Position numbers and translations under genes: made by a program. 51,216 nucleotides of DNA from a virus: the IMG/VR virus record IMGVR_UViG_3300046028_004317, positions 1 to 51,216 of that record; one strand, 5' to 3'. Numbering within the stretch: position 1 is the first letter of the stretch; the number at the start of each line of letters is the position of its first letter. Shown here in pieces: positions 1-51,216 of the stretch. The notes below the pieces were generated by a model. The model saw nothing but the letters and a program-made list of their open reading frames with translations, had not been told where the DNA came from and did not search any database.

Positions 1-2
1 AG

Positions 3-86
3 ACCGCTGATGATGCTAGGGATGCTGCGGAGGTTGAATACAATAATGCTAAGGCTGCTTTGGAGGACTACGAGGAGAGCACATGA
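3..86 (+). CDS. 3' fragment of small Ala/Asp-rich protein (same gene as 51030-51173)
   Basis: This is the last 27 codons and the stop of the gene that is complete at 51030-51173; it enters from the left edge because the contig ends overlap. The first visible codon is ACC where the right-hand copy has GCC. On a closed circle it should be counted once. The stop overlaps the ATG of the next gene in ATGA fashion, with GAGGAGAGCAC immediately before it as the ribosome binding site. Function unknown. Confidence 0.75.
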   Translation, partial: TADDARDAAEVEYNNAKAALEDYEEST

Positions 87-129
87 GTGATAGCAGGGAC
101 GAACTAGCAGCAATGGCAATGATGGCATT
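4..129. repeat. left copy of 126-bp terminal direct repeat
   Basis: Bases 4-129 are identical to 51091-51216. The copy spans the 3' end of one small gene and the first 47 bases of the next. Both genes appear in the same order at both ends, so this is end redundancy (circular contig or terminal repeat) and not a paralogue resemblance. Bases 1-3 (aga) differ from the matching atg at 51088-51090. Confidence 0.9.
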
Positions 130-250
130 AGTAGTTAAGTACGGCTACAAGTGGGGCGAAGGTGAAGAAGAGAGAAGTCACAAGGGGGCAGTCACCGCAT
201 ACAAGATTGCCGATGCTATGATCAAATACAAAAAGGAAATGAAACCATGA
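83..250 (+). CDS. small hypothetical protein, 55 aa
   Basis: The ATG overlaps the preceding stop (ATGA) and the stop overlaps the following ATG in the same way, so three consecutive genes are translationally coupled. The protein begins MSDSRDELAAMAMM, has a hydrophobic stretch around residues 9-18, then a charged GEGEEERSHKG segment and a Lys-rich C-terminus. I recognise no domain. Its first 47 bases recur at the right end of the window. It belongs to the rightward early-type cluster that crosses the contig junction. Confidence 0.7.
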   Translation: MSDSRDELAAMAMMALVVKYGYKWGEGEEERSHKGAVTAYKIADAMIKYKKEMKP

Positions 251-441
251 AAACAGTTACAAAGAAAGTTGGAAGACCAGTAGGCTCCTACAAACCGAGC
301 GAGTCACTACAGGTTCTGGAGCTTGAAACACAGTTAGAAGCAGAACAGTGCAGAGTCAAAACACTTGAACATGAAGCCGTCCTGTCTAATGCAGTCATAG
401 ACTATCTGGAACGTAAGCTCCAAAGGGAGATGCTTAAATGA
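247..441 (+). CDS. small hypothetical coiled-coil protein, 64 aa
   Basis: The basic N-terminus (MKTVTKKVGRPVGSY) carries a GRPxGS AT-hook-like or terminase-small-like motif and is followed by a single Leu/Glu-rich helix, residues 20-62, likely a coiled coil. It overlaps both neighbours by 4 bases. A similar GRPKG motif opens the putative small terminase at 893. A DNA-binding role is possible but not demonstrated. Confidence 0.65.
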   Translation: MKTVTKKVGRPVGSYKPSESLQVLELETQLEAEQCRVKTLEHEAVLSNAVIDYLERKLQREMLK

Positions 442-599
442 ACGGTAACGAGAAGTTCGGCGATAACGATGAAGGACATCTCTTCGGTGAGAATGCCGCT
501 GTCATGGAGGAGTTCTACAAACTCTTCGGCGGTAAAGAGGGATACGATGAGCTGGTCGCTCAGCAACTCAAGATGGCAGATGATGATTGTAATGTATGA
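438..599 (+). CDS. small acidic hypothetical protein, 53 aa
   Basis: This gene starts at an ATG that overlaps the previous stop (ATGA) and ends at TGA 597-599. The product is acidic, with two short FGG/FGE-containing segments (HLFGENAA and KLFGGKEGYDELV). No domain is recognised. It is the last gene of the small cluster before the promoter-like sequence at 587-615. Confidence 0.6.
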   Translation: MNGNEKFGDNDEGHLFGENAAVMEEFYKLFGGKEGYDELVAQQLKMADDDCNV

Positions 600-615
600 T
601 CAGATCATATATTAT
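587..615 (+). promoter_or_regulatory. candidate sigma70-type promoter for packaging/structural operon
   Basis: TTGTAA (587-592) and TATTAT (610-615) lie 17 bases apart, matching 4 of 6 and 5 of 6 consensus bases. The predicted start near 622 precedes the ATG at 639. The -10 lies inside CATATATTAT (606-615), a 10-mer found three more times in the window. It overlaps the end of the preceding gene. Inferred from sequence only. Confidence 0.45.
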
Positions 616-638
616 CCGCCCAACAACAGGAGCAGACC

Positions 639-902
639 ATGGCGAATGCAGCATCAAAAATAAGGGCACTACTAGACGCACACGCTAGTGGTATCGTCAC
701 CTTCACGGATATTCGTAATAGTCTCCCAGACCTGCAACAGAGCGAGATCTCAATGGCGCTCAGTCACTTCGTGAAGCAAAGGTACTTGACTCGTGAACTG
801 ATTGAGAACAGAGTCACGCGATATGGTCGCCGCCAGATATGGCAGTACACATACTTTCCTAGACGATTGCCCGCACACGAGGTGATGGAACCATGGCATT
901 AA
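639..902 (+). CDS. putative winged-helix DNA-binding protein, 87 aa
   Basis: The start has AGGAG 8-12 bases upstream. Residues 5-60 read as a short helical bundle, with a Q-S-E-I-S-M-A-L helix resembling the recognition helix of a winged-helix fold and a following Tyr/Arg-rich strand pair (TRYGRRQIWQYTYF) as the wing. It overlaps the putative small terminase by 10 bases, so it may regulate late genes or act in packaging. The fold assignment rests on pattern only. Confidence 0.55.
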   Translation: MANAASKIRALLDAHASGIVTFTDIRNSLPDLQQSEISMALSHFVKQRYLTRELIENRVTRYGRRQIWQYTYFPRRLPAHEVMEPWH

Positions 903-1225
903 AAAAACACAAGATACAAGGAGCAGGCCCCGGACGACCCAAAGGGGTCGTTAACAAGTCTACAGCTAACGCTAGAGAGGCTATCGCACGGTTCGTGGAT
1001 GGCAACGCGCATCGAGTGCAGATCTGGTTGGACGCTATCGCTGAGACAGAAGGCCCTTTAAAAGCGTTCCAGTGCTACACAGACATGATTGAGTACCATG
1101 TGCCTAAGTTATCACGCACGGAGGTCACTGGCGTTGATCAGGGCCCTATACAAGTCGAAGTTCTGGACTTCGCTAACACGCTCATGAAGGATCTGCTGGC
1201 AATAAAGCAGAAAGATGCAAAGTAG
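893..1225 (+). CDS. putative terminase small subunit, 110 aa
   Basis: The basic N-terminus has GRPKGVVNKST, the motif that opens many phage small-terminase-like proteins, followed by a helical region (residues 25-75) with an Ile/Trp/Leu pattern. The C-terminus (VLDFANTLMKDLLAIKQK) could form the oligomer-contacting helix. The gene sits directly upstream of, and overlaps by 11 bases, the large terminase, which is the usual position. Small terminases recognise the packaging site and load DNA onto the motor. The family call comes from context and motif and could be wrong in detail. Confidence 0.65.
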   Translation: MALKKHKIQGAGPGRPKGVVNKSTANAREAIARFVDGNAHRVQIWLDAIAETEGPLKAFQCYTDMIEYHVPKLSRTEVTGVDQGPIQVEVLDFANTLMKDLLAIKQKDAK

Positions 1226-2705
1226 CGTCATCGATGAGTTCACAGATAGGATTAAGAACAGCCCGGAGCTAGGCAAGTTACCGCCAGCCTACCGGGCTGC
1301 GATCAGGGCTCGAGTTAAGTGGCTGTCGATATCGCTCGATCACCAGCTCCCGCCGCCGGATGAAGGCGACTGGTCGGTGTGGCTGCTGCTCGCTGGCCGT
1401 GGTGCAGGCAAGACTCGGTCGGCGGCTGAAGCCATATGGTGGTACGGCTGGTCGCAACCCGGCACACGGTGGCTGGTGTCGGCCCCCACCTCGGGGGACA
1501 TACGGGACGTATGCTTCGAGGGCGAGAGCGGATTGATCAGCGTCTGTCCGCCGGAGATCATCGAGACGTACTCAAAGTCACTGCACGAGATTGTGCTCAA
1601 GAATGGCACGATCATTAAGGGGATCGCCGCATCGGAGCCAGAGCGCCTGCGGGGCCCACAGTTTCATGGCGGGTGGTGTGACGAGCTGGCGGCTTGGGAG
1701 TATCTCGATGACGCATGGGACATGATCCAGTTCGGTATGAGACTCGGCTCGAAGCCGAGGATCCTCTGCACCACCACTCCCAAGCCCAAGCCACTCATAG
1801 CGGATCTGGTCAAGCGCAAGAAGAGCGTGATCTGCACACGGGCCAGCACCTACTCGAACATAGACAACCTAGCACCAAGCTTCAAGGATCAGATCCTGCT
1901 GTACGAAGGTACGCAGCTCGGGCGGCAAGAGATCCATGCCGAGGTGCTGAACCCGGAAGAGTCAGGCATCATCAAGCGAGAATGGTTCGAGCTCTGGCCC
2001 CACGACAAGGTGCTGCCAGCGTTCGAGTACATCGTGATGTCGCTCGACACCGCCTTCAGCGAGCAGACTACTAACAAGAAGTCGCACGACCCTGATCCAA
2101 CAGCATGCTCAGTCTGGGGCGTATTCAGGCACGAGAAGAAGCCAGCGTTCCTGCTGCTGGACTGCTGGGAGGAGCGGCTCGGAATGCCCGCTCTGATCGA
2201 GAGAGTTAGGAAGGAGTATCAGGTTCGGTATGGTGATGACGACTCGAAGCCGATGATCGCTCCGATGTTCGGGCCAAAGCAGTCGCAGTTCGGTGGCCGC
2301 AAGCCTGACCTGCTCGTCATTGAGGACAAGGGCTCTGGTATCAGTCTTCGACAGATGCTGGCAAGAGAAGACATACTGGCGTATCCTTATAACCCCGGAC
2401 GGGCTGACAAGCTGCAGCGTCTTCATGCAGTTAGTCATCTGTTTGCACACAAGTATGTGTGGGTTGTAGAATCAGAGAAGAAGCACGGCATGCCGAAGAG
2501 CTGGGCAGATCCACTGATCACTCAGGTCTGTAGCTTCTACGGAGAGGGATCGATTAAGCACGATGACTATGTTGACTCAACCACGCAGGCACTCAGGCTG
2601 CTGGCTGATAGGAACCAGATTTCAGTAACACGCAAGACCGATGACAACGACAAGGCACAACGCCGTTCACCGCCATCAAAGGCAGTGAACCCTTACTCAG
2701 CTTGA
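1215..2705 (+). CDS. terL: terminase large subunit (packaging ATPase/nuclease)
   Basis: This 496-residue product has both terminase domains. The Walker A loop is G-R-G-A-G-K-T-R at residues 61-68, and the Walker B acidic pair is D156-E157 in GGWCDEL. The RNase H-like nuclease shows acidic residues at D278 (SLDTAF), D371 (VIEDKGSG) and D454 (DYVDSTTQA). The length is normal for the family. It docks on the portal, pumps DNA into proheads using ATP and cuts the concatemer. The portal gene follows after 10 bases. The coding region is noticeably richer in C and G than the fibre genes. Confidence 0.95.
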   Translation: MQSSVIDEFTDRIKNSPELGKLPPAYRAAIRARVKWLSISLDHQLPPPDEGDWSVWLLLAGRGAGKTRSAAEAIWWYGWSQPGTRWLVSAPTSGDIRDVCFEGESGLISVCPPEIIETYSKSLHEIVLKNGTIIKGIAASEPERLRGPQFHGGWCDELAAWEYLDDAWDMIQFGMRLGSKPRILCTTTPKPKPLIADLVKRKKSVICTRASTYSNIDNLAPSFKDQILLYEGTQLGRQEIHAEVLNPEESGIIKREWFELWPHDKVLPAFEYIVMSLDTAFSEQTTNKKSHDPDPTACSVWGVFRHEKKPAFLLLDCWEERLGMPALIERVRKEYQVRYGDDDSKPMIAPMFGPKQSQFGGRKPDLLVIEDKGSGISLRQMLAREDILAYPYNPGRADKLQRLHAVSHLFAHKYVWVVESEKKHGMPKSWADPLITQVCSFYGEGSIKHDDYVDSTTQALRLLADRNQISVTRKTDDNDKAQRRSPPSKAVNPYSA

Positions 2706-2715
2706 TGGGGATCAA

Positions 2716-5250
2716 ATGGCTACCAAAGACATGAACGACCAAGACGACACGATGGAAGAGCAGATCGGCGAGATGATGCCAGTCGATGATGATGAAGAAG
2801 AGGGCGATGTCGAGGACACCGAAGATGGCGGTGCAATCGTCAAGCTATCGAATAAGCCACTCCCCGGCGACAGTGAGTTCTACGCCAATCTGGCGGAAGA
2901 CTTGCCCGAGGGTGAGCTCGCTGCGATTGGTAGCGCACTCTGTGACCTAGTCGAGCGAGACAAGGAAGCCCGCAAGCGCCGGGACGAACAGTACGAAGAA
3001 GGTATCCGCCGCACTGGTCTAGGCGATGACGCTCCCGGCGGCGCAGCGTTCACCGGGGCGAGCAAGGTAGTTCACCCAATGCTGACCGAAGCATGCGTGG
3101 ACTTCTCGTCACGGGTCATGAAGGAGATCATGCCCCCCGGCGGGCCAGCCCGTCAGAACGTTGTGGGTGAGCTGACCGAGGCCAAGTTCAAGAAGGCTGA
3201 GCGGCTGTCGAAGTTCCTGAACTGGCAGACCACCAAGCAGATGCCTGAGTTCAGGTCAGAGCTCGAGCAGATGGCAACACAGATGCCGCTCGGCGGCGTT
3301 CAGTACATGAAGCTGACGTGGGACTCACGGCGCAAGAAGCCTTGCCCACAGTTCATCTCGGTAGATGACATCTATCTGCCGTTCTCGGCCACCAACTTCT
3401 ATACGGCTGACCGCAAGACCCATGTCCAGTATGTCACCAAGCTAGAGTACGACCGCAGGGTTCGGTCTGGCATGTACCGCGACATCGTCTTGGTAGCCAA
3501 CCCATCAACCCCAGAGGTATCGAAGTCTGAGCGGGCCAACGACAAGATCGAGGGACGTGATGCGGACGCATACAACACGGACGGACTCAGGACGATCTAC
3601 GAGATCAATGCCTTCTATGACATCGAGGACGATACCGAGGGAACTGCACCGTACATCATCTCGATAGACAAGCAGACTCAGACAGTGCTCTCGATCTACC
3701 GCAACTGGGAAGAGGACGACGAGCTCATGGAAGAGCTGGTCTGGATCATTGAGTTCCCATTCGTTCCATGGCGTGGCGCTTATCCTATTGGCCTGACGCA
3801 TATGATTGGCGGGTTGTCAGCTGCTGCTACTGGCGCATTGAGGGCGCTGCTTGACTCGGCTCACATCAACAACTTCCCCGGCATGCTGAAGCTCAAGGGC
3901 GGAGCTGGCGGTCAGTCAGACCGTATCGACCCGACCGAAGTGCTCGAGATCGAGGGATCATTCAGTCAGGACGATATCCGCAAGGTTATGATGCCGCTCC
4001 CGTTCAATCCACCATCACAGGTTCTGTACAGCCTGCTGGGTTATCTGGTTGACGCAGGCAAGGGCGTGGTCAGAACCACCTTTGAGGATCTGTCAGACAA
4101 TAGCGCCAATGTCCCGGTCGGAACAACGATGGCTCGGATCGAGCAGGGCATGATTGTATTCAGTTCGATACACGCTCGGGTTCATGATGCCATGGCTCGC
4201 GTGTTACAAGTTCTGTTTAGAATCAACAAGTTCTACATGGAAGAGAAGGAGATTTATGATGATACAGGTTCGCTGCTGGTTTACAGGAAAGACTTTGAGG
4301 GCCCGATGGATGTTATCCCGGTTTCTGACCCGAATATCTACAGCGATGCTCAGCGTTTCGCGCAGATTCAGGCGGTAGTTCAGCGGGCTGATGCACATCC
4401 AGAGCTGTACAACGCTAGGAAGATCGAGGAGCTGCTGCTCAAACAGCTGAAGGTTCCAGAGGGCGATTCGTTATTGAACCCAGTGCCAGAGGTTGCCGAG
4501 ATGAATGCGGTGAACGAGAACCTCGCTGCGACCATGAGCAGGCCGATTGCCGCCTACCCTGACCAAGAGCATCTGGCCCATCTGCAGGTTCACTTAGACT
4601 TCCTGACCAGTCCAGTACTTGGATCTAGCCGGGTGGCCGCACCGACCGCAGTGCCTATATTGCTCGAGCACATCAGGGAGCACATGGTTCTGTGGTATGT
4701 CACTCGTATGGTGGACGTTGCATCCGAGGCCGCAGGCCAACCCATTGAAAAGCTTCAGGTAAAGGCGACAGAAGAAGAGAAGAAGGCATTCGACAGGGTG
4801 ATGGCAGCTGCGAGCCAGTCTGTTATTGGTGAGATCAACGACTCCCTGAAGGGAATACCTGACATCATCAACAAGGCAATCGAGACCCTTCAGTCATTGT
4901 CGCCGCCTCAGACAGATCCAGCTATCGACACAGCTCAGAAGGAAGTTGACAGGAAGGCTGCAGCAGATCAGGTTAAGGCTGCTGCTGATCAGGCCAAGAT
5001 GGCTATGGATCAAGAGACGACCAAGGTTGAGCTACAACAGAAGGTCATGCAGCTGCAGGCTGAGCTGGATAAAGAGAAGTTACGTCAAGATCGTGAAGAC
5101 CATAGACAGGAAGTAGAGTTACAATCACGCATGAGAATGAACGCAGAAGACAACAACACCGCCAAGCAGTTGGCAGCTCTCGAGGTCGAGAGTGGCGAGA
5201 AGATCGGTTATTCAACTGGCACTGGCATCAATCCAAATCCACTACCTTAA
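2716..5250 (+). CDS. portal protein, 844 aa
   Basis: The gene follows the large terminase and matches the large podoviral portal type. It has an acidic N-terminal tail (residues 5-35), then a TGASKVVHPMLTEA segment and long alpha/beta wing and stem regions. The Gln/Lys/Ala-rich C-terminus (about 700-830), with VKAAADQAKMAMDQE repeats, should be a helical barrel or coiled coil. The dodecameric portal forms the DNA channel at one capsid vertex and binds terminase during packaging and the adaptor afterwards. At 844 residues it is longer than siphoviral portals because of this C-terminal extension. Confidence 0.85.
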   Translation: MATKDMNDQDDTMEEQIGEMMPVDDDEEEGDVEDTEDGGAIVKLSNKPLPGDSEFYANLAEDLPEGELAAIGSALCDLVERDKEARKRRDEQYEEGIRRTGLGDDAPGGAAFTGASKVVHPMLTEACVDFSSRVMKEIMPPGGPARQNVVGELTEAKFKKAERLSKFLNWQTTKQMPEFRSELEQMATQMPLGGVQYMKLTWDSRRKKPCPQFISVDDIYLPFSATNFYTADRKTHVQYVTKLEYDRRVRSGMYRDIVLVANPSTPEVSKSERANDKIEGRDADAYNTDGLRTIYEINAFYDIEDDTEGTAPYIISIDKQTQTVLSIYRNWEEDDELMEELVWIIEFPFVPWRGAYPIGLTHMIGGLSAAATGALRALLDSAHINNFPGMLKLKGGAGGQSDRIDPTEVLEIEGSFSQDDIRKVMMPLPFNPPSQVLYSLLGYLVDAGKGVVRTTFEDLSDNSANVPVGTTMARIEQGMIVFSSIHARVHDAMARVLQVLFRINKFYMEEKEIYDDTGSLLVYRKDFEGPMDVIPVSDPNIYSDAQRFAQIQAVVQRADAHPELYNARKIEELLLKQLKVPEGDSLLNPVPEVAEMNAVNENLAATMSRPIAAYPDQEHLAHLQVHLDFLTSPVLGSSRVAAPTAVPILLEHIREHMVLWYVTRMVDVASEAAGQPIEKLQVKATEEEKKAFDRVMAAASQSVIGEINDSLKGIPDIINKAIETLQSLSPPQTDPAIDTAQKEVDRKAAADQVKAAADQAKMAMDQETTKVELQQKVMQLQAELDKEKLRQDREDHRQEVELQSRMRMNAEDNNTAKQLAALEVESGEKIGYSTGTGINPNPLP

Positions 5251-5261
5251 AGGAGATAAAC

Positions 5262-5447
5262 ATGGAAGCAATAAGTCTGCACAAACTAATGGCAATGGGC
5301 AAAGGGTATCCAACATCACTCGGCAGCGGCAAAGATCCATCGCCAACCCCAGCACAACCTTCAGGCAAGGCAACGATGAAGCCTAAGATGAAGGTAACGA
5401 CAACGCCAATGCCATCAAGCCGTACCGAGGGTCGCGTTAGTAAATGA
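5262..5447 (+). CDS. small Pro/Thr/Lys-rich hypothetical protein, 61 aa
   Basis: AAAGGAGATAAAC precedes the ATG, a strong ribosome binding site. The product is low-complexity (Pro, Thr, Ser, Lys, several Met) and basic, with no recognised domain and probably no stable fold. It overlaps the next gene by 4 bases. A minor head component is one possibility, suggested only by its place between portal and scaffold. Confidence 0.6.
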   Translation: MEAISLHKLMAMGKGYPTSLGSGKDPSPTPAQPSGKATMKPKMKVTTTPMPSSRTEGRVSK

Positions 5448-5635
5448 TTGCAAGGATAATCTTCCTGATCAAAGAGGAGCAAAATCGGATCGCTCATGAT
5501 TCGATGAAGTTCTCCTCTGATGGGAAGCAAATAGATTTTGAGTATGGCAAGAAGGTCGGCTTCTATGCTGGCCTAGAAACCGCCCTGCTCAAGATAGAGA
5601 AGGTCTTAAATGACCAAGACAAGAGAGAACTTTAA
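5444..5635 (+). CDS. small hypothetical protein, 63 aa
   Basis: The ATG overlaps the preceding stop by ATGA. The protein has a helical N-terminus (MIARIIFLIKEEQNRI), a short FDFEYGKKVGFYAGLE-like middle and a C-terminal helix (TALLKIEKVL). The composition is that of a folded small protein, but I do not recognise it. It lies between portal and co-chaperonin genes. Confidence 0.65.
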   Translation: MIARIIFLIKEEQNRIAHDSMKFSSDGKQIDFEYGKKVGFYAGLETALLKIEKVLNDQDKREL

Positions 5636-5658
5636 CCATCAGCATAGGAGGTAGGCAT

Positions 5659-6078
5659 ATGCTACTCGAAACACCAATAGACTTATCACACGCCACGGCG
5701 GACGAATCATTCCCAGAAGTTGATCCGGGCATTTTGCCGCTCGGATCTCGCATAATGGTTCAGATTCGCAGGGCAAGAGCTCAGACCAAGTCTGGTATCT
5801 TCATTCCCGAAGATGTTCGCAAGACAGAAGCGAGCAACACTCAGGTATCGAAGGTGATCGGAGTTGGATCACTGGCGTTTAAGAATCGCAACACGATGGA
5901 ACTGTGGCCTGAAGGGGCTTGGTGTCAGATCGGCGATTATGTTAGGACACCGAAGTATGGCGGTGACCGATGGACTGTAAGGTTTGGCGAAGAAGAGATC
6001 GAGTTTGTTATTTACAATGATCTGGACGTTATCGGCAAAATTACGGGAGACCCCACGAAGATTCGTGCGTTTATCTAA
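5659..6078 (+). CDS. GroES-like co-chaperonin, 139 aa
   Basis: The sequence follows the Cpn10 barrel. LPLGSRIMVQI (residues about 26-36) is the first strand, a flexible segment with TKSGIFIPED matches the mobile loop and its hydrophobic tripeptide, and then come VSKVIGVGS, a QIGDYVRTPKYGG strand-loop and a closing YNDLDVIGKI. These match PLGDRVLVK, SGGIVIP, VGDxVLFxKYxG and EDDILAII of bacterial GroES. It probably caps host GroEL to fold the capsid protein, as T4 gp31 does, and it sits just before scaffold and major capsid genes. AGGAGG precedes the ATG. It is longer than host GroES (about 97), with N-terminal and C-terminal extensions. Confidence 0.8.
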   Translation: MLLETPIDLSHATADESFPEVDPGILPLGSRIMVQIRRARAQTKSGIFIPEDVRKTEASNTQVSKVIGVGSLAFKNRNTMELWPEGAWCQIGDYVRTPKYGGDRWTVRFGEEEIEFVIYNDLDVIGKITGDPTKIRAFI

Positions 6079-6097
6079 TAGCTGAAAGGAGCTTATT

Positions 6098-7006
6098 ATG
6101 GCGAGCAATGAAGAAGTATTGAGTGATGATGACGAGAAGGCTGGCACTGAGGTAGAGGGCGAGGAGTATGTAGCAGTTGACACCAAGCTTGATAGTGCCG
6201 ATGATGACGATGACGGAGACGCACGACTCACCGAAGAGGGTGATGACCGGGACGGGATCAGGAAGCGTAGACGTGAGGAGAAGACCGAGCGAGCTCACCG
6301 CCGAAAGGCAGCAATAGAGCGCGACAAGGCCGAGATGCAGCTCCTCCGCAAGCAGAATGAGGAGCTCTCAACCCGACTCAGCAGTGTCGAGAAGCGATCC
6401 AGCAGTACAGAATACTTTGCAATGGACAAGCGGTTCAGGGAGTCTGTTGAAGAGGTCAAGGCGGCTGAGCATATCATCGCTCGGGCAGTTGAGATGGGTA
6501 ATGGCGAGGATGTTGCTAGGGCGATGCGGATTCGTGATGATGCGATATCCACAGCAAGGCAGCTTGATGTAGCTAGGAATGCCATTAGTCGCAAGGCTAA
6601 TGAGCCCACTCCGACATTCCAGCAGCCGCCACCCGCACAACTGGCGCAGGATTGGGTTAAACTTAACCCATGGTATGATCCTGCTTCTGGTGATACCAAG
6701 TCGCAGATGGCCTTGGAGATTGATAAGGAGTTATCTGGCGAGGGTTACAACCCGCAGTCGCTAGACTACTGGCAAGAATTAGATAAACGAATAGCCGAAC
6801 TTAATGTAGAATCAAAAGGTGCACGGCGCGGGCCACCGATGGGATCAGGTAGGGAACATGTCCCAAGGAGTTCACGCAATGAAGTATATGTTTCACCAGA
6901 ACGTAAACAGGCTATGGTTGACGCTGGTGTATGGGATGATCCGGCTTCGCGGCAACGCTATTTGAAGCAATACGCGAAGTGGGACAAAAATAATGCAACT
7001 CGCTGA
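6098..7006 (+). CDS. putative scaffolding protein, 302 aa
   Basis: A strongly acidic N-terminus (residues 4-50, with a run of Asp near 36-40) is followed by an Arg/Lys/Glu-rich coiled coil (52-125). A Pro/Gln linker (about 165-180) leads to a basic C-terminus (YLKQYAKWDKNN). This charge layout, the length and the position before decoration and major capsid genes fit an internal scaffold whose basic tail contacts the capsid shell. Such proteins are sequence-divergent, so the call rests on composition and synteny. Alternative: another inner head protein. Confidence 0.7.
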   Translation: MASNEEVLSDDDEKAGTEVEGEEYVAVDTKLDSADDDDDGDARLTEEGDDRDGIRKRRREEKTERAHRRKAAIERDKAEMQLLRKQNEELSTRLSSVEKRSSSTEYFAMDKRFRESVEEVKAAEHIIARAVEMGNGEDVARAMRIRDDAISTARQLDVARNAISRKANEPTPTFQQPPPAQLAQDWVKLNPWYDPASGDTKSQMALEIDKELSGEGYNPQSLDYWQELDKRIAELNVESKGARRGPPMGSGREHVPRSSRNEVYVSPERKQAMVDAGVWDDPASRQRYLKQYAKWDKNNATR

Positions 7007-7025
7007 AAATAAAGGAGTGAGTACT

Positions 7026-7559
7026 ATGAGTAGTGATGAGAGACTAAAAAAAGCAGCGGATCCAGCACGTCAGTCTAGGGCGGAACTAAGTCGTTCGGCC
7101 AAAGAATCTCGTGAGTTATCCGATGATGATCGCATTGAAATGTTCAGGCAGCAGTTTTTTCAAAGCGCACTGCCTGATCTGCCGAAGATACCTGATTATC
7201 ACACCTGTTGGCTAACAACCACCAATCCCCGTGATACAGTCCACGCTCGTATGAGGTTAGGATACGAGCAAGTAAAGCCTAGTGATGTACCGGGCTGGGA
7301 CTACGCAACCGTTAAGACGGGCGAGTATGCTGGAATGATTGGCGTGAACGAGATGTTAGCATTTAAGATTCCTATGCGTTTGTACAACACATACATGGAA
7401 GAGGCTCACTTCAATGCGCCATTGCGCGAAGATGAGAAGCTTCAATCTATGGTTGACCAAATATCAGACGGGATTCAACGTTCAGGTGGACGAGTAATTG
7501 AAGGTGACGGTATGCAAGCCCTGCGCGAAGCTCCCGGCAAAGCAGTATTTTCTGACTAG
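7026..7559 (+). CDS. conserved head-region protein, 177 aa
   Basis: The start at 7026 is chosen because AAAGGAGTG lies 7-15 bases upstream; an in-frame ATG at 6993 would overlap the scaffold gene without a good ribosome binding site. Residues 1-50 are charged and helical. The rest is folded, with DYHTCWLTTTNPRD, YEQVKPSDVPGWDY and a NEMLAFKIPMRLYNTYM segment. Proteins of this pattern are common next to capsid genes in podo- and myophages, but I know no assigned function. It may be a minor capsid or capsid-assembly protein. Confidence 0.65.
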   Translation: MSSDERLKKAADPARQSRAELSRSAKESRELSDDDRIEMFRQQFFQSALPDLPKIPDYHTCWLTTTNPRDTVHARMRLGYEQVKPSDVPGWDYATVKTGEYAGMIGVNEMLAFKIPMRLYNTYMEEAHFNAPLREDEKLQSMVDQISDGIQRSGGRVIEGDGMQALREAPGKAVFSD

Positions 7560-7595
7560 CTGGGCTTTTCCGACCTTTAAAAAGAGGATTGTTAT

Positions 7596-8147
7596 ATGTC
7601 AAGTACAAGCGCACCATTTGGACTACGTCCAGCGTACCACTCAAGCGGGTTCGTTCGTCCGCAGGCATTGACCATGACTGATAATTACACCAGCACCATT
7701 CTGCAATATCAGCCAGTCAAGCTTGTAGCCGGACAAGTCGTTCCAGCAGGAGCATCAGACGCACTCATCGGAACATTCATGGGTGTTGAGTTCACAGATT
7801 CTGACGGTCGTCGTCGCGTATCCAATAAATGGGTAGCGAACAACGTTGGAACCAACATTGTTGCATATGTGACTTCTGATTCGATGATTGTTTATGAAAT
7901 CCAAACAGACGCAACCATTGCTGTTAGCAACATTGGTGAGCAGTTTGACTTTGCCGCAGTCACTTCAGGCTCGACCACCACTGGTCTGAGCACAGCGACT
8001 CTTGGCGTGTCAACCACGACCACCAACGCACCAATGAGAGTTATCGGAATCACCCCCGGCCCAGATAATGCATGGGGTGATACATATGTAATCGTTCAGG
8101 TTGAGCTGTCGAAACACCAGAACGTTGCTACAATTGCTGCTTATTAA
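7596..8147 (+). CDS. putative capsid decoration/stabilisation protein, 183 aa
   Basis: The N-terminus STSAPFGLRPAYHSSG is the recurring opening of a phage family encoded directly upstream of the major capsid gene. A YQPVKLVAGQVVPAGASDALIG segment follows, with GVEFTDSDGRRRVSNKW and a C-terminal VIVQVELSKHQ strand. The sequence is almost all beta, consistent with an external or cementing capsid protein. The gene is preceded by AAAGAGG and followed 13 bases later by the major capsid gene. Exact position on the capsid is inferred. Confidence 0.7.
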   Translation: MSSTSAPFGLRPAYHSSGFVRPQALTMTDNYTSTILQYQPVKLVAGQVVPAGASDALIGTFMGVEFTDSDGRRRVSNKWVANNVGTNIVAYVTSDSMIVYEIQTDATIAVSNIGEQFDFAAVTSGSTTTGLSTATLGVSTTTTNAPMRVIGITPGPDNAWGDTYVIVQVELSKHQNVATIAAY

Positions 8148-8160
8148 GGAGGGATAGAAC

Positions 8161-9078
8161 ATGGCAGTCCCAATGCGAAGTACAGACTTTAGATCGATTG
8201 TTGAGCCGATTCTAAATGAAGAGTTTGATGGCATATATGACCAACGTGCTGACGAATGGAAGCAAGTATTCACCGAGCGCAAGGGTATCCCACGCAACTA
8301 CCATGAAGAACCAGTTCTTTATGGCTTTGGCGCGGCTCCTGAGTTGCCCGATGGCATGCCTGTCACATATCAGGCTGGTGGAGTTCTGTTCAATGCTCGT
8401 TACGTCTACAAGGTCTACGGTCTGGCATTTGCCCTGACCAAAGTTCTGGTTGAGGATGGCGATCATATCTCTATCGGTCAGACCTACGCCAAGCACTTGG
8501 CTCAGTCATTGATTGAAACCAAAGAAACATTGTGCGCTAACATCTTGAACCGCTCATTCACTGGCGGTGCATATGTAGGTGGCGATGGCGTTGCACTAGT
8601 AAGTGCTTCGCACCCGATAGCAAGCGGCACGTTCAGCAATGTGCTGGCAACCCCTGCAGCTCTGTCACAAACCTCGTTGGAACAGATGTTGATTCAGATC
8701 CGCAACGCAGTTGACAACAACGGCAAACGGATTCGTCTGACCCCTGAGTGTTTGGTTGTTAGCCCTTCAAACGTGTTCCAAGCTGAAGTCCTGTTGAAGT
8801 CTGTTCTGCGGGCTGGTAACGCAAACAACGACATCAACCCGATCAAGTCAATGGGCATGTTGTCTGGCGGACAAGCTAACCTGTCTCGTCTGACCTCTAC
8901 CACTGCTTGGTGGGTGAAGACAGATGCACAAGTTGGCCTGCAGCTGATGATGCGCCGTAGCCTTGAGAAGAGCATGGAAGGAGACTTTGAAACAGACTCC
9001 ATGCGCTACAAGGCAACTGAGCGTTATATTCCGGGTTGGACTGATCCCCGTACCGTTTACGGTACAGCGGGTCTTTAA
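8161..9078 (+). CDS. major capsid protein, 305 aa
   Basis: The gene sits after scaffold and decoration genes with AAGGAGGG upstream. The sequence has the order seen in HK97-fold shell proteins of this size: a helical N-terminal arm, a VTYQAGGVLFNARYVYKVYGLAFALTK-type beta/loop region broken into short strands, a spine helix with YAKHLAQSLIETKET, an ANILNRSF loop, an SASHP turn, and a C-terminal DPRTVYGT. There is no N-terminal protease-processing domain; the separate scaffold replaces it. It probably folds with help from the phage GroES-like protein. Confidence 0.85.
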   Translation: MAVPMRSTDFRSIVEPILNEEFDGIYDQRADEWKQVFTERKGIPRNYHEEPVLYGFGAAPELPDGMPVTYQAGGVLFNARYVYKVYGLAFALTKVLVEDGDHISIGQTYAKHLAQSLIETKETLCANILNRSFTGGAYVGGDGVALVSASHPIASGTFSNVLATPAALSQTSLEQMLIQIRNAVDNNGKRIRLTPECLVVSPSNVFQAEVLLKSVLRAGNANNDINPIKSMGMLSGGQANLSRLTSTTAWWVKTDAQVGLQLMMRRSLEKSMEGDFETDSMRYKATERYIPGWTDPRTVYGTAGL

Positions 9079-9086
9079 TCTAACTT

Positions 9087-9108
9087 GCCGAGGGCGAAAG
9101 CTCTCGGC
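9087..9108 (+). terminator. GAAA-tetraloop hairpin after major capsid gene
   Basis: GCCGAGGGC (9087-9095), loop GAAA, GCTCTCGGC (9100-9108): a 9-bp stem with one G-U pair and a GNRA loop. No T tract follows, so it is more likely an attenuating or mRNA 3'-end-stabilising element for the capsid message than a full terminator. It lies in the 50-base gap before the next gene. Confidence 0.6.
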
Positions 9109-9128
9109 TCCTACAAAGGAGAAGGAAT

Positions 9129-9584
9129 ATGGCTGGCTTAGCAACGACTTACATTGGCTCTACGCTGATGACAGGTTCTGGAACGCTTACCCAAAGCACT
9201 GATGGCGGCTATGTTGTAGTATCTCAAGTTGTCCCAGTAACAAGCTTGGCAACTGGCTTGCCCTCTACTGGTACACTGACACTTCCATCTGGATCACAAA
9301 TTATCGATGTCTATATCGATAAGACCGTGCTTCAGGTTGAAGGTGCTGGTACTGCTACGACATTGCCATGTACCGTTGGTACTGCGGCAGGCGGAGCTCA
9401 ATACATACCGTCAGTTGATATGTGGACTACTGTTCGTTCAACAGGAGTTCCTACCGTAGCAACGTTGTTGGCGATGTCTAACATTGGTACAAACACAGTC
9501 GTGTATTGCACGATTGACCCCAATGGAACCATCCTGACCACGCAAGCTGTGATAAATTTCACTGTGGTGTACGCTCAGAAATAA
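9129..9584 (+). CDS. putative virion protein, 151 aa
   Basis: ACAAAGGAGAAGG precedes the ATG. The product is rich in Thr, Ser, Val and Gly with no long helix and almost no charge, typical of a beta-sandwich virion protein. Segments such as SGSQIIDVYIDKTVLQ and AVINFTVVYAQK look like strands. It is the first of three similar short beta proteins after the major capsid gene and may be a head fibre or decoration protein. No named family is recognised. Confidence 0.65.
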   Translation: MAGLATTYIGSTLMTGSGTLTQSTDGGYVVVSQVVPVTSLATGLPSTGTLTLPSGSQIIDVYIDKTVLQVEGAGTATTLPCTVGTAAGGAQYIPSVDMWTTVRSTGVPTVATLLAMSNIGTNTVVYCTIDPNGTILTTQAVINFTVVYAQK

Positions 9585-9589
9585 TAATT

Positions 9590-9617
9590 GGGGGGGGGGC
9601 AACTCCCCCTCTTTTTA
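9590..9617 (+). terminator. Rho-independent terminator
   Basis: A run of ten G (9590-9599), then CAACT, then CCCCC (from 9604) and TCTTTTT form a G-C stem followed by a T tract. It separates 9129-9584 from 9628-9972. The ribosome binding site of the next gene (AGGAGA) follows the T tract directly, so read-through must feed the tail genes or another promoter must exist. The length of the G homopolymer is prone to sequencing error. Confidence 0.7.
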
Positions 9618-9627
9618 GGAGATCGAA

Positions 9628-9972
9628 ATGGCAGTTACATTAGCATCTGCTGTAACAACAACAATTGTATCTGGGGCCCCTTTTGTGGGGAACACTTGGA
9701 GGATAACAACTGCTCCTCCGCAGTATGGAAAGCGCACCTTTCAAATTGTTGGATCTACATCTGCCTCAACTGGTACTGCAACAGCTAAAATTCAGGTATC
9801 AAATGATTCATCGAATTGGATTGATTTAGCGATAATGACGCTACCACTTGGCACTGCTGTAACATCAGACGGATTCGCTACAGATGCTGTATGGGAGAAT
9901 GTCAGAGTATATATCGACACTGCAGGGGTAACCGGGACTGACGGCTCTGTTTCTGTTTACATGGGGGTATAA
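9628..9972 (+). CDS. putative virion beta-sandwich protein, 114 aa
   Basis: The ribosome binding site is TAGGAGATCG. The protein is Ser/Thr/Ala-rich with few charges. FQIVGSTSASTGTATAKIQVSNDSSNWID, read in short pieces, resembles immunoglobulin-like or carbohydrate-binding beta-sandwich domains of phage surface proteins. It is followed after one base by the next gene. Probably a minor head or tail decoration; function not known. Confidence 0.6.
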   Translation: MAVTLASAVTTTIVSGAPFVGNTWRITTAPPQYGKRTFQIVGSTSASTGTATAKIQVSNDSSNWIDLAIMTLPLGTAVTSDGFATDAVWENVRVYIDTAGVTGTDGSVSVYMGV

Positions 9973-9973
9973 A

Positions 9974-10444
9974 ATGGGAGTTATCGTAAACCCAATTTTG
10001 AGTGGCTCTCCTCAAGATTCTGATCATACTGCAGCAACCATTTCTAAGATAATGGTATCTGGCGACACTATATTTACAATTTTTGGTGATGTCCAGATTA
10101 CAAGTCTTGTGTCTGAGTGCCAGACGGCGAACGGAGCAACTGCATCAAGTTTGCAATTCAGCTCAACCACTGCTCTCGGATCAACGTTAGCACTTTCCAA
10201 TGCCTCTACCAGCTTGGCTAATGTCGCTGCTGGGTACTCTGTTGCTATAGCGGCTGCATCTTCATTGGCAGAGGCTCCAATTCAGAGTGCATCTGGAATA
10301 ATGCTAAACACAGCATCTCGTGGCGTTAGGCTTCCGACAGGGGTTTTAAAGATAGTGATTGGAGTTGGGTCAACTACTGGAACATGGAGACACTTTGTTA
10401 GATATGAGCCTTTGTTGACAGGTTCTTACATAATAGCTGCATAA
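9974..10444 (+). CDS. putative virion protein, 156 aa
   Basis: This all-beta-looking, Ser/Ala/Thr/Gly-rich product resembles its two upstream neighbours in composition (SLQFSSTTALGSTLALSNAS; GVLKIVIGVGSTTGTWRHF). ATAAAATGGG joins it to the previous gene, leaving one base between stop and start. It fits with head or connector decoration, with no family recognised. Confidence 0.6.
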   Translation: MGVIVNPILSGSPQDSDHTAATISKIMVSGDTIFTIFGDVQITSLVSECQTANGATASSLQFSSTTALGSTLALSNASTSLANVAAGYSVAIAAASSLAEAPIQSASGIMLNTASRGVRLPTGVLKIVIGVGSTTGTWRHFVRYEPLLTGSYIIAA

Positions 10445-10453
10445 GGATCTGAT

Positions 10454-12505
10454 ATGGCCTATATAACAATCCCCGAACTACCAGCAGGAGTAACGCTCAC
10501 TGGATTAGAGCAGTTTGAGTCAGTGCAGGGCGGCGGATCTGTAAAGCTGTCCGCAGCTCAGATCAAGCTGTTCACGAGCTCCGTCCCAACGTTTGTGGTG
10601 AATGATGCCAACAATGCTGGCGTGTCGAACGTTGTCACCCTAACCCACACCACATCTGGAGTACCTGCTGTTGGTATTGGCGGGAGCCTTACCCTTTCTG
10701 CTGAGACGGCTCTTCTAGGCATTGTCACTGAGCAGGTAAAGCTTGTAGCTGTCTCTACTTCGGTCACCGCAGCTGCTGAAGCGGCTGACTTTGTTGTGCA
10801 GAACATGGTTGCAGGGACTGTTGCCGAGGTAGCTCGCATAACCTCTACCAAGAGGCTTGGGATTGGCACAGCTGCTCCTGCATGTGCGATTGATACGATC
10901 ACAGATGATGCGAACAACAACTCAGTTGTTCAGGTATTTAACGCAACGCACTCAACATCTGGATCGCCAGCTGTTGGGATCGGGACGAGACTTGCGCTCT
11001 CAACAGAGACAAGTGCTGCGCTGGTTAAGGTTGGCGGGGCAATAGACTCAGTTGTTACTGCAAATGGTGTTGGCGTTGAGTCATTTGGTCTGGCGGTTAA
11101 TGTTATGGCCTCTGGTACGCTGACAGAAGCTGCTAGGTTCATGGGAACCAAGCGCCTTGGGGTTGGTACTGAAACGCCTACGGCCACAATTGAGGCCGCT
11201 ATCGAGGATGCAAACCAAAGCAGCAATACGGTTGCCGGAAGGTTCACGCACACAACAAGCGGAACGCCTGCAGCTGGCATCGGTACATCTATTGAGCTCT
11301 TGACTGAGGTTCAGTCAAACACAACCAAGATCGGTGGCATTGTCGCCGCGATATCTACCAGTGTTGCTCCCGGCATAGAGGAGTTTGACTTGGCGTTCGG
11401 ATCTCTCCAGCGGGGATCGGAGAATCAGGAGACCATGCGCCTTCAGTCGGCGACTGCTTTCCATAATGCCCGCGTAGGGATTAATACATCCACCCCGGCA
11501 TCTACCCTGCAGGTAGTTACATCGGATATCGTGACGAACGTTGAGTCATCAGCGTTACGCCTATCGCACAATACCGCCAACGTTCCAGCCGCAGGGTTTG
11601 GAACGAACATAGAGTTCGAGTTAGAGACAACTGCTGGGGTTAACAAGGTTGGATCTACTATCTCATCTGTTATACAGACCACGACTTTAAGCTTAGAGGA
11701 TATTTATTTAAGCCTAAAGACGATGAATGCTGGCGTATCAGCTGAGCGTCTTCGCATTGGAACTACGGTTGCCGCAAGCGTTAACGTAACAACAACTGGT
11801 AACCTGATTGCGACAACGGGCAGGGTTGGTGCTGGAGTTGCGGCCCCAGCTGCATTTGTTGATGTGGCTGCTGGGACGTTAACTGTTCCAGCAATGAGGC
11901 TTGCCGCTGGGTCACTGCTAACTATTCCAGTTGCCGGATCACTTGAGCGTGATGTAAGCACCGCATACTTCACCCCGGCTGGTACAGCTAGGGGATTGAT
12001 AGTTGTTCAGAGCATGTTCCAGCTCGGTGCAGATAGAGCCCTTGCAAACGTTATAACCGCCCAGTCAATGTTTGGGGTGTCGACAGCTTTGGCGGCAACC
12101 ACCCGGTATGAATATGAGCTGGACATAGTATTCAACAATACTGCGGTAAGTGCAAAAGCAATTCAATATTCGCTCGGAGGTACGGCGACAGTAACCGCGC
12201 ATGAATACAACGTGATGTCATTCTTTGCCGCTGCGTTCACGACTCCTACCGCTCCAACCATGATGTACAATAGAACAGCAGCTCCCGGTACGCTGGTCTC
12301 AATTACACCTGCATCTGGTGCAATTGCTGGCAACTTCGTGTTGCGTATGAAGGGCAGCTTCGATGTTTCTGTTGCTGGTACTGTTGACTTCCTGATGGCG
12401 TTCACCGTTGCCCCTACTGTCGGAACTGCATTGTCGTCATCTCATATAATTTTGTGGCCCGTAGGAAACACTACGGGCAATACATCGGTAGGTAACTGGG
12501 CTTAA
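10454..12505 (+). CDS. four-repeat fibre/appendage protein, 683 aa
   Basis: Residues about 50-450 contain four copies of a roughly 100-residue unit, with the conserved HTTSGxPAxGIG turn at His65, His166, His266 and His372. Between copies lie a K-x-G-x-I strand, an acidic EEFDLA-like strand and an R-I-x-x-x-K-R-L-G-I-G-T-x-x-P closing motif, which is typical of phage fibres with S74-type tips. The C-terminal 180 residues are a separate beta domain (YEYELDIVFNNT) with no S74 dyad. It is probably a trimeric head or tail appendage and may be receptor-binding. Confidence 0.65.
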   Translation: MAYITIPELPAGVTLTGLEQFESVQGGGSVKLSAAQIKLFTSSVPTFVVNDANNAGVSNVVTLTHTTSGVPAVGIGGSLTLSAETALLGIVTEQVKLVAVSTSVTAAAEAADFVVQNMVAGTVAEVARITSTKRLGIGTAAPACAIDTITDDANNNSVVQVFNATHSTSGSPAVGIGTRLALSTETSAALVKVGGAIDSVVTANGVGVESFGLAVNVMASGTLTEAARFMGTKRLGVGTETPTATIEAAIEDANQSSNTVAGRFTHTTSGTPAAGIGTSIELLTEVQSNTTKIGGIVAAISTSVAPGIEEFDLAFGSLQRGSENQETMRLQSATAFHNARVGINTSTPASTLQVVTSDIVTNVESSALRLSHNTANVPAAGFGTNIEFELETTAGVNKVGSTISSVIQTTTLSLEDIYLSLKTMNAGVSAERLRIGTTVAASVNVTTTGNLIATTGRVGAGVAAPAAFVDVAAGTLTVPAMRLAAGSLLTIPVAGSLERDVSTAYFTPAGTARGLIVVQSMFQLGADRALANVITAQSMFGVSTALAATTRYEYELDIVFNNTAVSAKAIQYSLGGTATVTAHEYNVMSFFAAAFTTPTAPTMMYNRTAAPGTLVSITPASGAIAGNFVLRMKGSFDVSVAGTVDFLMAFTVAPTVGTALSSSHIILWPVGNTTGNTSVGNWA

Positions 12506-12524
12506 CCTAATCTAAGGAACGATC

Positions 12525-13154
12525 ATGGGAAAGACATTAAAGTACGGCGACTTCAGTTTTGGATCTGAGAATGGTTACACGGGCAGCGCCGGAAAGCAGA
12601 ACGTTAAGGGGTACGCTAGGGGTGGCAAGGCTAAGAAGGGTGGCGATGAGATCGCTTTCCTTGAGCGAGCCAATGCCCCTCGTGATGTTCTGAGGCATGA
12701 GATGGCTGAGAGAGAGGGTGATGCCGAGCCGCATGGTATGGTCATTCGTGAGATCTCACTCTTGAAGAAGGTTGGAGCTCCAGCTAAGATGATCCGGGCC
12801 GAGAGGGAAGAGGCGGGATGTGCAGCTGGTGGCCCTGTAAAGGGCAAGGCTCAAAAGAAGGTCGGGCTCGTAATGTCCGAGTTCAAGAAGGGAGCTCTCC
12901 ACTCTGGCAAGGACGGCAATGTCGTTAAGAACCCAAAGCAGGCGCTTGCAATTGCTATGTCTGAGTCACGGAAGATGGGCCATGGCGGATCTGCAGCTGA
13001 AGACATGGCTGCTGACAAGAAGCTAATTGATCAAGAGATCAAAAAGCATGCTGACAAACCAGCGTCACAAGCACATAATGGTCTGAAACGTGGTGGAAAG
13101 GCTGTTCCTTCCTACTCTAAGTTGCCAAAATTTGGTAAAATAATCCCAAGATAA
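12525..13154 (+). CDS. basic DUF6496-like protein with GG-x motifs, 209 aa
   Basis: Lys/Gly-rich and strongly basic. Residues 113-150 match the DUF6496 pattern: VMSEFKKGALHSGKDG, then VVKNPKQALAIAMSESRK. The N-terminal half carries YARGGKAKKGG (about 30-40), then AAGGPVKGKA, and LKRGGKAVPSY near the end, relatives of the motif seen in the ejection proteins. The positive charge suggests nucleic-acid contact inside the capsid, but that is inference. It lies between fibre and connector genes. Confidence 0.6.
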   Translation: MGKTLKYGDFSFGSENGYTGSAGKQNVKGYARGGKAKKGGDEIAFLERANAPRDVLRHEMAEREGDAEPHGMVIREISLLKKVGAPAKMIRAEREEAGCAAGGPVKGKAQKKVGLVMSEFKKGALHSGKDGNVVKNPKQALAIAMSESRKMGHGGSAAEDMAADKKLIDQEIKKHADKPASQAHNGLKRGGKAVPSYSKLPKFGKIIPR

Positions 13155-13214
13155 GTTCAACAATAACCGCTGGGTCTGCCGCATCGGCATTCCGAACTAA
13201 CAGGAGCAGACTCG

Positions 13215-14201
13215 GTGGCCGTATCTGGAACAGTATCCCAAACAACATTCAACACACGAAAAGTCATCGATCATGCTTTTCGTAGGTGTCGCCTTCCACC
13301 AGAGGGCGTTGCCGCTGAACAACTGCAGGTTGCCCAAGAGACCCTATATCTAATCCTATCGCGCCTTGCGAACAGGGGTCTGCAGCTGTGGTGTATCGAT
13401 AAAGTCATTCTGCCGATGTACGAGAACATGGCATCAGTCCCCGCACCTGTTGGTACGGTGGATCTTCTCAATACGAATCTGAGAACGATGCAGTACCTAA
13501 CTGGTGTTGCTACTGGAACCGCAACAACCTCATCACTCTTCGTTGCTTCTGGCGCAATCGTCACCACGATTGGTGTGCAGTGGAGTGCTGCATCGGCTCC
13601 ATTCGTAATCGAGTGGTCAAATGACGGCCTGACATGGACTACAATCGAGACGATTGCGAATCCAAACCTGAATGCAGGCGCTTGGACATGGGCTGACATC
13701 GATGGATCTGTTAACGCAACATACTGGCGTGTTAGGGTAACCCTTGGAGTTCTCTCGCAAAGCAGCGTTCTATTTGGCAATACGCCGAATGAGATCGTCA
13801 TGGCTAGACTCAATAGAGATAGCTACTCAACTCTCCCAAACAAGACATTCCAAGGTAGACCGCTACAGTTCTGGCTTGATCGTCAGGTAGATCAGCCGTT
13901 CCTGTATATCTGGCCCGTTCCAAATGCCGCGTTCGAGATAGCCCAGATCGTGACTTATGTTAAGCGTTACATCATGGACGTTGGTACACTCGCACAAGAG
14001 ATTGAAGTGCCGCAGCGTTGGTACGATGCAATCGTGTACCTGCTGGCTGCGGAGATGGCTGAGCAGTTGCCAGCGATTGATCCGAACATGGCGGCATTGC
14101 TGGATCAGAAGGCTCAGAGGTCATTGCTTGAGGCAGAAGAGGAAGAGAGAGATAATTCACCCGTCTACTTCACCCCTAACATTGGAGTGTACACACGATG
14201 A
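13215..14201 (+). CDS. head-to-tail connector protein (gp4-like) with inserted discoidin-like domain, 328 aa
   Basis: The GTG start at 13215 has AGGAG 8 bases upstream. The N-terminus (RKVIDHAFRRCRLPPEG, then LYLILSRLANRGLQLW) and C-terminus (PQRWYDAIVYLLAAEMAEQL) form the helical core typical of P22 gp4-like tail accessory proteins. Residues about 95-195 interrupt it with a beta-sandwich resembling F5/8 type C (discoidin): VIEWSNDGLTWTTIETI and ATYWRVRVTLG. It should plug or extend the portal after packaging. The insert may bind sugar on the virion surface. It overlaps the next gene by 4 bases. Confidence 0.7.
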   Translation: MAVSGTVSQTTFNTRKVIDHAFRRCRLPPEGVAAEQLQVAQETLYLILSRLANRGLQLWCIDKVILPMYENMASVPAPVGTVDLLNTNLRTMQYLTGVATGTATTSSLFVASGAIVTTIGVQWSAASAPFVIEWSNDGLTWTTIETIANPNLNAGAWTWADIDGSVNATYWRVRVTLGVLSQSSVLFGNTPNEIVMARLNRDSYSTLPNKTFQGRPLQFWLDRQVDQPFLYIWPVPNAAFEIAQIVTYVKRYIMDVGTLAQEIEVPQRWYDAIVYLLAAEMAEQLPAIDPNMAALLDQKAQRSLLEAEEEERDNSPVYFTPNIGVYTR

Positions 14202-14425
14202 GCATATACCTCGATCCAACCGGGAAGTCCACATACGGCATTGCGCTATGCGCCCGCTGCAGCATAAAGATGTCAATCGAGGATCTGTACTCTGATCCAA
14301 ACAGCCCCGGTCTGATGGTGTGCGAGAAGGATCTTGATGACCTAGATCCGTATCGGTTGCCAGCAAGACAGACTGAAATTATAACGTTGAAGTTCACCCG
14401 ACCAGACACCCCACTGAGGCCCTAA
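14198..14425 (+). CDS. small Cys-motif conserved phage protein, 75 aa
   Basis: The ATG overlaps the previous stop (ATGA). CARC near residues 18-21 and MVCEKDLDDLDPYRLP around 40-55 form a CxxC...C arrangement that recurs in phage proteins beside connector genes. A small zinc-binding or redox fold is possible, but only three cysteines are obvious. The C-terminus is Arg/Pro-rich. Role unknown; position suggests a head-tail joining or assembly factor. Confidence 0.65.
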   Translation: MSIYLDPTGKSTYGIALCARCSIKMSIEDLYSDPNSPGLMVCEKDLDDLDPYRLPARQTEIITLKFTRPDTPLRP

Positions 14426-14427
14426 AA

Positions 14428-17400
14428 ATGGCAGTCACAATTATCACAAAGAACAATGCAGCACCCGGAATCGCCCCATCAGCAGGGCAATTGGTTCAGG
14501 GCGAGTTGGCGATCAACGTCACAGACAACAAGCTCTACAGTCTTGATAGTGTTGGCAACGTTATTCTGGTGGCGAGTGGGCCACTTTTTGAGACCCCTGT
14601 TGTCATCAATGTCAACGATGCCACGCACAATGCCGTAACGATCACACAGACTGGTGCTGGCGGTGGTGTCAGGATTACAAATACGGGTGCGGGCAATTCA
14701 TTTGTTGTAGAAGACTCAGCAAATCCAGATGTCACCCCATTTGTTATTGATCCGAGTGGCAATGTTGGGATTGGCAACACCCCTAGCGGCGCGTTCAAGC
14801 TTGAAGTTACTGGCGGCGATGCGAGCATAAATACAGTAAGCATAGGATTGGGCGGCGGGAATGTAAGTACCAACATTGCTATAGGATCGACTGCACTCGA
14901 CTCAAACACAATTGGCACTAACAACACAGCTCTTGGATATGGCGCACTCACTACCAACGCAACTGGTGTTAGTAACACAGCCGTTGGATCTGCCGCACTC
15001 AATCTCAACACAACTGGTATTAATAACACAGCAGTTGGTAATGCCGCACTCGCTTCCAACACAACTGGCATTAACAACACTGCTCTTGGATATGCCACAC
15101 TCCAATCCAACACAACTGGTTTCAACAACACAGCAGTTGGTAATGCCGCACTCGCTTCCAACACAACTGGTATCCAGAACACGGCTCTTGGGAATGGCAC
15201 ACTCGGGGGCAACACAACAGGTTCCTTTAACGTAGCAGTGGGTTTGCAAGCACTTAACGTCTCTACAGTAGATAGCTTAACAGCCATTGGCTTCCAAGCT
15301 CTAAAGGCCAACACAGCTGGTACTGCTAACACAGCTCTTGGCTATCTTGCCCTAACTGCCAACACAACTGGCACTCAGAACACAGCAGTTGGAACTAGCA
15401 CACTCCAAGCCAACACAACTGGTACTAACAACACAGCAGTTGGTGTAAATGCACTCGCTACCAACACAATTGGTACTCAGAACACAGCAGTTGGTCGTAG
15501 TACACTCCTAAACAACACAACTGGTACTAATAACTCAGCAGTTGGATACAACGCACTCACTTCCAACACAACTGGTATTAGTAACACTGCAGTTGGCGAT
15601 AGCGCACTCTTCTCCAATACAACTGGCATTCAGAACACAGCAGTTGGTCGTAGTACACTCGCAGCGAACATCATTGGCTCTGGTAACGTAGCAGTTGGTC
15701 GTAGTGCACTCGCAGCTTCTACAGTAGACAACTCAACAGCAGTTGGATATAACGCCCTAACTGCTAACACAACAGGTGTTCAGAATACAGCTCTTGGGTA
15801 TACCGCACTCCTCGCTAACACAATTGGTACTAACAACACAGCCGTTGGATATACCGCCTTAGCTGCCAACACAACTGGTACTAGTAACACAGCAGTTGGA
15901 AGTGGCGCACTCTTATCCAACTCAACTGGTGTCCAGAATACAGCAGTTGGAGGTGGCGCACTCTCTACCAACTCAACTGGTGTCAATAACACAGCGGTGG
16001 GATATAACGCACTCTTATCCAACACAACTGGCGTTGATAACGTAGCAATGGGTCGGGGCGCACTCGCTAACAACACAACTGGCAGTAGTAACACTGCAGT
16101 TGGAAATACCGCACTCAATGCCAACACAACTGGTACTAACAACGTAGCAGTTGGACTTTCCGCACTCACTTCCAACACAACTGGTACTCAGAATACAGCA
16201 GTTGGAGTTTCTGCACTCGCTGTCAACACAATTGGCACTGCCAACACAGCAGTTGGAAATGGCGCACTCGCTCTTAACACAACTGGTGCCAATAACGCAG
16301 CGGTTGGAGTTTCCGCACTAAATGCCAACACAATTGGTTTCAACAACACAGCAGTTGGCTATCAAGCACTCTTCTCCAATACAATTGGTGTTGATAACAC
16401 AGCAGTTGGAAATGCCGCACTCAATCTCAACACAACTGGTGTTAATAACACAGCTCTTGGAAATGCCGCACTCGGTTCCAACACAGTAGGTATCAATAAC
16501 ACAGCAGTTGGTGTGAGCACACTCGCTGCTAACACAACTGGCGCTAATAACACAGCAGTTGGAGCTGCCGCACTCGCTACCAATACAATTGGTACTGCCA
16601 ACACTGCAGTTGGCGATAGCGCACTCTTCTCCAACACAACTGGTGTCAATAACACAGCCGTTGGTCGTAATGCACTCCAACTCAACACAATTGGTGTTCA
16701 GAACACAGCTCTTGGATCTAACGCACTAACTGCCAACACAACTGGCAATAATAATGCGGCAGTTGGATATAACGCACTCGCTGCTAACACAACTGGTGCT
16801 GAGAACACAGCAATGGGTCGGGGCGCACTCGCAAACAACACAATTGGCACTCAGAATACAGCAGTTGGATCTGTCGCACTCAATGCCAACACAACTGGTG
16901 CTTATAACACAGCAGTTGGCTATCAATCGCTCTACTCCAATACAACTGGTATTCAGAACACAGCAGTTGGTTTAAATGCACTCTTCGTCAACACAATTGG
17001 CGTTAACAACACAGCTCTTGGGTATACCGCACTCGCTGCTAACACAACTGGCGCTAGTAACACTGCAGTTGGAGCTGCCGCACTCGCTACCAATACAATT
17101 GGTACTCAGAACACAGCTCTTGGGTATACCGCACTCGTTGCCAACACAACAGGTATCAATAACACAGCTCTTGGGTATACCGCACTCGCAGCCAACACAA
17201 TTGATTCTAATAACACAGCAGTAGGCTCACAAGCACTCCTAAACAGCACAGCATCTAACTTAACAGCAGTTGGTTCCCGAGCTCTAAGGGCTAACACAGT
17301 AGGTACTAATAACACAGCAGTTGGATATTCCGCACTCATTGTTAACACAACTGGTCTCGATAACACAGCTCTTGGATCTAACACGCTCTCTGCTAACACA

Positions 17401-18843
17401 ACTGGCGCTTATAACACAGCAGTAGGTTCACAAGCACTCCAAGTCAACACTGGCAGCAGCAACACTGCAGTTGGCTTCCAAACCCTAGCTTCTAACACAA
17501 CTGGCGCTAATAACACGGCTCTTGGTGTTTTTGCACTCTCTTCCAACACAACTGGTATTGGCAACACAGCGTTGGGTGTGAGTGCACTCTCTTTCAACAC
17601 AATTGGCACTAACAACATAGCAGTTGGAGGTGGCGCACTCCAATCCAACACAACTGGTGTTAGTAACGTAGCAGTGGGTCGGAATGCACTCTTATCCAAC
17701 ATAACTGGTGTTGGCAACGTAGCAGTTGGCAATAACGCACTCGGCGGCAACATAGGTGGTACTAGTAACACAGCAGTTGGAAATAGCGCACTCAATGCCA
17801 ACACAGCTGGATCTAATAACGTAGCAGTTGGAGGTAGCGCACTCGTTGCCAACACAACTGGTACTGCTAATACTGCAGTTGGATTTAACGCCCTAACTAC
17901 CAACACAATTGGCACTAACAACATAGCAGTTGGTCAGAATGCACTCCAGAACAACACAACTGGTGTTAGTAACGTAGCAGTTGGGAATGCCGCACTCGGT
18001 GTCAACACAATTGGTATTAATAACGTAGCAGTTGGATTTGCCGCACTCAATGCCAACACAACTGGTGTTCAGAATACAGCTCTAGGCTATCAAGCACTCC
18101 AAACCAACACAATTGGTACTAACAACGTAGCCGTTGGATATAACGCACTCTTCTCCAATACAACTGGCATTCAGAACACAGCAGTTGGTGTAAATGCACT
18201 CACTGCCAACACAACTGGTGTTAATAACACAGCAATTGGTCAGAATGCTGGCGTAGTCCTTACATCTGGCGGAACAAATACCATTGCTGGTTACAACACT
18301 GGACTGCTATTGACTACTGGTTCCAGCAACCAAGTATTTGGTGACGCAATCACCCTTGCTGCTGCTGCGACTGGCCGTATTGCAATTGGTCGTAACTTTA
18401 CGCAGGGTGTGGATAACTCTGTAATCATAGGTAACGGTACTGCTCGTATCTCATGTCCGTACACAGCAAGTGCAGTATGGACATTCTCATCAGATGAGCG
18501 TATCAAGAACGTTGTCGGGAAAGATACCCTTGGCCTTGATTTTATTAATGAGCTCGAGCCCGTAACCTTCCGCTGGAAGCCATCCAATGAAATCACTGAG
18601 GATTTGACTACTCAGTACAAGGAAGAGAATGTAAAGGATACAGAGATAGTAATGCATGGTCTTATAGCGCAGAATGTAAAGGCTGCGCTCGATAAGGCTG
18701 GTGTGGATACATTCAGCGACCTATGGAGTACTGACGAGGATGGGACGCAGCGGCTGGGAAATGCAGCACTAATAACCCCATTAATCAACGCAATTAAAGA
18801 ACTAGATGCTAAGTTCGAGGCATACAAGGCAAGTCATCCATGA
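14428..18843 (+). CDS. repeat-rich tail fibre with C-terminal S74 chaperone, 1471 aa
   Basis: Residues 1-145 are an N-terminal attachment region with a GNVGIGNTP motif. From about N149 to N1267 the chain is about 65 tandem units of 17 residues (N-T-A-V-G-x-x-A-L-x-x-N-T-T-G-x-x), resembling the beta-roll repeats of trimeric autotransporter heads. The C-terminus is a peptidase S74 intramolecular chaperone: S1355-D-E-R-I-K1360 supplies the Ser/Lys dyad, followed by LEPVTFRWK and a GLIAQNVK helix. S74 domains guide trimer folding and then cut themselves off. This should be a very long host-recognition fibre. The stop overlaps the glycosyltransferase start. Confidence 0.85.
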   Translation: MAVTIITKNNAAPGIAPSAGQLVQGELAINVTDNKLYSLDSVGNVILVASGPLFETPVVINVNDATHNAVTITQTGAGGGVRITNTGAGNSFVVEDSANPDVTPFVIDPSGNVGIGNTPSGAFKLEVTGGDASINTVSIGLGGGNVSTNIAIGSTALDSNTIGTNNTALGYGALTTNATGVSNTAVGSAALNLNTTGINNTAVGNAALASNTTGINNTALGYATLQSNTTGFNNTAVGNAALASNTTGIQNTALGNGTLGGNTTGSFNVAVGLQALNVSTVDSLTAIGFQALKANTAGTANTALGYLALTANTTGTQNTAVGTSTLQANTTGTNNTAVGVNALATNTIGTQNTAVGRSTLLNNTTGTNNSAVGYNALTSNTTGISNTAVGDSALFSNTTGIQNTAVGRSTLAANIIGSGNVAVGRSALAASTVDNSTAVGYNALTANTTGVQNTALGYTALLANTIGTNNTAVGYTALAANTTGTSNTAVGSGALLSNSTGVQNTAVGGGALSTNSTGVNNTAVGYNALLSNTTGVDNVAMGRGALANNTTGSSNTAVGNTALNANTTGTNNVAVGLSALTSNTTGTQNTAVGVSALAVNTIGTANTAVGNGALALNTTGANNAAVGVSALNANTIGFNNTAVGYQALFSNTIGVDNTAVGNAALNLNTTGVNNTALGNAALGSNTVGINNTAVGVSTLAANTTGANNTAVGAAALATNTIGTANTAVGDSALFSNTTGVNNTAVGRNALQLNTIGVQNTALGSNALTANTTGNNNAAVGYNALAANTTGAENTAMGRGALANNTIGTQNTAVGSVALNANTTGAYNTAVGYQSLYSNTTGIQNTAVGLNALFVNTIGVNNTALGYTALAANTTGASNTAVGAAALATNTIGTQNTALGYTALVANTTGINNTALGYTALAANTIDSNNTAVGSQALLNSTASNLTAVGSRALRANTVGTNNTAVGYSALIVNTTGLDNTALGSNTLSANTTGAYNTAVGSQALQVNTGSSNTAVGFQTLASNTTGANNTALGVFALSSNTTGIGNTALGVSALSFNTIGTNNIAVGGGALQSNTTGVSNVAVGRNALLSNITGVGNVAVGNNALGGNIGGTSNTAVGNSALNANTAGSNNVAVGGSALVANTTGTANTAVGFNALTTNTIGTNNIAVGQNALQNNTTGVSNVAVGNAALGVNTIGINNVAVGFAALNANTTGVQNTALGYQALQTNTIGTNNVAVGYNALFSNTTGIQNTAVGVNALTANTTGVNNTAIGQNAGVVLTSGGTNTIAGYNTGLLLTTGSSNQVFGDAITLAAAATGRIAIGRNFTQGVDNSVIIGNGTARISCPYTASAVWTFSSDERIKNVVGKDTLGLDFINELEPVTFRWKPSNEITEDLTTQYKEENVKDTEIVMHGLIAQNVKAALDKAGVDTFSDLWSTDEDGTQRLGNAALITPLINAIKELDAKFEAYKASHP
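14872..18276 (+). repeat. 51-bp in-frame tandem repeats (about 65 copies)
   Basis: The DNA coding for the fibre shaft is a degenerate minisatellite of 51-bp period built around aacacagcagttgg, gcactc and aacacaactggt blocks. Identical blocks recur many times while the variable codons differ. A few units are one or two codons off register, for example near 15250, 15720, 17230 and 17450. It could expand or contract by recombination and could be collapsed in assembly. Confidence 0.85.
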
Positions 18844-19559
18844 GAAAAGTCCTATTCGGAACCCCCTGCTACGATGGCAAGGTAAATGCAGAGTTCCTGC
18901 ATTCACTGGTCAACACCATCAAGATGTGCCCACCTGACATAGAGATCATCCCCATTCAGGTCTGCTATGACGCTCTGGTGCAGAGAGCTCGGAACGATCT
19001 GTTCCAGATGGCAGTAGAGTCTGGCTGTGATGACATCATATTCATGGATGCCGATCAGGAGTGGAACCCAGAATGGATATTTACGCTACTCAATCACCCT
19101 GTTGACGTTGTTGGCGGGACGGTAATTAAGAAGAGCGATGAGATCGCATTCAACGTAAAGATACTAGATAGCGGCATGAAGGTAGAGGAGAATGGCTTGA
19201 TAGAGGTTGTATCAGTCGGCACAGGCTTCCTGCGGGTCTCCAAAGAGGCCATTCAGTCTATCTGGGAGATTAGTAGCGAATATACCAGCCAAGGCAAGAC
19301 CAGCAGGCTGGTATTTGATATTAAGATCATAGATGGCGAGCTGATAAGCGAGGATAATATCTTCTGTCGCAAGTGGGCGGATCTTGGTGGGAAGGTGTAC
19401 ATCGACCCGACCATGACCTGCAACCATATTGGCGTTAAAAAGTATTCTGGCAATTTCTTAGAGTTCATCAATTCATTGGCCGTTAAGGAGATGGCTCCAA
19501 GCCCAGTGATCAATGACGGAATCGATGAATTTGGTGAAGCAGCTGTCATCCACCCATAA
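18840..19559 (+). CDS. GT-A type glycosyltransferase, 239 aa
   Basis: The N-terminal strand VLFGTPCYDGKV is followed by a helix with ALVQRARNDLFQMAV, the sugar-nucleotide side of GT-A enzymes. The D70-A71-D72 motif in IIFMDADQEW is the metal/nucleotide-binding DxD. The acceptor half has SEDNIFCRKWADLGG and a VYIDPTMTCNHIG strand with a likely third metal ligand. The ATG overlaps the fibre stop by 4 bases, so it is coupled to the fibre gene. It may glycosylate the fibre's Asn/Thr/Ser-rich repeats or modify host surface sugar. Donor and acceptor are unknown. Confidence 0.75.
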   Translation: MRKVLFGTPCYDGKVNAEFLHSLVNTIKMCPPDIEIIPIQVCYDALVQRARNDLFQMAVESGCDDIIFMDADQEWNPEWIFTLLNHPVDVVGGTVIKKSDEIAFNVKILDSGMKVEENGLIEVVSVGTGFLRVSKEAIQSIWEISSEYTSQGKTSRLVFDIKIIDGELISEDNIFCRKWADLGGKVYIDPTMTCNHIGVKKYSGNFLEFINSLAVKEMAPSPVINDGIDEFGEAAVIHP

Positions 19560-19568
19560 GGAGCTGTA

Positions 19569-20222
19569 ATGCCACAAGCAATGACATTCAACTCGCTCAA
19601 AGATGACATCAGAAGTTATCTTGAGCGGGGGGCATCAGCAGCAACTGATCCACTCGTCTATGCACAGATCCCCCGACTGATCAACCTAGCAGAGAGAAGG
19701 ATCGCTAGGGACATCAAGGTTCAGGGGTTCTTGGTTGCTGTAACAAGTACCCTGCAGGTAAATATTCCAGTGATCCCAAAGCCTGATCGGTGGAGAGAGA
19801 CTGTCTCAATGAATATCGGTCTCGACCCACAGGGCAACCAGAGGTCGATGATCTACCCAAGGTCATATGAGTACTGCCGCTCTTACTGGCCCAACCAGAC
19901 TGACGTTGCACAGCCAGAGTTCTATGCGGACTACAACTACACCAACTGGCTGGTTGTTCCAACGCCTGATGTGGCGTATCCAATTGAGATCCTGTACTAC
20001 GAGCTGCCTGCCTTGCTGGATGATCAGGTACAGACCAACTGGCTAACCAACTTTGCACCTAATTTGTTGTTGTACGGCACTCTCTTGGAGGCCACCCCTT
20101 ATCTCAAGAACGATGAGCGGATACCGACATGGATGAGCTTCTATCAGATGGCTGCAACCGCACTTGATACAGAAGACACGAAGAAAATCTTTGATAGATC
20201 AGCAGCTCGGGACGAGGCTTAA
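19569..20222 (+). CDS. tail adaptor protein, 217 aa
   Basis: A helical N-terminus with DDIRSYLERG and IPRLINLAERRIARDI leads to a beta-rich middle (YPRSYEYCRSYWP; YNYTNWLVVPTPD) and a C-terminal helical tail. This matches the adaptor proteins that sit between portal and nozzle in podoviruses (SU10-type adaptor). ATAAGGAGCTGTA precedes the ATG. The distance from the portal gene is large for an adaptor, so the exact ring it forms is uncertain. Confidence 0.7.
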   Translation: MPQAMTFNSLKDDIRSYLERGASAATDPLVYAQIPRLINLAERRIARDIKVQGFLVAVTSTLQVNIPVIPKPDRWRETVSMNIGLDPQGNQRSMIYPRSYEYCRSYWPNQTDVAQPEFYADYNYTNWLVVPTPDVAYPIEILYYELPALLDDQVQTNWLTNFAPNLLLYGTLLEATPYLKNDERIPTWMSFYQMAATALDTEDTKKIFDRSAARDEA

Positions 20223-20224
20223 TT

Positions 20225-21352
20225 ATGACTGTATATACAAATATCTTTGGCGGTTCAAATATTGCATCGGCAGAGTTCTCTTATGTTGAGGTTAACCTAA
20301 CCCAGCCTATCACCTACTTTAACTGGCCTGTTGAGGCATCTACCGGGGATAACCTTATCGCCGGGGTAATGGATATAACTCAAGACGCAGCGAGTAGGCA
20401 GCTCTGGTTGCCATCGGCGCTAGATGCGTCAAACGGCCAGACGATATTATTCAATAACATTGGGGCGTACAACTTCACTGTTTTTGACTCTGTTGGCGTT
20501 CAGGTTCTGGATGCTGCTCCGGGTACGACATGGCAGATCTACCTAACAGATAACACTACCGCTGGCGGGTTGTGGAGAACATTCCAGTATGGCGCTGCGA
20601 TATCAACAGCGAATGCATCTTCATTGGCGGGTACTGGAATCATTGCACTGGGGTCGTTGCTATCCCAGTCAATGCCAGTCGTTACATATACAGTTAGCCA
20701 TACAGCTGTCGTTCCTGATCGGGCCATGACATTCTTATGGACTGGTGGGGTTGGAGTCTTTTCCCTCCCGCTCGCATCCTTGGCTGGTAACAATTGGTTC
20801 GTTCAGTTTAAGAACGCTGGCAGCGGTATTGTTACGATCCAGCCAGTTGGATCAAACACAATTGATGGGCAGTTAAATCTGATCCTGCAGCCGCTTGACT
20901 CGGCAATCGTGATGACCGATGGAACGAACTACTTCTCCCTTGGTTATGGTCAGTCGGCATCCTTTGCATTTGATTACACCACCATAAATGTTGCCGGATC
21001 TGGGGTATACACCTTATCTGGTGCAGAGCTTAACCGAGTCGCGTACAACTTCACTGGCGCACTTACCAGCAACCGAGTAGTAGTTGTCCCAAACACAGTT
21101 CAGCAGTATTGGGTAACGAACTCAACAACTGGCGCATTCACCCTAGAAGTTAAGACTGTAACCGCTGGGGGCGAATTCATATCCCAAGGGGCGGCTGCGA
21201 TCATATATTCTAATGGCGCTCAAGTAGTGCCAGCTGAGACTTTCGGGGTTACGCTGCCTCTGTCAATTAGTCAGGGTGGAACTGGGGCGGTAACTGCAGC
21301 TGCTGCCCTTATAAATCTAGGCATCGATCCAGTTGATGGTGGGGTGTTTTAG
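20225..21352 (+). CDS. putative fibre/tail surface protein, 375 aa
   Basis: Almost entirely short strands of Thr, Val, Ser, Gly, Asn with aromatic residues (TWQIYLTDNTTAGGLWRTF; NNWFVQFKNAGSGIVTIQP), consistent with stacked beta domains. The C-terminus carries LSISQGGTGAVTAAAALINLG, the GGTG-x-x-x-A-x-x-A-x-x-x-L-G linker common in phage fibres before receptor-binding tips. Here it ends the protein, so it may be a truncated fibre or a shaft that docks another subunit. It lies between adaptor and nozzle genes. Confidence 0.65.
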   Translation: MTVYTNIFGGSNIASAEFSYVEVNLTQPITYFNWPVEASTGDNLIAGVMDITQDAASRQLWLPSALDASNGQTILFNNIGAYNFTVFDSVGVQVLDAAPGTTWQIYLTDNTTAGGLWRTFQYGAAISTANASSLAGTGIIALGSLLSQSMPVVTYTVSHTAVVPDRAMTFLWTGGVGVFSLPLASLAGNNWFVQFKNAGSGIVTIQPVGSNTIDGQLNLILQPLDSAIVMTDGTNYFSLGYGQSASFAFDYTTINVAGSGVYTLSGAELNRVAYNFTGALTSNRVVVVPNTVQQYWVTNSTTGAFTLEVKTVTAGGEFISQGAAAIIYSNGAQVVPAETFGVTLPLSISQGGTGAVTAAAALINLGIDPVDGGVF

Positions 21353-22999
21353 GTGGCAACAACGCCAGTAGTCATTAAGTCTCTTGCCGGGATCAAGCGG
21401 GACGGGACTAAATTTGAGGGCGAGTACTATGTGGACGGCCAGTGGGTTCGATTCCAGCGTGGGCTGCCCCGTAAGATGAGCGGGTATCGCAATGTAACTG
21501 ACTATATTGCCGAGATAAGTCGCGGGATAAAGACATTCACACAGAATGGATATACCTATTTGCATACTGGTAGCGCGTCATACGTCCAGCGCATCACGAT
21601 GGATGAGAATGCAAATGCTGGCGGATCTGAGGATCGTACCCCGGCATCGTTAAACTTCAATGATAACAACCTGTGGCAGTTCGATGTCCTGTATGACTCA
21701 ATTAGCTTGGTTCCAAGCAACAAGATCATCGCACAGGTTGCGCCAAACTATCCTGCCCTATCGAATACCACTGGAGCTCAAGTATTTTATGGTGATGTTC
21801 GGTCAGGCGACCGCCTTATAGACTTAGCTATCCCAGAGGGTGTGGATGCTTCTGGCGGGATATGCGTACTCCACCCATATCTAACAGTATTTGGCGCAGA
21901 TGGATCAATCGGGTGGTCAGCCCCCGGCAACCCAGCAGACATGTCTGGTGAGGGTTCTGGTAATGCCCGGATTGCAGCTCAGAAGCTAGTCAGGGGCTTG
22001 CCACTTCGAGGTGGCCCCGGCAATGCACCATCAGGTCTATTCTGGTCACTGGATGCGGTAGTTAGGGGGTCGTTTGTTGGCGGAACACAAACCTTCCAGT
22101 TCGACACGATCAGTGCTCAGAGCTCTATCCTGTCGGCTGCGTCCGTTATTGAATATGATGGCGTTTACTTCTGGGTGGGCGCTGATAGGTTCATCATGTT
22201 CAATGGCGTTGTTCGGGATCTGCCGAATAATCTTAGCTTGAACTGGTTCTTCAATGGATTGAACCGGGAAGCTGCTCAGCGGGTATTTGCCTTCAAGGTT
22301 ACGCGATACGGTGAGATATGGTGGTGCTACCCAAGGGGTGCGGCCACAGAGTGTACGCATGCTGTTATCTATAATGTGCGTGAGAACACTTGGTATGACA
22401 CAGCTCTACCAAATGGCGGCAGGTCAGCTGGGGAGTTCACCACTCAGTACGCCACCCCATTCCTGATGGGCGCTGCACAGAACATATCTAGGCTTGATCC
22501 CGGCATCAGAATAACAGAGCTCCCAAATAGCGACATCCGCACAACCGCACCAGCTGGTGATGTGCGGATTATCTATTTCGGTGATAATTTTAAGTGCTGG
22601 CAGCATGAGGTTGGCGTTAACGAGATTGATATCAGTCGCCTTAACGCCATCGAGTCATACTTTGAGACTTCAGACATGAGTGCCCTTGTAACTCAGGGCC
22701 ATGCCAAGTCGTTGAGATGTGACCTGCTGGAGCCTGACTTTGTCCAGTCTGGTGACATGAGCGTGTCTGTTACTGGCCGCTCTAATGCTAGATCTGCAGA
22801 GATTCCGTCAGAGATCAGGACGTTCTCAGATAATCCAGCTACGCCATATGATCAGGTTGTATACTTCAAGGACATTAGAAGAGAGATGAGGTTCAGGTTC
22901 AGCTCCAACACCGTAAATGGTGACTATCAGATGGGTCAGATAATTGCCCATATGGAAGAGGCTGATGGAACTGTATTGGGCGCTACAAATACAAATTGA
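21353..22999 (+). CDS. tail nozzle / hub protein, 548 aa
   Basis: The start is GTG directly after the previous stop. VIKSLAGIKRDGTKFEG, then GQWVRFQRGLPRKMSGYRN, is the signature of podoviral nozzle proteins related to P22 gp10. Several beta-propeller-like blades follow: ANPYLTVF-type strands, YDGVYFWVGADRFIMFNGVV and RYGEIWWCYPRG. A C-terminal YFKDIRREMRFRFSSN closes the fold. Six copies would form the narrow end of the tail below the adaptor. The stop overlaps a TTG start. Confidence 0.8.
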   Translation: MATTPVVIKSLAGIKRDGTKFEGEYYVDGQWVRFQRGLPRKMSGYRNVTDYIAEISRGIKTFTQNGYTYLHTGSASYVQRITMDENANAGGSEDRTPASLNFNDNNLWQFDVLYDSISLVPSNKIIAQVAPNYPALSNTTGAQVFYGDVRSGDRLIDLAIPEGVDASGGICVLHPYLTVFGADGSIGWSAPGNPADMSGEGSGNARIAAQKLVRGLPLRGGPGNAPSGLFWSLDAVVRGSFVGGTQTFQFDTISAQSSILSAASVIEYDGVYFWVGADRFIMFNGVVRDLPNNLSLNWFFNGLNREAAQRVFAFKVTRYGEIWWCYPRGAATECTHAVIYNVRENTWYDTALPNGGRSAGEFTTQYATPFLMGAAQNISRLDPGIRITELPNSDIRTTAPAGDVRIIYFGDNFKCWQHEVGVNEIDISRLNAIESYFETSDMSALVTQGHAKSLRCDLLEPDFVQSGDMSVSVTGRSNARSAEIPSEIRTFSDNPATPYDQVVYFKDIRREMRFRFSSNTVNGDYQMGQIIAHMEEADGTVLGATNTN

Positions 23000-23223
23000 T
23001 CACACTACCAGTTATAATAGGATTGCTCGATTGGACTGATCAGGTCGCACTCGATCTGAATGTTTATGGAGCGATTGAGAAGTTGGAAGATGAGAGTAAA
23101 TGGCAAGAATGGGCTGTTGTCTTTTGCACAATGCCGGGAATTAGCCAGAAAAACCCGCCCGATCCAAAGGGCTTTACCGATTGGCGAGAATGGGCCAGTC
23201 GATTCGCGCAAGTTATGACATAG
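22996..23223 (+). CDS. small tail-region protein, 75 aa
   Basis: TTG start overlapping the nozzle stop (TTGA). The protein has a hydrophobic N-terminus (LPVIIGLLDW) and a Trp-rich C-terminal half (KWQEWAVVFC; DWREWASRF). No family is recognised. It is the last tail-type gene before the acyl carrier protein and could belong to either group. Confidence 0.6.
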   Translation: MITLPVIIGLLDWTDQVALDLNVYGAIEKLEDESKWQEWAVVFCTMPGISQKNPPDPKGFTDWREWASRFAQVMT

Positions 23224-23233
23224 GGAGAAAGTT

Positions 23234-23518
23234 GTGGATAAGTTAGAGCTTTTCAACAAAATCGTGAAAGCTGCAAAACCCGCAAGTAGAGAAGATTCAC
23301 AGTCAAGTACGCTGGATGAAATGCTTGGCGATCTAGGAATAGATAGCCTTGATGCGATCATGCTTAGCATTTACTTTTCAGAGATATATGGTGTCTCAGA
23401 AGGGGTTTCAAAGACATTGATGCCAGCAACGCCTCGGCAGTTCTTTGAGATGTATGAGGCCAATGCGACAAGCGACCAGAAGACGATAGACGAGGCGATT
23501 GCGAGTATTAAGCTTTAG
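23234..23518 (+). CDS. acyl carrier protein, 94 aa
   Basis: The GTG start has AGGGAGAAAG 4-13 bases upstream. Residues 31-47 contain the ACP core LGDLGIDSLDAIMLS, with Ser38 of the D-S-L motif as the phosphopantetheine attachment site. The helix-II continuation IYFSEIYGV and a C-terminal helix follow the ACP fold. The C-terminus is extended by about 15 residues relative to AcpP. Acyl or malonyl groups would be carried as thioesters after the host (or an unseen) phosphopantetheinyl transferase activates it. The ketosynthase gene starts just after its stop. Lying in a phage tail operon is unusual. Confidence 0.85.
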   Translation: MDKLELFNKIVKAAKPASREDSQSSTLDEMLGDLGIDSLDAIMLSIYFSEIYGVSEGVSKTLMPATPRQFFEMYEANATSDQKTIDEAIASIKL

Positions 23519-23519
23519 T

Positions 23520-24644
23520 ATGAAAACATACTTAACTCAATACAAAACGGTCTGCACAACAGAGACAAGGTTAATAGAAAATATCACTTATCCACAGAGG
23601 ATGCATTGGATACCAGAGGTATTCTCAAGGGTTCAGTCCGGCCTGTCTTATGTTCCGCATGAGCTGGTGAACAAGGTAGTTGTAAAAGAGATTGTTGATT
23701 ATGTGAAGGACAACCCGGTGGACGGTAAGACCGCATTCTTATTGGCGGCAGGGTCACAGGGATGGGCTGGCGGCAAGTCAAAGAACAAAGAGGTTCAGAC
23801 TGAGCTTGATTATGTTTACAAGCTTGGAATGTTGACAATGACCAACGTATACGCTGGAAGACTGGCGGCTATGTTTGAGGCATATGATTATGTAACGACT
23901 GATGCCAGTGCATGTGCGTCAGGGATTAAGTGCATGATGGATGCGAAGAACCTCATGGATAACTTGGGGTTCGATAGAGTGATTATAGTTGGAGCAGAGG
24001 ATCAGTCTTCTAAGCAAACGCTAGAGTACTTCGGCCAGATGAAGGCATCGTTACTGTCAACATCTGAAGATCAGGGCGGAATTCCATCTGCATTTGATAG
24101 CAAGAACTGTGGGTTTATTCTGGGTCATGGGGCAGGGATTATGATATTTGAGACCGAGACCGCTGTTAATAAGAACGCTGTTCAGCCAAAGGCTGAGCTT
24201 CTTAGCGCATACATTTCGGCAGAGCAGAACCCCAACCCAATTGGACAGAGAGAGGATGGTCAGGGATACCAGAGGGCTATTACAGGGGCTCTTGAGTTCG
24301 CCAAGAAGAAGGCAAAAGACATTAAGCTGGTGAAGACGCATGGAACTGGAACGCTTACCAATAACAAGGCCGAGAGGAACGCCCTCACAACAGTCCTCGA
24401 TGATTTCATAGCAACATCATATAAGCAGCATATTGGGCATACATTGGCCGCGAGTAGTTTGGTTGAAACAGGATTAATTCTTGACGACATCAAGAAGGGG
24501 ATCATTCCAGCTATTAAAAATAGAACGGAAGATGACGATATTTTCTTGTCGAAAGAGTCTGGTGTCCCTGATGGCTTGCTATTAAGCTTAGCATCTGGAA
24601 TGGGCAATATTTATGCAGCATCGATATTCGATACGAGGGTCTAA
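23520..24644 (+). CDS. 3-oxoacyl-ACP synthase (ketosynthase) homologue, 374 aa
   Basis: It has the thiolase fold of KAS I/II enzymes, with the catalytic set intact: Cys132 in DASACASG, His274 in KTHGTGT and His307 in KQHIGHTLAAS, plus the Lys/Glu of NNKAERNAL. Such enzymes condense an acyl chain on the Cys with malonyl-ACP. The canonical C-terminal G-F-G-G-T-N loop, home of the gatekeeper Phe, is replaced by S-G-M-G-N in LASGMGNIYAASIF. I chose ATG 23520 because MKTYLTQYKT aligns with the usual KAS start; a TTG at 23499 is possible. It is near full length for the family (about 410). It probably partners the adjacent ACP; product unknown. Confidence 0.85.
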   Translation: MKTYLTQYKTVCTTETRLIENITYPQRMHWIPEVFSRVQSGLSYVPHELVNKVVVKEIVDYVKDNPVDGKTAFLLAAGSQGWAGGKSKNKEVQTELDYVYKLGMLTMTNVYAGRLAAMFEAYDYVTTDASACASGIKCMMDAKNLMDNLGFDRVIIVGAEDQSSKQTLEYFGQMKASLLSTSEDQGGIPSAFDSKNCGFILGHGAGIMIFETETAVNKNAVQPKAELLSAYISAEQNPNPIGQREDGQGYQRAITGALEFAKKKAKDIKLVKTHGTGTLTNNKAERNALTTVLDDFIATSYKQHIGHTLAASSLVETGLILDDIKKGIIPAIKNRTEDDDIFLSKESGVPDGLLLSLASGMGNIYAASIFDTRV

Positions 24645-24647
24645 ATT

Positions 24648-25103
24648 ATGTTAGTCGATAGTAAAAAGCAGATGCTGGTGGTGGAGGATCTAATGCGGAT
24701 TGCGGCAGAGATGGCAAATGAGGGGGTTCCAATGGAGTTGGTTCTGGCCGCATTTGTCAGAGAGGCCCAGATGCCAGACTCAAAGTTCTTTAGATATGGG
24801 AACACCATATTTATAGTTCACGGATCTGAAGAAGTCCCCGGCACAGGAATATTCCGTGCAATAAATGCAGACACCCCTCAGAACTATATTGAGAACTCCA
24901 GAAAGTGGATAGTTGACGCATACAATTCAGGATACTGGGCGCTCAGAACTCAGTTCAAGGATCAGTCGCTTATTAACCTATTCACGATACTTGCCAAGAA
25001 CCCCCCGCGCCCGAATATGGGATATCAAATCGGAGAGTCTGACGATGGGCAATTTATTGGAACCCTGATTCTAGGGCCAAGAACACCAGTACAGGGAGAA
25101 TAA
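24648..25103 (+). CDS. conserved phage protein, possibly GNAT-like acyltransferase or internal core protein, 151 aa
   Basis: A helical N-terminus (VEDLMRIAAEMANEG) is followed by a strand-strand-helix-strand-helix-strand-strand order: NTIFIVHG, GTGIFRAINAD, YIENSRKWIVDAYNSG, WALRTQF, LINLFTILAK, GYQIGES, QFIGTLILG. This matches the acceptor half of GNAT-fold acyltransferases, though I cannot see a clear R/QxxGxG/A acyl-CoA loop. Similar small proteins occur next to ejection proteins of podoviruses. It starts 3 bases after the ketosynthase stop, so it may transfer the acyl product, or it may simply be a core protein. Low certainty between these. Confidence 0.5.
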   Translation: MLVDSKKQMLVVEDLMRIAAEMANEGVPMELVLAAFVREAQMPDSKFFRYGNTIFIVHGSEEVPGTGIFRAINADTPQNYIENSRKWIVDAYNSGYWALRTQFKDQSLINLFTILAKNPPRPNMGYQIGESDDGQFIGTLILGPRTPVQGE

Positions 25104-25104
25104 A

Positions 25105-27237
25105 ATGGCAGTTATTGTTCATTTGGTAAAGGATGTTGTTAAGACGGTTGTTAACGTAGTTAAGGACGTAGTTAAGGGTGACTTTGGTCATATAGACAAC
25201 AGCCTAGCTCATGGGTTTGAGGATGCAGGCAAACACATCTATAAGGACGTGATAAAGCCGATTGCTGATGATCCAATCAGGTTTATTGCAACAGTAGCTC
25301 CGTACTTTATCCCCGGCGTAGGCCCAATTGCTGGCTCCGTAATGTCTGGCGTGATGAATGCTGGCGTAGGCTTGGCAGAGGGCGAGAAGTTTGGGGATGC
25401 ATTGAAGTCTGGTGTGATAGCTGGCGCTACTGGTTATGCTGGTGGCGCACTTGCTGGTAAAGCATTTGGCAGCACTGTAGGAAAGACAATGACTGCTTCA
25501 GAAAAGGCTCTTTGGGGGGATCTTGGGCAAGTTGCTAAACCCGGAGTCACTAATCCCCTCGCAAACTCTCTCTATGGAGATCTTGGCAGCACAATAAATC
25601 CAAAAACAGGAACCTTTATTAAGAACCTAGAGATTGGCGCTCCAGCAGCATCTGATCTTGGCGCAGCATTTGACACATCCACAGCAGCTTTTAAAAACGC
25701 TGGAAGGGATGTTGGCGCAGAAGTTGGTAGGAATAGCAGAACCGCATCATTGTCAGCAGACCCATCTCTGTCACTTCCTTCGGTTGCGACTATTGAATCT
25801 GTCCCAGTAACGAATGTTGCAAGATCAGCCAACACAGCTGCTGCAGAGGGGGCTGCTGCAGAGGGGGCTGCGAATCCGCCGATGACAGTAAAAGAAATGA
25901 TGAGCATGACGCAAGAAGTCCCAGCTTCAATTGTAGAGAGAAGCTATGGGGCAGATGGGGCGGCTGCTATAGGAGATATATCAAGCGCCACAACAAAGGG
26001 TGCATCTGGAGAGGCAGGGGCGACATCCGGCAATATGCTATGGGATGGCGCCAAGTGGGTTATGGATAATCCAATCAAGTCTGGTCTTGGAATTCTAGCT
26101 TTAGACAAGCTGGGTGCATTTGGCGAAACTGGTGGAGCACCATCTGGAGCGCCATCTGGAGCACCAGACCTTTCCAGATATAACGCAACATTTGATCAGC
26201 CGTTAGATCAGTACGCCATGAGCCAGTCACGCAACCAGTATGGTGACGACCTTAACAAATACGCTGAGTCAGGCGGTGGAGAGTTTAAGTTCTTGAGCGA
26301 TCCTATGTATACGCCCGTTCCTGCAGCTGCAAGGGGTGGGTACGTTAGGATGGCTGATGGTGGCCCTGTAAATCAAGATCCATACAACAATGATCCTTAT
26401 GCCGCCCAACCAATGCCACAGCTACAAGGCCAAGGATTGCAGGCTATGCAAGGATATGCGGACGGTGGAAGTGTTAACCCTACAGATCGTGAGCGCATGA
26501 TGATGCAAGGTGCTGGAGCGGGTCTGCGAGGTTATGCAGACGGTGGATCTGTTGTTGAATATGCAGATCCTAACGTTCAGCAGATGCCAGTTGCCCAAGG
26601 TTACCAAGGATCAATGCCTTGGGGATCTTCTGGAGCGCTTCCTCAAGGTGGCCCGATGTCTGAGGCTGATCGTCAACAGATGCTGCAGCAGCTCGCACCC
26701 CTTACCGCATTGTCGATGAAGGGCGCTCCTCCAAGGCCCGGAACTCCGCAACAAGGTCAACAAGGTCAGCCAGTACGGCCCGGAACCCCGCAACAAGGTC
26801 AGCCGGGAACATTGAGTCAGATGGTAGCCCCAAGCAAGCAGAATCCTAACTACAAGTACTATGGTTATGGAACTGTTCCCCAGTCAGTTGCTCCCTCACA
26901 AGCGGCAGGAACTCTTGGTGGGGCGATGACCCAACAGGAACGTATCCGCCAACAGCAGCGGCTACATCAACAGATGCTGATGCAGAGACAGCAAGGTCGT
27001 TATGCAGGTGGCGGTAAGATTGCCGATGGCAGATCTGATGATGTTCCCGCAATGCTGTCCAATGGCGAGTATGTGATGGACGCTGAGTCTGTTGGATTGC
27101 TTGGGAATGGCTCGAGTGATGCTGGCGCTAAGAAGCTGGATGCGATGCGGGCAGCAATCAGAAAGCAAAAGGGTAAGGCTCTAGCTAAAGGGAAGATATC
27201 CCCTAACGCAAAAGCACCATCTAAATATCTAAAATAG
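25105..27237 (+). CDS. ejection/internal virion protein with GG-x motifs, 710 aa
   Basis: Residues 1-25 form a Val/Lys amphipathic helix. Residues 60-130 are glycine-rich and hydrophobic (FIPGVGPIAGSVMSGVMNAG; GATGYAGGALAGKAFG), like membrane-active ejection proteins. After an Ala/Ser-rich middle, motifs recur: RGGYVRMADGGPV, YADGGSV twice, and YAGGGKIADG. A Gln/Gly/Pro linker (PGTPQQGQ repeats) precedes DDVPAMLSNGEYVMDAESV, a motif also common at the ends of tape-measure proteins. It probably travels in the head and enters the envelope during DNA ejection. Confidence 0.65.
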   Translation: MAVIVHLVKDVVKTVVNVVKDVVKGDFGHIDNSLAHGFEDAGKHIYKDVIKPIADDPIRFIATVAPYFIPGVGPIAGSVMSGVMNAGVGLAEGEKFGDALKSGVIAGATGYAGGALAGKAFGSTVGKTMTASEKALWGDLGQVAKPGVTNPLANSLYGDLGSTINPKTGTFIKNLEIGAPAASDLGAAFDTSTAAFKNAGRDVGAEVGRNSRTASLSADPSLSLPSVATIESVPVTNVARSANTAAAEGAAAEGAANPPMTVKEMMSMTQEVPASIVERSYGADGAAAIGDISSATTKGASGEAGATSGNMLWDGAKWVMDNPIKSGLGILALDKLGAFGETGGAPSGAPSGAPDLSRYNATFDQPLDQYAMSQSRNQYGDDLNKYAESGGGEFKFLSDPMYTPVPAAARGGYVRMADGGPVNQDPYNNDPYAAQPMPQLQGQGLQAMQGYADGGSVNPTDRERMMMQGAGAGLRGYADGGSVVEYADPNVQQMPVAQGYQGSMPWGSSGALPQGGPMSEADRQQMLQQLAPLTALSMKGAPPRPGTPQQGQQGQPVRPGTPQQGQPGTLSQMVAPSKQNPNYKYYGYGTVPQSVAPSQAAGTLGGAMTQQERIRQQQRLHQQMLMQRQQGRYAGGGKIADGRSDDVPAMLSNGEYVMDAESVGLLGNGSSDAGAKKLDAMRAAIRKQKGKALAKGKISPNAKAPSKYLK

Positions 27238-27246
27238 GGATCAGAT

Positions 27247-28233
27247 ATGTCAATCTCAGACTTTCTATTTAATGGTGCTCCTCCAGCGTCTATCAAGACG
27301 TATGGAGTGGCGGCAACTACTCAGCCTGCGTGGTACTCAGATTACACGCAGGGCCTGATTGAAAAGGCTAATTCGATTGCATCATCGCCTTATCAACCCT
27401 ACGGATTGAATAGGGTTGCCGGGTTCGCTCCAGAGCAGCAGAAGGCGTTTGCTGGAGTTGATGCTGCTGCGGACTCTTGGAAGCCAGCGTTTAATCAGGC
27501 AGCTCAAGCTATAAATGCTGCCGGGAGCTCCACTGGCCTTTCTGCGGCTCAGCCATACTTCAATCAAGCCTCACGGACAATACCTAGCGGGGTTTCAGAC
27601 TACCTGAATCCGTATACTGAGAATGTAGTTAATAGGCTTGGGGATCTGGCTAAGAGGCAAGTATCTGAGAACCTTATTCCAACCGTTCAGGGGCAGTTCA
27701 CAGCTGGCGGCACATTTGGCGGAAGCAGGTCTGGTAAGGCATTGGCTCAAGGATTGAGAGATATCCAAGAGTCAACGATGGCCCAGCAATCTGCAGCACT
27801 TGAGCGTGGGTATACTCAGGCTGGCGCTCAGTTCACTTCAGATCAGAATAGATTGGCCCAACTGGGTCAGGCTTCTGGAGCTCTGCAGACATCAGACTTG
27901 AACAGATATCTTGATATCGCTCGTCAGCAAGAGACTCTTGGTGGATTGCAGCAGCAACTTGGGCTTACTGGATTGGCCGCGCAGGAAGCGGTTGGCGGTC
28001 AACAGCAGATGCAAAACCAAGCCAATCTTGATTGGGCATACAAAGACTTCTTGGCTCAGCGCGATAGGCCGCAGGATATGGTTTCATTCTTGAACCAGAC
28101 CCTTCGTGGGCTTGAGATACCTAGTCGGACAGCTACAGAGAATGTTGCTCCTGCACAGGTCTATCAGCCATCAGGTCTTGCATCTCTGGCAAATGCTGCG
28201 GTAACTGCTACAGCTCTTAGTAAAATTAAATAA
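27247..28233 (+). CDS. helical ejection/internal virion protein, 328 aa
   Basis: The sequence is Gln/Ala/Leu/Ser-rich and mostly helical. YLNPYTENVVNRLGDLAKRQ and GGTFGGSRSGKALAQGL, followed by repeated AALERGYTQAG-type helices, match a family of podoviral internal proteins with the FGGSR loop. It is tightly placed between the 710-residue and 1087-residue virion proteins, 9 bases from its downstream neighbour, suggesting they form the ejected core together. No enzymatic motif. Confidence 0.65.
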   Translation: MSISDFLFNGAPPASIKTYGVAATTQPAWYSDYTQGLIEKANSIASSPYQPYGLNRVAGFAPEQQKAFAGVDAAADSWKPAFNQAAQAINAAGSSTGLSAAQPYFNQASRTIPSGVSDYLNPYTENVVNRLGDLAKRQVSENLIPTVQGQFTAGGTFGGSRSGKALAQGLRDIQESTMAQQSAALERGYTQAGAQFTSDQNRLAQLGQASGALQTSDLNRYLDIARQQETLGGLQQQLGLTGLAAQEAVGGQQQMQNQANLDWAYKDFLAQRDRPQDMVSFLNQTLRGLEIPSRTATENVAPAQVYQPSGLASLANAAVTATALSKIK

Positions 28234-28241
28234 GAGGGATT

Positions 28242-31200
28242 ATGCCAAACACTCAAGGTTTAGAGCCAACGACAGTATATGGAGATCATCCAGATGATCT
28301 AGGAGCCACCACCCTAACTGGGACAACCCCATACTCCTCAGAGCTATCTAAGATGCTCGGAGAGTATGGCCCTGCGCTTCAGCAGAGATCTAAGCAGAGG
28401 CGTGACGTATTGGATCAGGCACAGGAGAGGTTGCTGAGCAGGATTAAAGATCCGATGACTGATGCCGTCTCGCTATTCAAAATAGCGGCGGCATTTGGCA
28501 AGCCAACCCGCACTGGTGGGTTTGGTGAGACGATGGGTAATGTCGCAGAGGCTGCTGGTAACGAGGCAGAACGCCGCCAGCAACAGCAGTGGGCATTGCA
28601 AGATCTTCAGCAGAAGTATCAGACTGCCGGGATCGATCAGCACGTTGAGGGATTAGAGAACCAGATCGGTGTTGTAACCAAGCTCGCCCAGATAAACAGG
28701 GGTCGCGTTCCTGAAGTTATGCAGCTGACAGAGGCATTGAATGGCCTGCCTAAAGGCCACCCATCTATTCCTGTTATTCAATCTAGGCTTGATTATCTGT
28801 CCAACCCAAACCGTGGTCAGCAAACAAACCCGCCAGAGATTATGCGTTTGGCGGCTGTACTTGAAGACCCGAATGCAACTCAGTCACAGAAGAGAATTGC
28901 ACAGCAGGCAATAACCAAGGCTAATCGTATTCCTCCAGAGGCAGCTCCAAAGAGCTTGATCCCAACCAAGCTCAGCAATCAAGAAATAAAGATGAAGAGC
29001 GACACGATAGATAAGATAGATACCGGGAGGGATATTATCGGGAATCTTGAGCGGGCTATTAAACTGAGCCCGATTGCATATACTGGCCGAACAGCTGGGG
29101 CACGGGAATTTGTTGGCTCAGTAATCCCCGGAATCAGCTCAAGTGATGCACAGAATGCAACGACAGAGCTGGATAACATATTAAAAGGTAACGCATTAGC
29201 CAGCTTGAAAGCAACCTTTGGCGGAAACCCAACGGAAGGTGAGCGCAAGATTCTGTTGGAGATTCAGGGGGCAATTACTCAGACCCCTAGAGCAAGGGAG
29301 AAGATCTTTAAAGAGGCTCAAAGGCTTGCAGCTCGAAGAGTGGCGCGTCACCAAGAAAAGCTAAAAGATATCGAATCTGGCTCTTATTCAAGCCGTAGCC
29401 CAGATGATGCTGTAATTGAGGACGCTCCAGAAGAAGTTAGCAGCCAAGATCAGGAGACACTAAAGAGAGGACGTAGAGGATTCGCAAGTGGCGGTGCTGT
29501 TCATATGGCGGATGGTGGTGGATTAACACCCGCCAATATTGGTCGCGCTGGAATGCAAGGCGCTACCCTTGGCTTCGGTGATGAGGCCATTGCCAGAGTT
29601 AGATCTAAGCTAGAGAACAGGCCGTATGAGGATCTCCTTGCTGAAGAGCGGGCATCATACAAGCAGTTCTCTGATCAGTATCCACTCACCTCCCTCGGAG
29701 CTGAAGTCGTTGGCGGAATTATCCCAACGGCGGCAAGCTTTGCTATCCCCGGAGCTCAGCCACTCGGTGTGGCTAGGGCTGGTCAGACCGTAGGAAGGGT
29801 TGCTAAAGCATTCCAGAGCCCGGTTGCCAAGCTTGCCGGAACATCCGGCGGCGTTGGATTCGTTAGCGGGATGGGAGCGGGTGAGGGTGATATGTCTAAC
29901 CGCCTTGGATCTGGGGTCGAGACTGGATTGACATCAGCGGTTGCTGGGCCAGTTCTGTCCAAGGCCGCAACTGGAGCTGGCTCAGCTGGTAGAGAGATCT
30001 ACTCAAGGCTTCTGAGCTCACCAGATGCATCCGAGAGACGTGCCGCAGAGAAGGTTCTGCAGGCAATGGGAAGGGACTCGATTAACCCACAAGACCTGCG
30101 TACTTCGATGGCGAAGGATCGTGCGCTTGGCGTTCCATCAATGCTGATGGATTCCAGTCCAGCACTCAAGTCTCTGGGTGAGGCCGTTGTTACCTATCCC
30201 GGCTCGGGCGGCAAGATACTTGGCGAGAAGCTTAACCAGCGTCTGGATGAGGGTCGTGAGCGTGTTGGAGCTCGCGCACTGCAGCACATCGGCAAGGGCG
30301 TTGACTTCACCAAGGAAGAGAGCAACTTAGTTGGCAAGCTCAGATCAAATGCATCTAATGCCTATGATGAGGCTTATGCCCATGGCGAGATAAATGACCC
30401 ACGCATTACACATGTTCTGCATGATGACACCTTCAAGAAGGCATATGTAGAGGCTCAGTCGATAGCCAGTAAAGAGGCTCGTGCTGCAGAGTTGAGGGGC
30501 GAAGATCCATCTAGGTTCATGCTCAAGCAAATGTATCAAGTCACTCCTGATGGCGTTGCCACTCTTGTGAGTCTCCCAGATGTCCGCACCCTTGACTACG
30601 TCAAGCGCGGGATCGATGCGATGATTGATAAAGGTTACAGCGGATCTGGGATGTCTAAGGCCGAGGCTTCTGCCCTTAAAGATCTGAAGCGGGCCTTTGT
30701 CAGCACCATCGATGAGGCAACCACAGTAGATGGCGTATCCAAGTATGCACAGGCGCGGGCTAAGTATGCTGGCGACCGTGAGGTTCTTGATGCCCTGCAG
30801 CTCGGCAAGAATGACTACCTATCACCAAAGATGCTCCCAGAGCAGGCCAAGAACCTTGTCGCCGGGATGTCTGGCGGCGAGAGAGACGCTCTCAGGGCTG
30901 GTGTTGCACAATCGATTCTGTCTAAGGTAATGGATAGCCCGCAGCAAATCAACGCAGCACAGCGCGTCATAGGCTCGCCATCTACCCGTAAGAGATTGTC
31001 GGTACTGTTCGACAAGCCTGAAGACTATCAACTGTTCGAGAACGCCCTTACTCGTGAGAGCGAGCTGTTCAGGAACGCTCAAGACATCGTCAGGGGTAGT
31101 CGTACCGCCAACAAGGCAGCTGCCATGCAAGATCTGAAGAACCCAAGCAGGCTTCTGGATGTTGCCGGGGACGCAGTTGACATGTCAATTGGCGGAACTG

Positions 31201-31505
31201 GAACCATCATCGGTAAGGTTCTGAAGTTCATCCAGTCTGGTGCGAGTCTTGATGAGAAGACCGCCGGGAATGTTGCACACATTCTCAAGGCTGGGAGCCC
31301 GAACGAGGTTGGACATGCTTTAAATCTATTAGAGGCACACGGCAAGGACTTTGCGAAGCGACAGTCTGTTAGAGGTATGACAGAGAGAGGAATCTCCGCT
31401 GAAACGGGTATACTTTCAGCTCCAGAACCATCAGCTGAATACAACCCAGAGCCTGCAGTCGATGTTGACCAAATAATGGAGAGACTAAAAAGTGAGCAAC
31501 AGTGA
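28242..31505 (+). CDS. large ejection protein, 1087 aa
   Basis: Two parts are joined by a GG-x linker. Residues 1-410 are helical and Gln/Arg-rich (LQDLQQKYQTAG; IGVVTKLAQIN). FASGGAVHMADGGG starts at F414. Residues about 425-1087 begin with GATLGFGDEAIARV and a hydrophobic ELGAEVVGGIIPTAASFAIP-like stretch seen at the start of phage polyvalent and ejection modules, then long helices. No catalytic motif is visible. It ends inside the next gene (14-base overlap), so stoichiometry is probably coupled. Confidence 0.65.
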   Translation: MPNTQGLEPTTVYGDHPDDLGATTLTGTTPYSSELSKMLGEYGPALQQRSKQRRDVLDQAQERLLSRIKDPMTDAVSLFKIAAAFGKPTRTGGFGETMGNVAEAAGNEAERRQQQQWALQDLQQKYQTAGIDQHVEGLENQIGVVTKLAQINRGRVPEVMQLTEALNGLPKGHPSIPVIQSRLDYLSNPNRGQQTNPPEIMRLAAVLEDPNATQSQKRIAQQAITKANRIPPEAAPKSLIPTKLSNQEIKMKSDTIDKIDTGRDIIGNLERAIKLSPIAYTGRTAGAREFVGSVIPGISSSDAQNATTELDNILKGNALASLKATFGGNPTEGERKILLEIQGAITQTPRAREKIFKEAQRLAARRVARHQEKLKDIESGSYSSRSPDDAVIEDAPEEVSSQDQETLKRGRRGFASGGAVHMADGGGLTPANIGRAGMQGATLGFGDEAIARVRSKLENRPYEDLLAEERASYKQFSDQYPLTSLGAEVVGGIIPTAASFAIPGAQPLGVARAGQTVGRVAKAFQSPVAKLAGTSGGVGFVSGMGAGEGDMSNRLGSGVETGLTSAVAGPVLSKAATGAGSAGREIYSRLLSSPDASERRAAEKVLQAMGRDSINPQDLRTSMAKDRALGVPSMLMDSSPALKSLGEAVVTYPGSGGKILGEKLNQRLDEGRERVGARALQHIGKGVDFTKEESNLVGKLRSNASNAYDEAYAHGEINDPRITHVLHDDTFKKAYVEAQSIASKEARAAELRGEDPSRFMLKQMYQVTPDGVATLVSLPDVRTLDYVKRGIDAMIDKGYSGSGMSKAEASALKDLKRAFVSTIDEATTVDGVSKYAQARAKYAGDREVLDALQLGKNDYLSPKMLPEQAKNLVAGMSGGERDALRAGVAQSILSKVMDSPQQINAAQRVIGSPSTRKRLSVLFDKPEDYQLFENALTRESELFRNAQDIVRGSRTANKAAAMQDLKNPSRLLDVAGDAVDMSIGGTGTIIGKVLKFIQSGASLDEKTAGNVAHILKAGSPNEVGHALNLLEAHGKDFAKRQSVRGMTERGISAETGILSAPEPSAEYNPEPAVDVDQIMERLKSEQQ

Positions 31506-34500
31506 GCTTAATCAGTTAAGGCAGAAGTACGCTATTGGCGGCGCTGTCGCCAAAAAGTTTGTCTCATCTATCGACAATGCAATCCAGACCCTTAAACAGC
31601 AGAAGGGTACTGGTGAGCAGATGCTCAAGCAGATTCAATCTTCCGGGGTCAAGAAGGAGGAGATGGATCTCCGCCGCGTCCCCCAGTTCCTAGCGAATAA
31701 GCCGTCAGTCACCAAAGAGCAGCTGGCTCGCCATCTTGAAAAGAATCCAATCCCACAGATCAATGTAATTGAGAAGGTTAGTAAGTTCGGCGGGAAAAAT
31801 CGTCAGTGGCAAGATCCCGATGGCGCGTGGAACAATAACCATGCAAAGTTTGGTGATGCAACCCTGCAAACACCGGGCGGGAAGAATTACAGGGAGCATC
31901 TGTTACAGCTGCAGATGCCAGCACTATCAAAAGAGGATATATTTAAGAATGTATCTAATAAGTATAAGCCAGAGATAGAAGAGCTCACTAGAGCGTATCG
32001 TTTAAGAATCGATAACGGTGAGGATGCGAGCGCCTTCTCTGACCGCATAGACCATCTCATTAAGAAAAGAAACAGTGAGGCGGAAGCGGAGGCTTCATTG
32101 TCGCGTGACAATGAGTATTCTAACGGTCACTGGGACGAGCCGCAGGTTGTTGCCCATGTGAGGATGACAGATAGGGCAGGGCCTGAAGGAGAGAAGATCC
32201 TGCATGTCGAAGAGATGCAGTCTGATTGGCATCAGCAGGGACGAGAAGCAAGAAAGGGCCAAGCGAAAATTCTCGCCAGAGAGAAGGGGATATCGGTTGC
32301 GGATGCCCTCAAGGAGATCCCTGCAGATGCCGGATACCTAACGCCTAAAGATGACGCTGCCCTTGCAAAGCTCAATAAGGATATCTATCGAGTTGGAAGA
32401 GAGGGCGTAAACGAAGAAGAGATTAAGAATCACTTTGTTCCGGGGAGAGTTATCAGATCGAATCTACTCGACCAAGATCTTGTCAACAATTACCATGACA
32501 AGGTATTGGCCTTTGACCCAAAGGGTGGCCGTGGCCTCGATATCTCTAAGTGGACTGTTGAGACAGCTAGGGAATTTCCACATAGTGGGCAGCGAGAGTT
32601 AAGGGTGCTCGATGAGGATGGACAGTGGAGGGGAACATACTCTGGCTTTAGTGGAACTGATGCTGATGCTATAAAGCAGGCCGCCGCAAGAAGTTCTCCA
32701 GTGTCGTGGTCGGCAAGAGTGATTGAAGTAGATCCAAAAACTGGCGAATCAGTTCCCGGCGCATTGCCAAGGGATATTAGTAATCAGTCAAACATTGACC
32801 GTACCGATCCAACACTCAACACTCTTAGATCATATAGAGAGCAGCGCGATGCGCTTAGCCGCAAGGTTCCTGACGCTCCATTCAAGTCAACATGGCCCGA
32901 CTTAGTTGTTAAGCATGTATTCGATACTGCAGCCAGAGAGGGATATGACAAGGTTTCATTTGCCCCAGCTGCAGAGCATATCAAGCGATACAACATGGCG
33001 AATTATGTTGATGAGATCACTGCCACCTTACGTCCAAATGGAAAGTTTGACATACAGGGCATAAAAGACAAGACCCCTATTCTTGATTCAAAAGGTATAT
33101 CTAGGGAGGATCTGGCTGCTCATGTGGGCAAGGATCAGGCCGAGAAGATTGTGAGCCAGATTGATAATAGGCCAAAGCAAGATCCATCATGGGATGAGAT
33201 TGACCCCCCAATGGTAAGTCTCGCTGGTGAAAACCTGAAGATGGGGACGAAGCAGGCTGCGGGGATGGTTAAGTTCTATGACGAGATGCTCCCGAAGCTT
33301 GTGGATAAGTACTCATCCAAAGAGTTTGGGGTGGGAGCTGGTAGGACGTTCATACCCGAGCTGGATACAGGAAAGAATCCATCACTTACTCCAATGGGCT
33401 GGGCAGAGTCTCGGCGTGTTGGTAACGCATTCTCTGTAGATATCCCACAGAGCACAAAGGATAAGATCCTATCCCAAGGTCAGAAGCTATTCTCTGTTGC
33501 ACCAGCTGCCCCAGTTGGGCTTGGTCTATCGCAGGAGGAGCCAGCTAAGTATGCCAAGGGTGGTATTGCTAAGAAGCTTGCAGAACGTGCGGCAAAGTCT
33601 ATTGAGTCCAAGGTTAACCGGGCCAAGACAGAGTGGGAGATATTGCATGATACAGCTCAGAAGAATGCAGCTCTACCAAAGGATAAGGGCGGACTAGGAC
33701 TGCCTGCAGATAATACCTATATAGACAGAGCTAATGCTATGGGTAAAAAAGATGTGTACCACGGGACAAAGCAAGACATAACGGGGGCATTCAAACCGGG
33801 GTATGACGATAACTTGGCTTTTGTAACCGAGTCCCCAGAATTTGCAAGTAAGTGGATTGGTAAGGGCAAGTTGCAACAACGCTCTGGTGGGCAGGCAGAG
33901 CAAGAAGTAAAGTCAGCTGAAGATGTATATCGTGGAATACGGACAAAGCATTTGTATTCTGATGACGCTCTTCAGCGATTGGAGGGTGATGAGTTCAATA
34001 AGGAGTACGACCGCAGAAATGCATTATCCAGAGCTGATCAACTAAAAGAATTTGGGGGCGCTATGATCCCAGACAAAATGCACTCAACGGTTTATCCGAT
34101 GAAGGTTGATGCCAACAAAACATTCAACCCGGAAACTGACATGCATGTAATGTCGGAGTTCTTTGAGAAAAACAACATACCTTCAGACGTTCAAGATCTT
34201 TATACTGGCGGCAATTACATGATGTATGAGACTAAGCCAGTGGTTGGGTATCTAAAAAGCAAAGGGTATGACTCAATGAGGTTGCGTGAGTCTACTGGAG
34301 ATGATTACCCAACGATTGCGGTATTTAATCCATCTCAAGTACGCTCCCGCTTCGCCGCCTTCGATCCTTTCCGTAGACATGAAGCAGACATTCTTGCTGG
34401 TGTAGGTGTTGGCGGAGTGCTTGCCCCAGAGTTAATATCCGAAGAGCTCAATAAGCTCAAGAAGAAGTATGCCAAGGGCGGCGAAGTTGCTAAGAATAGG

Positions 34501-36867
34501 GCATATCAGGGCGAGGTTAGGAACACGCCACAAAATAAGATACTTGGTCTGGCCGCTCATCTCCTGAAGCCTATCTCTGAGTTCGCCGGGAAGTATACGG
34601 TTCCAGAGAGAGATCCAATATTTGGCGGGATGACTGGTGCTGATCTAACAGGTGTCGAGTCATTGCGTAAGGTAGCTGAAGACGCGAGCTATAGAGTACC
34701 TCCGACAACTGGCAGGGGCATGACGATAACGCTCAAGCCAGAAGTTGTTGATGCCGCTGGTGGGGCTACATTACTTGGTCAAGCTGGCAAGGCATTTGTC
34801 AAAGGTGCTGCTAAAGAAGCCGCTAGACAGATTCATACTGGTACTGGGGTTCTGGGTAGTAAGGTGATTGACCCTCGCCAGAGAATGTTTGTTGGCGAGA
34901 AATCACAGACTTGGGACTCTCCGGCAGCTGCCAAAGCCGCTGAGATGGAGAGTGCTGGCGAGAGCCCTGTAAAAATATGGGCAGCGACAAAGAACTTTAA
35001 AGGGCCAGACAAAAAGTGGCGGCAAGAGATTGATGACAGTGTTGCGCCATATTCTGCGAATGCAGCGAGTCTTGGGAGCCAAGCATTTAAGCAGAAGCAA
35101 TATGATGAGGCCGTTCATGCGTCTAAGTTAAAAGAGATCATGGATACTCATAGCATCGGGACTGCTGATGCGAGCAAGATATTTGCAGATAAGTACGGTC
35201 GGGAGCCAATTTCTGGATCAGTTTATCTAGCTGATAGGACAAGGGGTCATGACTTGGCCCGAAACGAAGCTGAAGCACTGTCCAGTCTGCAAGACAAGAA
35301 CTTCTATGGACATACCAAGGAGTTCTATGACAATCCAAGGCTTTATGAGGCATATCCGCATCTAAAAAATATGCTCACCCATGTTGAGGATATTCCCCAT
35401 GCTGGCGGGGTGTTTAGCCCATCCGGCGGCGGTTCTTCTGCATACATTACCCTCGATAGACGTTCTGGAAAGCCTGAACTATTGCATGAGATGCAGCATG
35501 CGATTCAAGATAAAGAGGGTTGGGCAAGAGGTAGCAGTCCAGATGCAATGTTCTCATCAAAAGGGACAATAGGGCCAAACACTCTAAACCCAGAAGCGCA
35601 GAAAATATTTGATGGCATGGTTAAAGCTGGCCTCAAGCCCTCGCAAGATGACGCTGCACGGGAAGCTTATCATCGCCATGCTGGAGAGGTTGAGTCCCGC
35701 CTAACTGAAGCCCGCATGAATATGACTCCTGCAGAACGTGCGGCAAACATTCCTAAATATGATGTTCCAGTCGAGGATCAGATCGTTAAGTTTAAGTATG
35801 CCAAGGGCGGTAAGATTGCCAGTGCTGGCGGAGACTGGTTGGCAAAGAAGCTGGTTCAATATCAAGAACAGGCCAGACCTAGTAAAGCTGAGAATATAGC
35901 AGCTGGGCTCTATCACCCCATAGGTGGCGGAATTAAGTTGGTGAAGCCCTTGTCAGAGATGACATCAACTAGAGTTCCAAACACTCCAATGGTTCCCCGA
36001 AAAGCAATCTCTCCAGAGGAGCTGTATGGAAGCTACATCGTTCCTGCACTTGGAGATAGAACCGCTGCAGGGTCACTGTTAACCCATATTGGTGAAGCCA
36101 AGTTAGATATCCCGGTTCAGCTTGAGGGTGGCGCAGACTTCATGAGATCGCATGCACCATATGGAGCCGCATGGGCTGCAGACAAGGGGGCGGCATCGAG
36201 CATTTCCAAGCAAATAAGAGGTGCAGCCGAAAGCGGTAGAGATGTTTACATGCCGTATGTTGCAATGGCGCACACCCCTAGCGGTGACTTCTCAACGATG
36301 ATGGCTAATAGCCTGTTGGAGCAGATCGGAAATAGCAAGATTACCAAAAAGGCTGTAAAGGAATTCGATAGGAACGTTAAGGCAGTGCGTCCAGAGTTCA
36401 AGGGGTTATTGCACCCAGAGACACGGGACATGCTTAATGACAATGGTGCGCTACGGCATGCGTTTGTTGCCGAGATGGGGTTAAAGCAAAATGCTAATGC
36501 AGGGTTTCCAGATCTCGCAACTACTCGGGCAGCGATAGCTGAGCCCGAACTTCTGGATGCGCCGCTTCACTCTTCAGGGTTCACCATAGCAAAGATGGAT
36601 CCAGCTGGCGGCATCATCACAGACCCGGCATCACCAGCTCATACCTCTTACAATACTCAATTAGCAGGGAAGTATGTTGGCGGGTTCGCTGCACAGCCAC
36701 CAAGAAGTGTAATGTTCCCAACATTCTATAATGCGAGAAGGGCTGCGGGCACTCCAGAGTTTGGTGATCCGAGGTCGTTCCAGTTAGGGCATCCCGGTCA
36801 GGTTGCTAACCAAGAGTGGCTGGATAGCGTAATGAACTGGATGGAGAAGAACCCAAAGGTTAAATAG
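31492..36867 (+). CDS. polyvalent ejection protein with ADP-ribosyltransferase-like and zincin-like modules, 1791 aa
   Basis: The GTG start overlaps the previous gene. Four KYAxGGxxAK linkers (about residues 12, 686, 992 and 1435) divide it. Module 1 has GEKILHVEEMQSDWHQ (from 233) and PDAPFKSTWPDLVVKHVF (about 460), a pattern recurrent in phage polyvalent proteins. Module 2 matches the polyvalent ADP-ribosyltransferase type: VYHGT at 755-759, LAFVTESPEFA, and a closing IAVFNPSQVRSRFAAFDP. Module 3 has the zinc-peptidase motif H1332-E-M-Q-H1336 and a later GEVESR that could give the third ligand. Module 4 is unassigned. It is probably injected with the DNA to act on host targets. Confidence 0.75.
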   Translation: MSNSELNQLRQKYAIGGAVAKKFVSSIDNAIQTLKQQKGTGEQMLKQIQSSGVKKEEMDLRRVPQFLANKPSVTKEQLARHLEKNPIPQINVIEKVSKFGGKNRQWQDPDGAWNNNHAKFGDATLQTPGGKNYREHLLQLQMPALSKEDIFKNVSNKYKPEIEELTRAYRLRIDNGEDASAFSDRIDHLIKKRNSEAEAEASLSRDNEYSNGHWDEPQVVAHVRMTDRAGPEGEKILHVEEMQSDWHQQGREARKGQAKILAREKGISVADALKEIPADAGYLTPKDDAALAKLNKDIYRVGREGVNEEEIKNHFVPGRVIRSNLLDQDLVNNYHDKVLAFDPKGGRGLDISKWTVETAREFPHSGQRELRVLDEDGQWRGTYSGFSGTDADAIKQAAARSSPVSWSARVIEVDPKTGESVPGALPRDISNQSNIDRTDPTLNTLRSYREQRDALSRKVPDAPFKSTWPDLVVKHVFDTAAREGYDKVSFAPAAEHIKRYNMANYVDEITATLRPNGKFDIQGIKDKTPILDSKGISREDLAAHVGKDQAEKIVSQIDNRPKQDPSWDEIDPPMVSLAGENLKMGTKQAAGMVKFYDEMLPKLVDKYSSKEFGVGAGRTFIPELDTGKNPSLTPMGWAESRRVGNAFSVDIPQSTKDKILSQGQKLFSVAPAAPVGLGLSQEEPAKYAKGGIAKKLAERAAKSIESKVNRAKTEWEILHDTAQKNAALPKDKGGLGLPADNTYIDRANAMGKKDVYHGTKQDITGAFKPGYDDNLAFVTESPEFASKWIGKGKLQQRSGGQAEQEVKSAEDVYRGIRTKHLYSDDALQRLEGDEFNKEYDRRNALSRADQLKEFGGAMIPDKMHSTVYPMKVDANKTFNPETDMHVMSEFFEKNNIPSDVQDLYTGGNYMMYETKPVVGYLKSKGYDSMRLRESTGDDYPTIAVFNPSQVRSRFAAFDPFRRHEADILAGVGVGGVLAPELISEELNKLKKKYAKGGEVAKNRAYQGEVRNTPQNKILGLAAHLLKPISEFAGKYTVPERDPIFGGMTGADLTGVESLRKVAEDASYRVPPTTGRGMTITLKPEVVDAAGGATLLGQAGKAFVKGAAKEAARQIHTGTGVLGSKVIDPRQRMFVGEKSQTWDSPAAAKAAEMESAGESPVKIWAATKNFKGPDKKWRQEIDDSVAPYSANAASLGSQAFKQKQYDEAVHASKLKEIMDTHSIGTADASKIFADKYGREPISGSVYLADRTRGHDLARNEAEALSSLQDKNFYGHTKEFYDNPRLYEAYPHLKNMLTHVEDIPHAGGVFSPSGGGSSAYITLDRRSGKPELLHEMQHAIQDKEGWARGSSPDAMFSSKGTIGPNTLNPEAQKIFDGMVKAGLKPSQDDAAREAYHRHAGEVESRLTEARMNMTPAERAANIPKYDVPVEDQIVKFKYAKGGKIASAGGDWLAKKLVQYQEQARPSKAENIAAGLYHPIGGGIKLVKPLSEMTSTRVPNTPMVPRKAISPEELYGSYIVPALGDRTAAGSLLTHIGEAKLDIPVQLEGGADFMRSHAPYGAAWAADKGAASSISKQIRGAAESGRDVYMPYVAMAHTPSGDFSTMMANSLLEQIGNSKITKKAVKEFDRNVKAVRPEFKGLLHPETRDMLNDNGALRHAFVAEMGLKQNANAGFPDLATTRAAIAEPELLDAPLHSSGFTIAKMDPAGGIITDPASPAHTSYNTQLAGKYVGGFAAQPPRSVMFPTFYNARRAAGTPEFGDPRSFQLGHPGQVANQEWLDSVMNWMEKNPKVK

Positions 36868-37021
36868 GCGGAAGCTCTAAGATCTCTCTCAGGTACTTAG
36901 ACACGTCATCGATCAGCCATTCCGTCTTGTGAGAGAATTGACCGGGGAATGGCTGTGCACTTTCAACGGCAGATTCAACCATTGTCATTAGATGCTCATA
37001 CTGGATCTGATTCTTGTCCAT
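36860..37021 (-). CDS. small opposite-strand protein, 53 aa (moron-like)
   Basis: Encoded against the late operon between two virion genes, with GAGGG just upstream of the ATG at 37021 and a TATAAT at 37048-37053 behind it. The upstream ATG at 37045 would leave no room after that -10, so 37021 is chosen. The product (MDKNQIQYEHLMTMVESAVE...) is a soluble-looking helical protein with FSHKTEWLIDDVSKYLREIL. Its stop lies in the 3' end of the polyvalent gene (8-base overlap). Function unknown; separate expression suggests a host-directed role. Confidence 0.6.
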   Translation of the reverse strand: MDKNQIQYEHLMTMVESAVESAQPFPGQFSHKTEWLIDDVSKYLREILELPPI

Positions 37022-37047
37022 GATGCCCTCGCTGTAGATAAACATAT

Positions 37048-37077
37048 ATTATACACCATAGGAAGGTAGATGATGAA
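37048..37077 (-). promoter_or_regulatory. candidate leftward promoter for the 53-aa gene
   Basis: On the minus strand TATAAT (37053-37048) is a perfect -10; TTCATC (37077-37072) is a weak -35 at 18 bases. The region includes CATATATTAT on the + strand. It overlaps the ribosome binding site of the rightward gene at 37073, so transcription in the two directions could interfere. Confidence 0.45.
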
Positions 37078-37729
37078 TAAAGCCGCGATTGCTAGAGTGC
37101 TATGCAAAATGGGTAAGTCCAATCTCTCTGCTGGTGAGACATCTGAGTGTCTGCAGGGCATGAAGGGGTTAATTAAGGTGCTGAGCAGTCAATTTGCATC
37201 TGGCGGCAAGGTTGGCTCTAGTATAAAATCCACTGAGCGGCCAGCTCTTAAAAAGACAGACAGATTTACTACTGCTGGCAGGCCAGTATATGAGAATCCA
37301 GAGGGTGAGCTGGTATCAGAGAAGTCGATTACCGTACCAATTGATGGGAGCTGGATCAACGTTCCAAGTATCCATGACGGGGTGCAGCATGATGAGGATG
37401 ATGTTATCCACATGCTAAAGTCTGGGAAGATACAGCCGACCAGTGTCCATCCAACGCTTGAAGATGCGATTGGTGCAGCACAGCGGCGCAGCTCTGGACT
37501 CCTCTCTTACCAGTCAGGTGGGTTTGTCCCGACTACTCCACCTCCGCCAACTAGGAAGTTCTATGGCACATGGAATGGCAGGCCCGTGACAGAGGAGCAG
37601 ATGAAGGTGCTTGAGGCGACTCAGGCTCAGAACGAGGCGAATGACCCGATCCAGCAAGAGTTGAATGACTATGCAAGAGAGGCTACGGCTCGAGCTGCTG
37701 CCAGACGAGCAGCTGCTACAACCAAATAA
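37073..37729 (+). CDS. conserved phage protein with NVPSI-type domain, 219 aa
   Basis: GGAAGG gives better spacing to ATG 37073 than to the ATG three bases earlier; the latter would add one Met. Residues 1-45 are helical and end in FASGGKVGSS, a GG-x motif. Residues about 65-140 hold a compact domain common in phage virion regions: YENPEGELVSEKSITV, WINVPSIHDG, a DVIHMLKSGK helix and LEDAIGAAQRRS. SYQSGGFVPTTPPPPT follows, then an Ala/Arg-rich helical tail. Function unknown. It is the last gene before the lysis cassette. Confidence 0.6.
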   Translation: MNKAAIARVLCKMGKSNLSAGETSECLQGMKGLIKVLSSQFASGGKVGSSIKSTERPALKKTDRFTTAGRPVYENPEGELVSEKSITVPIDGSWINVPSIHDGVQHDEDDVIHMLKSGKIQPTSVHPTLEDAIGAAQRRSSGLLSYQSGGFVPTTPPPPTRKFYGTWNGRPVTEEQMKVLEATQAQNEANDPIQQELNDYAREATARAAARRAAATTK

Positions 37730-37742
37730 CTAGGGGTAAATC

Positions 37743-37919
37743 ATGACAAAGAAGGCAGACAAGATAGTGTCAATCGTCAAAGAAGTTGACGCAGAGATCG
37801 TAGAAGTTGTCAGCAAGGTGGACAGCACCAAGGCCCACGCCATTGAATTAATCAAAAGCTCTTACAGAACAATCTTTATAGTTGTAGTCGTTATCGGCAT
37901 TCTGGTCTGGTTGATATAA
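37743..37919 (+). CDS. single-TM small protein of lysis cassette, 58 aa
   Basis: Residues 1-38 are a charged amphipathic helix (IVSIVKEVDAEIVEVVSKVD). Residues 40-58 are a C-terminal transmembrane segment, TIFIVVVVIGILVWLI. GGGGTAAATC precedes the ATG, and the stop overlaps the next start (TAATG). A tail-anchored holin accessory, antiholin or small holin is plausible from position only. Confidence 0.6.
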   Translation: MTKKADKIVSIVKEVDAEIVEVVSKVDSTKAHAIELIKSSYRTIFIVVVVIGILVWLI

Positions 37920-38152
37920 TGGACGCTCAAACTCTAATCAATATCGGGGCTGGTGCGACACTAGCCACAGTCGGATGGCTCTGTCGCACTCTATGGGATG
38001 CGGTCGAGAGACTCAAGACAGATATTCAAAGGATCGAAGTCTGTCTACCATCTCACTACAGCCGGAAGGATGACATCCAGTGCCGCTTCGATAAGCTCGA
38101 TCTTACGTTAGAAAAGCTATTCGATAAACTTGATTCAAAGGCAGACAAGTGA
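37919..38152 (+). CDS. membrane-anchored lysis-region protein, 77 aa
   Basis: The N-terminal transmembrane segment (LINIGAGATLATVGWLC, residues 5-22) is followed by a cytoplasmic or periplasmic helical tail with SRKDDIQCRFDKLD and LFDKLDSKADK. Proteins of this plan, with an S-K/R-D-D turn and a KLD-rich end, are frequent beside phage holins and endolysins. It overlaps both neighbours. Likely holin-associated; not established. Confidence 0.65.
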   Translation: MDAQTLINIGAGATLATVGWLCRTLWDAVERLKTDIQRIEVCLPSHYSRKDDIQCRFDKLDLTLEKLFDKLDSKADK

Positions 38153-38337
38153 AAAAGGCGCACAAGTCCAAAACACTCTGGTGGAATGGGATCTTACTCT
38201 TAGCACTGGGACTGATTGAACTTGCCGCCCAGACATTCTCTGCGTTCATCCCGCCAGTAGTATATGCTGGCTTGGTATTTGTCAGCAGTGCCGGGAACAT
38301 GATCCTAAGATACAAAACGACTGAACCGATAGAATGA
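38149..38337 (+). CDS. putative holin, 62 aa, two TM segments
   Basis: Short basic N-terminus (KKAHKSKTLWW), TM1 about 12-32 (GILLLALGLIELAAQTF), then TM2 about 37-55 (PPVVYAGLVFVSSAGNMIL) and a charged tail. The size, topology and overlap with the endolysin start (ATGA) fit a holin that times inner-membrane permeabilisation. The endolysin has no signal peptide, so it needs a holin. Confidence 0.7.
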   Translation: MKKAHKSKTLWWNGILLLALGLIELAAQTFSAFIPPVVYAGLVFVSSAGNMILRYKTTEPIE

Positions 38338-38744
38338 TCACGCTGCAGGAATACTTTAACAACAAGACCGCAGCTGTCACGCCAGAGATCAGCCTGAATG
38401 CTGTGGATCTGCTGAAGCGTGTAAATGATCTGCTGGCGGAATTCACGCTGGCAACCGGGAAGCATATCCCAGTCAGTCTGAAGACCGGGTGCAATATCTC
38501 TGGCGATCACAATGGCGATGGCGGGTTCAGGTTACAGAACTCGAAGACGGGTAGTCCGTTTAGCTCGCATAAGTCTGGTCAGGGTGTAGACGTGGCGGAT
38601 ACGGCTGGCGACATCGATGAGTTCGTAACAGATTCAATTCTGGAGAAACACGACCTCTACAGAGAGTCGCCCGGATTTACACATGGCTGGTGTCACCTAT
38701 CTACCCGGAAACCGGGCAGCGGTCACAGGACATTCATTCCTTGA
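38334..38744 (+). CDS. endolysin, peptidase M15 family, 136 aa
   Basis: The zinc site of M15 peptidases is visible: H79 and D86 in SSHKSGQGVDVAD (HxxxxxxD) and H121 in the W-C-H motif of THGWCHLS. The acid/base residue is probably in the EKHDLYRESPGF region. It should cleave the peptide cross-links of peptidoglycan (D-Ala-type or L-Ala-D-Glu endopeptidase) from inside. There is no signal peptide, in keeping with holin release. The gene overlaps the holin upstream and the spanin downstream. Confidence 0.8.
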   Translation: MITLQEYFNNKTAAVTPEISLNAVDLLKRVNDLLAEFTLATGKHIPVSLKTGCNISGDHNGDGGFRLQNSKTGSPFSSHKSGQGVDVADTAGDIDEFVTDSILEKHDLYRESPGFTHGWCHLSTRKPGSGHRTFIP

Positions 38745-39235
38745 TACCATTTGTCGCCGGAATACAGGCATTATCTCTAAGCGCCAAAATTGCTATCGCC
38801 ACAACGCTCGCTGCTGCATTATTTTCTGCTGGTCTATACGTTGGTCACCGTTGGGGAGTAACAAGCTGTTATGAGGCTCAAATCGAGGCGCAGGCCCATG
38901 CTATTGAAACAGGGATCAAACAGGCGGTGGTTTCAGACAATACGGTCACAAGGTATGTGGATCGAGTACAAATCGTGCAAAAAACGAGCAGAGAGATAAT
39001 TAAAGAGGTGGCTTATGTACAAGATACTTGCAATCTGTCTGCTGGCTGGCGGATGCTCCACGATAGCGCCGTCAAATCTGAACTTCCCGACCCCACCAGA
39101 ATTGTTGATGAGGGAACCATTAGCCTTGAAAGTGCTACCCATACCATCCTTGAAAACTACCAAGCCTGTAACGTCAACGCAGAAACCCTAAAAGCCCTCC
39201 AGTCTTGGGTCAAAGAAGAATCCGCCATAAAGTAA
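38741..39235 (+). CDS. Rz: i-spanin (Rz-like), 164 aa
   Basis: A TTG at 38741 overlaps the endolysin TGA (TTGA) with AGGA 10 bases upstream. It places the membrane segment (ALSLSAKIAIATTLAAALFSAG in short) at residues 9-30 as expected for Rz. An ATG at 38690, inside the endolysin gene, would add 17 residues. The rest is a periplasmic helical domain (YEAQIEAQAHAIETGIKQA) with two or more Cys. Together with Rz1 it links the two membranes and disrupts the outer one at the end of lysis. Confidence 0.75.
   Translation: MIPFVAGIQALSLSAKIAIATTLAAALFSAGLYVGHRWGVTSCYEAQIEAQAHAIETGIKQAVVSDNTVTRYVDRVQIVQKTSREIIKEVAYVQDTCNLSAGWRMLHDSAVKSELPDPTRIVDEGTISLESATHTILENYQACNVNAETLKALQSWVKEESAIK
39015..39191 (+). 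CDS. Rz1: o-spanin (Rz1-like lipoprotein), 58 aa, embedded in Rz
   Basis: Lies wholly inside the i-spanin gene in another frame. MYKILAICLLAGGC is a lipoprotein signal with the acylated Cys at residue 14, followed by a Pro-rich mature part (NFPTPPELL, then VLPIPSLKTTKP), the hallmark of Rz1. The lipobox L-A-G-G-C is slightly unusual, with Gly at -1 and -2. Outer-membrane attachment and C-terminal contact with Rz complete the spanin. Confidence 0.75.
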   Translation: MYKILAICLLAGGCSTIAPSNLNFPTPPELLMREPLALKVLPIPSLKTTKPVTSTQKP

Positions 39236-39555
39236 CGATTAAGTTGGGCTAGGGGCATGGCCCGAAAACGACAGATGGGTGGGATTCACAATACGTCCTA
39301 AACTCTACTGCTCGCTGCCTGACTTATTCACAATAGATGGGTATCACCCTTTTGTCAAAAGGGTCAAACCCCTCGACCCCTGCACTTATCTCTAACCGAC
39401 AGAACTACTATCTCTAATATGTATAGGATGAAGGCAGTATCTATATGCCTTCTCTAAGTTAATAACTGTTAACTTAAATAGCAGGTATTGTTAACTTGAA
39501 TCCCGCGAGCGGTTTCCGAATCCCGCGAGCGGTTTCCGAATCCCGCGAGCGGATT
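39236..39555. promoter_or_regulatory. non-coding convergent junction with three hairpins
   Basis: No convincing gene lies in these 320 bases between the rightward lysis genes and the leftward replication operon. Three dyads are visible: ACCCTTTTG/CAAAAGGGT with a 1-base centre (39346-39364), GAAGGCA/TGCCTTC (39430-39452), and AAGTTAA/TTAACTT (39456-39475). TTGTTAACTTG at 39488-39498 repeats the last arm. They could terminate transcription from both sides, although no long T tract is present. A set of 20-bp repeats follows at 39498. Confidence 0.55.
39498..39552. repeat. three tandem 20-bp repeats with CCGC-GA-GCGG dyad
   Basis: GAATCCCGCGAGCGGTTTCC occurs at 39498-39517 and 39518-39537, and its first 15 bases again at 39538-39552. 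Each unit contains CCGC-GA-GCGG. The array abuts the stop codon of the leftward gene ending at 39556. It could be a protein-binding iteron array, a terminator or a packaging/origin-related site; the sequence alone does not decide. Confidence 0.9.
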
Positions 39556-39759
39556 TCACTTCTCATCACAGTACTGGGAGATCATCTTCTCCTCTTCCTG
39601 CTGCTTACGCTTCAGCTCGCTTGGCGGAACCCAGCCAAACTTCCTGAATGTCCTAACCACATCGGTTGATACGTCATTGATGTAGATGAAGCTCTTGTCT
39701 GTTATGTGGCGGTGGTTGTGATGGATCACGACACCCTGATCATCGTCATATTTACTCAT
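39556..39759 (-). CDS. small hypothetical protein, 67 aa
   Basis: The start is set at the ATG at 39759 because AGAGGGAACAAT lies directly upstream; longer in-frame starts run back into the hydrolase gene. The product has a His-rich N-terminus (VVIHHNHRHITDKSF), a central YINDVSTDVVRTFRKFGWVPP and a charged coiled tail. The C-terminal helix is Glu/Lys-rich. Not recognised. Last gene of the leftward operon. Confidence 0.6.
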   Translation of the reverse strand: MSKYDDDQGVVIHHNHRHITDKSFIYINDVSTDVVRTFRKFGWVPPSELKRKQQEEEKMISQYCDEK

Positions 39760-39770
39760 ATTGTTCCCTC

Positions 39771-40157
39771 TTATTTGTAGAAGTGGTGAAGCCCACAGGT
39801 GGTGACATGCGTAAGCCTGTACCAACTGGCTGGCTTATCTATCCAAGTCGCATGGAAGTGCGTTGCATCAAGCCGACCCCGTCCATATATGGCGGTTCTG
39901 GCCGCTCGCTCGGACTTTGCCCAAGCAGCACTCTCTCTATTTGGTCGGTGCTCAACCTTTAGAACCCCATTGGTCATCTTCTCTGGAACCCAGCTGAACT
40001 GAGCGGGAGCCAAAACAACCTTGGCGATGTCTCCATCAGGCCCCATCTGATTTAACCTATTAAGCACGACCTGCCCAATCTTGACCTGACAATGCTCAGG
40101 CTCAGACCTTCCTTCGTACCAGATCGTCAGCGTCAGCCAGAGCAGCATGCTCTCCAT
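39771..40157 (-). CDS. cell wall hydrolase, SleB (Hydrolase_2) type, 128 aa
   Basis: Matches the SleB catalytic domain: WYEGRSEPEHCQVKIGQVVLNRL, in pieces, with E15 as the likely catalytic Glu, then PAQFSWV, a helical A-x-x-A-x-x-A-I-Y-G segment, and DATHFHATWIDKP with a closing TCGLHHFYK. SleB-type enzymes cleave glycan strands as lytic transglycosylases. There is a short hydrophobic start (MLLWLTLTIWY) but no clear cleavable signal. It is coupled to the upstream gene by a TGATG overlap. It is a second peptidoglycan enzyme, separate from the M15 endolysin. Confidence 0.75.
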   Translation of the reverse strand: MESMLLWLTLTIWYEGRSEPEHCQVKIGQVVLNRLNQMGPDGDIAKVVLAPAQFSWVPEKMTNGVLKVEHRPNRESAAWAKSERAARTAIYGRGRLDATHFHATWIDKPASWYRLTHVTTCGLHHFYK

Positions 40158-40387
40158 CAGTTATATCTCTTCTTGTCATGGTGGGTCTTCTCACTGTCAC
40201 GCTCTTGAGCGTCATCGATCATGTCAGATATAAAGTACAGGGCCTTATCCTTGTCCGCCCCGGACGAGACGACCGCAGCTGAGTACAGGATCGCCAGTAT
40301 TGTTATGGTCTCGTTGGCCTTGTGCTTTATCAGGATTTCTGACAGCTCTTTGAGAAGAGACGAGTTGAGGTAGCTCATGTCGCTCAT
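40157..40387 (-). CDS. small hypothetical protein, 76 aa
   Basis: The ATG at 40387 overlaps the stop of the preceding small membrane protein and has AGGA 8 bases upstream; the open frame further upstream is an overlap artefact. Residues 5-45 are helical with a hydrophobic stretch ITILAILYSAAVVSSGA. The C-terminus is highly charged (DAQERDSEKTHHDKKRY). It may be membrane-associated. Coupled to the SleB hydrolase. Confidence 0.6.
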   Translation of the reverse strand: MSDMSYLNSSLLKELSEILIKHKANETITILAILYSAAVVSSGADKDKALYFISDMIDDAQERDSEKTHHDKKRYN

Positions 40388-40518
40388 AGCATGAGTCCTA
40401 TTAAGTATCCGATTAGCACCAGCAGCAAAATTACCGGGACAACTACTACACATAGAATCACACAGACGATCATCGTCTCGTGGTGAGAGAACCTGTACCG
40501 CCATTTATCCTTAATCAT
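40384..40518 (-). CDS. very small membrane protein, 44 aa
   Basis: The start ATG overlaps the stop of the upstream winged-helix gene (ATGATTAA) and its own stop overlaps the next start (ATGA). The sequence has a charged N-terminus (MIKDKWRYRFSHHE) and one long hydrophobic helix (MIVCVILCVVVVPVILLLV and beyond). Together with the two following genes it looks like a second small lysis or envelope unit. Holin-like or membrane-signal roles are both possible. Confidence 0.65.
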   Translation of the reverse strand: MIKDKWRYRFSHHETMIVCVILCVVVVPVILLLVLIGYLIGLML

Positions 40519-40882
40519 GCTTTGATCCCTTTATGTAGAACTTCCTGTTTACAGTAAACCCATTGGTCTCCAGTATTCCTTGATCAACTAAAGCCTTTAG
40601 GCTACCTCCCAAACTGGATGGAGAGATGATTCTACCCCCTAAAGCCCGCTCCAGTAACTCCCGGCGCTGCGCCCCCGGCTTGTGCTTAACGTATTGGATG
40701 ATGTCCATCATGGCCGCAGTCATCCGCTTTACCTGCCTAGACCTGCTCTGTCGCTTGTAGTCCCGCATCTCTACAGTCCGCATAAGCTTCAGCCGTTCAG
40801 TCTCCTCCCATTGCAGCCTGTTTCGTTTGGTGATGTTAAGCACATCATCAGCGATCCCAGCCAGCGATCCCTTCCCCGTCAA
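40511..40882 (-). CDS. putative winged-helix protein, 123 aa
   Basis: The longest frame starts at TTG 40882. The first 45 residues are charged and helical (KRNRLQWEETERLKLM). Residues 55-115 resemble a winged helix: MMDIIQYVKHKPGAQRRELL, then ISPSSLGGSLKALVDQGIL as recognition helix and TVNRKFYIKG as wing. It may be a transcriptional regulator. It is preceded by 134 non-coding bases, which suggests a control point. Confidence 0.55.
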   Translation of the reverse strand: MTGKGSLAGIADDVLNITKRNRLQWEETERLKLMRTVEMRDYKRQSRSRQVKRMTAAMMDIIQYVKHKPGAQRRELLERALGGRIISPSSLGGSLKALVDQGILETNGFTVNRKFYIKGSKHD

Positions 40883-41016
40883 ATCCGAATACTGCCCCCC
40901 AACTGGATAGTTAATTTTCGTTCCCCGATATTTTTATTGGTTAAAAAGATATAGCTTGTCTCGATTAAAGGCATCGATACTTTTTTCAGCACTTGGCTAT
41001 TTCGCGCCGGACGCAT
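40883..41016. promoter_or_regulatory. AT-rich gap in leftward operon
   Basis: These 134 bases separate the VRR-NUC gene from the winged-helix gene. They contain AT-rich sequence with several T and A runs. A perfect TCATCT-GG-AGATGA dyad (41017-41030) overlaps the VRR-NUC stop at the upstream edge. An internal promoter or operator for the downstream four genes is plausible, but I see no strong -35/-10 pair. Confidence 0.35.
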
Positions 41017-41343
41017 TCATCTGGAGATGAATTTGTTAACCTTGTCCATGGCATCTTCCTTGCCATTCCCCATGATAACCGTGTGTCCGATGCCCTCTAA
41101 GTACTCGATCCAATCCCGCTGCGATGCGCTGATCGTCCCGCCCTTCTCGTTCTTCATCTCGATCCATAGATTCCATGCCGGGACAAATAGATCTGGAACC
41201 CCGGCGCTTACTCCCTCCGCCTTGAGCCGAGCCCCAGTACCTGCAGACCGAGCACCCCCATTTGGTATGGCGAAGATCCTAACCAGAAAGCTGCGCCTAA
41301 ACCACTGCACCAACTCCCGCTGCTCCTCATGTTCTGTCTTCAT
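41017..41343 (-). CDS. VRR-NUC domain nuclease, 108 aa
   Basis: A stand-alone VRR-NUC fold. The N-terminal E in EEQRELVQWFR is followed by the conserved AIPNGGAR loop, then GVPDLFVP with the metal-binding Asp and WIEMKNEKGG with the ExK pair. A Q-x-x-W helix (SQRDWIEYLE) closes the fold. VRR-NUC nucleases in phages act on branched or flap DNA, so resolution of recombination intermediates is likely. ATG overlaps the helicase stop (ATGA) with AGGAG just upstream. Confidence 0.85.
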   Translation of the reverse strand: MKTEHEEQRELVQWFRRSFLVRIFAIPNGGARSAGTGARLKAEGVSAGVPDLFVPAWNLWIEMKNEKGGTISASQRDWIEYLEGIGHTVIMGNGKEDAMDKVNKFISR

Positions 41344-42962
41344 TTCCAGCTCCTATTCATGACCTTAAAGAACTTCCCGTCCCGCTTGTACTCTATGCGT
41401 TTTGGCCGTGCTACTGCGTCATTCAAATTCCCAGCGGTCTTTTCCATGTCATCCCCTATCTCTGGCCCATAACGCGAAAACTCCTTAGAGTCCCAGATTA
41501 TTTTCATCAACAGTTTGCGGGCAATTTCTCCAGCATATCCATCATGGGCAATGCAAAGGTACTCGCTAACGATTGGGTCTGATAGCTTAGTGCCATAGTA
41601 CCTCACCATCAACATATCTTTGCCGGACTGCCTGCTGGTGTGAGCTGACCAAGTCCACGACTCAATCGTCATATCATTCCCGGCGATCCCCATGATGTCA
41701 TCATCATGGAGTTTTAGGCCCGCCCCTTTCTTTTTATCATTGCCGGGAAACTCATACTCACATGATGGGCAGATCTTCACCGATGGATGAACGAGCTCAT
41801 GGCACTCCGGGCATACCTTGACGGGCGGCACACCCCCACCCTCCGTGACCTTTTGTGGCGTATCTACACTGGTGATTGGCCCATGCCGAGAGACGTTCCC
41901 GGCAAAATCCAGCACCATGCAATGATCAGTGTGGCTCTTCGGGCGCATCCCCCTACCCGCCATCTGGATGTACAGCACCGCGCTCATGGTCGGGCGCAGC
42001 ATTACGATCAGGTCAAGGTCGGGGTGATCGAATCCAGTGGTGAGGACATTGGCATTGGTCAGCGCCTTTATCTTCCCGCTGCGAAAGTCGGCCAAGATTC
42101 TAGTCCGCTCCTTCTTTGGGGTATTGCCCGTGACCGTCTCCGTCACAATCCCATACCGATTGAGTTGATCGGCAATGTGGTAGGAGTGCTCTACGCCAGA
42201 GCAAAAGAATAGCCACGACCGCCTGTCTCCCGCCCTCTCTATTGTCTCAGTTACCACCATAGAGTTCTGCAAATCGGTATCAACTGCGGACTGCAGTTCA
42301 CTCTCGATGAACTCCCCGCCACGCTTGTGGACTGACGATGTGTCCAGCTCCGTCTTGGTCTTCTTTGACTGCAGCGTTGCCAAGAACCCTTTGTAGATCA
42401 ACTCAGGGATGCGGACAGACTCAAGCAGCGCATCGAATATGGCGGGTTTGTCGGTGATGACCCCATGCCCCAGACGGTACGGGGTGGCGGTCAATCCTAC
42501 TACCCGCAGGTTGGGGTTGATCGAGGTCAGGACATCGATCAGAGTCCGATACCCACCCTCAGCCTTGTGTCCAACGAGGTGGCACTCGTCAATGATAATT
42601 ATGTCGATATGTCCAATCTCATGCCCACGCTTCCTGACCGATTGTATCCCGGCAAAGGTGATGGAGTTCCCCAGTTGGCGCATCCCCATGCCAGATGAGT
42701 AGATCCCCATCGGCGCATCCGGCCAGTGCTCACGCATTCTGGCGGCATTCTGCTCGATCAGCTCCTTGACGTGCGTCAGCATCAGGATTTTGGTGTTGGG
42801 CCAGCTCTGTATCGCAGCCTTGCAGAACGCCGCAATAATGTGACTCTTGCCCGACCCGGTAGGCAGGACTAGGCACGGGTGCTTGAGCTTGCTAGTCCTG
42901 AACCAGTTGTCGAGATCATCCAGCGCACGTTGCTGGTAGTCCCGTAGCAATATCTCAATCAT
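41340..42962 (-). CDS. SF2 DEAD/DEAH-type helicase, 540 aa
   Basis: The helicase motifs appear in order: VLPTGSGKSH (Walker A), IIIDECHLVG (DECH box), GLTATP (motif III), a second RecA-like domain with SGVEHSYHIADQL and TTGFDHPDLD, and QMAGRGMRP (motif VI). A C-terminal zinc ribbon follows, VCPECHELVHPSVKICPSCEYEF split as CPEC and CPSC. The arrangement resembles RadD/UvsW-type enzymes that remodel branched DNA. It is coupled by 4-base overlaps to the nuclease genes on both sides, implying a joint role in recombination-dependent replication. Confidence 0.9.
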   Translation of the reverse strand: MIEILLRDYQQRALDDLDNWFRTSKLKHPCLVLPTGSGKSHIIAAFCKAAIQSWPNTKILMLTHVKELIEQNAARMREHWPDAPMGIYSSGMGMRQLGNSITFAGIQSVRKRGHEIGHIDIIIIDECHLVGHKAEGGYRTLIDVLTSINPNLRVVGLTATPYRLGHGVITDKPAIFDALLESVRIPELIYKGFLATLQSKKTKTELDTSSVHKRGGEFIESELQSAVDTDLQNSMVVTETIERAGDRRSWLFFCSGVEHSYHIADQLNRYGIVTETVTGNTPKKERTRILADFRSGKIKALTNANVLTTGFDHPDLDLIVMLRPTMSAVLYIQMAGRGMRPKSHTDHCMVLDFAGNVSRHGPITSVDTPQKVTEGGGVPPVKVCPECHELVHPSVKICPSCEYEFPGNDKKKGAGLKLHDDDIMGIAGNDMTIESWTWSAHTSRQSGKDMLMVRYYGTKLSDPIVSEYLCIAHDGYAGEIARKLLMKIIWDSKEFSRYGPEIGDDMEKTAGNLNDAVARPKRIEYKRDGKFFKVMNRSWK

Positions 42963-44002
42963 CCTACAATCCTCGCATCGAACTCAGATCTCAGCTCATT
43001 AATAACCTCATCTGGATTGGCGCAGGCATTTGGATTGGACACCATCTCCTTGCTCGAGAAGCATTGGTTGTCATAGGCAACGTTCCGATCACCATTCCTG
43101 ACGGGCTTGCCATCAATGATGTAGACAGCCTCGTGTGCGTTGTCGCTATCTACCCTGTCCCACGGCACTAGGTCAGGATGTAATACATGTGAGTCACAGC
43201 CAGTGCGTTGGTTCTCTACCGCCAGTTCAATGTTGTCGTATCTGGCGCACGTCCATTTGGAATCTGGTGTGGCCGTAGAGTGGGCGCAGGTACGGCAGTT
43301 CACCTCTTTGGTGAGCTTGGTGTCGTGGCAGAATGAATGAGCAGGACACCACTTGCACTGATACCAGTCTGGTGCAGCTCCAGCACAGGGCTCCGGCATC
43401 CGATCCAGCATCGTGATCCTGACACCACGAGCAACAGCCTTCTCGGCAACCTTCTTGTCGAGCCGCACTCGCTCTGTGTGGATGCGGTCATCGTCCTTGC
43501 AGACACCAACGTACAGCGCCCGGTCTATCTTCTTGCCCATCATGTAGACCTGCATCTGAACATAGTGCATCGGCTTACTCGCCTCGACCCCAACCTTAAT
43601 CAGATCATCGAAGGACTTCTTGGAGTGCGTCTTGAACTCGGCGATGTGCTTCTTGGCTGGCGCTTCTGGAACCCCATGCGTGATCACGCCGTCCAAGCTG
43701 CCTGATACATGTGAGCCAAAATCAACCCGGCTCTGAGCACCACCAGTTGATACTATGGTTATGCCTGCAGATCTCAGGTCGCTCACAATCTGAGCCTCTT
43801 CATTCTGCCCGCGCCTGAACAGACGCAATACCCTGCCGGGGAACTTCTCGACTACCGTCCATCTGAAGGACAACCACAGCCATCTGTCGCACGGGTGGCC
43901 CAGCATGGATGCCCCAAGGTGGGGGCGTGGCGGCTCCTGCCGCTCCTCGTGGGCGCGGTCGATCATTGCTGATAATGAATTCATTGGTTCTGGAATCTTC
44001 AT
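42959..44002 (-). CDS. PD-(D/E)XK exonuclease, 347 aa
   Basis: The nuclease core shows GSLDGVI (Asp), AEFKTHS (ExK) and HYVQMQVYM (QxxxY), the Cas4/RecB-like set. Two Cys clusters, CKWCPAHSFC and CRTCAHSTATP with a later WTC, suggest zinc or iron-sulfur binding. I chose ATG 44002 over GTG 44017, because a GGGG stretch lies suitably upstream and the GTG sits inside a hairpin. It probably resects DNA ends to feed the annealing ATPase. Its stop overlaps the helicase start. Confidence 0.8.
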   Translation of the reverse strand: MKIPEPMNSLSAMIDRAHEERQEPPRPHLGASMLGHPCDRWLWLSFRWTVVEKFPGRVLRLFRRGQNEEAQIVSDLRSAGITIVSTGGAQSRVDFGSHVSGSLDGVITHGVPEAPAKKHIAEFKTHSKKSFDDLIKVGVEASKPMHYVQMQVYMMGKKIDRALYVGVCKDDDRIHTERVRLDKKVAEKAVARGVRITMLDRMPEPCAGAAPDWYQCKWCPAHSFCHDTKLTKEVNCRTCAHSTATPDSKWTCARYDNIELAVENQRTGCDSHVLHPDLVPWDRVDSDNAHEAVYIIDGKPVRNGDRNVAYDNQCFSSKEMVSNPNACANPDEVINELRSEFDARIVG

Positions 44003-44010
44003 AAGAATAA

Positions 44011-44032
44011 ACCCCACCCTTTCGGGCAGGGT
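44011..44032 (-). promoter_or_regulatory. intercistronic hairpin before exonuclease gene
   Basis: Read on the minus strand, ACCC-TG-CCC, loop GAAA, GGG-TG-GGGT form a stem with a small internal loop. It lies between the ssDNA-binding protein stop and the exonuclease start, and is followed by TTTATTC. It may attenuate transcription or hide the exonuclease start, lowering nuclease relative to binding protein. Confidence 0.45.
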
Positions 44033-44041
44033 CTCCGTTAT

Positions 44042-44515
44042 TTACTTCGTTGACCAAGACGGGCCGCTGCCCTTTGCCGCTGTCTTGGTTGCAGCTTCAG
44101 CTGCAGGGATGCCGCCTGACAATGCCTTGTACGCCTTGATATTGTTCTTGTCGCCGTACTCTTCACTGCGCTCGATACCCAGATCGATCTTCATGCTCGC
44201 GCCGATGAGGTGGTCTGAATCGGTAGCAGTTGGGATTCCGCCAGCTAACATGATCGCTGCGAAATCCTCGCGGCCACGCTTCTCAGCTGTAGGGTTCGCG
44301 TTACGAACGTTGATGTTCGTGAACACGACACGGCCCTGATGTGTTGGGCCAGTGATGTCAAAGCGGATCGAGACGTACTTGCCCGTGCCGGACTTTGTGG
44401 CTTTGATTTCAGCCTTGGTTATTGTTGCGTCATACCAACCCACTGGTAACGGCTCGAAAGAGTTAGAGGGTTGATCCATCTTGCTAAGGTCAAATGTTTC
44501 ACCTAATGAGGCCAT
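44042..44515 (-). CDS. DUF669-like single-stranded DNA-binding protein, 157 aa
   Basis: The opening FEPLPVGWYDATITKAEIK and SGTGKYVSIRFDITGP, followed by GRVVFTNINVRNANPTAE, is the DUF669 pattern found next to Sak4-type recombinases. A C-terminal Ala/Gly/Lys tail ends in a short GPSWSTK. DUF669 proteins are thought to coat ssDNA during annealing. It has an OB-like strand order and sits one base from the preceding gene. Confidence 0.75.
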   Translation of the reverse strand: MASLGETFDLSKMDQPSNSFEPLPVGWYDATITKAEIKATKSGTGKYVSIRFDITGPTHQGRVVFTNINVRNANPTAEKRGREDFAAIMLAGGIPTATDSDHLIGASMKIDLGIERSEEYGDKNNIKAYKALSGGIPAAEAATKTAAKGSGPSWSTK

Positions 44516-44516
44516 T

Positions 44517-44909
44517 TTATTGCTCCTTGATTTGAATTGAAAAGCTGGGGCGACCCGGCTCGGTTGTCACCGCGTCCAAAAGTGGGCGGGTGATTGCTTC
44601 TGATGCTGCTTTCCATACTGTTACATTCATCTCGGCCTTCCAGCGGAACAGGCTTGAGAGGTGGTCAGACAGACCATTCTCCTCGGCGATCTGAACCAGC
44701 ATCTCGGAATCAACCTTACGGTTGAGACGGCCTACGATCTTGAGCTTGTAGCTGCCGACATCGAAGTTCTCCGTACCCTCAAGAGATTCTGGAATCTCAA
44801 GAGCTGCAACGATTAGATCCTCGAAGCGCCTGCGCCGTGCAGTAGCCTCTGACTCATCGGTCTTGCTGGCTTCCCACTCGCGCACGAGATACTCGATGTC
44901 GTTGCTCAC
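44517..44909 (-). CDS. conserved recombination-module protein, 130 aa
   Basis: The N-terminal helix with EATARRRRFEDLIVAALEIP leads to a beta section SYKLKIVGRLNRKVDSEML, then LSSLFRWKAEMNVTVWKAA. Proteins with this R-L-N-R-K-V-D and F-R-W-K pattern recur between Sak4-like ATPases and DUF669 proteins in many phages. The biochemical role is unknown to me. It overlaps the ATPase gene by 4 bases, so the two are made together. Confidence 0.7.
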   Translation of the reverse strand: MSNDIEYLVREWEASKTDESEATARRRRFEDLIVAALEIPESLEGTENFDVGSYKLKIVGRLNRKVDSEMLVQIAEENGLSDHLSSLFRWKAEMNVTVWKAASEAITRPLLDAVTTEPGRPSFSIQIKEQ

Positions 44910-45583
44910 TTTGCACCTCCGATCTTTGCAATGATCTCACCCAGATCTGGAGACTCCCACCTATTGAGCTTCCCGCTACGATCCTTTGCCAGCCATGAGC
45001 TGTCTGAATCGCACATCAATGCCCGCTGACTAACGCCCTCTTCATTCGTCTCGACCCGTAGTGCCATTACCAAGTCGAAGAAGTATGGAAGGCTCTGTCC
45101 AGTCTTATTGCCGGGCATGCTGGGTGAGTACAAGATCTTCCCGGTCTCGTCAGTTGCCTTCTCAGCCTTGGCCGTAAAGTAGATGTGACGATCTGAGATG
45201 TCGCGGAAGCTTCTGATGATCTCGGTCATGATGTCCTGCATCGCGCCATACGCAGCACGAGGATCTTTGTTGCTTTTCTTTTCTGCGATCAGCACCACTT
45301 CGGCGATCTCTGAGATAGAATCCAGAGCTATCGACTCAAAGTTTTTTGCTTCGTCAGCAGAAGTTGCCCAATTGTAAGCCTCGCGCAGATCATCCAGACC
45401 ACGGATCTCGATGTATGGTAGGTCTGCGTCTTGTATTGACAAGAGACCGCCCTCGGCTGAGATTATGACTGGGTGAGGAAGTGTCTTGATGAGAGATGTC
45501 TTGCCAGCTCCTGCTTGGCCGTACACCATCATCTTGACCCCCGATGATGCAATGCTGCCAGTACCTTTTAGTTGAATTGCCAT
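44906..45583 (-). CDS. Sak4-like RecA-fold annealing ATPase, 225 aa
   Basis: P-loop GQAGAGKTSLIKTL near residues 23-36, Walker B in FESIALDSISEI, and a DIMTEIIRSFRDISDRHIYFTAKAEK segment are typical of the AAA_24/Sak4 group of phage single-strand annealing proteins. With the DUF669 protein and the exonuclease it would drive annealing-based recombination and replication restart. AGGAGATTCAA precedes the ATG. First gene of the leftward operon, read from the divergent control region. Confidence 0.85.
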   Translation of the reverse strand: MAIQLKGTGSIASSGVKMMVYGQAGAGKTSLIKTLPHPVIISAEGGLLSIQDADLPYIEIRGLDDLREAYNWATSADEAKNFESIALDSISEIAEVVLIAEKKSNKDPRAAYGAMQDIMTEIIRSFRDISDRHIYFTAKAEKATDETGKILYSPSMPGNKTGQSLPYFFDLVMALRVETNEEGVSQRALMCDSDSSWLAKDRSGKLNRWESPDLGEIIAKIGGAK

Positions 45584-45703
45584 TTGAATCTCCTATTTAT
45601 TTACATCGGTTGGGGAAATTCCCGGTCGATGCAGGTTGTATATTATTTCAAGATGAATTATATTGCAAGCGTTATCGACAAATTAATTACGAGGGTGCTA
45701 ACA
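45584..45703. promoter_or_regulatory. divergent promoter/operator region
   Basis: It lies between the leftward recombination operon and the rightward HTH gene. Rightward: TTGTAT (45636-45641) and TATATT (45659-45664), 17 bases apart. Leftward: TTGCAA and TAATAT on the minus strand, also 17 apart, overlapping the first. An operator-like dyad GGGAA-A-TTCCC lies at 45613-45623. The adjacent HTH protein is the obvious candidate to bind here. Promoter scores are modest. Confidence 0.5.
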
Positions 45704-45883
45704 ATGATGACCGTGGAAGAGATAAAGCTACATCTTACTGATTCAAACTTAAAGAAGGTCGCGGAGCGAGCTGGCATACATCCCAGCACGGTCTATCGGT
45801 TCTTCAGCCCGGACTCCAAGCCATCGTATGAGACAGTCAAACTGCTCAGCGATTATTTGGAGAACCGCACATGGCAGATCTGA
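45704..45883 (+). CDS. small HTH transcriptional regulator, 59 aa
   Basis: ATG 45704 follows GAGGGTG by 6 bases; longer in-frame starts run through the promoter region. Residues 14-36 (SNLKKVAERAGIHPSTVYRF) form a helix-turn-helix, followed by SPDSKPSYETVKLLSDYLE, a Cro/LacI-like arrangement. The tiny size suits a Cro-like dimeric repressor. It overlaps the primase gene by 13 bases. It probably controls the divergent early promoters. Confidence 0.7.
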   Translation: MMTVEEIKLHLTDSNLKKVAERAGIHPSTVYRFFSPDSKPSYETVKLLSDYLENRTWQI

Positions 45884-47892
45884 CAGAGATACTTGGCGAT
45901 TGGTCTCCATCTAACCAACCGCAAATTGATCCGCCAGAGATACAGCTGGCGAATGCCATGCGATCTGCTGGGCTCGAGCCGCCTACAGATATCAGGTTAG
46001 ACGGCAGGCTGCATCGGTTCGCGTCCGGCACAAAGGGTGGTAGCGGCCATGGCGATAAGTCGGGTTGGTATGTATGTTTTGGTGACGGCATACCTGCAGG
46101 TAGGTTCGGTGACTGGCGATCAAGTGTTGAGATGCCGTTTCGCGCCGACATAGGACGGGAGATCTCTTCTTGGGAGGAAATGTCGCACACTCGCAGGCTC
46201 TCAGAGGCCCGCGCACTGCGGGATGCAGAGACAGAGAAGAAGCATGAAGTCGCTGCAAATGTCGTTGAGACAATTTGGGCTGGCTGCACTCAGGCCACAA
46301 TCGATCATCCATACCTGAAGCGCAAGGGCATCGTGCCGCATGGTGCGCGGGTGACGGGGGATGGCCGACTTGTTCTGCCGCTGTATGACGAGCACTCGAT
46401 CCTATGCTCCCTGCAGTACATCTCCGCAGATGGCGAAAAGCTATATCACGTTGGCGGATCTACAAGCGGAAAGTTCTGGATGGTAGATAAGTTCGATGAG
46501 CCCGGTACACTGTACATCGCCGAGGGGTTCGCTACCGCAGCAACAATAGCCGAGCAAACTGGTCGCCCATGTGTGGCGGCATACTCAGCATCCAATCTGG
46601 TTAAGGTCGCCGGAATCATGCGAGATATGTATGGGATAACTCAGGACATTGTTATCGTTGCAGATAATGATGAGTCCGGCGTTGGGCAGTCCCAAGCCGA
46701 CCAAGCCTCTTTACTCTATAAGACGCGCACGATCACCCCTCCCGAGAGAGGGGATGCCAATGATTATGTGGCAGCGGGAAGAGATCTGTCAATCCTGCTC
46801 ATGCCACCAAAACTCGACTGGCTCGTGCAGGCAGATGAGTTCTGCTCCAAGCCAGAGCCGATTACTTGGTTAGTCAAGAAGTGGATTCAGGCCGAGGCCC
46901 TGATCATGGTTCATGGCCCGTCAGCTGGCGGCAAGACGTTCGTGGTTCTGGATTGGATTCTCAGGATGGCGGCAGATATTCCTGATTGGTGCGGGGAGCA
47001 GCACAAGATCAAGCCGGGTGCACATGTGGTGTATCTGGCGGGTGAGGGTCACAAGGGCATCAAGTCTCGTGTGGCCGGGTGGAAGCATTACCATCGTATA
47101 CCGCGTCTCAGGATGCACATCTCCCGTGATGGCTGTGATCTGAATACGAGAGAGGGCCTGCAGCGTGTAGTAGATAACATCAACAGCCTTGAGCATAAGC
47201 CTGCAATCATTGTAGTAGATACCCTGCATAGGTTCCTGCTCGGGGATGAGAACTCCTCGGTTGATACCAAGGGCATGCTGGATGCCTGCGCGATCCTGAT
47301 GCGGAAGTACAGTTGTACCGTACTGTTGGTACATCATACTGGTGTGTCGGAAGAGTCACAGCACCGGGCACGGGGCAGTAGCGCGTGGCGCGGGGCGCTG
47401 GACATTGAGATCAGTATCGTCCCAAGCAAGCAGCGTGGTGGCCCCATCGAGATCGTGCAGCGCAAGAGCAAGGACAGTGAGCTTACCGACTCGGTCTGGG
47501 TGGAGCTCGAGCGGTTCGCGGTTCCGGGCTGGGATAACGAGGACGGTGAGCCATCGATGGCGGCAGCTGTGATTCATGTCGATGCCCCCCCAGAGGCCAA
47601 GAAAGATTCCAAGTTGGATGTCTTCAAGAAGACAATTACCGATGCATTTTGGAGCTCGGGCGCGGAGGTTCGGGATGGCAAACCGTACATCAGTCGGTCG
47701 GGGTTGGTGGAGAAATTGACGGCGGACGGGGTGTCGGACACCCTCATCGCACGGAAATTGAGGCCGGGGAGCTCGGATCAGCTGATCGGGGCACTCAGAG
47801 CCGATGGCTCCATCATAGATCAGGAGAATGGGTGGGTGGTTGCCGAGGCAGGTTGGTGTATGCAGTTGATTTTATTGAAGAACAGCAGGTAG
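45871..47892 (+). CDS. toprim primase / RepA-like helicase fusion, 673 aa
   Basis: An N-terminal primase-type region (FASGTKGGSGHGDKSGWY, GRFGDWR) is followed by a toprim domain with E218 in YIAEGFATA and D265-N-D267 in VIVADNDESG. The C-terminal half is a RecA-fold helicase: Walker A at 349-356 (GPSAGGKT), AIIVVDTLHRF as Walker B and LLVHHTGVSEES with RARGSSAWRGA sensing motifs (RepA/AAA_25). It would unwind the origin and prime both strands for the host polymerase. The iteron-like block lies immediately downstream. No phage polymerase is visible. Confidence 0.85.
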   Translation: MADLTEILGDWSPSNQPQIDPPEIQLANAMRSAGLEPPTDIRLDGRLHRFASGTKGGSGHGDKSGWYVCFGDGIPAGRFGDWRSSVEMPFRADIGREISSWEEMSHTRRLSEARALRDAETEKKHEVAANVVETIWAGCTQATIDHPYLKRKGIVPHGARVTGDGRLVLPLYDEHSILCSLQYISADGEKLYHVGGSTSGKFWMVDKFDEPGTLYIAEGFATAATIAEQTGRPCVAAYSASNLVKVAGIMRDMYGITQDIVIVADNDESGVGQSQADQASLLYKTRTITPPERGDANDYVAAGRDLSILLMPPKLDWLVQADEFCSKPEPITWLVKKWIQAEALIMVHGPSAGGKTFVVLDWILRMAADIPDWCGEQHKIKPGAHVVYLAGEGHKGIKSRVAGWKHYHRIPRLRMHISRDGCDLNTREGLQRVVDNINSLEHKPAIIVVDTLHRFLLGDENSSVDTKGMLDACAILMRKYSCTVLLVHHTGVSEESQHRARGSSAWRGALDIEISIVPSKQRGGPIEIVQRKSKDSELTDSVWVELERFAVPGWDNEDGEPSMAAAVIHVDAPPEAKKDSKLDVFKKTITDAFWSSGAEVRDGKPYISRSGLVEKLTADGVSDTLIARKLRPGSSDQLIGALRADGSIIDQENGWVVAEAGWCMQLILLKNSR

Positions 47893-48010
47893 CGTACCGG
47901 CGTACCGTACCGTACCGTGGCGTACTGGTACGTTTTATGACAAAAACGAGAATAGTGTACCGTACCGTACCCCCCTCTTTAGAGGGGGTACGTTGGTACG
48001 CTCGATGTAC
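47893..48010. repeat. GTAC-rich repeat block, candidate origin
   Basis: Twelve GTAC tetramers lie in 118 bases (47894, 47902, 47907, 47912, 47922, 47928, 47957, 47962, 47967, 47988, 47996, 48007), mostly as CGTACC direct repeats with inverted GGTACG copies. A hairpin, CGTACCCCC(C)TCT/AGAGGGGGTACG (47966-47992), sits in the second half. It starts right after the primase-helicase stop. Iteron-like structure suggests an origin or a replication-control site. Confidence 0.7.
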
Positions 48011-48036
48011 GGAAGATTGGGACAGTAAAATAAATG

Positions 48037-48064
48037 TTGACATATATTATGAACAGCGTAATAT
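48037..48064 (+). promoter_or_regulatory. consensus sigma70 promoter for early small genes
   Basis: TTGACA (48037-48042) is a perfect -35 and TAATAT (48059-48064) is a 4-of-6 -10, 16 bases apart, with an AT-rich spacer. The expected start is near 48071, and the first gene begins at 48113. This is the best host-type promoter in the window and should act immediately after infection. Confidence 0.7.
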
Positions 48065-48112
48065 ATTACACATCGAGGCCGCTTCGGCTGAGAGCAAAAA
48101 CTGGAGATGCAA

Positions 48113-48406
48113 ATGAACACAATCGATACCTTGATCGCACGAGTAGAAGAGTACAGGGCTACCAACAAATCCCCATGCAAGAATTACAAGACTCAGGCTG
48201 CCGCAGAAAAGGCTACTTCTAAAATGGCCCAAATGGCAGCAAACCATTTCGACAGAACTAAACGTGAAGCAGAATATGTAGTCGTATTCAACGCAGCGTG
48301 GGGTAGATGGATCGGAGCGGTGAACATGAACGAACTTGTAAATAGAAAAACATCAGTTGGTGGTTATGTCGGAATATGCAGTCAGTTTGGATTCTACTCA
48401 TACTAA
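48113..48406 (+). CDS. early small protein, 97 aa
   Basis: ATG 48113 is chosen over 48107 because CTGGAG sits 6-11 bases before it. The N-terminal helix (TLIARVEEYRATNK) is followed by a Lys/Ala-rich helix (KTQAAAEKATSKMAQMAANHF) and a beta-rich C-terminus (AEYVVVFNAAWGRWIGAVN). It could be a host-takeover protein by position, directly behind the strong promoter. No family assigned. Confidence 0.65.
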   Translation: MNTIDTLIARVEEYRATNKSPCKNYKTQAAAEKATSKMAQMAANHFDRTKREAEYVVVFNAAWGRWIGAVNMNELVNRKTSVGGYVGICSQFGFYSY

Positions 48407-48412
48407 CAACCC

Positions 48413-48430
48413 TCCTCCCTTCGGGGAGGA
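48413..48430 (+). terminator. TTCG-loop hairpin
   Basis: TCCTCCC-TTCG-GGGAGGA is a 7-bp stem with an exceptionally stable UUCG-type loop, 6 bases after the stop of the first early gene. No T tract follows. Likely an mRNA-stabilising or attenuating element between the first gene and the rest of the cluster. Confidence 0.65.
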
Positions 48431-48447
48431 TTCTCTGGAGATAACAA

Positions 48448-48648
48448 ATGAATAACTTCGAAGTTTACGAAATTGCAAATACTTGCACCAATGACTTCTC
48501 ATTAGATAAGCAGATTGAATTGGGCATCAACGATTGGATTGCAGAAATGCCTAATGGTCGAGTAGCTTTCGGGTGTACCAAGGATGAAGCGGTTAATAAC
48601 CTACTTGGTTTCTGTGATGAGGTAGTAGAAAATTTCTTTGTATATTAA
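48448..48648 (+). CDS. early small acidic protein, 66 aa
   Basis: CTGGAGATAACAA precedes the ATG. The protein is acidic, with a YEIANTCTNDFSLDKQIELG segment in short pieces, WIAEMPNGRVAFGCTKDEA, and a C-terminal LLGFCDEVVENFFVY helix. Fold unknown. It belongs to the early cluster sharing the TGGAGAT leader. Confidence 0.65.
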   Translation: MNNFEVYEIANTCTNDFSLDKQIELGINDWIAEMPNGRVAFGCTKDEAVNNLLGFCDEVVENFFVY

Positions 48649-48667
48649 TTTTTACTGGAGATACAAA

Positions 48668-48844
48668 ATGAAATCATACGACTCGTTTATGCCAACAGAC
48701 TTTCAGATAGGTGCGGCTTCCCTTCGGATACTCAATGAAGGGAACTGGATGCACAAAGAGCACTTCAATGAGATGGTCGATCAGTGGATCGAAGAAACCA
48801 ACGAATGCAACTACCAGCAGTATCTTGATGAGGTGGCAGCATGA
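48668..48844 (+). CDS. early small protein, 58 aa
   Basis: ATG 48668 has CTGGAGATAC upstream; an earlier in-frame start at 48638 lies within the preceding gene and lacks a binding site. The product is helical and acidic (ASLRILNEGNWMHKEHFNEM in part; VDQWIEETNECNYQQYLDE). Stop overlaps the next start (ATGA). Function unknown. Confidence 0.65.
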   Translation: MKSYDSFMPTDFQIGAASLRILNEGNWMHKEHFNEMVDQWIEETNECNYQQYLDEVAA

Positions 48845-48966
48845 GAAGGCGCTATGACGATATGCCGCCAGCAAGCAAACCATTTTCTGCAGCACCTTGG
48901 CTCGTTGTACTTTGTATCGTACTCGCACTAGCACTCGTATCATCAATTGATAATAATTGTATCTAA
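48841..48966 (+). CDS. early single-TM microprotein, 41 aa
   Basis: Starts in an ATGA overlap. Positively charged N-terminus (MRRRYDDMPP), then one hydrophobic helix (WLVVLCIVLALALVSS). The layout predicts an inner-membrane protein with N-in topology. It precedes a lipoprotein gene and may act with it at the envelope, for example in superinfection exclusion, which is inferred. Confidence 0.65.
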   Translation: MRRRYDDMPPASKPFSAAPWLVVLCIVLALALVSSIDNNCI

Positions 48967-48986
48967 CCTAAACTTTGGAGATTAAA

Positions 48987-49280
48987 ATGAAGAGCATATA
49001 TTATGTAGTGGCGGCACTATCACTGGCATCACTGGCGGCATGCAGCTCACCCCCCAACATCCGGCATGCAAATATGCCAGAAGCCTCACGGCAGACCCTA
49101 GTACTCGAGGAGACAATCAGGCCCATGTCACGCAATGAAGTCATTCAGGCAATCACAGACTGTCACGACAATGGATTCCGTGCAGTGACCTTCTATGCAA
49201 AGCGCCTAGTCTCGAACCAGATGTCCGATGTGGTGATAGATGTAAACTGCGCCCCACGCGCTAGAAATAACCCATCGTGA
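48987..49280 (+). CDS. early lipoprotein, 97 aa
   Basis: ATG 48987 follows TTTGGAGATTAAA. MKSIYYVVAALSLASLAAC is a clear lipoprotein signal with lipobox L-A-A-C (Cys19) and Ser at +2, which favours the outer membrane. The mature part has a small domain with SRNEVIQAITDCHDNGFRAV and VVIDVNCAPR; two Cys could pair. The stop overlaps a GTG start. Phage early lipoproteins often block receptors against superinfection. Receptor unknown. Confidence 0.75.
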   Translation: MKSIYYVVAALSLASLAACSSPPNIRHANMPEASRQTLVLEETIRPMSRNEVIQAITDCHDNGFRAVTFYAKRLVSNQMSDVVIDVNCAPRARNNPS

Positions 49281-49390
49281 ACGACAAAGTTAAGTTCTAC
49301 CTGAAGCATGCAGTCCTGATTGATATCATCGTATCGTTCTCATTCGGGGCTGCTGGTTACCTTGCAATCAAACTATTCTTGGAGAAGTAA
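49277..49390 (+). CDS. early single-TM microprotein, 37 aa
   Basis: GTG start overlapping the lipoprotein stop (GTGA). Basic N-terminus (NDKVKFYLKH) then a hydrophobic segment (AVLIDIIVSFSFGAAGYLAIKLF). Too small for anything but a membrane peptide. Coupled to the lipoprotein gene, so probably a partner. No family recognised. Confidence 0.55.
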   Translation: MNDKVKFYLKHAVLIDIIVSFSFGAAGYLAIKLFLEK

Positions 49391-49391
49391 C

Positions 49392-49574
49392 ATGAGTATC
49401 AATGATTCATATCAAGTGGCAGTAGCCCGTACAGTCCTGTCGTACTCCCGCGCCAATAAGGAAACACAAGAGCAGCTGCTGGATAGCTACAAACATATCA
49501 TCGATGAGTTCGAGGAGAATGAGCGCAAACTCAATTCAACCAATGATCATGAGCAGCACGATGCAAACCCCTGA
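49392..49574 (+). CDS. small helical protein, 60 aa
   Basis: ATG 49392 is used because GGAGAAGTAAC precedes it; the frame is open upstream only as an overlap with the membrane microprotein. The product is one long amphipathic helix (QVAVARTVLSYSRANKETQE; LLDSYKHIIDEFEENERKL). Likely oligomeric. Overlaps the XRE-like gene by 14 bases. Function unknown. Confidence 0.6.
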   Translation: MSINDSYQVAVARTVLSYSRANKETQEQLLDSYKHIIDEFEENERKLNSTNDHEQHDANP

Positions 49575-49758
49575 AGCAGTTAAGGCGATTAGACTGGCGG
49601 CTGGCCTTACTCAAGTAGAGCTGGGTCTGTTAACCAAGATATGCCCGCTTACTATCCATGAGGCCGAGACTGGTGAGCGCATGATGGGTGGCTATGACTG
49701 GATACTAATGCGCTTTGCGTGTAATCAGAGGATAGATAAGTTCAAGGCGGAGTCATGA
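49561..49758 (+). CDS. XRE-type helix-turn-helix protein, 65 aa
   Basis: Residues 2-60 follow the XRE fold: PEAVKAIRLAAGLTQVELGLL with T-Q-V-E-L as the HTH entry, CPLTIHEAETGERM as the recognition helix and turn, and YDWILMRFA as the last helix. Start uncertain: ATG 49549 is in frame and would add four residues. It probably regulates early genes or another phage's promoters. It overlaps both neighbours. Confidence 0.7.
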   Translation: MQTPEAVKAIRLAAGLTQVELGLLTKICPLTIHEAETGERMMGGYDWILMRFACNQRIDKFKAES

Positions 49759-49997
49759 GTGCCAAAGAAGAAGACGAACTAAGAAATCTGCGAGATTTGG
49801 AGATGGCTTTAAGACTCAACAACATATTAATGTCTGGGTATTCAAGACCTCTAAATGTAGTTTTTACATTGCTCTCAATGGAACAGAGAAGATACGAGAT
49901 TGAAGATGCGGACATTATTCGCCGTTATCTTGAACACAACAAAAAAATGATTGGTGGAGAAGGGTGCTGTAGTTTGCTTCTTACCCCACTCGATTAA
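49755..49997 (+). CDS. early small protein, 80 aa
   Basis: ATGA overlap with the XRE gene. Charged N-terminal helix (KEEDELRNLRDLEMALRL), a middle SGYSRPLNVVFTLLSMEQRR and a C-terminal DADIIRRYLEHNKKM helix ending in a GGEGCCSLLLTPLD tail. Nothing recognisable. The TAAAGGAGAACAC that follows its stop is the first example of the coupling cassette used by the terminal paralogue array. Confidence 0.6.
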   Translation: MSAKEEDELRNLRDLEMALRLNNILMSGYSRPLNVVFTLLSMEQRRYEIEDADIIRRYLEHNKKMIGGEGCCSLLLTPLD

Positions 49998-50007
49998 AGG
50001 AGAACAC

Positions 50008-50361
50008 ATGAGTGACAATGACACAACACAACATACCACGTTCACCTCAATTGACTACACCCCGGTATATGCCGGACATTGGAGTCTTGGTGGCAAGAAC
50101 GGCATGAGAATATGCTTGGCAAAACGCCCAAATTGGTTTCACCAAAAGATGACCTACATTTTCATTGGATGGAAGTGGACTGACACTAAGGAGAACACAG
50201 AAGAGTTCGATACTTGGTGCAAAGAATCTGATGACGGTAATGCTGCTGATTACATCGATTGCAAAACTCATCCAGATGCACCGCACTCGTTTCTCAGGAA
50301 CTCATCGCACAATGCTGGTAGATATGTATGCCAGTGTGAACATTGGGAGGGATCAGAATGA
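50008..50361 (+). CDS. early protein with Cys-rich C-terminus, 117 aa
   Basis: ATG 50008 follows AAAGGAGAACAC. The first half is beta-like with aromatic residues (SIDYTPVYAGHWSLGGKNG; RPNWFHQKMTYIFIGWKW). The second half carries CKESDDGNAADYIDCK and a VCQCEHW end with a preceding HNAGRY, giving four or more Cys and His that could bind zinc. The stop overlaps the first member of the small paralogue family. Confidence 0.6.
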   Translation: MSDNDTTQHTTFTSIDYTPVYAGHWSLGGKNGMRICLAKRPNWFHQKMTYIFIGWKWTDTKENTEEFDTWCKESDDGNAADYIDCKTHPDAPHSFLRNSSHNAGRYVCQCEHWEGSE

Positions 50362-50504
50362 CAAAGAGAGAAGAACTGGTGAAGAAGCTTGATGATGCTA
50401 GGGATGCTTGGAATGTTAATACTCATTCTGCTGCTGATGCAGTTTGGTGCGCTTTGGATGCTGCGTGGAGGGCTTTGAAGAATTACGATAAGGAGAACAC
50501 ATGA
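50358..50504 (+). CDS. Ala/Asp-rich small paralogue 1, 48 aa
   Basis: First of four consecutive relatives (also 50705, 50848, 51030). Shared plan: M-x-x-R-E-[ED]-L-[VE]-K opening, an Ala-rich helix with D-D-A-R-D-A-type repeats, A-L-K-N-Y-D-K-E-N-T end. Codons are strikingly uniform (GCT for Ala, GAT for Asp). AAGGAGAACAC in the last five codons is also the ribosome binding site of the next gene, and the stop is in an ATGA overlap. Likely a helical hairpin; role unknown. Confidence 0.7.
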   Translation: MTKREELVKKLDDARDAWNVNTHSAADAVWCALDAAWRALKNYDKENT

Positions 50505-50698
50505 CTGACTACTACAAGAACATGTTAGAAGATGCCATTCGCTCGCTTGTTGCGATTGATGAGGCACTGGGAATCGGTGATGACGGATGCAGCGATACCG
50601 AAAACACGTTATATGCAATAGCAGAATTGAAAGCGGCGGCAGCACGAGGCGAGGCATTAGCTCTTTCAGTTATGTCTGACAATGTTGGGGGAGGATAA
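50501..50698 (+). CDS. small helical acidic protein, 65 aa, inserted in paralogue array
   Basis: ATGA overlap with the preceding stop. Helical, with DAIRSLVAIDEALGIGDDGC and an AELKAAAARGEALALSVM segment, ending in NVGGG. The codon mix resembles general phage genes and not the GCT/GAT-biased neighbours, so it looks like an insertion between paralogues 1 and 2. Function unknown. Confidence 0.6.
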   Translation: MTDYYKNMLEDAIRSLVAIDEALGIGDDGCSDTENTLYAIAELKAAAARGEALALSVMSDNVGGG

Positions 50699-50704
50699 GA
50701 ACAC

Positions 50705-50848
50705 ATGAGTACAAGAGAAGAACTAGAGAAGGCGGTTGAGGATGCTGCGTCTTCTTTTTATGCTGCTGATGATAATAGGGAGGATGCTAGTGATGCTTAT
50801 GATGCTGCTCATGCCGCTTTAGTGGCTTACGACAAGGAGAACAAATAA
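50705..50848 (+). CDS. Ala/Asp-rich small paralogue 2, 47 aa
   Basis: Opens MSTREELEKAVEDA, continues with AADDNREDASDAYDAAHAA and closes ALVAYDKENK. The stop and next start overlap as TAATG, not ATGA, because the last codons read AAC AAA TAA. GCT/GAT bias as in its relatives. Same possible helical hairpin. Confidence 0.7.
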   Translation: MSTREELEKAVEDAASSFYAADDNREDASDAYDAAHAALVAYDKENK

Positions 50849-51033
50849 TGATAACGAGAGAAGATCTGGTGAAGAAACTTGATGAGGCGAAAACTGCTTC
50901 GATTGCTGCTAGGAAAGTTTTTAATGCTATTGAGAATGCTAATGACATTGCTCGTGCATATGATGCTGAGGCTTACCGTATTTGGCTCATTGCCAAGGGT
51001 GCTTTGCAGGTTTACGACAAGGAGAACACATGA
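50848..51033 (+). CDS. Ala/Asp-rich small paralogue 3, 61 aa
   Basis: Opens MITREDLVKKLDEAKTAS, has an internal FNAIENANDIARAYDAEAYR insertion that makes it 13-14 residues longer than its relatives, and ends GALQVYDKENT. The AAGGAGAACACATGA junction serves the next gene. Confidence 0.7.
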   Translation: MITREDLVKKLDEAKTASIAARKVFNAIENANDIARAYDAEAYRIWLIAKGALQVYDKENT

Positions 51034-51173
51034 GTGAGACAAGAGAAGAACTGGTGAAGGCGATGAAGGCTGCTAGCGATGCTTGGTATGCCGCTGATGA
51101 TGCTAGGGATGCTGCGGAGGTTGAATACAATAATGCTAAGGCTGCTTTGGAGGACTACGAGGAGAGCACATGA
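51030..51173 (+). CDS. Ala/Asp-rich small paralogue 4, 47 aa
   Basis: Complete copy of the gene whose 3' part opens the window. It reads MSETREELVKAMKAASDA, then AADDARDAAEVEYNNAKAA, and ends LEDYEEST. The final GAGGAGAGCACATGA is a slightly changed coupling cassette. From here the sequence repeats that at the left edge. Confidence 0.75.
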   Translation: MSETREELVKAMKAASDAWYAADDARDAAEVEYNNAKAALEDYEEST

Positions 51174-51216
51174 GTGATAGCAGGGACGAACTAGCAGCAA
51201 TGGCAATGATGGCATT
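51091..51216. repeat. right copy of 126-bp terminal direct repeat
   Basis: Identical to bases 4-129 (see left copy). The length, close to common assembler k-mer sizes, and the location in a coding cluster are typical of a circularly closing contig. Confidence 0.9.
51170..51216 (+). CDS. 5' part of the 55-aa gene that is complete at 83-250
   Basis: The first 15 codons of MSDSRDELAAMAMM..., cut by the right edge. Identical to 83-129, so it is the same gene across the contig join. Confidence 0.8.
   Translation, partial: MSDSRDELAAMAMMA

What the first reader, a model, noticed from the sequence alone, without database searches (positions are those of the whole stretch)
23234..24644. Acyl carrier protein plus ketosynthase encoded inside the phage tail operon
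Seen: an ACP with the D-S38-L phosphopantetheine site, then a KAS-type enzyme with Cys132, His274 and His307, two bases apart and coupled to tail genes on the same strand. Known: such pairs extend acyl chains in fatty acid and polyketide synthesis. Inferred: the phage makes or elongates an acyl group late in infection, perhaps to acylate a virion protein or glycan or to change the host envelope. A two-protein carbon-chain unit between nozzle and ejection proteins is not a standard phage module.
Basis: partly seen in the sequence, partly recalled or inferred. Interest (0 to 1): 0.9.

Follow-up and report, generated by a model that had tools for sequence, protein, structure and literature searches.

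The report
Phage-specific acyl carrier and ketosynthase pair
A group of phages known mainly from environmental sequence carries its own fatty-acid-style chain-building enzyme and carrier protein, usually followed by a transferase-like protein among the tail genes, which suggests that these phages make and perhaps attach an acyl group of their own.

Summary
An ACP (23234-23518, Ser38) and a FabF-like ketosynthase (23520-24644; Cys132, His274, Lys302, His307) lie in the tail operon. It is no chimera: 80 viral contigs with 51-100% KS identity were fetched, and ACP lies beside KS in 81 of 81 loci counted. A sample found through the next gene keeps the catalytic residues and ACP serine wherever covered. 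The viral KSs form one clade, far from the 11 cellular KSs compared, under purifying selection, with a rebuilt gate (FabF Phe400 to Met, 35 of 35) and no FabF docking patch. New: the next gene (24648-25103) has a GNAT acyltransferase-type fold and follows KS in 65 of 67 tail-block loci, the other two being cut off. Caulobacter phage RW, a cultured relative, lacks exactly these three genes between collinear neighbours. In three records with the pair at an early locus, the GNAT-fold gene is still in the tail block. The unit is probably ACP-KS-GNAT, leaning on host enzymes. Product and acceptor are unknown; I propose acyl transfer to an amine, perhaps on the adjacent ejection-type protein.

The parts
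23234..23518 (+). acyl carrier protein, 94 aa, phosphopantetheine site D37-S38-L39-D40
   Evidence: D37, S38, D40 invariant in 39 rows; profile hits PDB ACPs at best E 9.4e-6
23520..24644 (+). FabF-like ketosynthase, 374 aa, Cys132 His274 Lys302 His307 Glu316, gate Met361
   Evidence: Pfam ketoacyl-synt N and C domains; AF2 model pLDDT 91.6, Z 43.0 to FabF 2rjt_A (2.8 A over 354 residues)
24648..25103 (+). g151, GNAT-fold protein of 151 aa, proposed acyl-transferring partner
   Evidence: AF2 pLDDT 90.3; Z 11.5 to GNAT-type entries (2.5-2.8 A over 126-127 residues); follows KS in 65 of 67 tail-block loci; absent with ACP and KS from Caulobacter phage RW
25105..27237 (+). g710, ejection-type protein (by position) with N-terminal amphipathic valine-rich helix; candidate acceptor (inference)
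   Evidence: N-terminal repeat in nearly all of 37 distinct homologues listed, judged by eye; absent from RW GP066c, which shares the C-terminal 68 residues at 63%
22996..23223 (+). 75-aa gene, left border of the insertion (homologue of RW GP067c)
   Evidence: 46% over 65 residues
21353..22999 (+). nozzle/stabilisation-type virion protein, context
   Evidence: phrog_3287 (virion structural protein) at 5.2e-30; 52% to Caulobacter phage RW, 39% to MW202545 where it is annotated 'phage stabilization protein'
27247..28233 (+). 328-aa gene, right-hand context, collinear in RW
   Evidence: 39% over 308 residues to RW GP065c
19569..20222 (+). SU10-type adaptor protein, context
   Evidence: PF24175 at 1.2e-22

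Best explanation
ACP, KS and g151 are one phage-specific module that makes and hands on a special acyl group. Step 1 (inferred): the host's phosphopantetheinyl transferase loads Ser38 of the phage ACP, and host enzymes supply malonyl and primer units. Step 2 (active-site residues shown, activity inferred): the phage KS takes an acyl chain on Cys132 and condenses it with a malonyl unit on its own ACP, using His274, His307 and Lys302; its altered gate and docking surface suggest a substrate range and ACP partner different from host FabF. Step 3 (inferred): host reductase and dehydratase finish the chain; two relatives bring a FabZ-like gene of their own. Step 4 (fold shown, activity inferred): the GNAT-fold g151 takes the acyl group from ACP and puts it on an amine. 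The best candidate acceptor is the ejection-type protein encoded next, whose N-terminal amphipathic helix accompanies the trio; a small amine or lipid precursor is the alternative acceptor.
For: ACP beside KS in 81 of 81 loci. In a sample found through g151 and not through KS (5 of its 80 contigs were also): KS Cys in 71 of 71 copies that cover it, His/Lys/His/Glu in 72 of 72, ACP Ser in 71 of 71. In the sample found through KS, g151 follows in 65 of 67 tail-block loci, the other two ending with KS. dN/dS 0.02-0.06 for KS (3 pairs) and 0.04-0.08 for ACP (2 pairs) where it could be computed. Gate and docking changes fixed in 35 of 35 viral KSs; ACP helix II position 41 is not acidic in 39 of 39. 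The three genes are absent together from Caulobacter phage RW, where the flanking genes are collinear and the two at the site overlap by 4 bases. In G030 and G034 the pair lies elsewhere in the same record while g151 stays in the tail block, and G002 likewise has both apart. L106 keeps ACP and g151 without KS in its 34-kb record. One and the same phage record, MW202545.1, of 50,697 holds relatives of all three. g151 has a GNAT fold; acyl-ACP-using members of that superfamily exist (LuxI family, passage in PMC4234381). A FabZ gene sits directly behind KS in L029, and by eye in L028.
Against: No activity is shown. g151 lacks the usual GNAT motif (Q/R)xxGx(G/A) (motif recalled), so it may be a non-enzymatic virion protein; the same residues are kept in copies without KS beside them. 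Seven of 80 g151 loci have neither KS nor ACP beside them; two of these records hold the pair elsewhere, and in five fragments of at most 16.6 kb no KS was found. Of nine early-locus records g151 was found in one; the other eight are fragments without the tail block or too short to tell. The three-gene absence rests on one phage group. The early-locus copies argue against a function tied only to virion assembly. In L044 and others the N-terminal helix has no lysine, so only an N-terminal amine would serve there.
Confidence: 0.4

Rival explanations
1. Metabolic reading: ACP and KS are an auxiliary lipid-metabolism unit that elongates or re-shapes fatty acids for host membrane lipids or envelope during infection; g151 is an unrelated virion protein and the tail-operon position only gives strong expression.
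For: Catalytic residues intact; FabZ with the pair in L029 and, by eye, L028; the pair also sits in a replication-type region; fab genes are listed as viral AMGs in surveys (passages read).
Against: The viral KS is a distant clade, not a recent host copy. The docking surface of KS and helix II of ACP changed, so free exchange with host fatty acid synthesis looks impaired. g151 follows KS in 65 of 67 tail-block loci and is missing from RW together with the pair.
Confidence: 0.32
2. Decoy reading: phage ACP and KS sequester host phosphopantetheinyl transferase, malonyl-CoA or acyl chains and so hold back host fatty acid synthesis.
For: No ACPS-type PPTase (PF01648) or PF13561-type reductase was found in 23 viral records (many are partial), so the pair seems to draw on host supplies.
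Against: A decoy would not need the whole Cys-His-Lys-His-Glu set under strong constraint in every copy that covers the residue, nor an accompanying FabZ.
Confidence: 0.1
3. Structural reading: ACP and KS are virion building blocks that no longer catalyse.
For: Position downstream of the nozzle-type gene and before g151 in the window and in most loci: nozzle-type family near KS in 61 of 81 loci, g151 behind KS in 65 of 82.
Against: Invariant catalytic residues; the pair can sit in a replication-type region in related phages.
Confidence: 0.07
4. Artefact: bacterial DNA joined to phage DNA in assembly.
For: acpP beside fabF is a bacterial arrangement too, as in E. coli.
Against: Same locus in independent contigs and in MW202545.1; separate viral clade.
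Confidence: 0.01

Closest known systems
KAS II / FabF elongating ketosynthase with AcpP (type II fatty acid synthesis)
   Same: Thiolase fold (Z 43.0 to 2rjt_A), Cys-His-His with Lys and Glu, ACP gene next to it as acpP-fabF in E. coli.
   Different: 374 aa against 413 for the E. coli gene; FabF residues 33-55 and 65-78 missing, gate Phe400 to Met, Gly402 to Asn, basic docking patch absent; no fabD, fabG or fabH seen beside it; 115.7 bits against a fabF equivalog cut-off of 493.75.
Type II polyketide minimal KS-ACP (AntDE:AntF)
   Same: KS plus free-standing ACP; Z 42.7 to 6smp_H.
   Different: One KS-like protein per locus, no second KS-like subunit beside it.
Viral ketosynthase-like proteins in BFVD
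   Same: A0A6J7X0R1, named FabB, uncultured Caudovirales phage, 366 aa, 47% over 372 columns: evidently the same family, named but not described in what I saw.
   Different: A0A8S5QDX3 (Siphoviridae sp. ctbvd11, 15%) and the type III polyketide synthases of Streptomyces phage ZL12 and Yasminevirus (9-10%) are distant or of another class.
Stand-alone phage acyl carrier proteins (Alteromonas phage R22Y, Vibrio phage R16F, Erythrobacter phage R6L; passages read in PMC11705849, PMC10152775, PMC5463345)
   Same: Phage-encoded ACP of unknown role.
   Different: In the passages read an ACP is reported without a ketosynthase; here the ACP is tied to a viral KS and a GNAT-fold gene. Sequences not compared.
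acpP-fabF-fabG called in Rhodobacteraceae prophages (PMC8224337, passages read)
   Same: ACP and FabF reported in prophages.
   Different: That set has the bacterial fabG-acpP-fabF order; I did not fetch its sequences, so kinship was not tested.
GNAT enzymes and N-acyl synthases that use acyl-ACP (LuxI family, PMC4234381 passage; N-acyl amino acid synthases, PMC8762209 passage)
   Same: GNAT superfamily (LuxI) or acyl-ACP as donor, as proposed for g151.
   Different: No sequence kinship found; the g151 fold matches many GNATs about equally.

Membership tests
Elongating beta-ketoacyl-ACP synthase (FabB/FabF) | Thiolase-type KS fold | tested here: met
   both Pfam domains over cut-off; Z 43.0, 2.8 A, 354 residues
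Elongating beta-ketoacyl-ACP synthase (FabB/FabF) | Cys163, His303, Lys335, His340, Glu349 | tested here: met
   all five identical in 35 of 35 viral KSs
Elongating beta-ketoacyl-ACP synthase (FabB/FabF) | GFGG gate loop with Phe400 | tested here: not met
   GMGN in 35 of 35; Phe in 11 of 11 cellular KSs compared; loop described in PMC7138838 (passages)
Elongating beta-ketoacyl-ACP synthase (FabB/FabF) | Basic ACP-docking patch Lys65, Arg68, Lys69 | tested here: not met
   alignment gap in 35 of 35; roles from PMC7138838 passages
Elongating beta-ketoacyl-ACP synthase (FabB/FabF) | Condensing activity | not testable with these tools
   needs purified proteins
Acyl carrier protein | Asp-Ser-Leu phosphopantetheine site | tested here: met
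   D37 S38 D40 invariant in 39 rows; D-S-(L/M/I)-D in 71 of 71
Acyl carrier protein | Pfam PP-binding or ACP profile match of the window protein itself | tested here: inconclusive
   no match over cut-off; profile with relatives finds PDB ACPs; relative in L106 passes Pfam
Acyl carrier protein | Four-helix fold and phosphopantetheinylation | not tested
GNAT superfamily (g151) | GNAT fold | tested here: met
   Z up to 11.5; 42 of the 50 rows shown name an acetyl- or acyltransferase in the title; Foldseek agrees but with modest TM-scores (best E 1.5e-4, TM to query 0.32-0.59)
GNAT superfamily (g151) | Motif (Q/R)xxGx(G/A) for CoA pyrophosphate | tested here: not met
   (R/K)-(A/G)-x-(N/T/S)-x-D-T pattern at the beta4-alpha3 junction of the model; motif itself recalled
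Type II polyketide synthase | KS paired with a chain length factor | tested here: not met
   one PF00109 match in the whole record; the KS cluster among KS neighbours holds 81 members in 81 loci
Auxiliary metabolic gene recently taken from a host | Groups with host homologues | tested here: not met
   viral clade 100/100 on a branch of 2.49 against 11 cellular KSs; one close match in the collection of 84,980 genomes, on a contig with phage-type neighbours

The most novel reading that the evidence does not exclude
ACP-KS-g151 is a viral protein-acylation system: the phage builds its own acyl-ACP and a GNAT-fold acyltransferase attaches the chain, perhaps at the N-terminal amine, to the amphipathic ejection-type protein encoded next, to help it enter the host envelope. 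The listed homologues of that protein have Ser, Ala, Gly or Pro at position 2 in 36 of 37 distinct cases, against Ser, Ala, Gly, Pro or Thr in 165 of 305 other genes in the same loci (not corrected for kinship, and wrong start calls dilute the background).
Probability: 0.2. Interest if true: 0.93.

Novelty: new variant of a known kind. Interest (0 to 1): 0.82.

Why it matters
Phage ACPs have been reported singly and without a tested function in the passages I read. Here a dedicated condensing enzyme, its carrier and a GNAT-fold partner travel together as a viral lineage far from the bacterial enzymes sampled. If active, this is carbon-chain chemistry of the phage's own, kept under strong selection, and it gives a concrete test of whether phages acylate virion proteins or remodel host envelopes. 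It also puts a possible function next to GNAT-fold genes of unknown role in phage tail blocks.

Tried and rejected
Chimera or contamination: rejected. Recent capture from a host: rejected by the tree and by the genome scan. Degenerate, dead KS: rejected by residue conservation and dN/dS. A full phage-encoded fatty acid pathway: of 24 records, 23 of them viral, no PF01648 PPTase and no PF13561 reductase in the viral ones, PF07977 FabZ in 1 viral record; many records are partial and other reductase models were not searched. T7 gp13 as the sequence relative of g151, suggested by its place in the gene order: not supported (hhalign). g151 as present only beside KS: not so. FabZ and the L106 ACP as seeds for wider viral searches returned only themselves. 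PDB sequence search for g151: nothing convincing. Plasmids: 380 records match KS at E <= 1e-5, all under 60% identity, the best of the five listed 31%. Paper searches for a phage KS-ACP pair showed no description of this pair; the library is open-access only and holds no preprints.

Biases. The KS motif used as scan pattern favours intact motifs, which is why the sample, found through g151, was used for the residue counts; 5 of its 80 contigs are also. The g151 profile was built from KS-adjacent copies, so 72 of 80 is not an unbiased rate; one search asks the question the other way round, from KS.

Rows dropped before counts: of the 99 loci then held I left out L001-L005, L008-L010, L013 and L014 (the window's own locus, or contigs held again as larger loci) and L093-L099 (cellular), leaving 82. 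L041 was missed by my gene picker and is not in the 81; its ACP and KS are intact and it is counted. The 81 include near-identical contigs, among them four whose KS is 100% identical to the window's; 34 KSs remained at a 90% identity filter with L016 set aside. In one search one of 72 KS copies is cut off before the Cys. The numbering printed was one residue off and was replaced. dN/dS could not be computed for saturated pairs.

Full report
What is in the window. ACP is 94 aa with D37-S38-L39-D40. KS is 374 aa from ATG 23520, one base behind the ACP stop, with Cys132, His274, Lys302, His307 and Glu316. KS matches both Pfam ketosynthase domains over cut-off, a PHROG family of unknown function (phrog_35856, 3.3e-39) and FabF-type enzymes in the PDB. 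The ACP is too divergent for a single-sequence match over cut-off, but a profile of 39 rows finds PDB acyl carrier proteins (best E 9.4e-6). The record is a virus record of 51,216 bases with terminase, portal, capsid, adaptor and virion structural genes.

It is a real viral family. In the genome collection (84,980 species) 8 of 121 stretches encode a relative; only one is close (48%, a Balneolaceae MAG contig with the same phage-type neighbours) and the others are at most 37% over part of the protein. Of 50,697 phage records one (MW202545.1, Manatee Spring) has a full-length relative, 47%, in the same place; 18 others have partial matches of 24-30%. The same record alone matches ACP (34%) and g151 (33%). 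ACP lies next to KS in 81 of 81 loci, in 66 of them overlapping by 4 bases if the first start codon is used.

Catalysis looks intact. In 35 viral KSs all five catalytic residues are invariant. Because one search was seeded with a KS motif, I checked a sample found through the neighbouring gene instead (5 of its 80 contigs were also): of 72 KS copies (62 distinct), His, Lys, His and Glu are present in 72, Cys in the 71 that reach it, and the ACP serine in 71 of 71 ACPs. dN/dS is 0.02-0.06 for KS in three computable pairs and 0.04-0.08 for ACP in two.

It is not ordinary FabF. The AF2 model (pLDDT 91.6) matches FabF at Z 43.0 (2.8 A over 354 residues). But the viral clade is separated from 11 cellular KSs by a branch of 2.49 with 100/100 support (the cellular set is small). 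Phe400 of the gate is Met in 35 of 35, Gly402 is Asn, Asn404 is Tyr or Phe; FabF residues 65-78, which hold the docking patch Lys65/Arg68/Lys69, are missing, and Arg127 aligns with Leu (roles of these FabF residues from passages of PMC7138838). On the carrier side helix II position 41, Glu in E. coli AcpP, is never acidic in 39 ACPs. I infer a private KS-ACP pair.

The third gene. The next gene, g151, gave a confident AF2 model (pLDDT 90.3) with GNAT topology. Foldseek and VIA-align put GNAT acetyltransferases on top (best Foldseek E 1.5e-4 with TM-scores of 0.32-0.59 to the query; Z 11.5). TofI, which I recall as an acyl-ACP-dependent LuxI-type synthase, is only at Foldseek ranks 37 and 41. 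The usual CoA motif is replaced by an R-x-x-N-x-D-T-like sequence, which fits either a donor other than CoA or a non-enzyme. Starting from KS, g151 follows in 65 of 67 tail-block loci, and the other two end with KS; in the 15 early loci none lies in the stretch fetched. Starting from g151, a profile found 372 viral stretches; among the best 80, 72 have KS and 71 ACP beside them. L106 has ACP and g151 but no KS in its 34-kb record; seven have neither nearby. Of these eight KS-less records, two (G030, 42.6 kb; G034, 25.9 kb) carry ACP-KS elsewhere, behind a helicase-type gene; no KS was found in the other six, five of which are at most 16.6 kb. Of nine early-locus records g151 was found in one (G002), which holds the tail block; G020 (30 kb) shows head genes but no tail-block match, and the rest are at most 17.7 kb. 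The residues conserved in g151 are the same in copies with and without KS beside them, so g151 does not need an adjacent KS.

The empty site. Caulobacter phage RW is a relative with a named laboratory host (terminase 50%, nozzle 52%, major capsid 81%). Its nozzle, 75-aa-like, g710-like and g328-like genes are collinear with the window, but the second and third overlap by 4 bases and nothing lies between them. Profile searches of the whole RW record for g151, KS and ACP at E <= 1 find nothing. So three genes are gained or lost together here; this is one comparison, with one phage group.

Possible acceptor. The large gene behind g151 begins, in nearly all of 37 distinct cases listed, with a valine-rich amphipathic repeat and then a hydrophobic stretch (judged by eye; L058 and L036 fit it less well). 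RW GP066c has a similar hydrophobic stretch (by eye) and the C-terminus but not the repeat. Membrane insertion during DNA ejection is my inference, and so is acylation.

Location has moved. On the KS tree the early-locus and tail-block labels need three changes, of which well-supported branches force two. The window, in the tail block, sits inside an otherwise mostly early-locus group, though the branch that joins it to L006 is weak (89/44). This tells against a role tied only to late expression.

Supplies. No PF01648 PPTase or PF13561 reductase was found in the 23 viral records searched, and FabZ (PF07977) in one; L028, not among those records, also has a FabZ-like gene directly behind KS by eye. 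The module probably uses host enzymes.

Literature. Paper searches showed viral fabF or acpP listed in AMG surveys and single phage ACPs, read as passages, but no account of this pair or trio in that open-access library. In BFVD one phage protein of the same family (47%) bears the automatic-looking name FabB.

Verdict. The best reading is an acyl-making and acyl-transferring unit (0.4), with a lipid-metabolism unit as the main rival (0.32).

Noticed in passing
L029:9130-9561 and L028:4168-4632: FabZ-like dehydratase gene directly behind KS in two early-locus contigs (PF07977 at 5.8e-30 for L029; L028 by eye).
   Followed up: partly
L106:4694-4984: ACP next to g151 with no KS in the 34-kb record; this ACP passes Pfam PP-binding.
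   Followed up: partly
L006, L007, L021, before ACP (160 aa): Gene with an HSH motif inserted before ACP in three early-locus contigs; Cupin_2 only at E 0.051, under cut-off.
   Followed up: no
L032:9094-9750: 218-aa gene between KS and the g151 homologue; by eye like a 2-oxoglutarate oxygenase or aspartyl hydroxylase, no Pfam match at 0.1.
   Followed up: no
L016:19992-20151 (MW202545.1): The deposited KS start appears too late; homology extends about 50 codons upstream to near the ACP stop.
   Followed up: partly
phages collection, hits H2-H19: Eighteen records labelled phage (Listeria, Enterococcus, Staphylococcus, Pseudomonas, faecal samples, one Salmonella), 17 without annotation, match KS at 24-30%; possibly bacterial DNA in the deposits.
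   Followed up: no
window 25105-27237, N-terminus, and homologues: Valine-rich amphipathic repeat at the start of the ejection-type protein in trio-bearing phages, absent from Caulobacter phage RW.
   Followed up: partly
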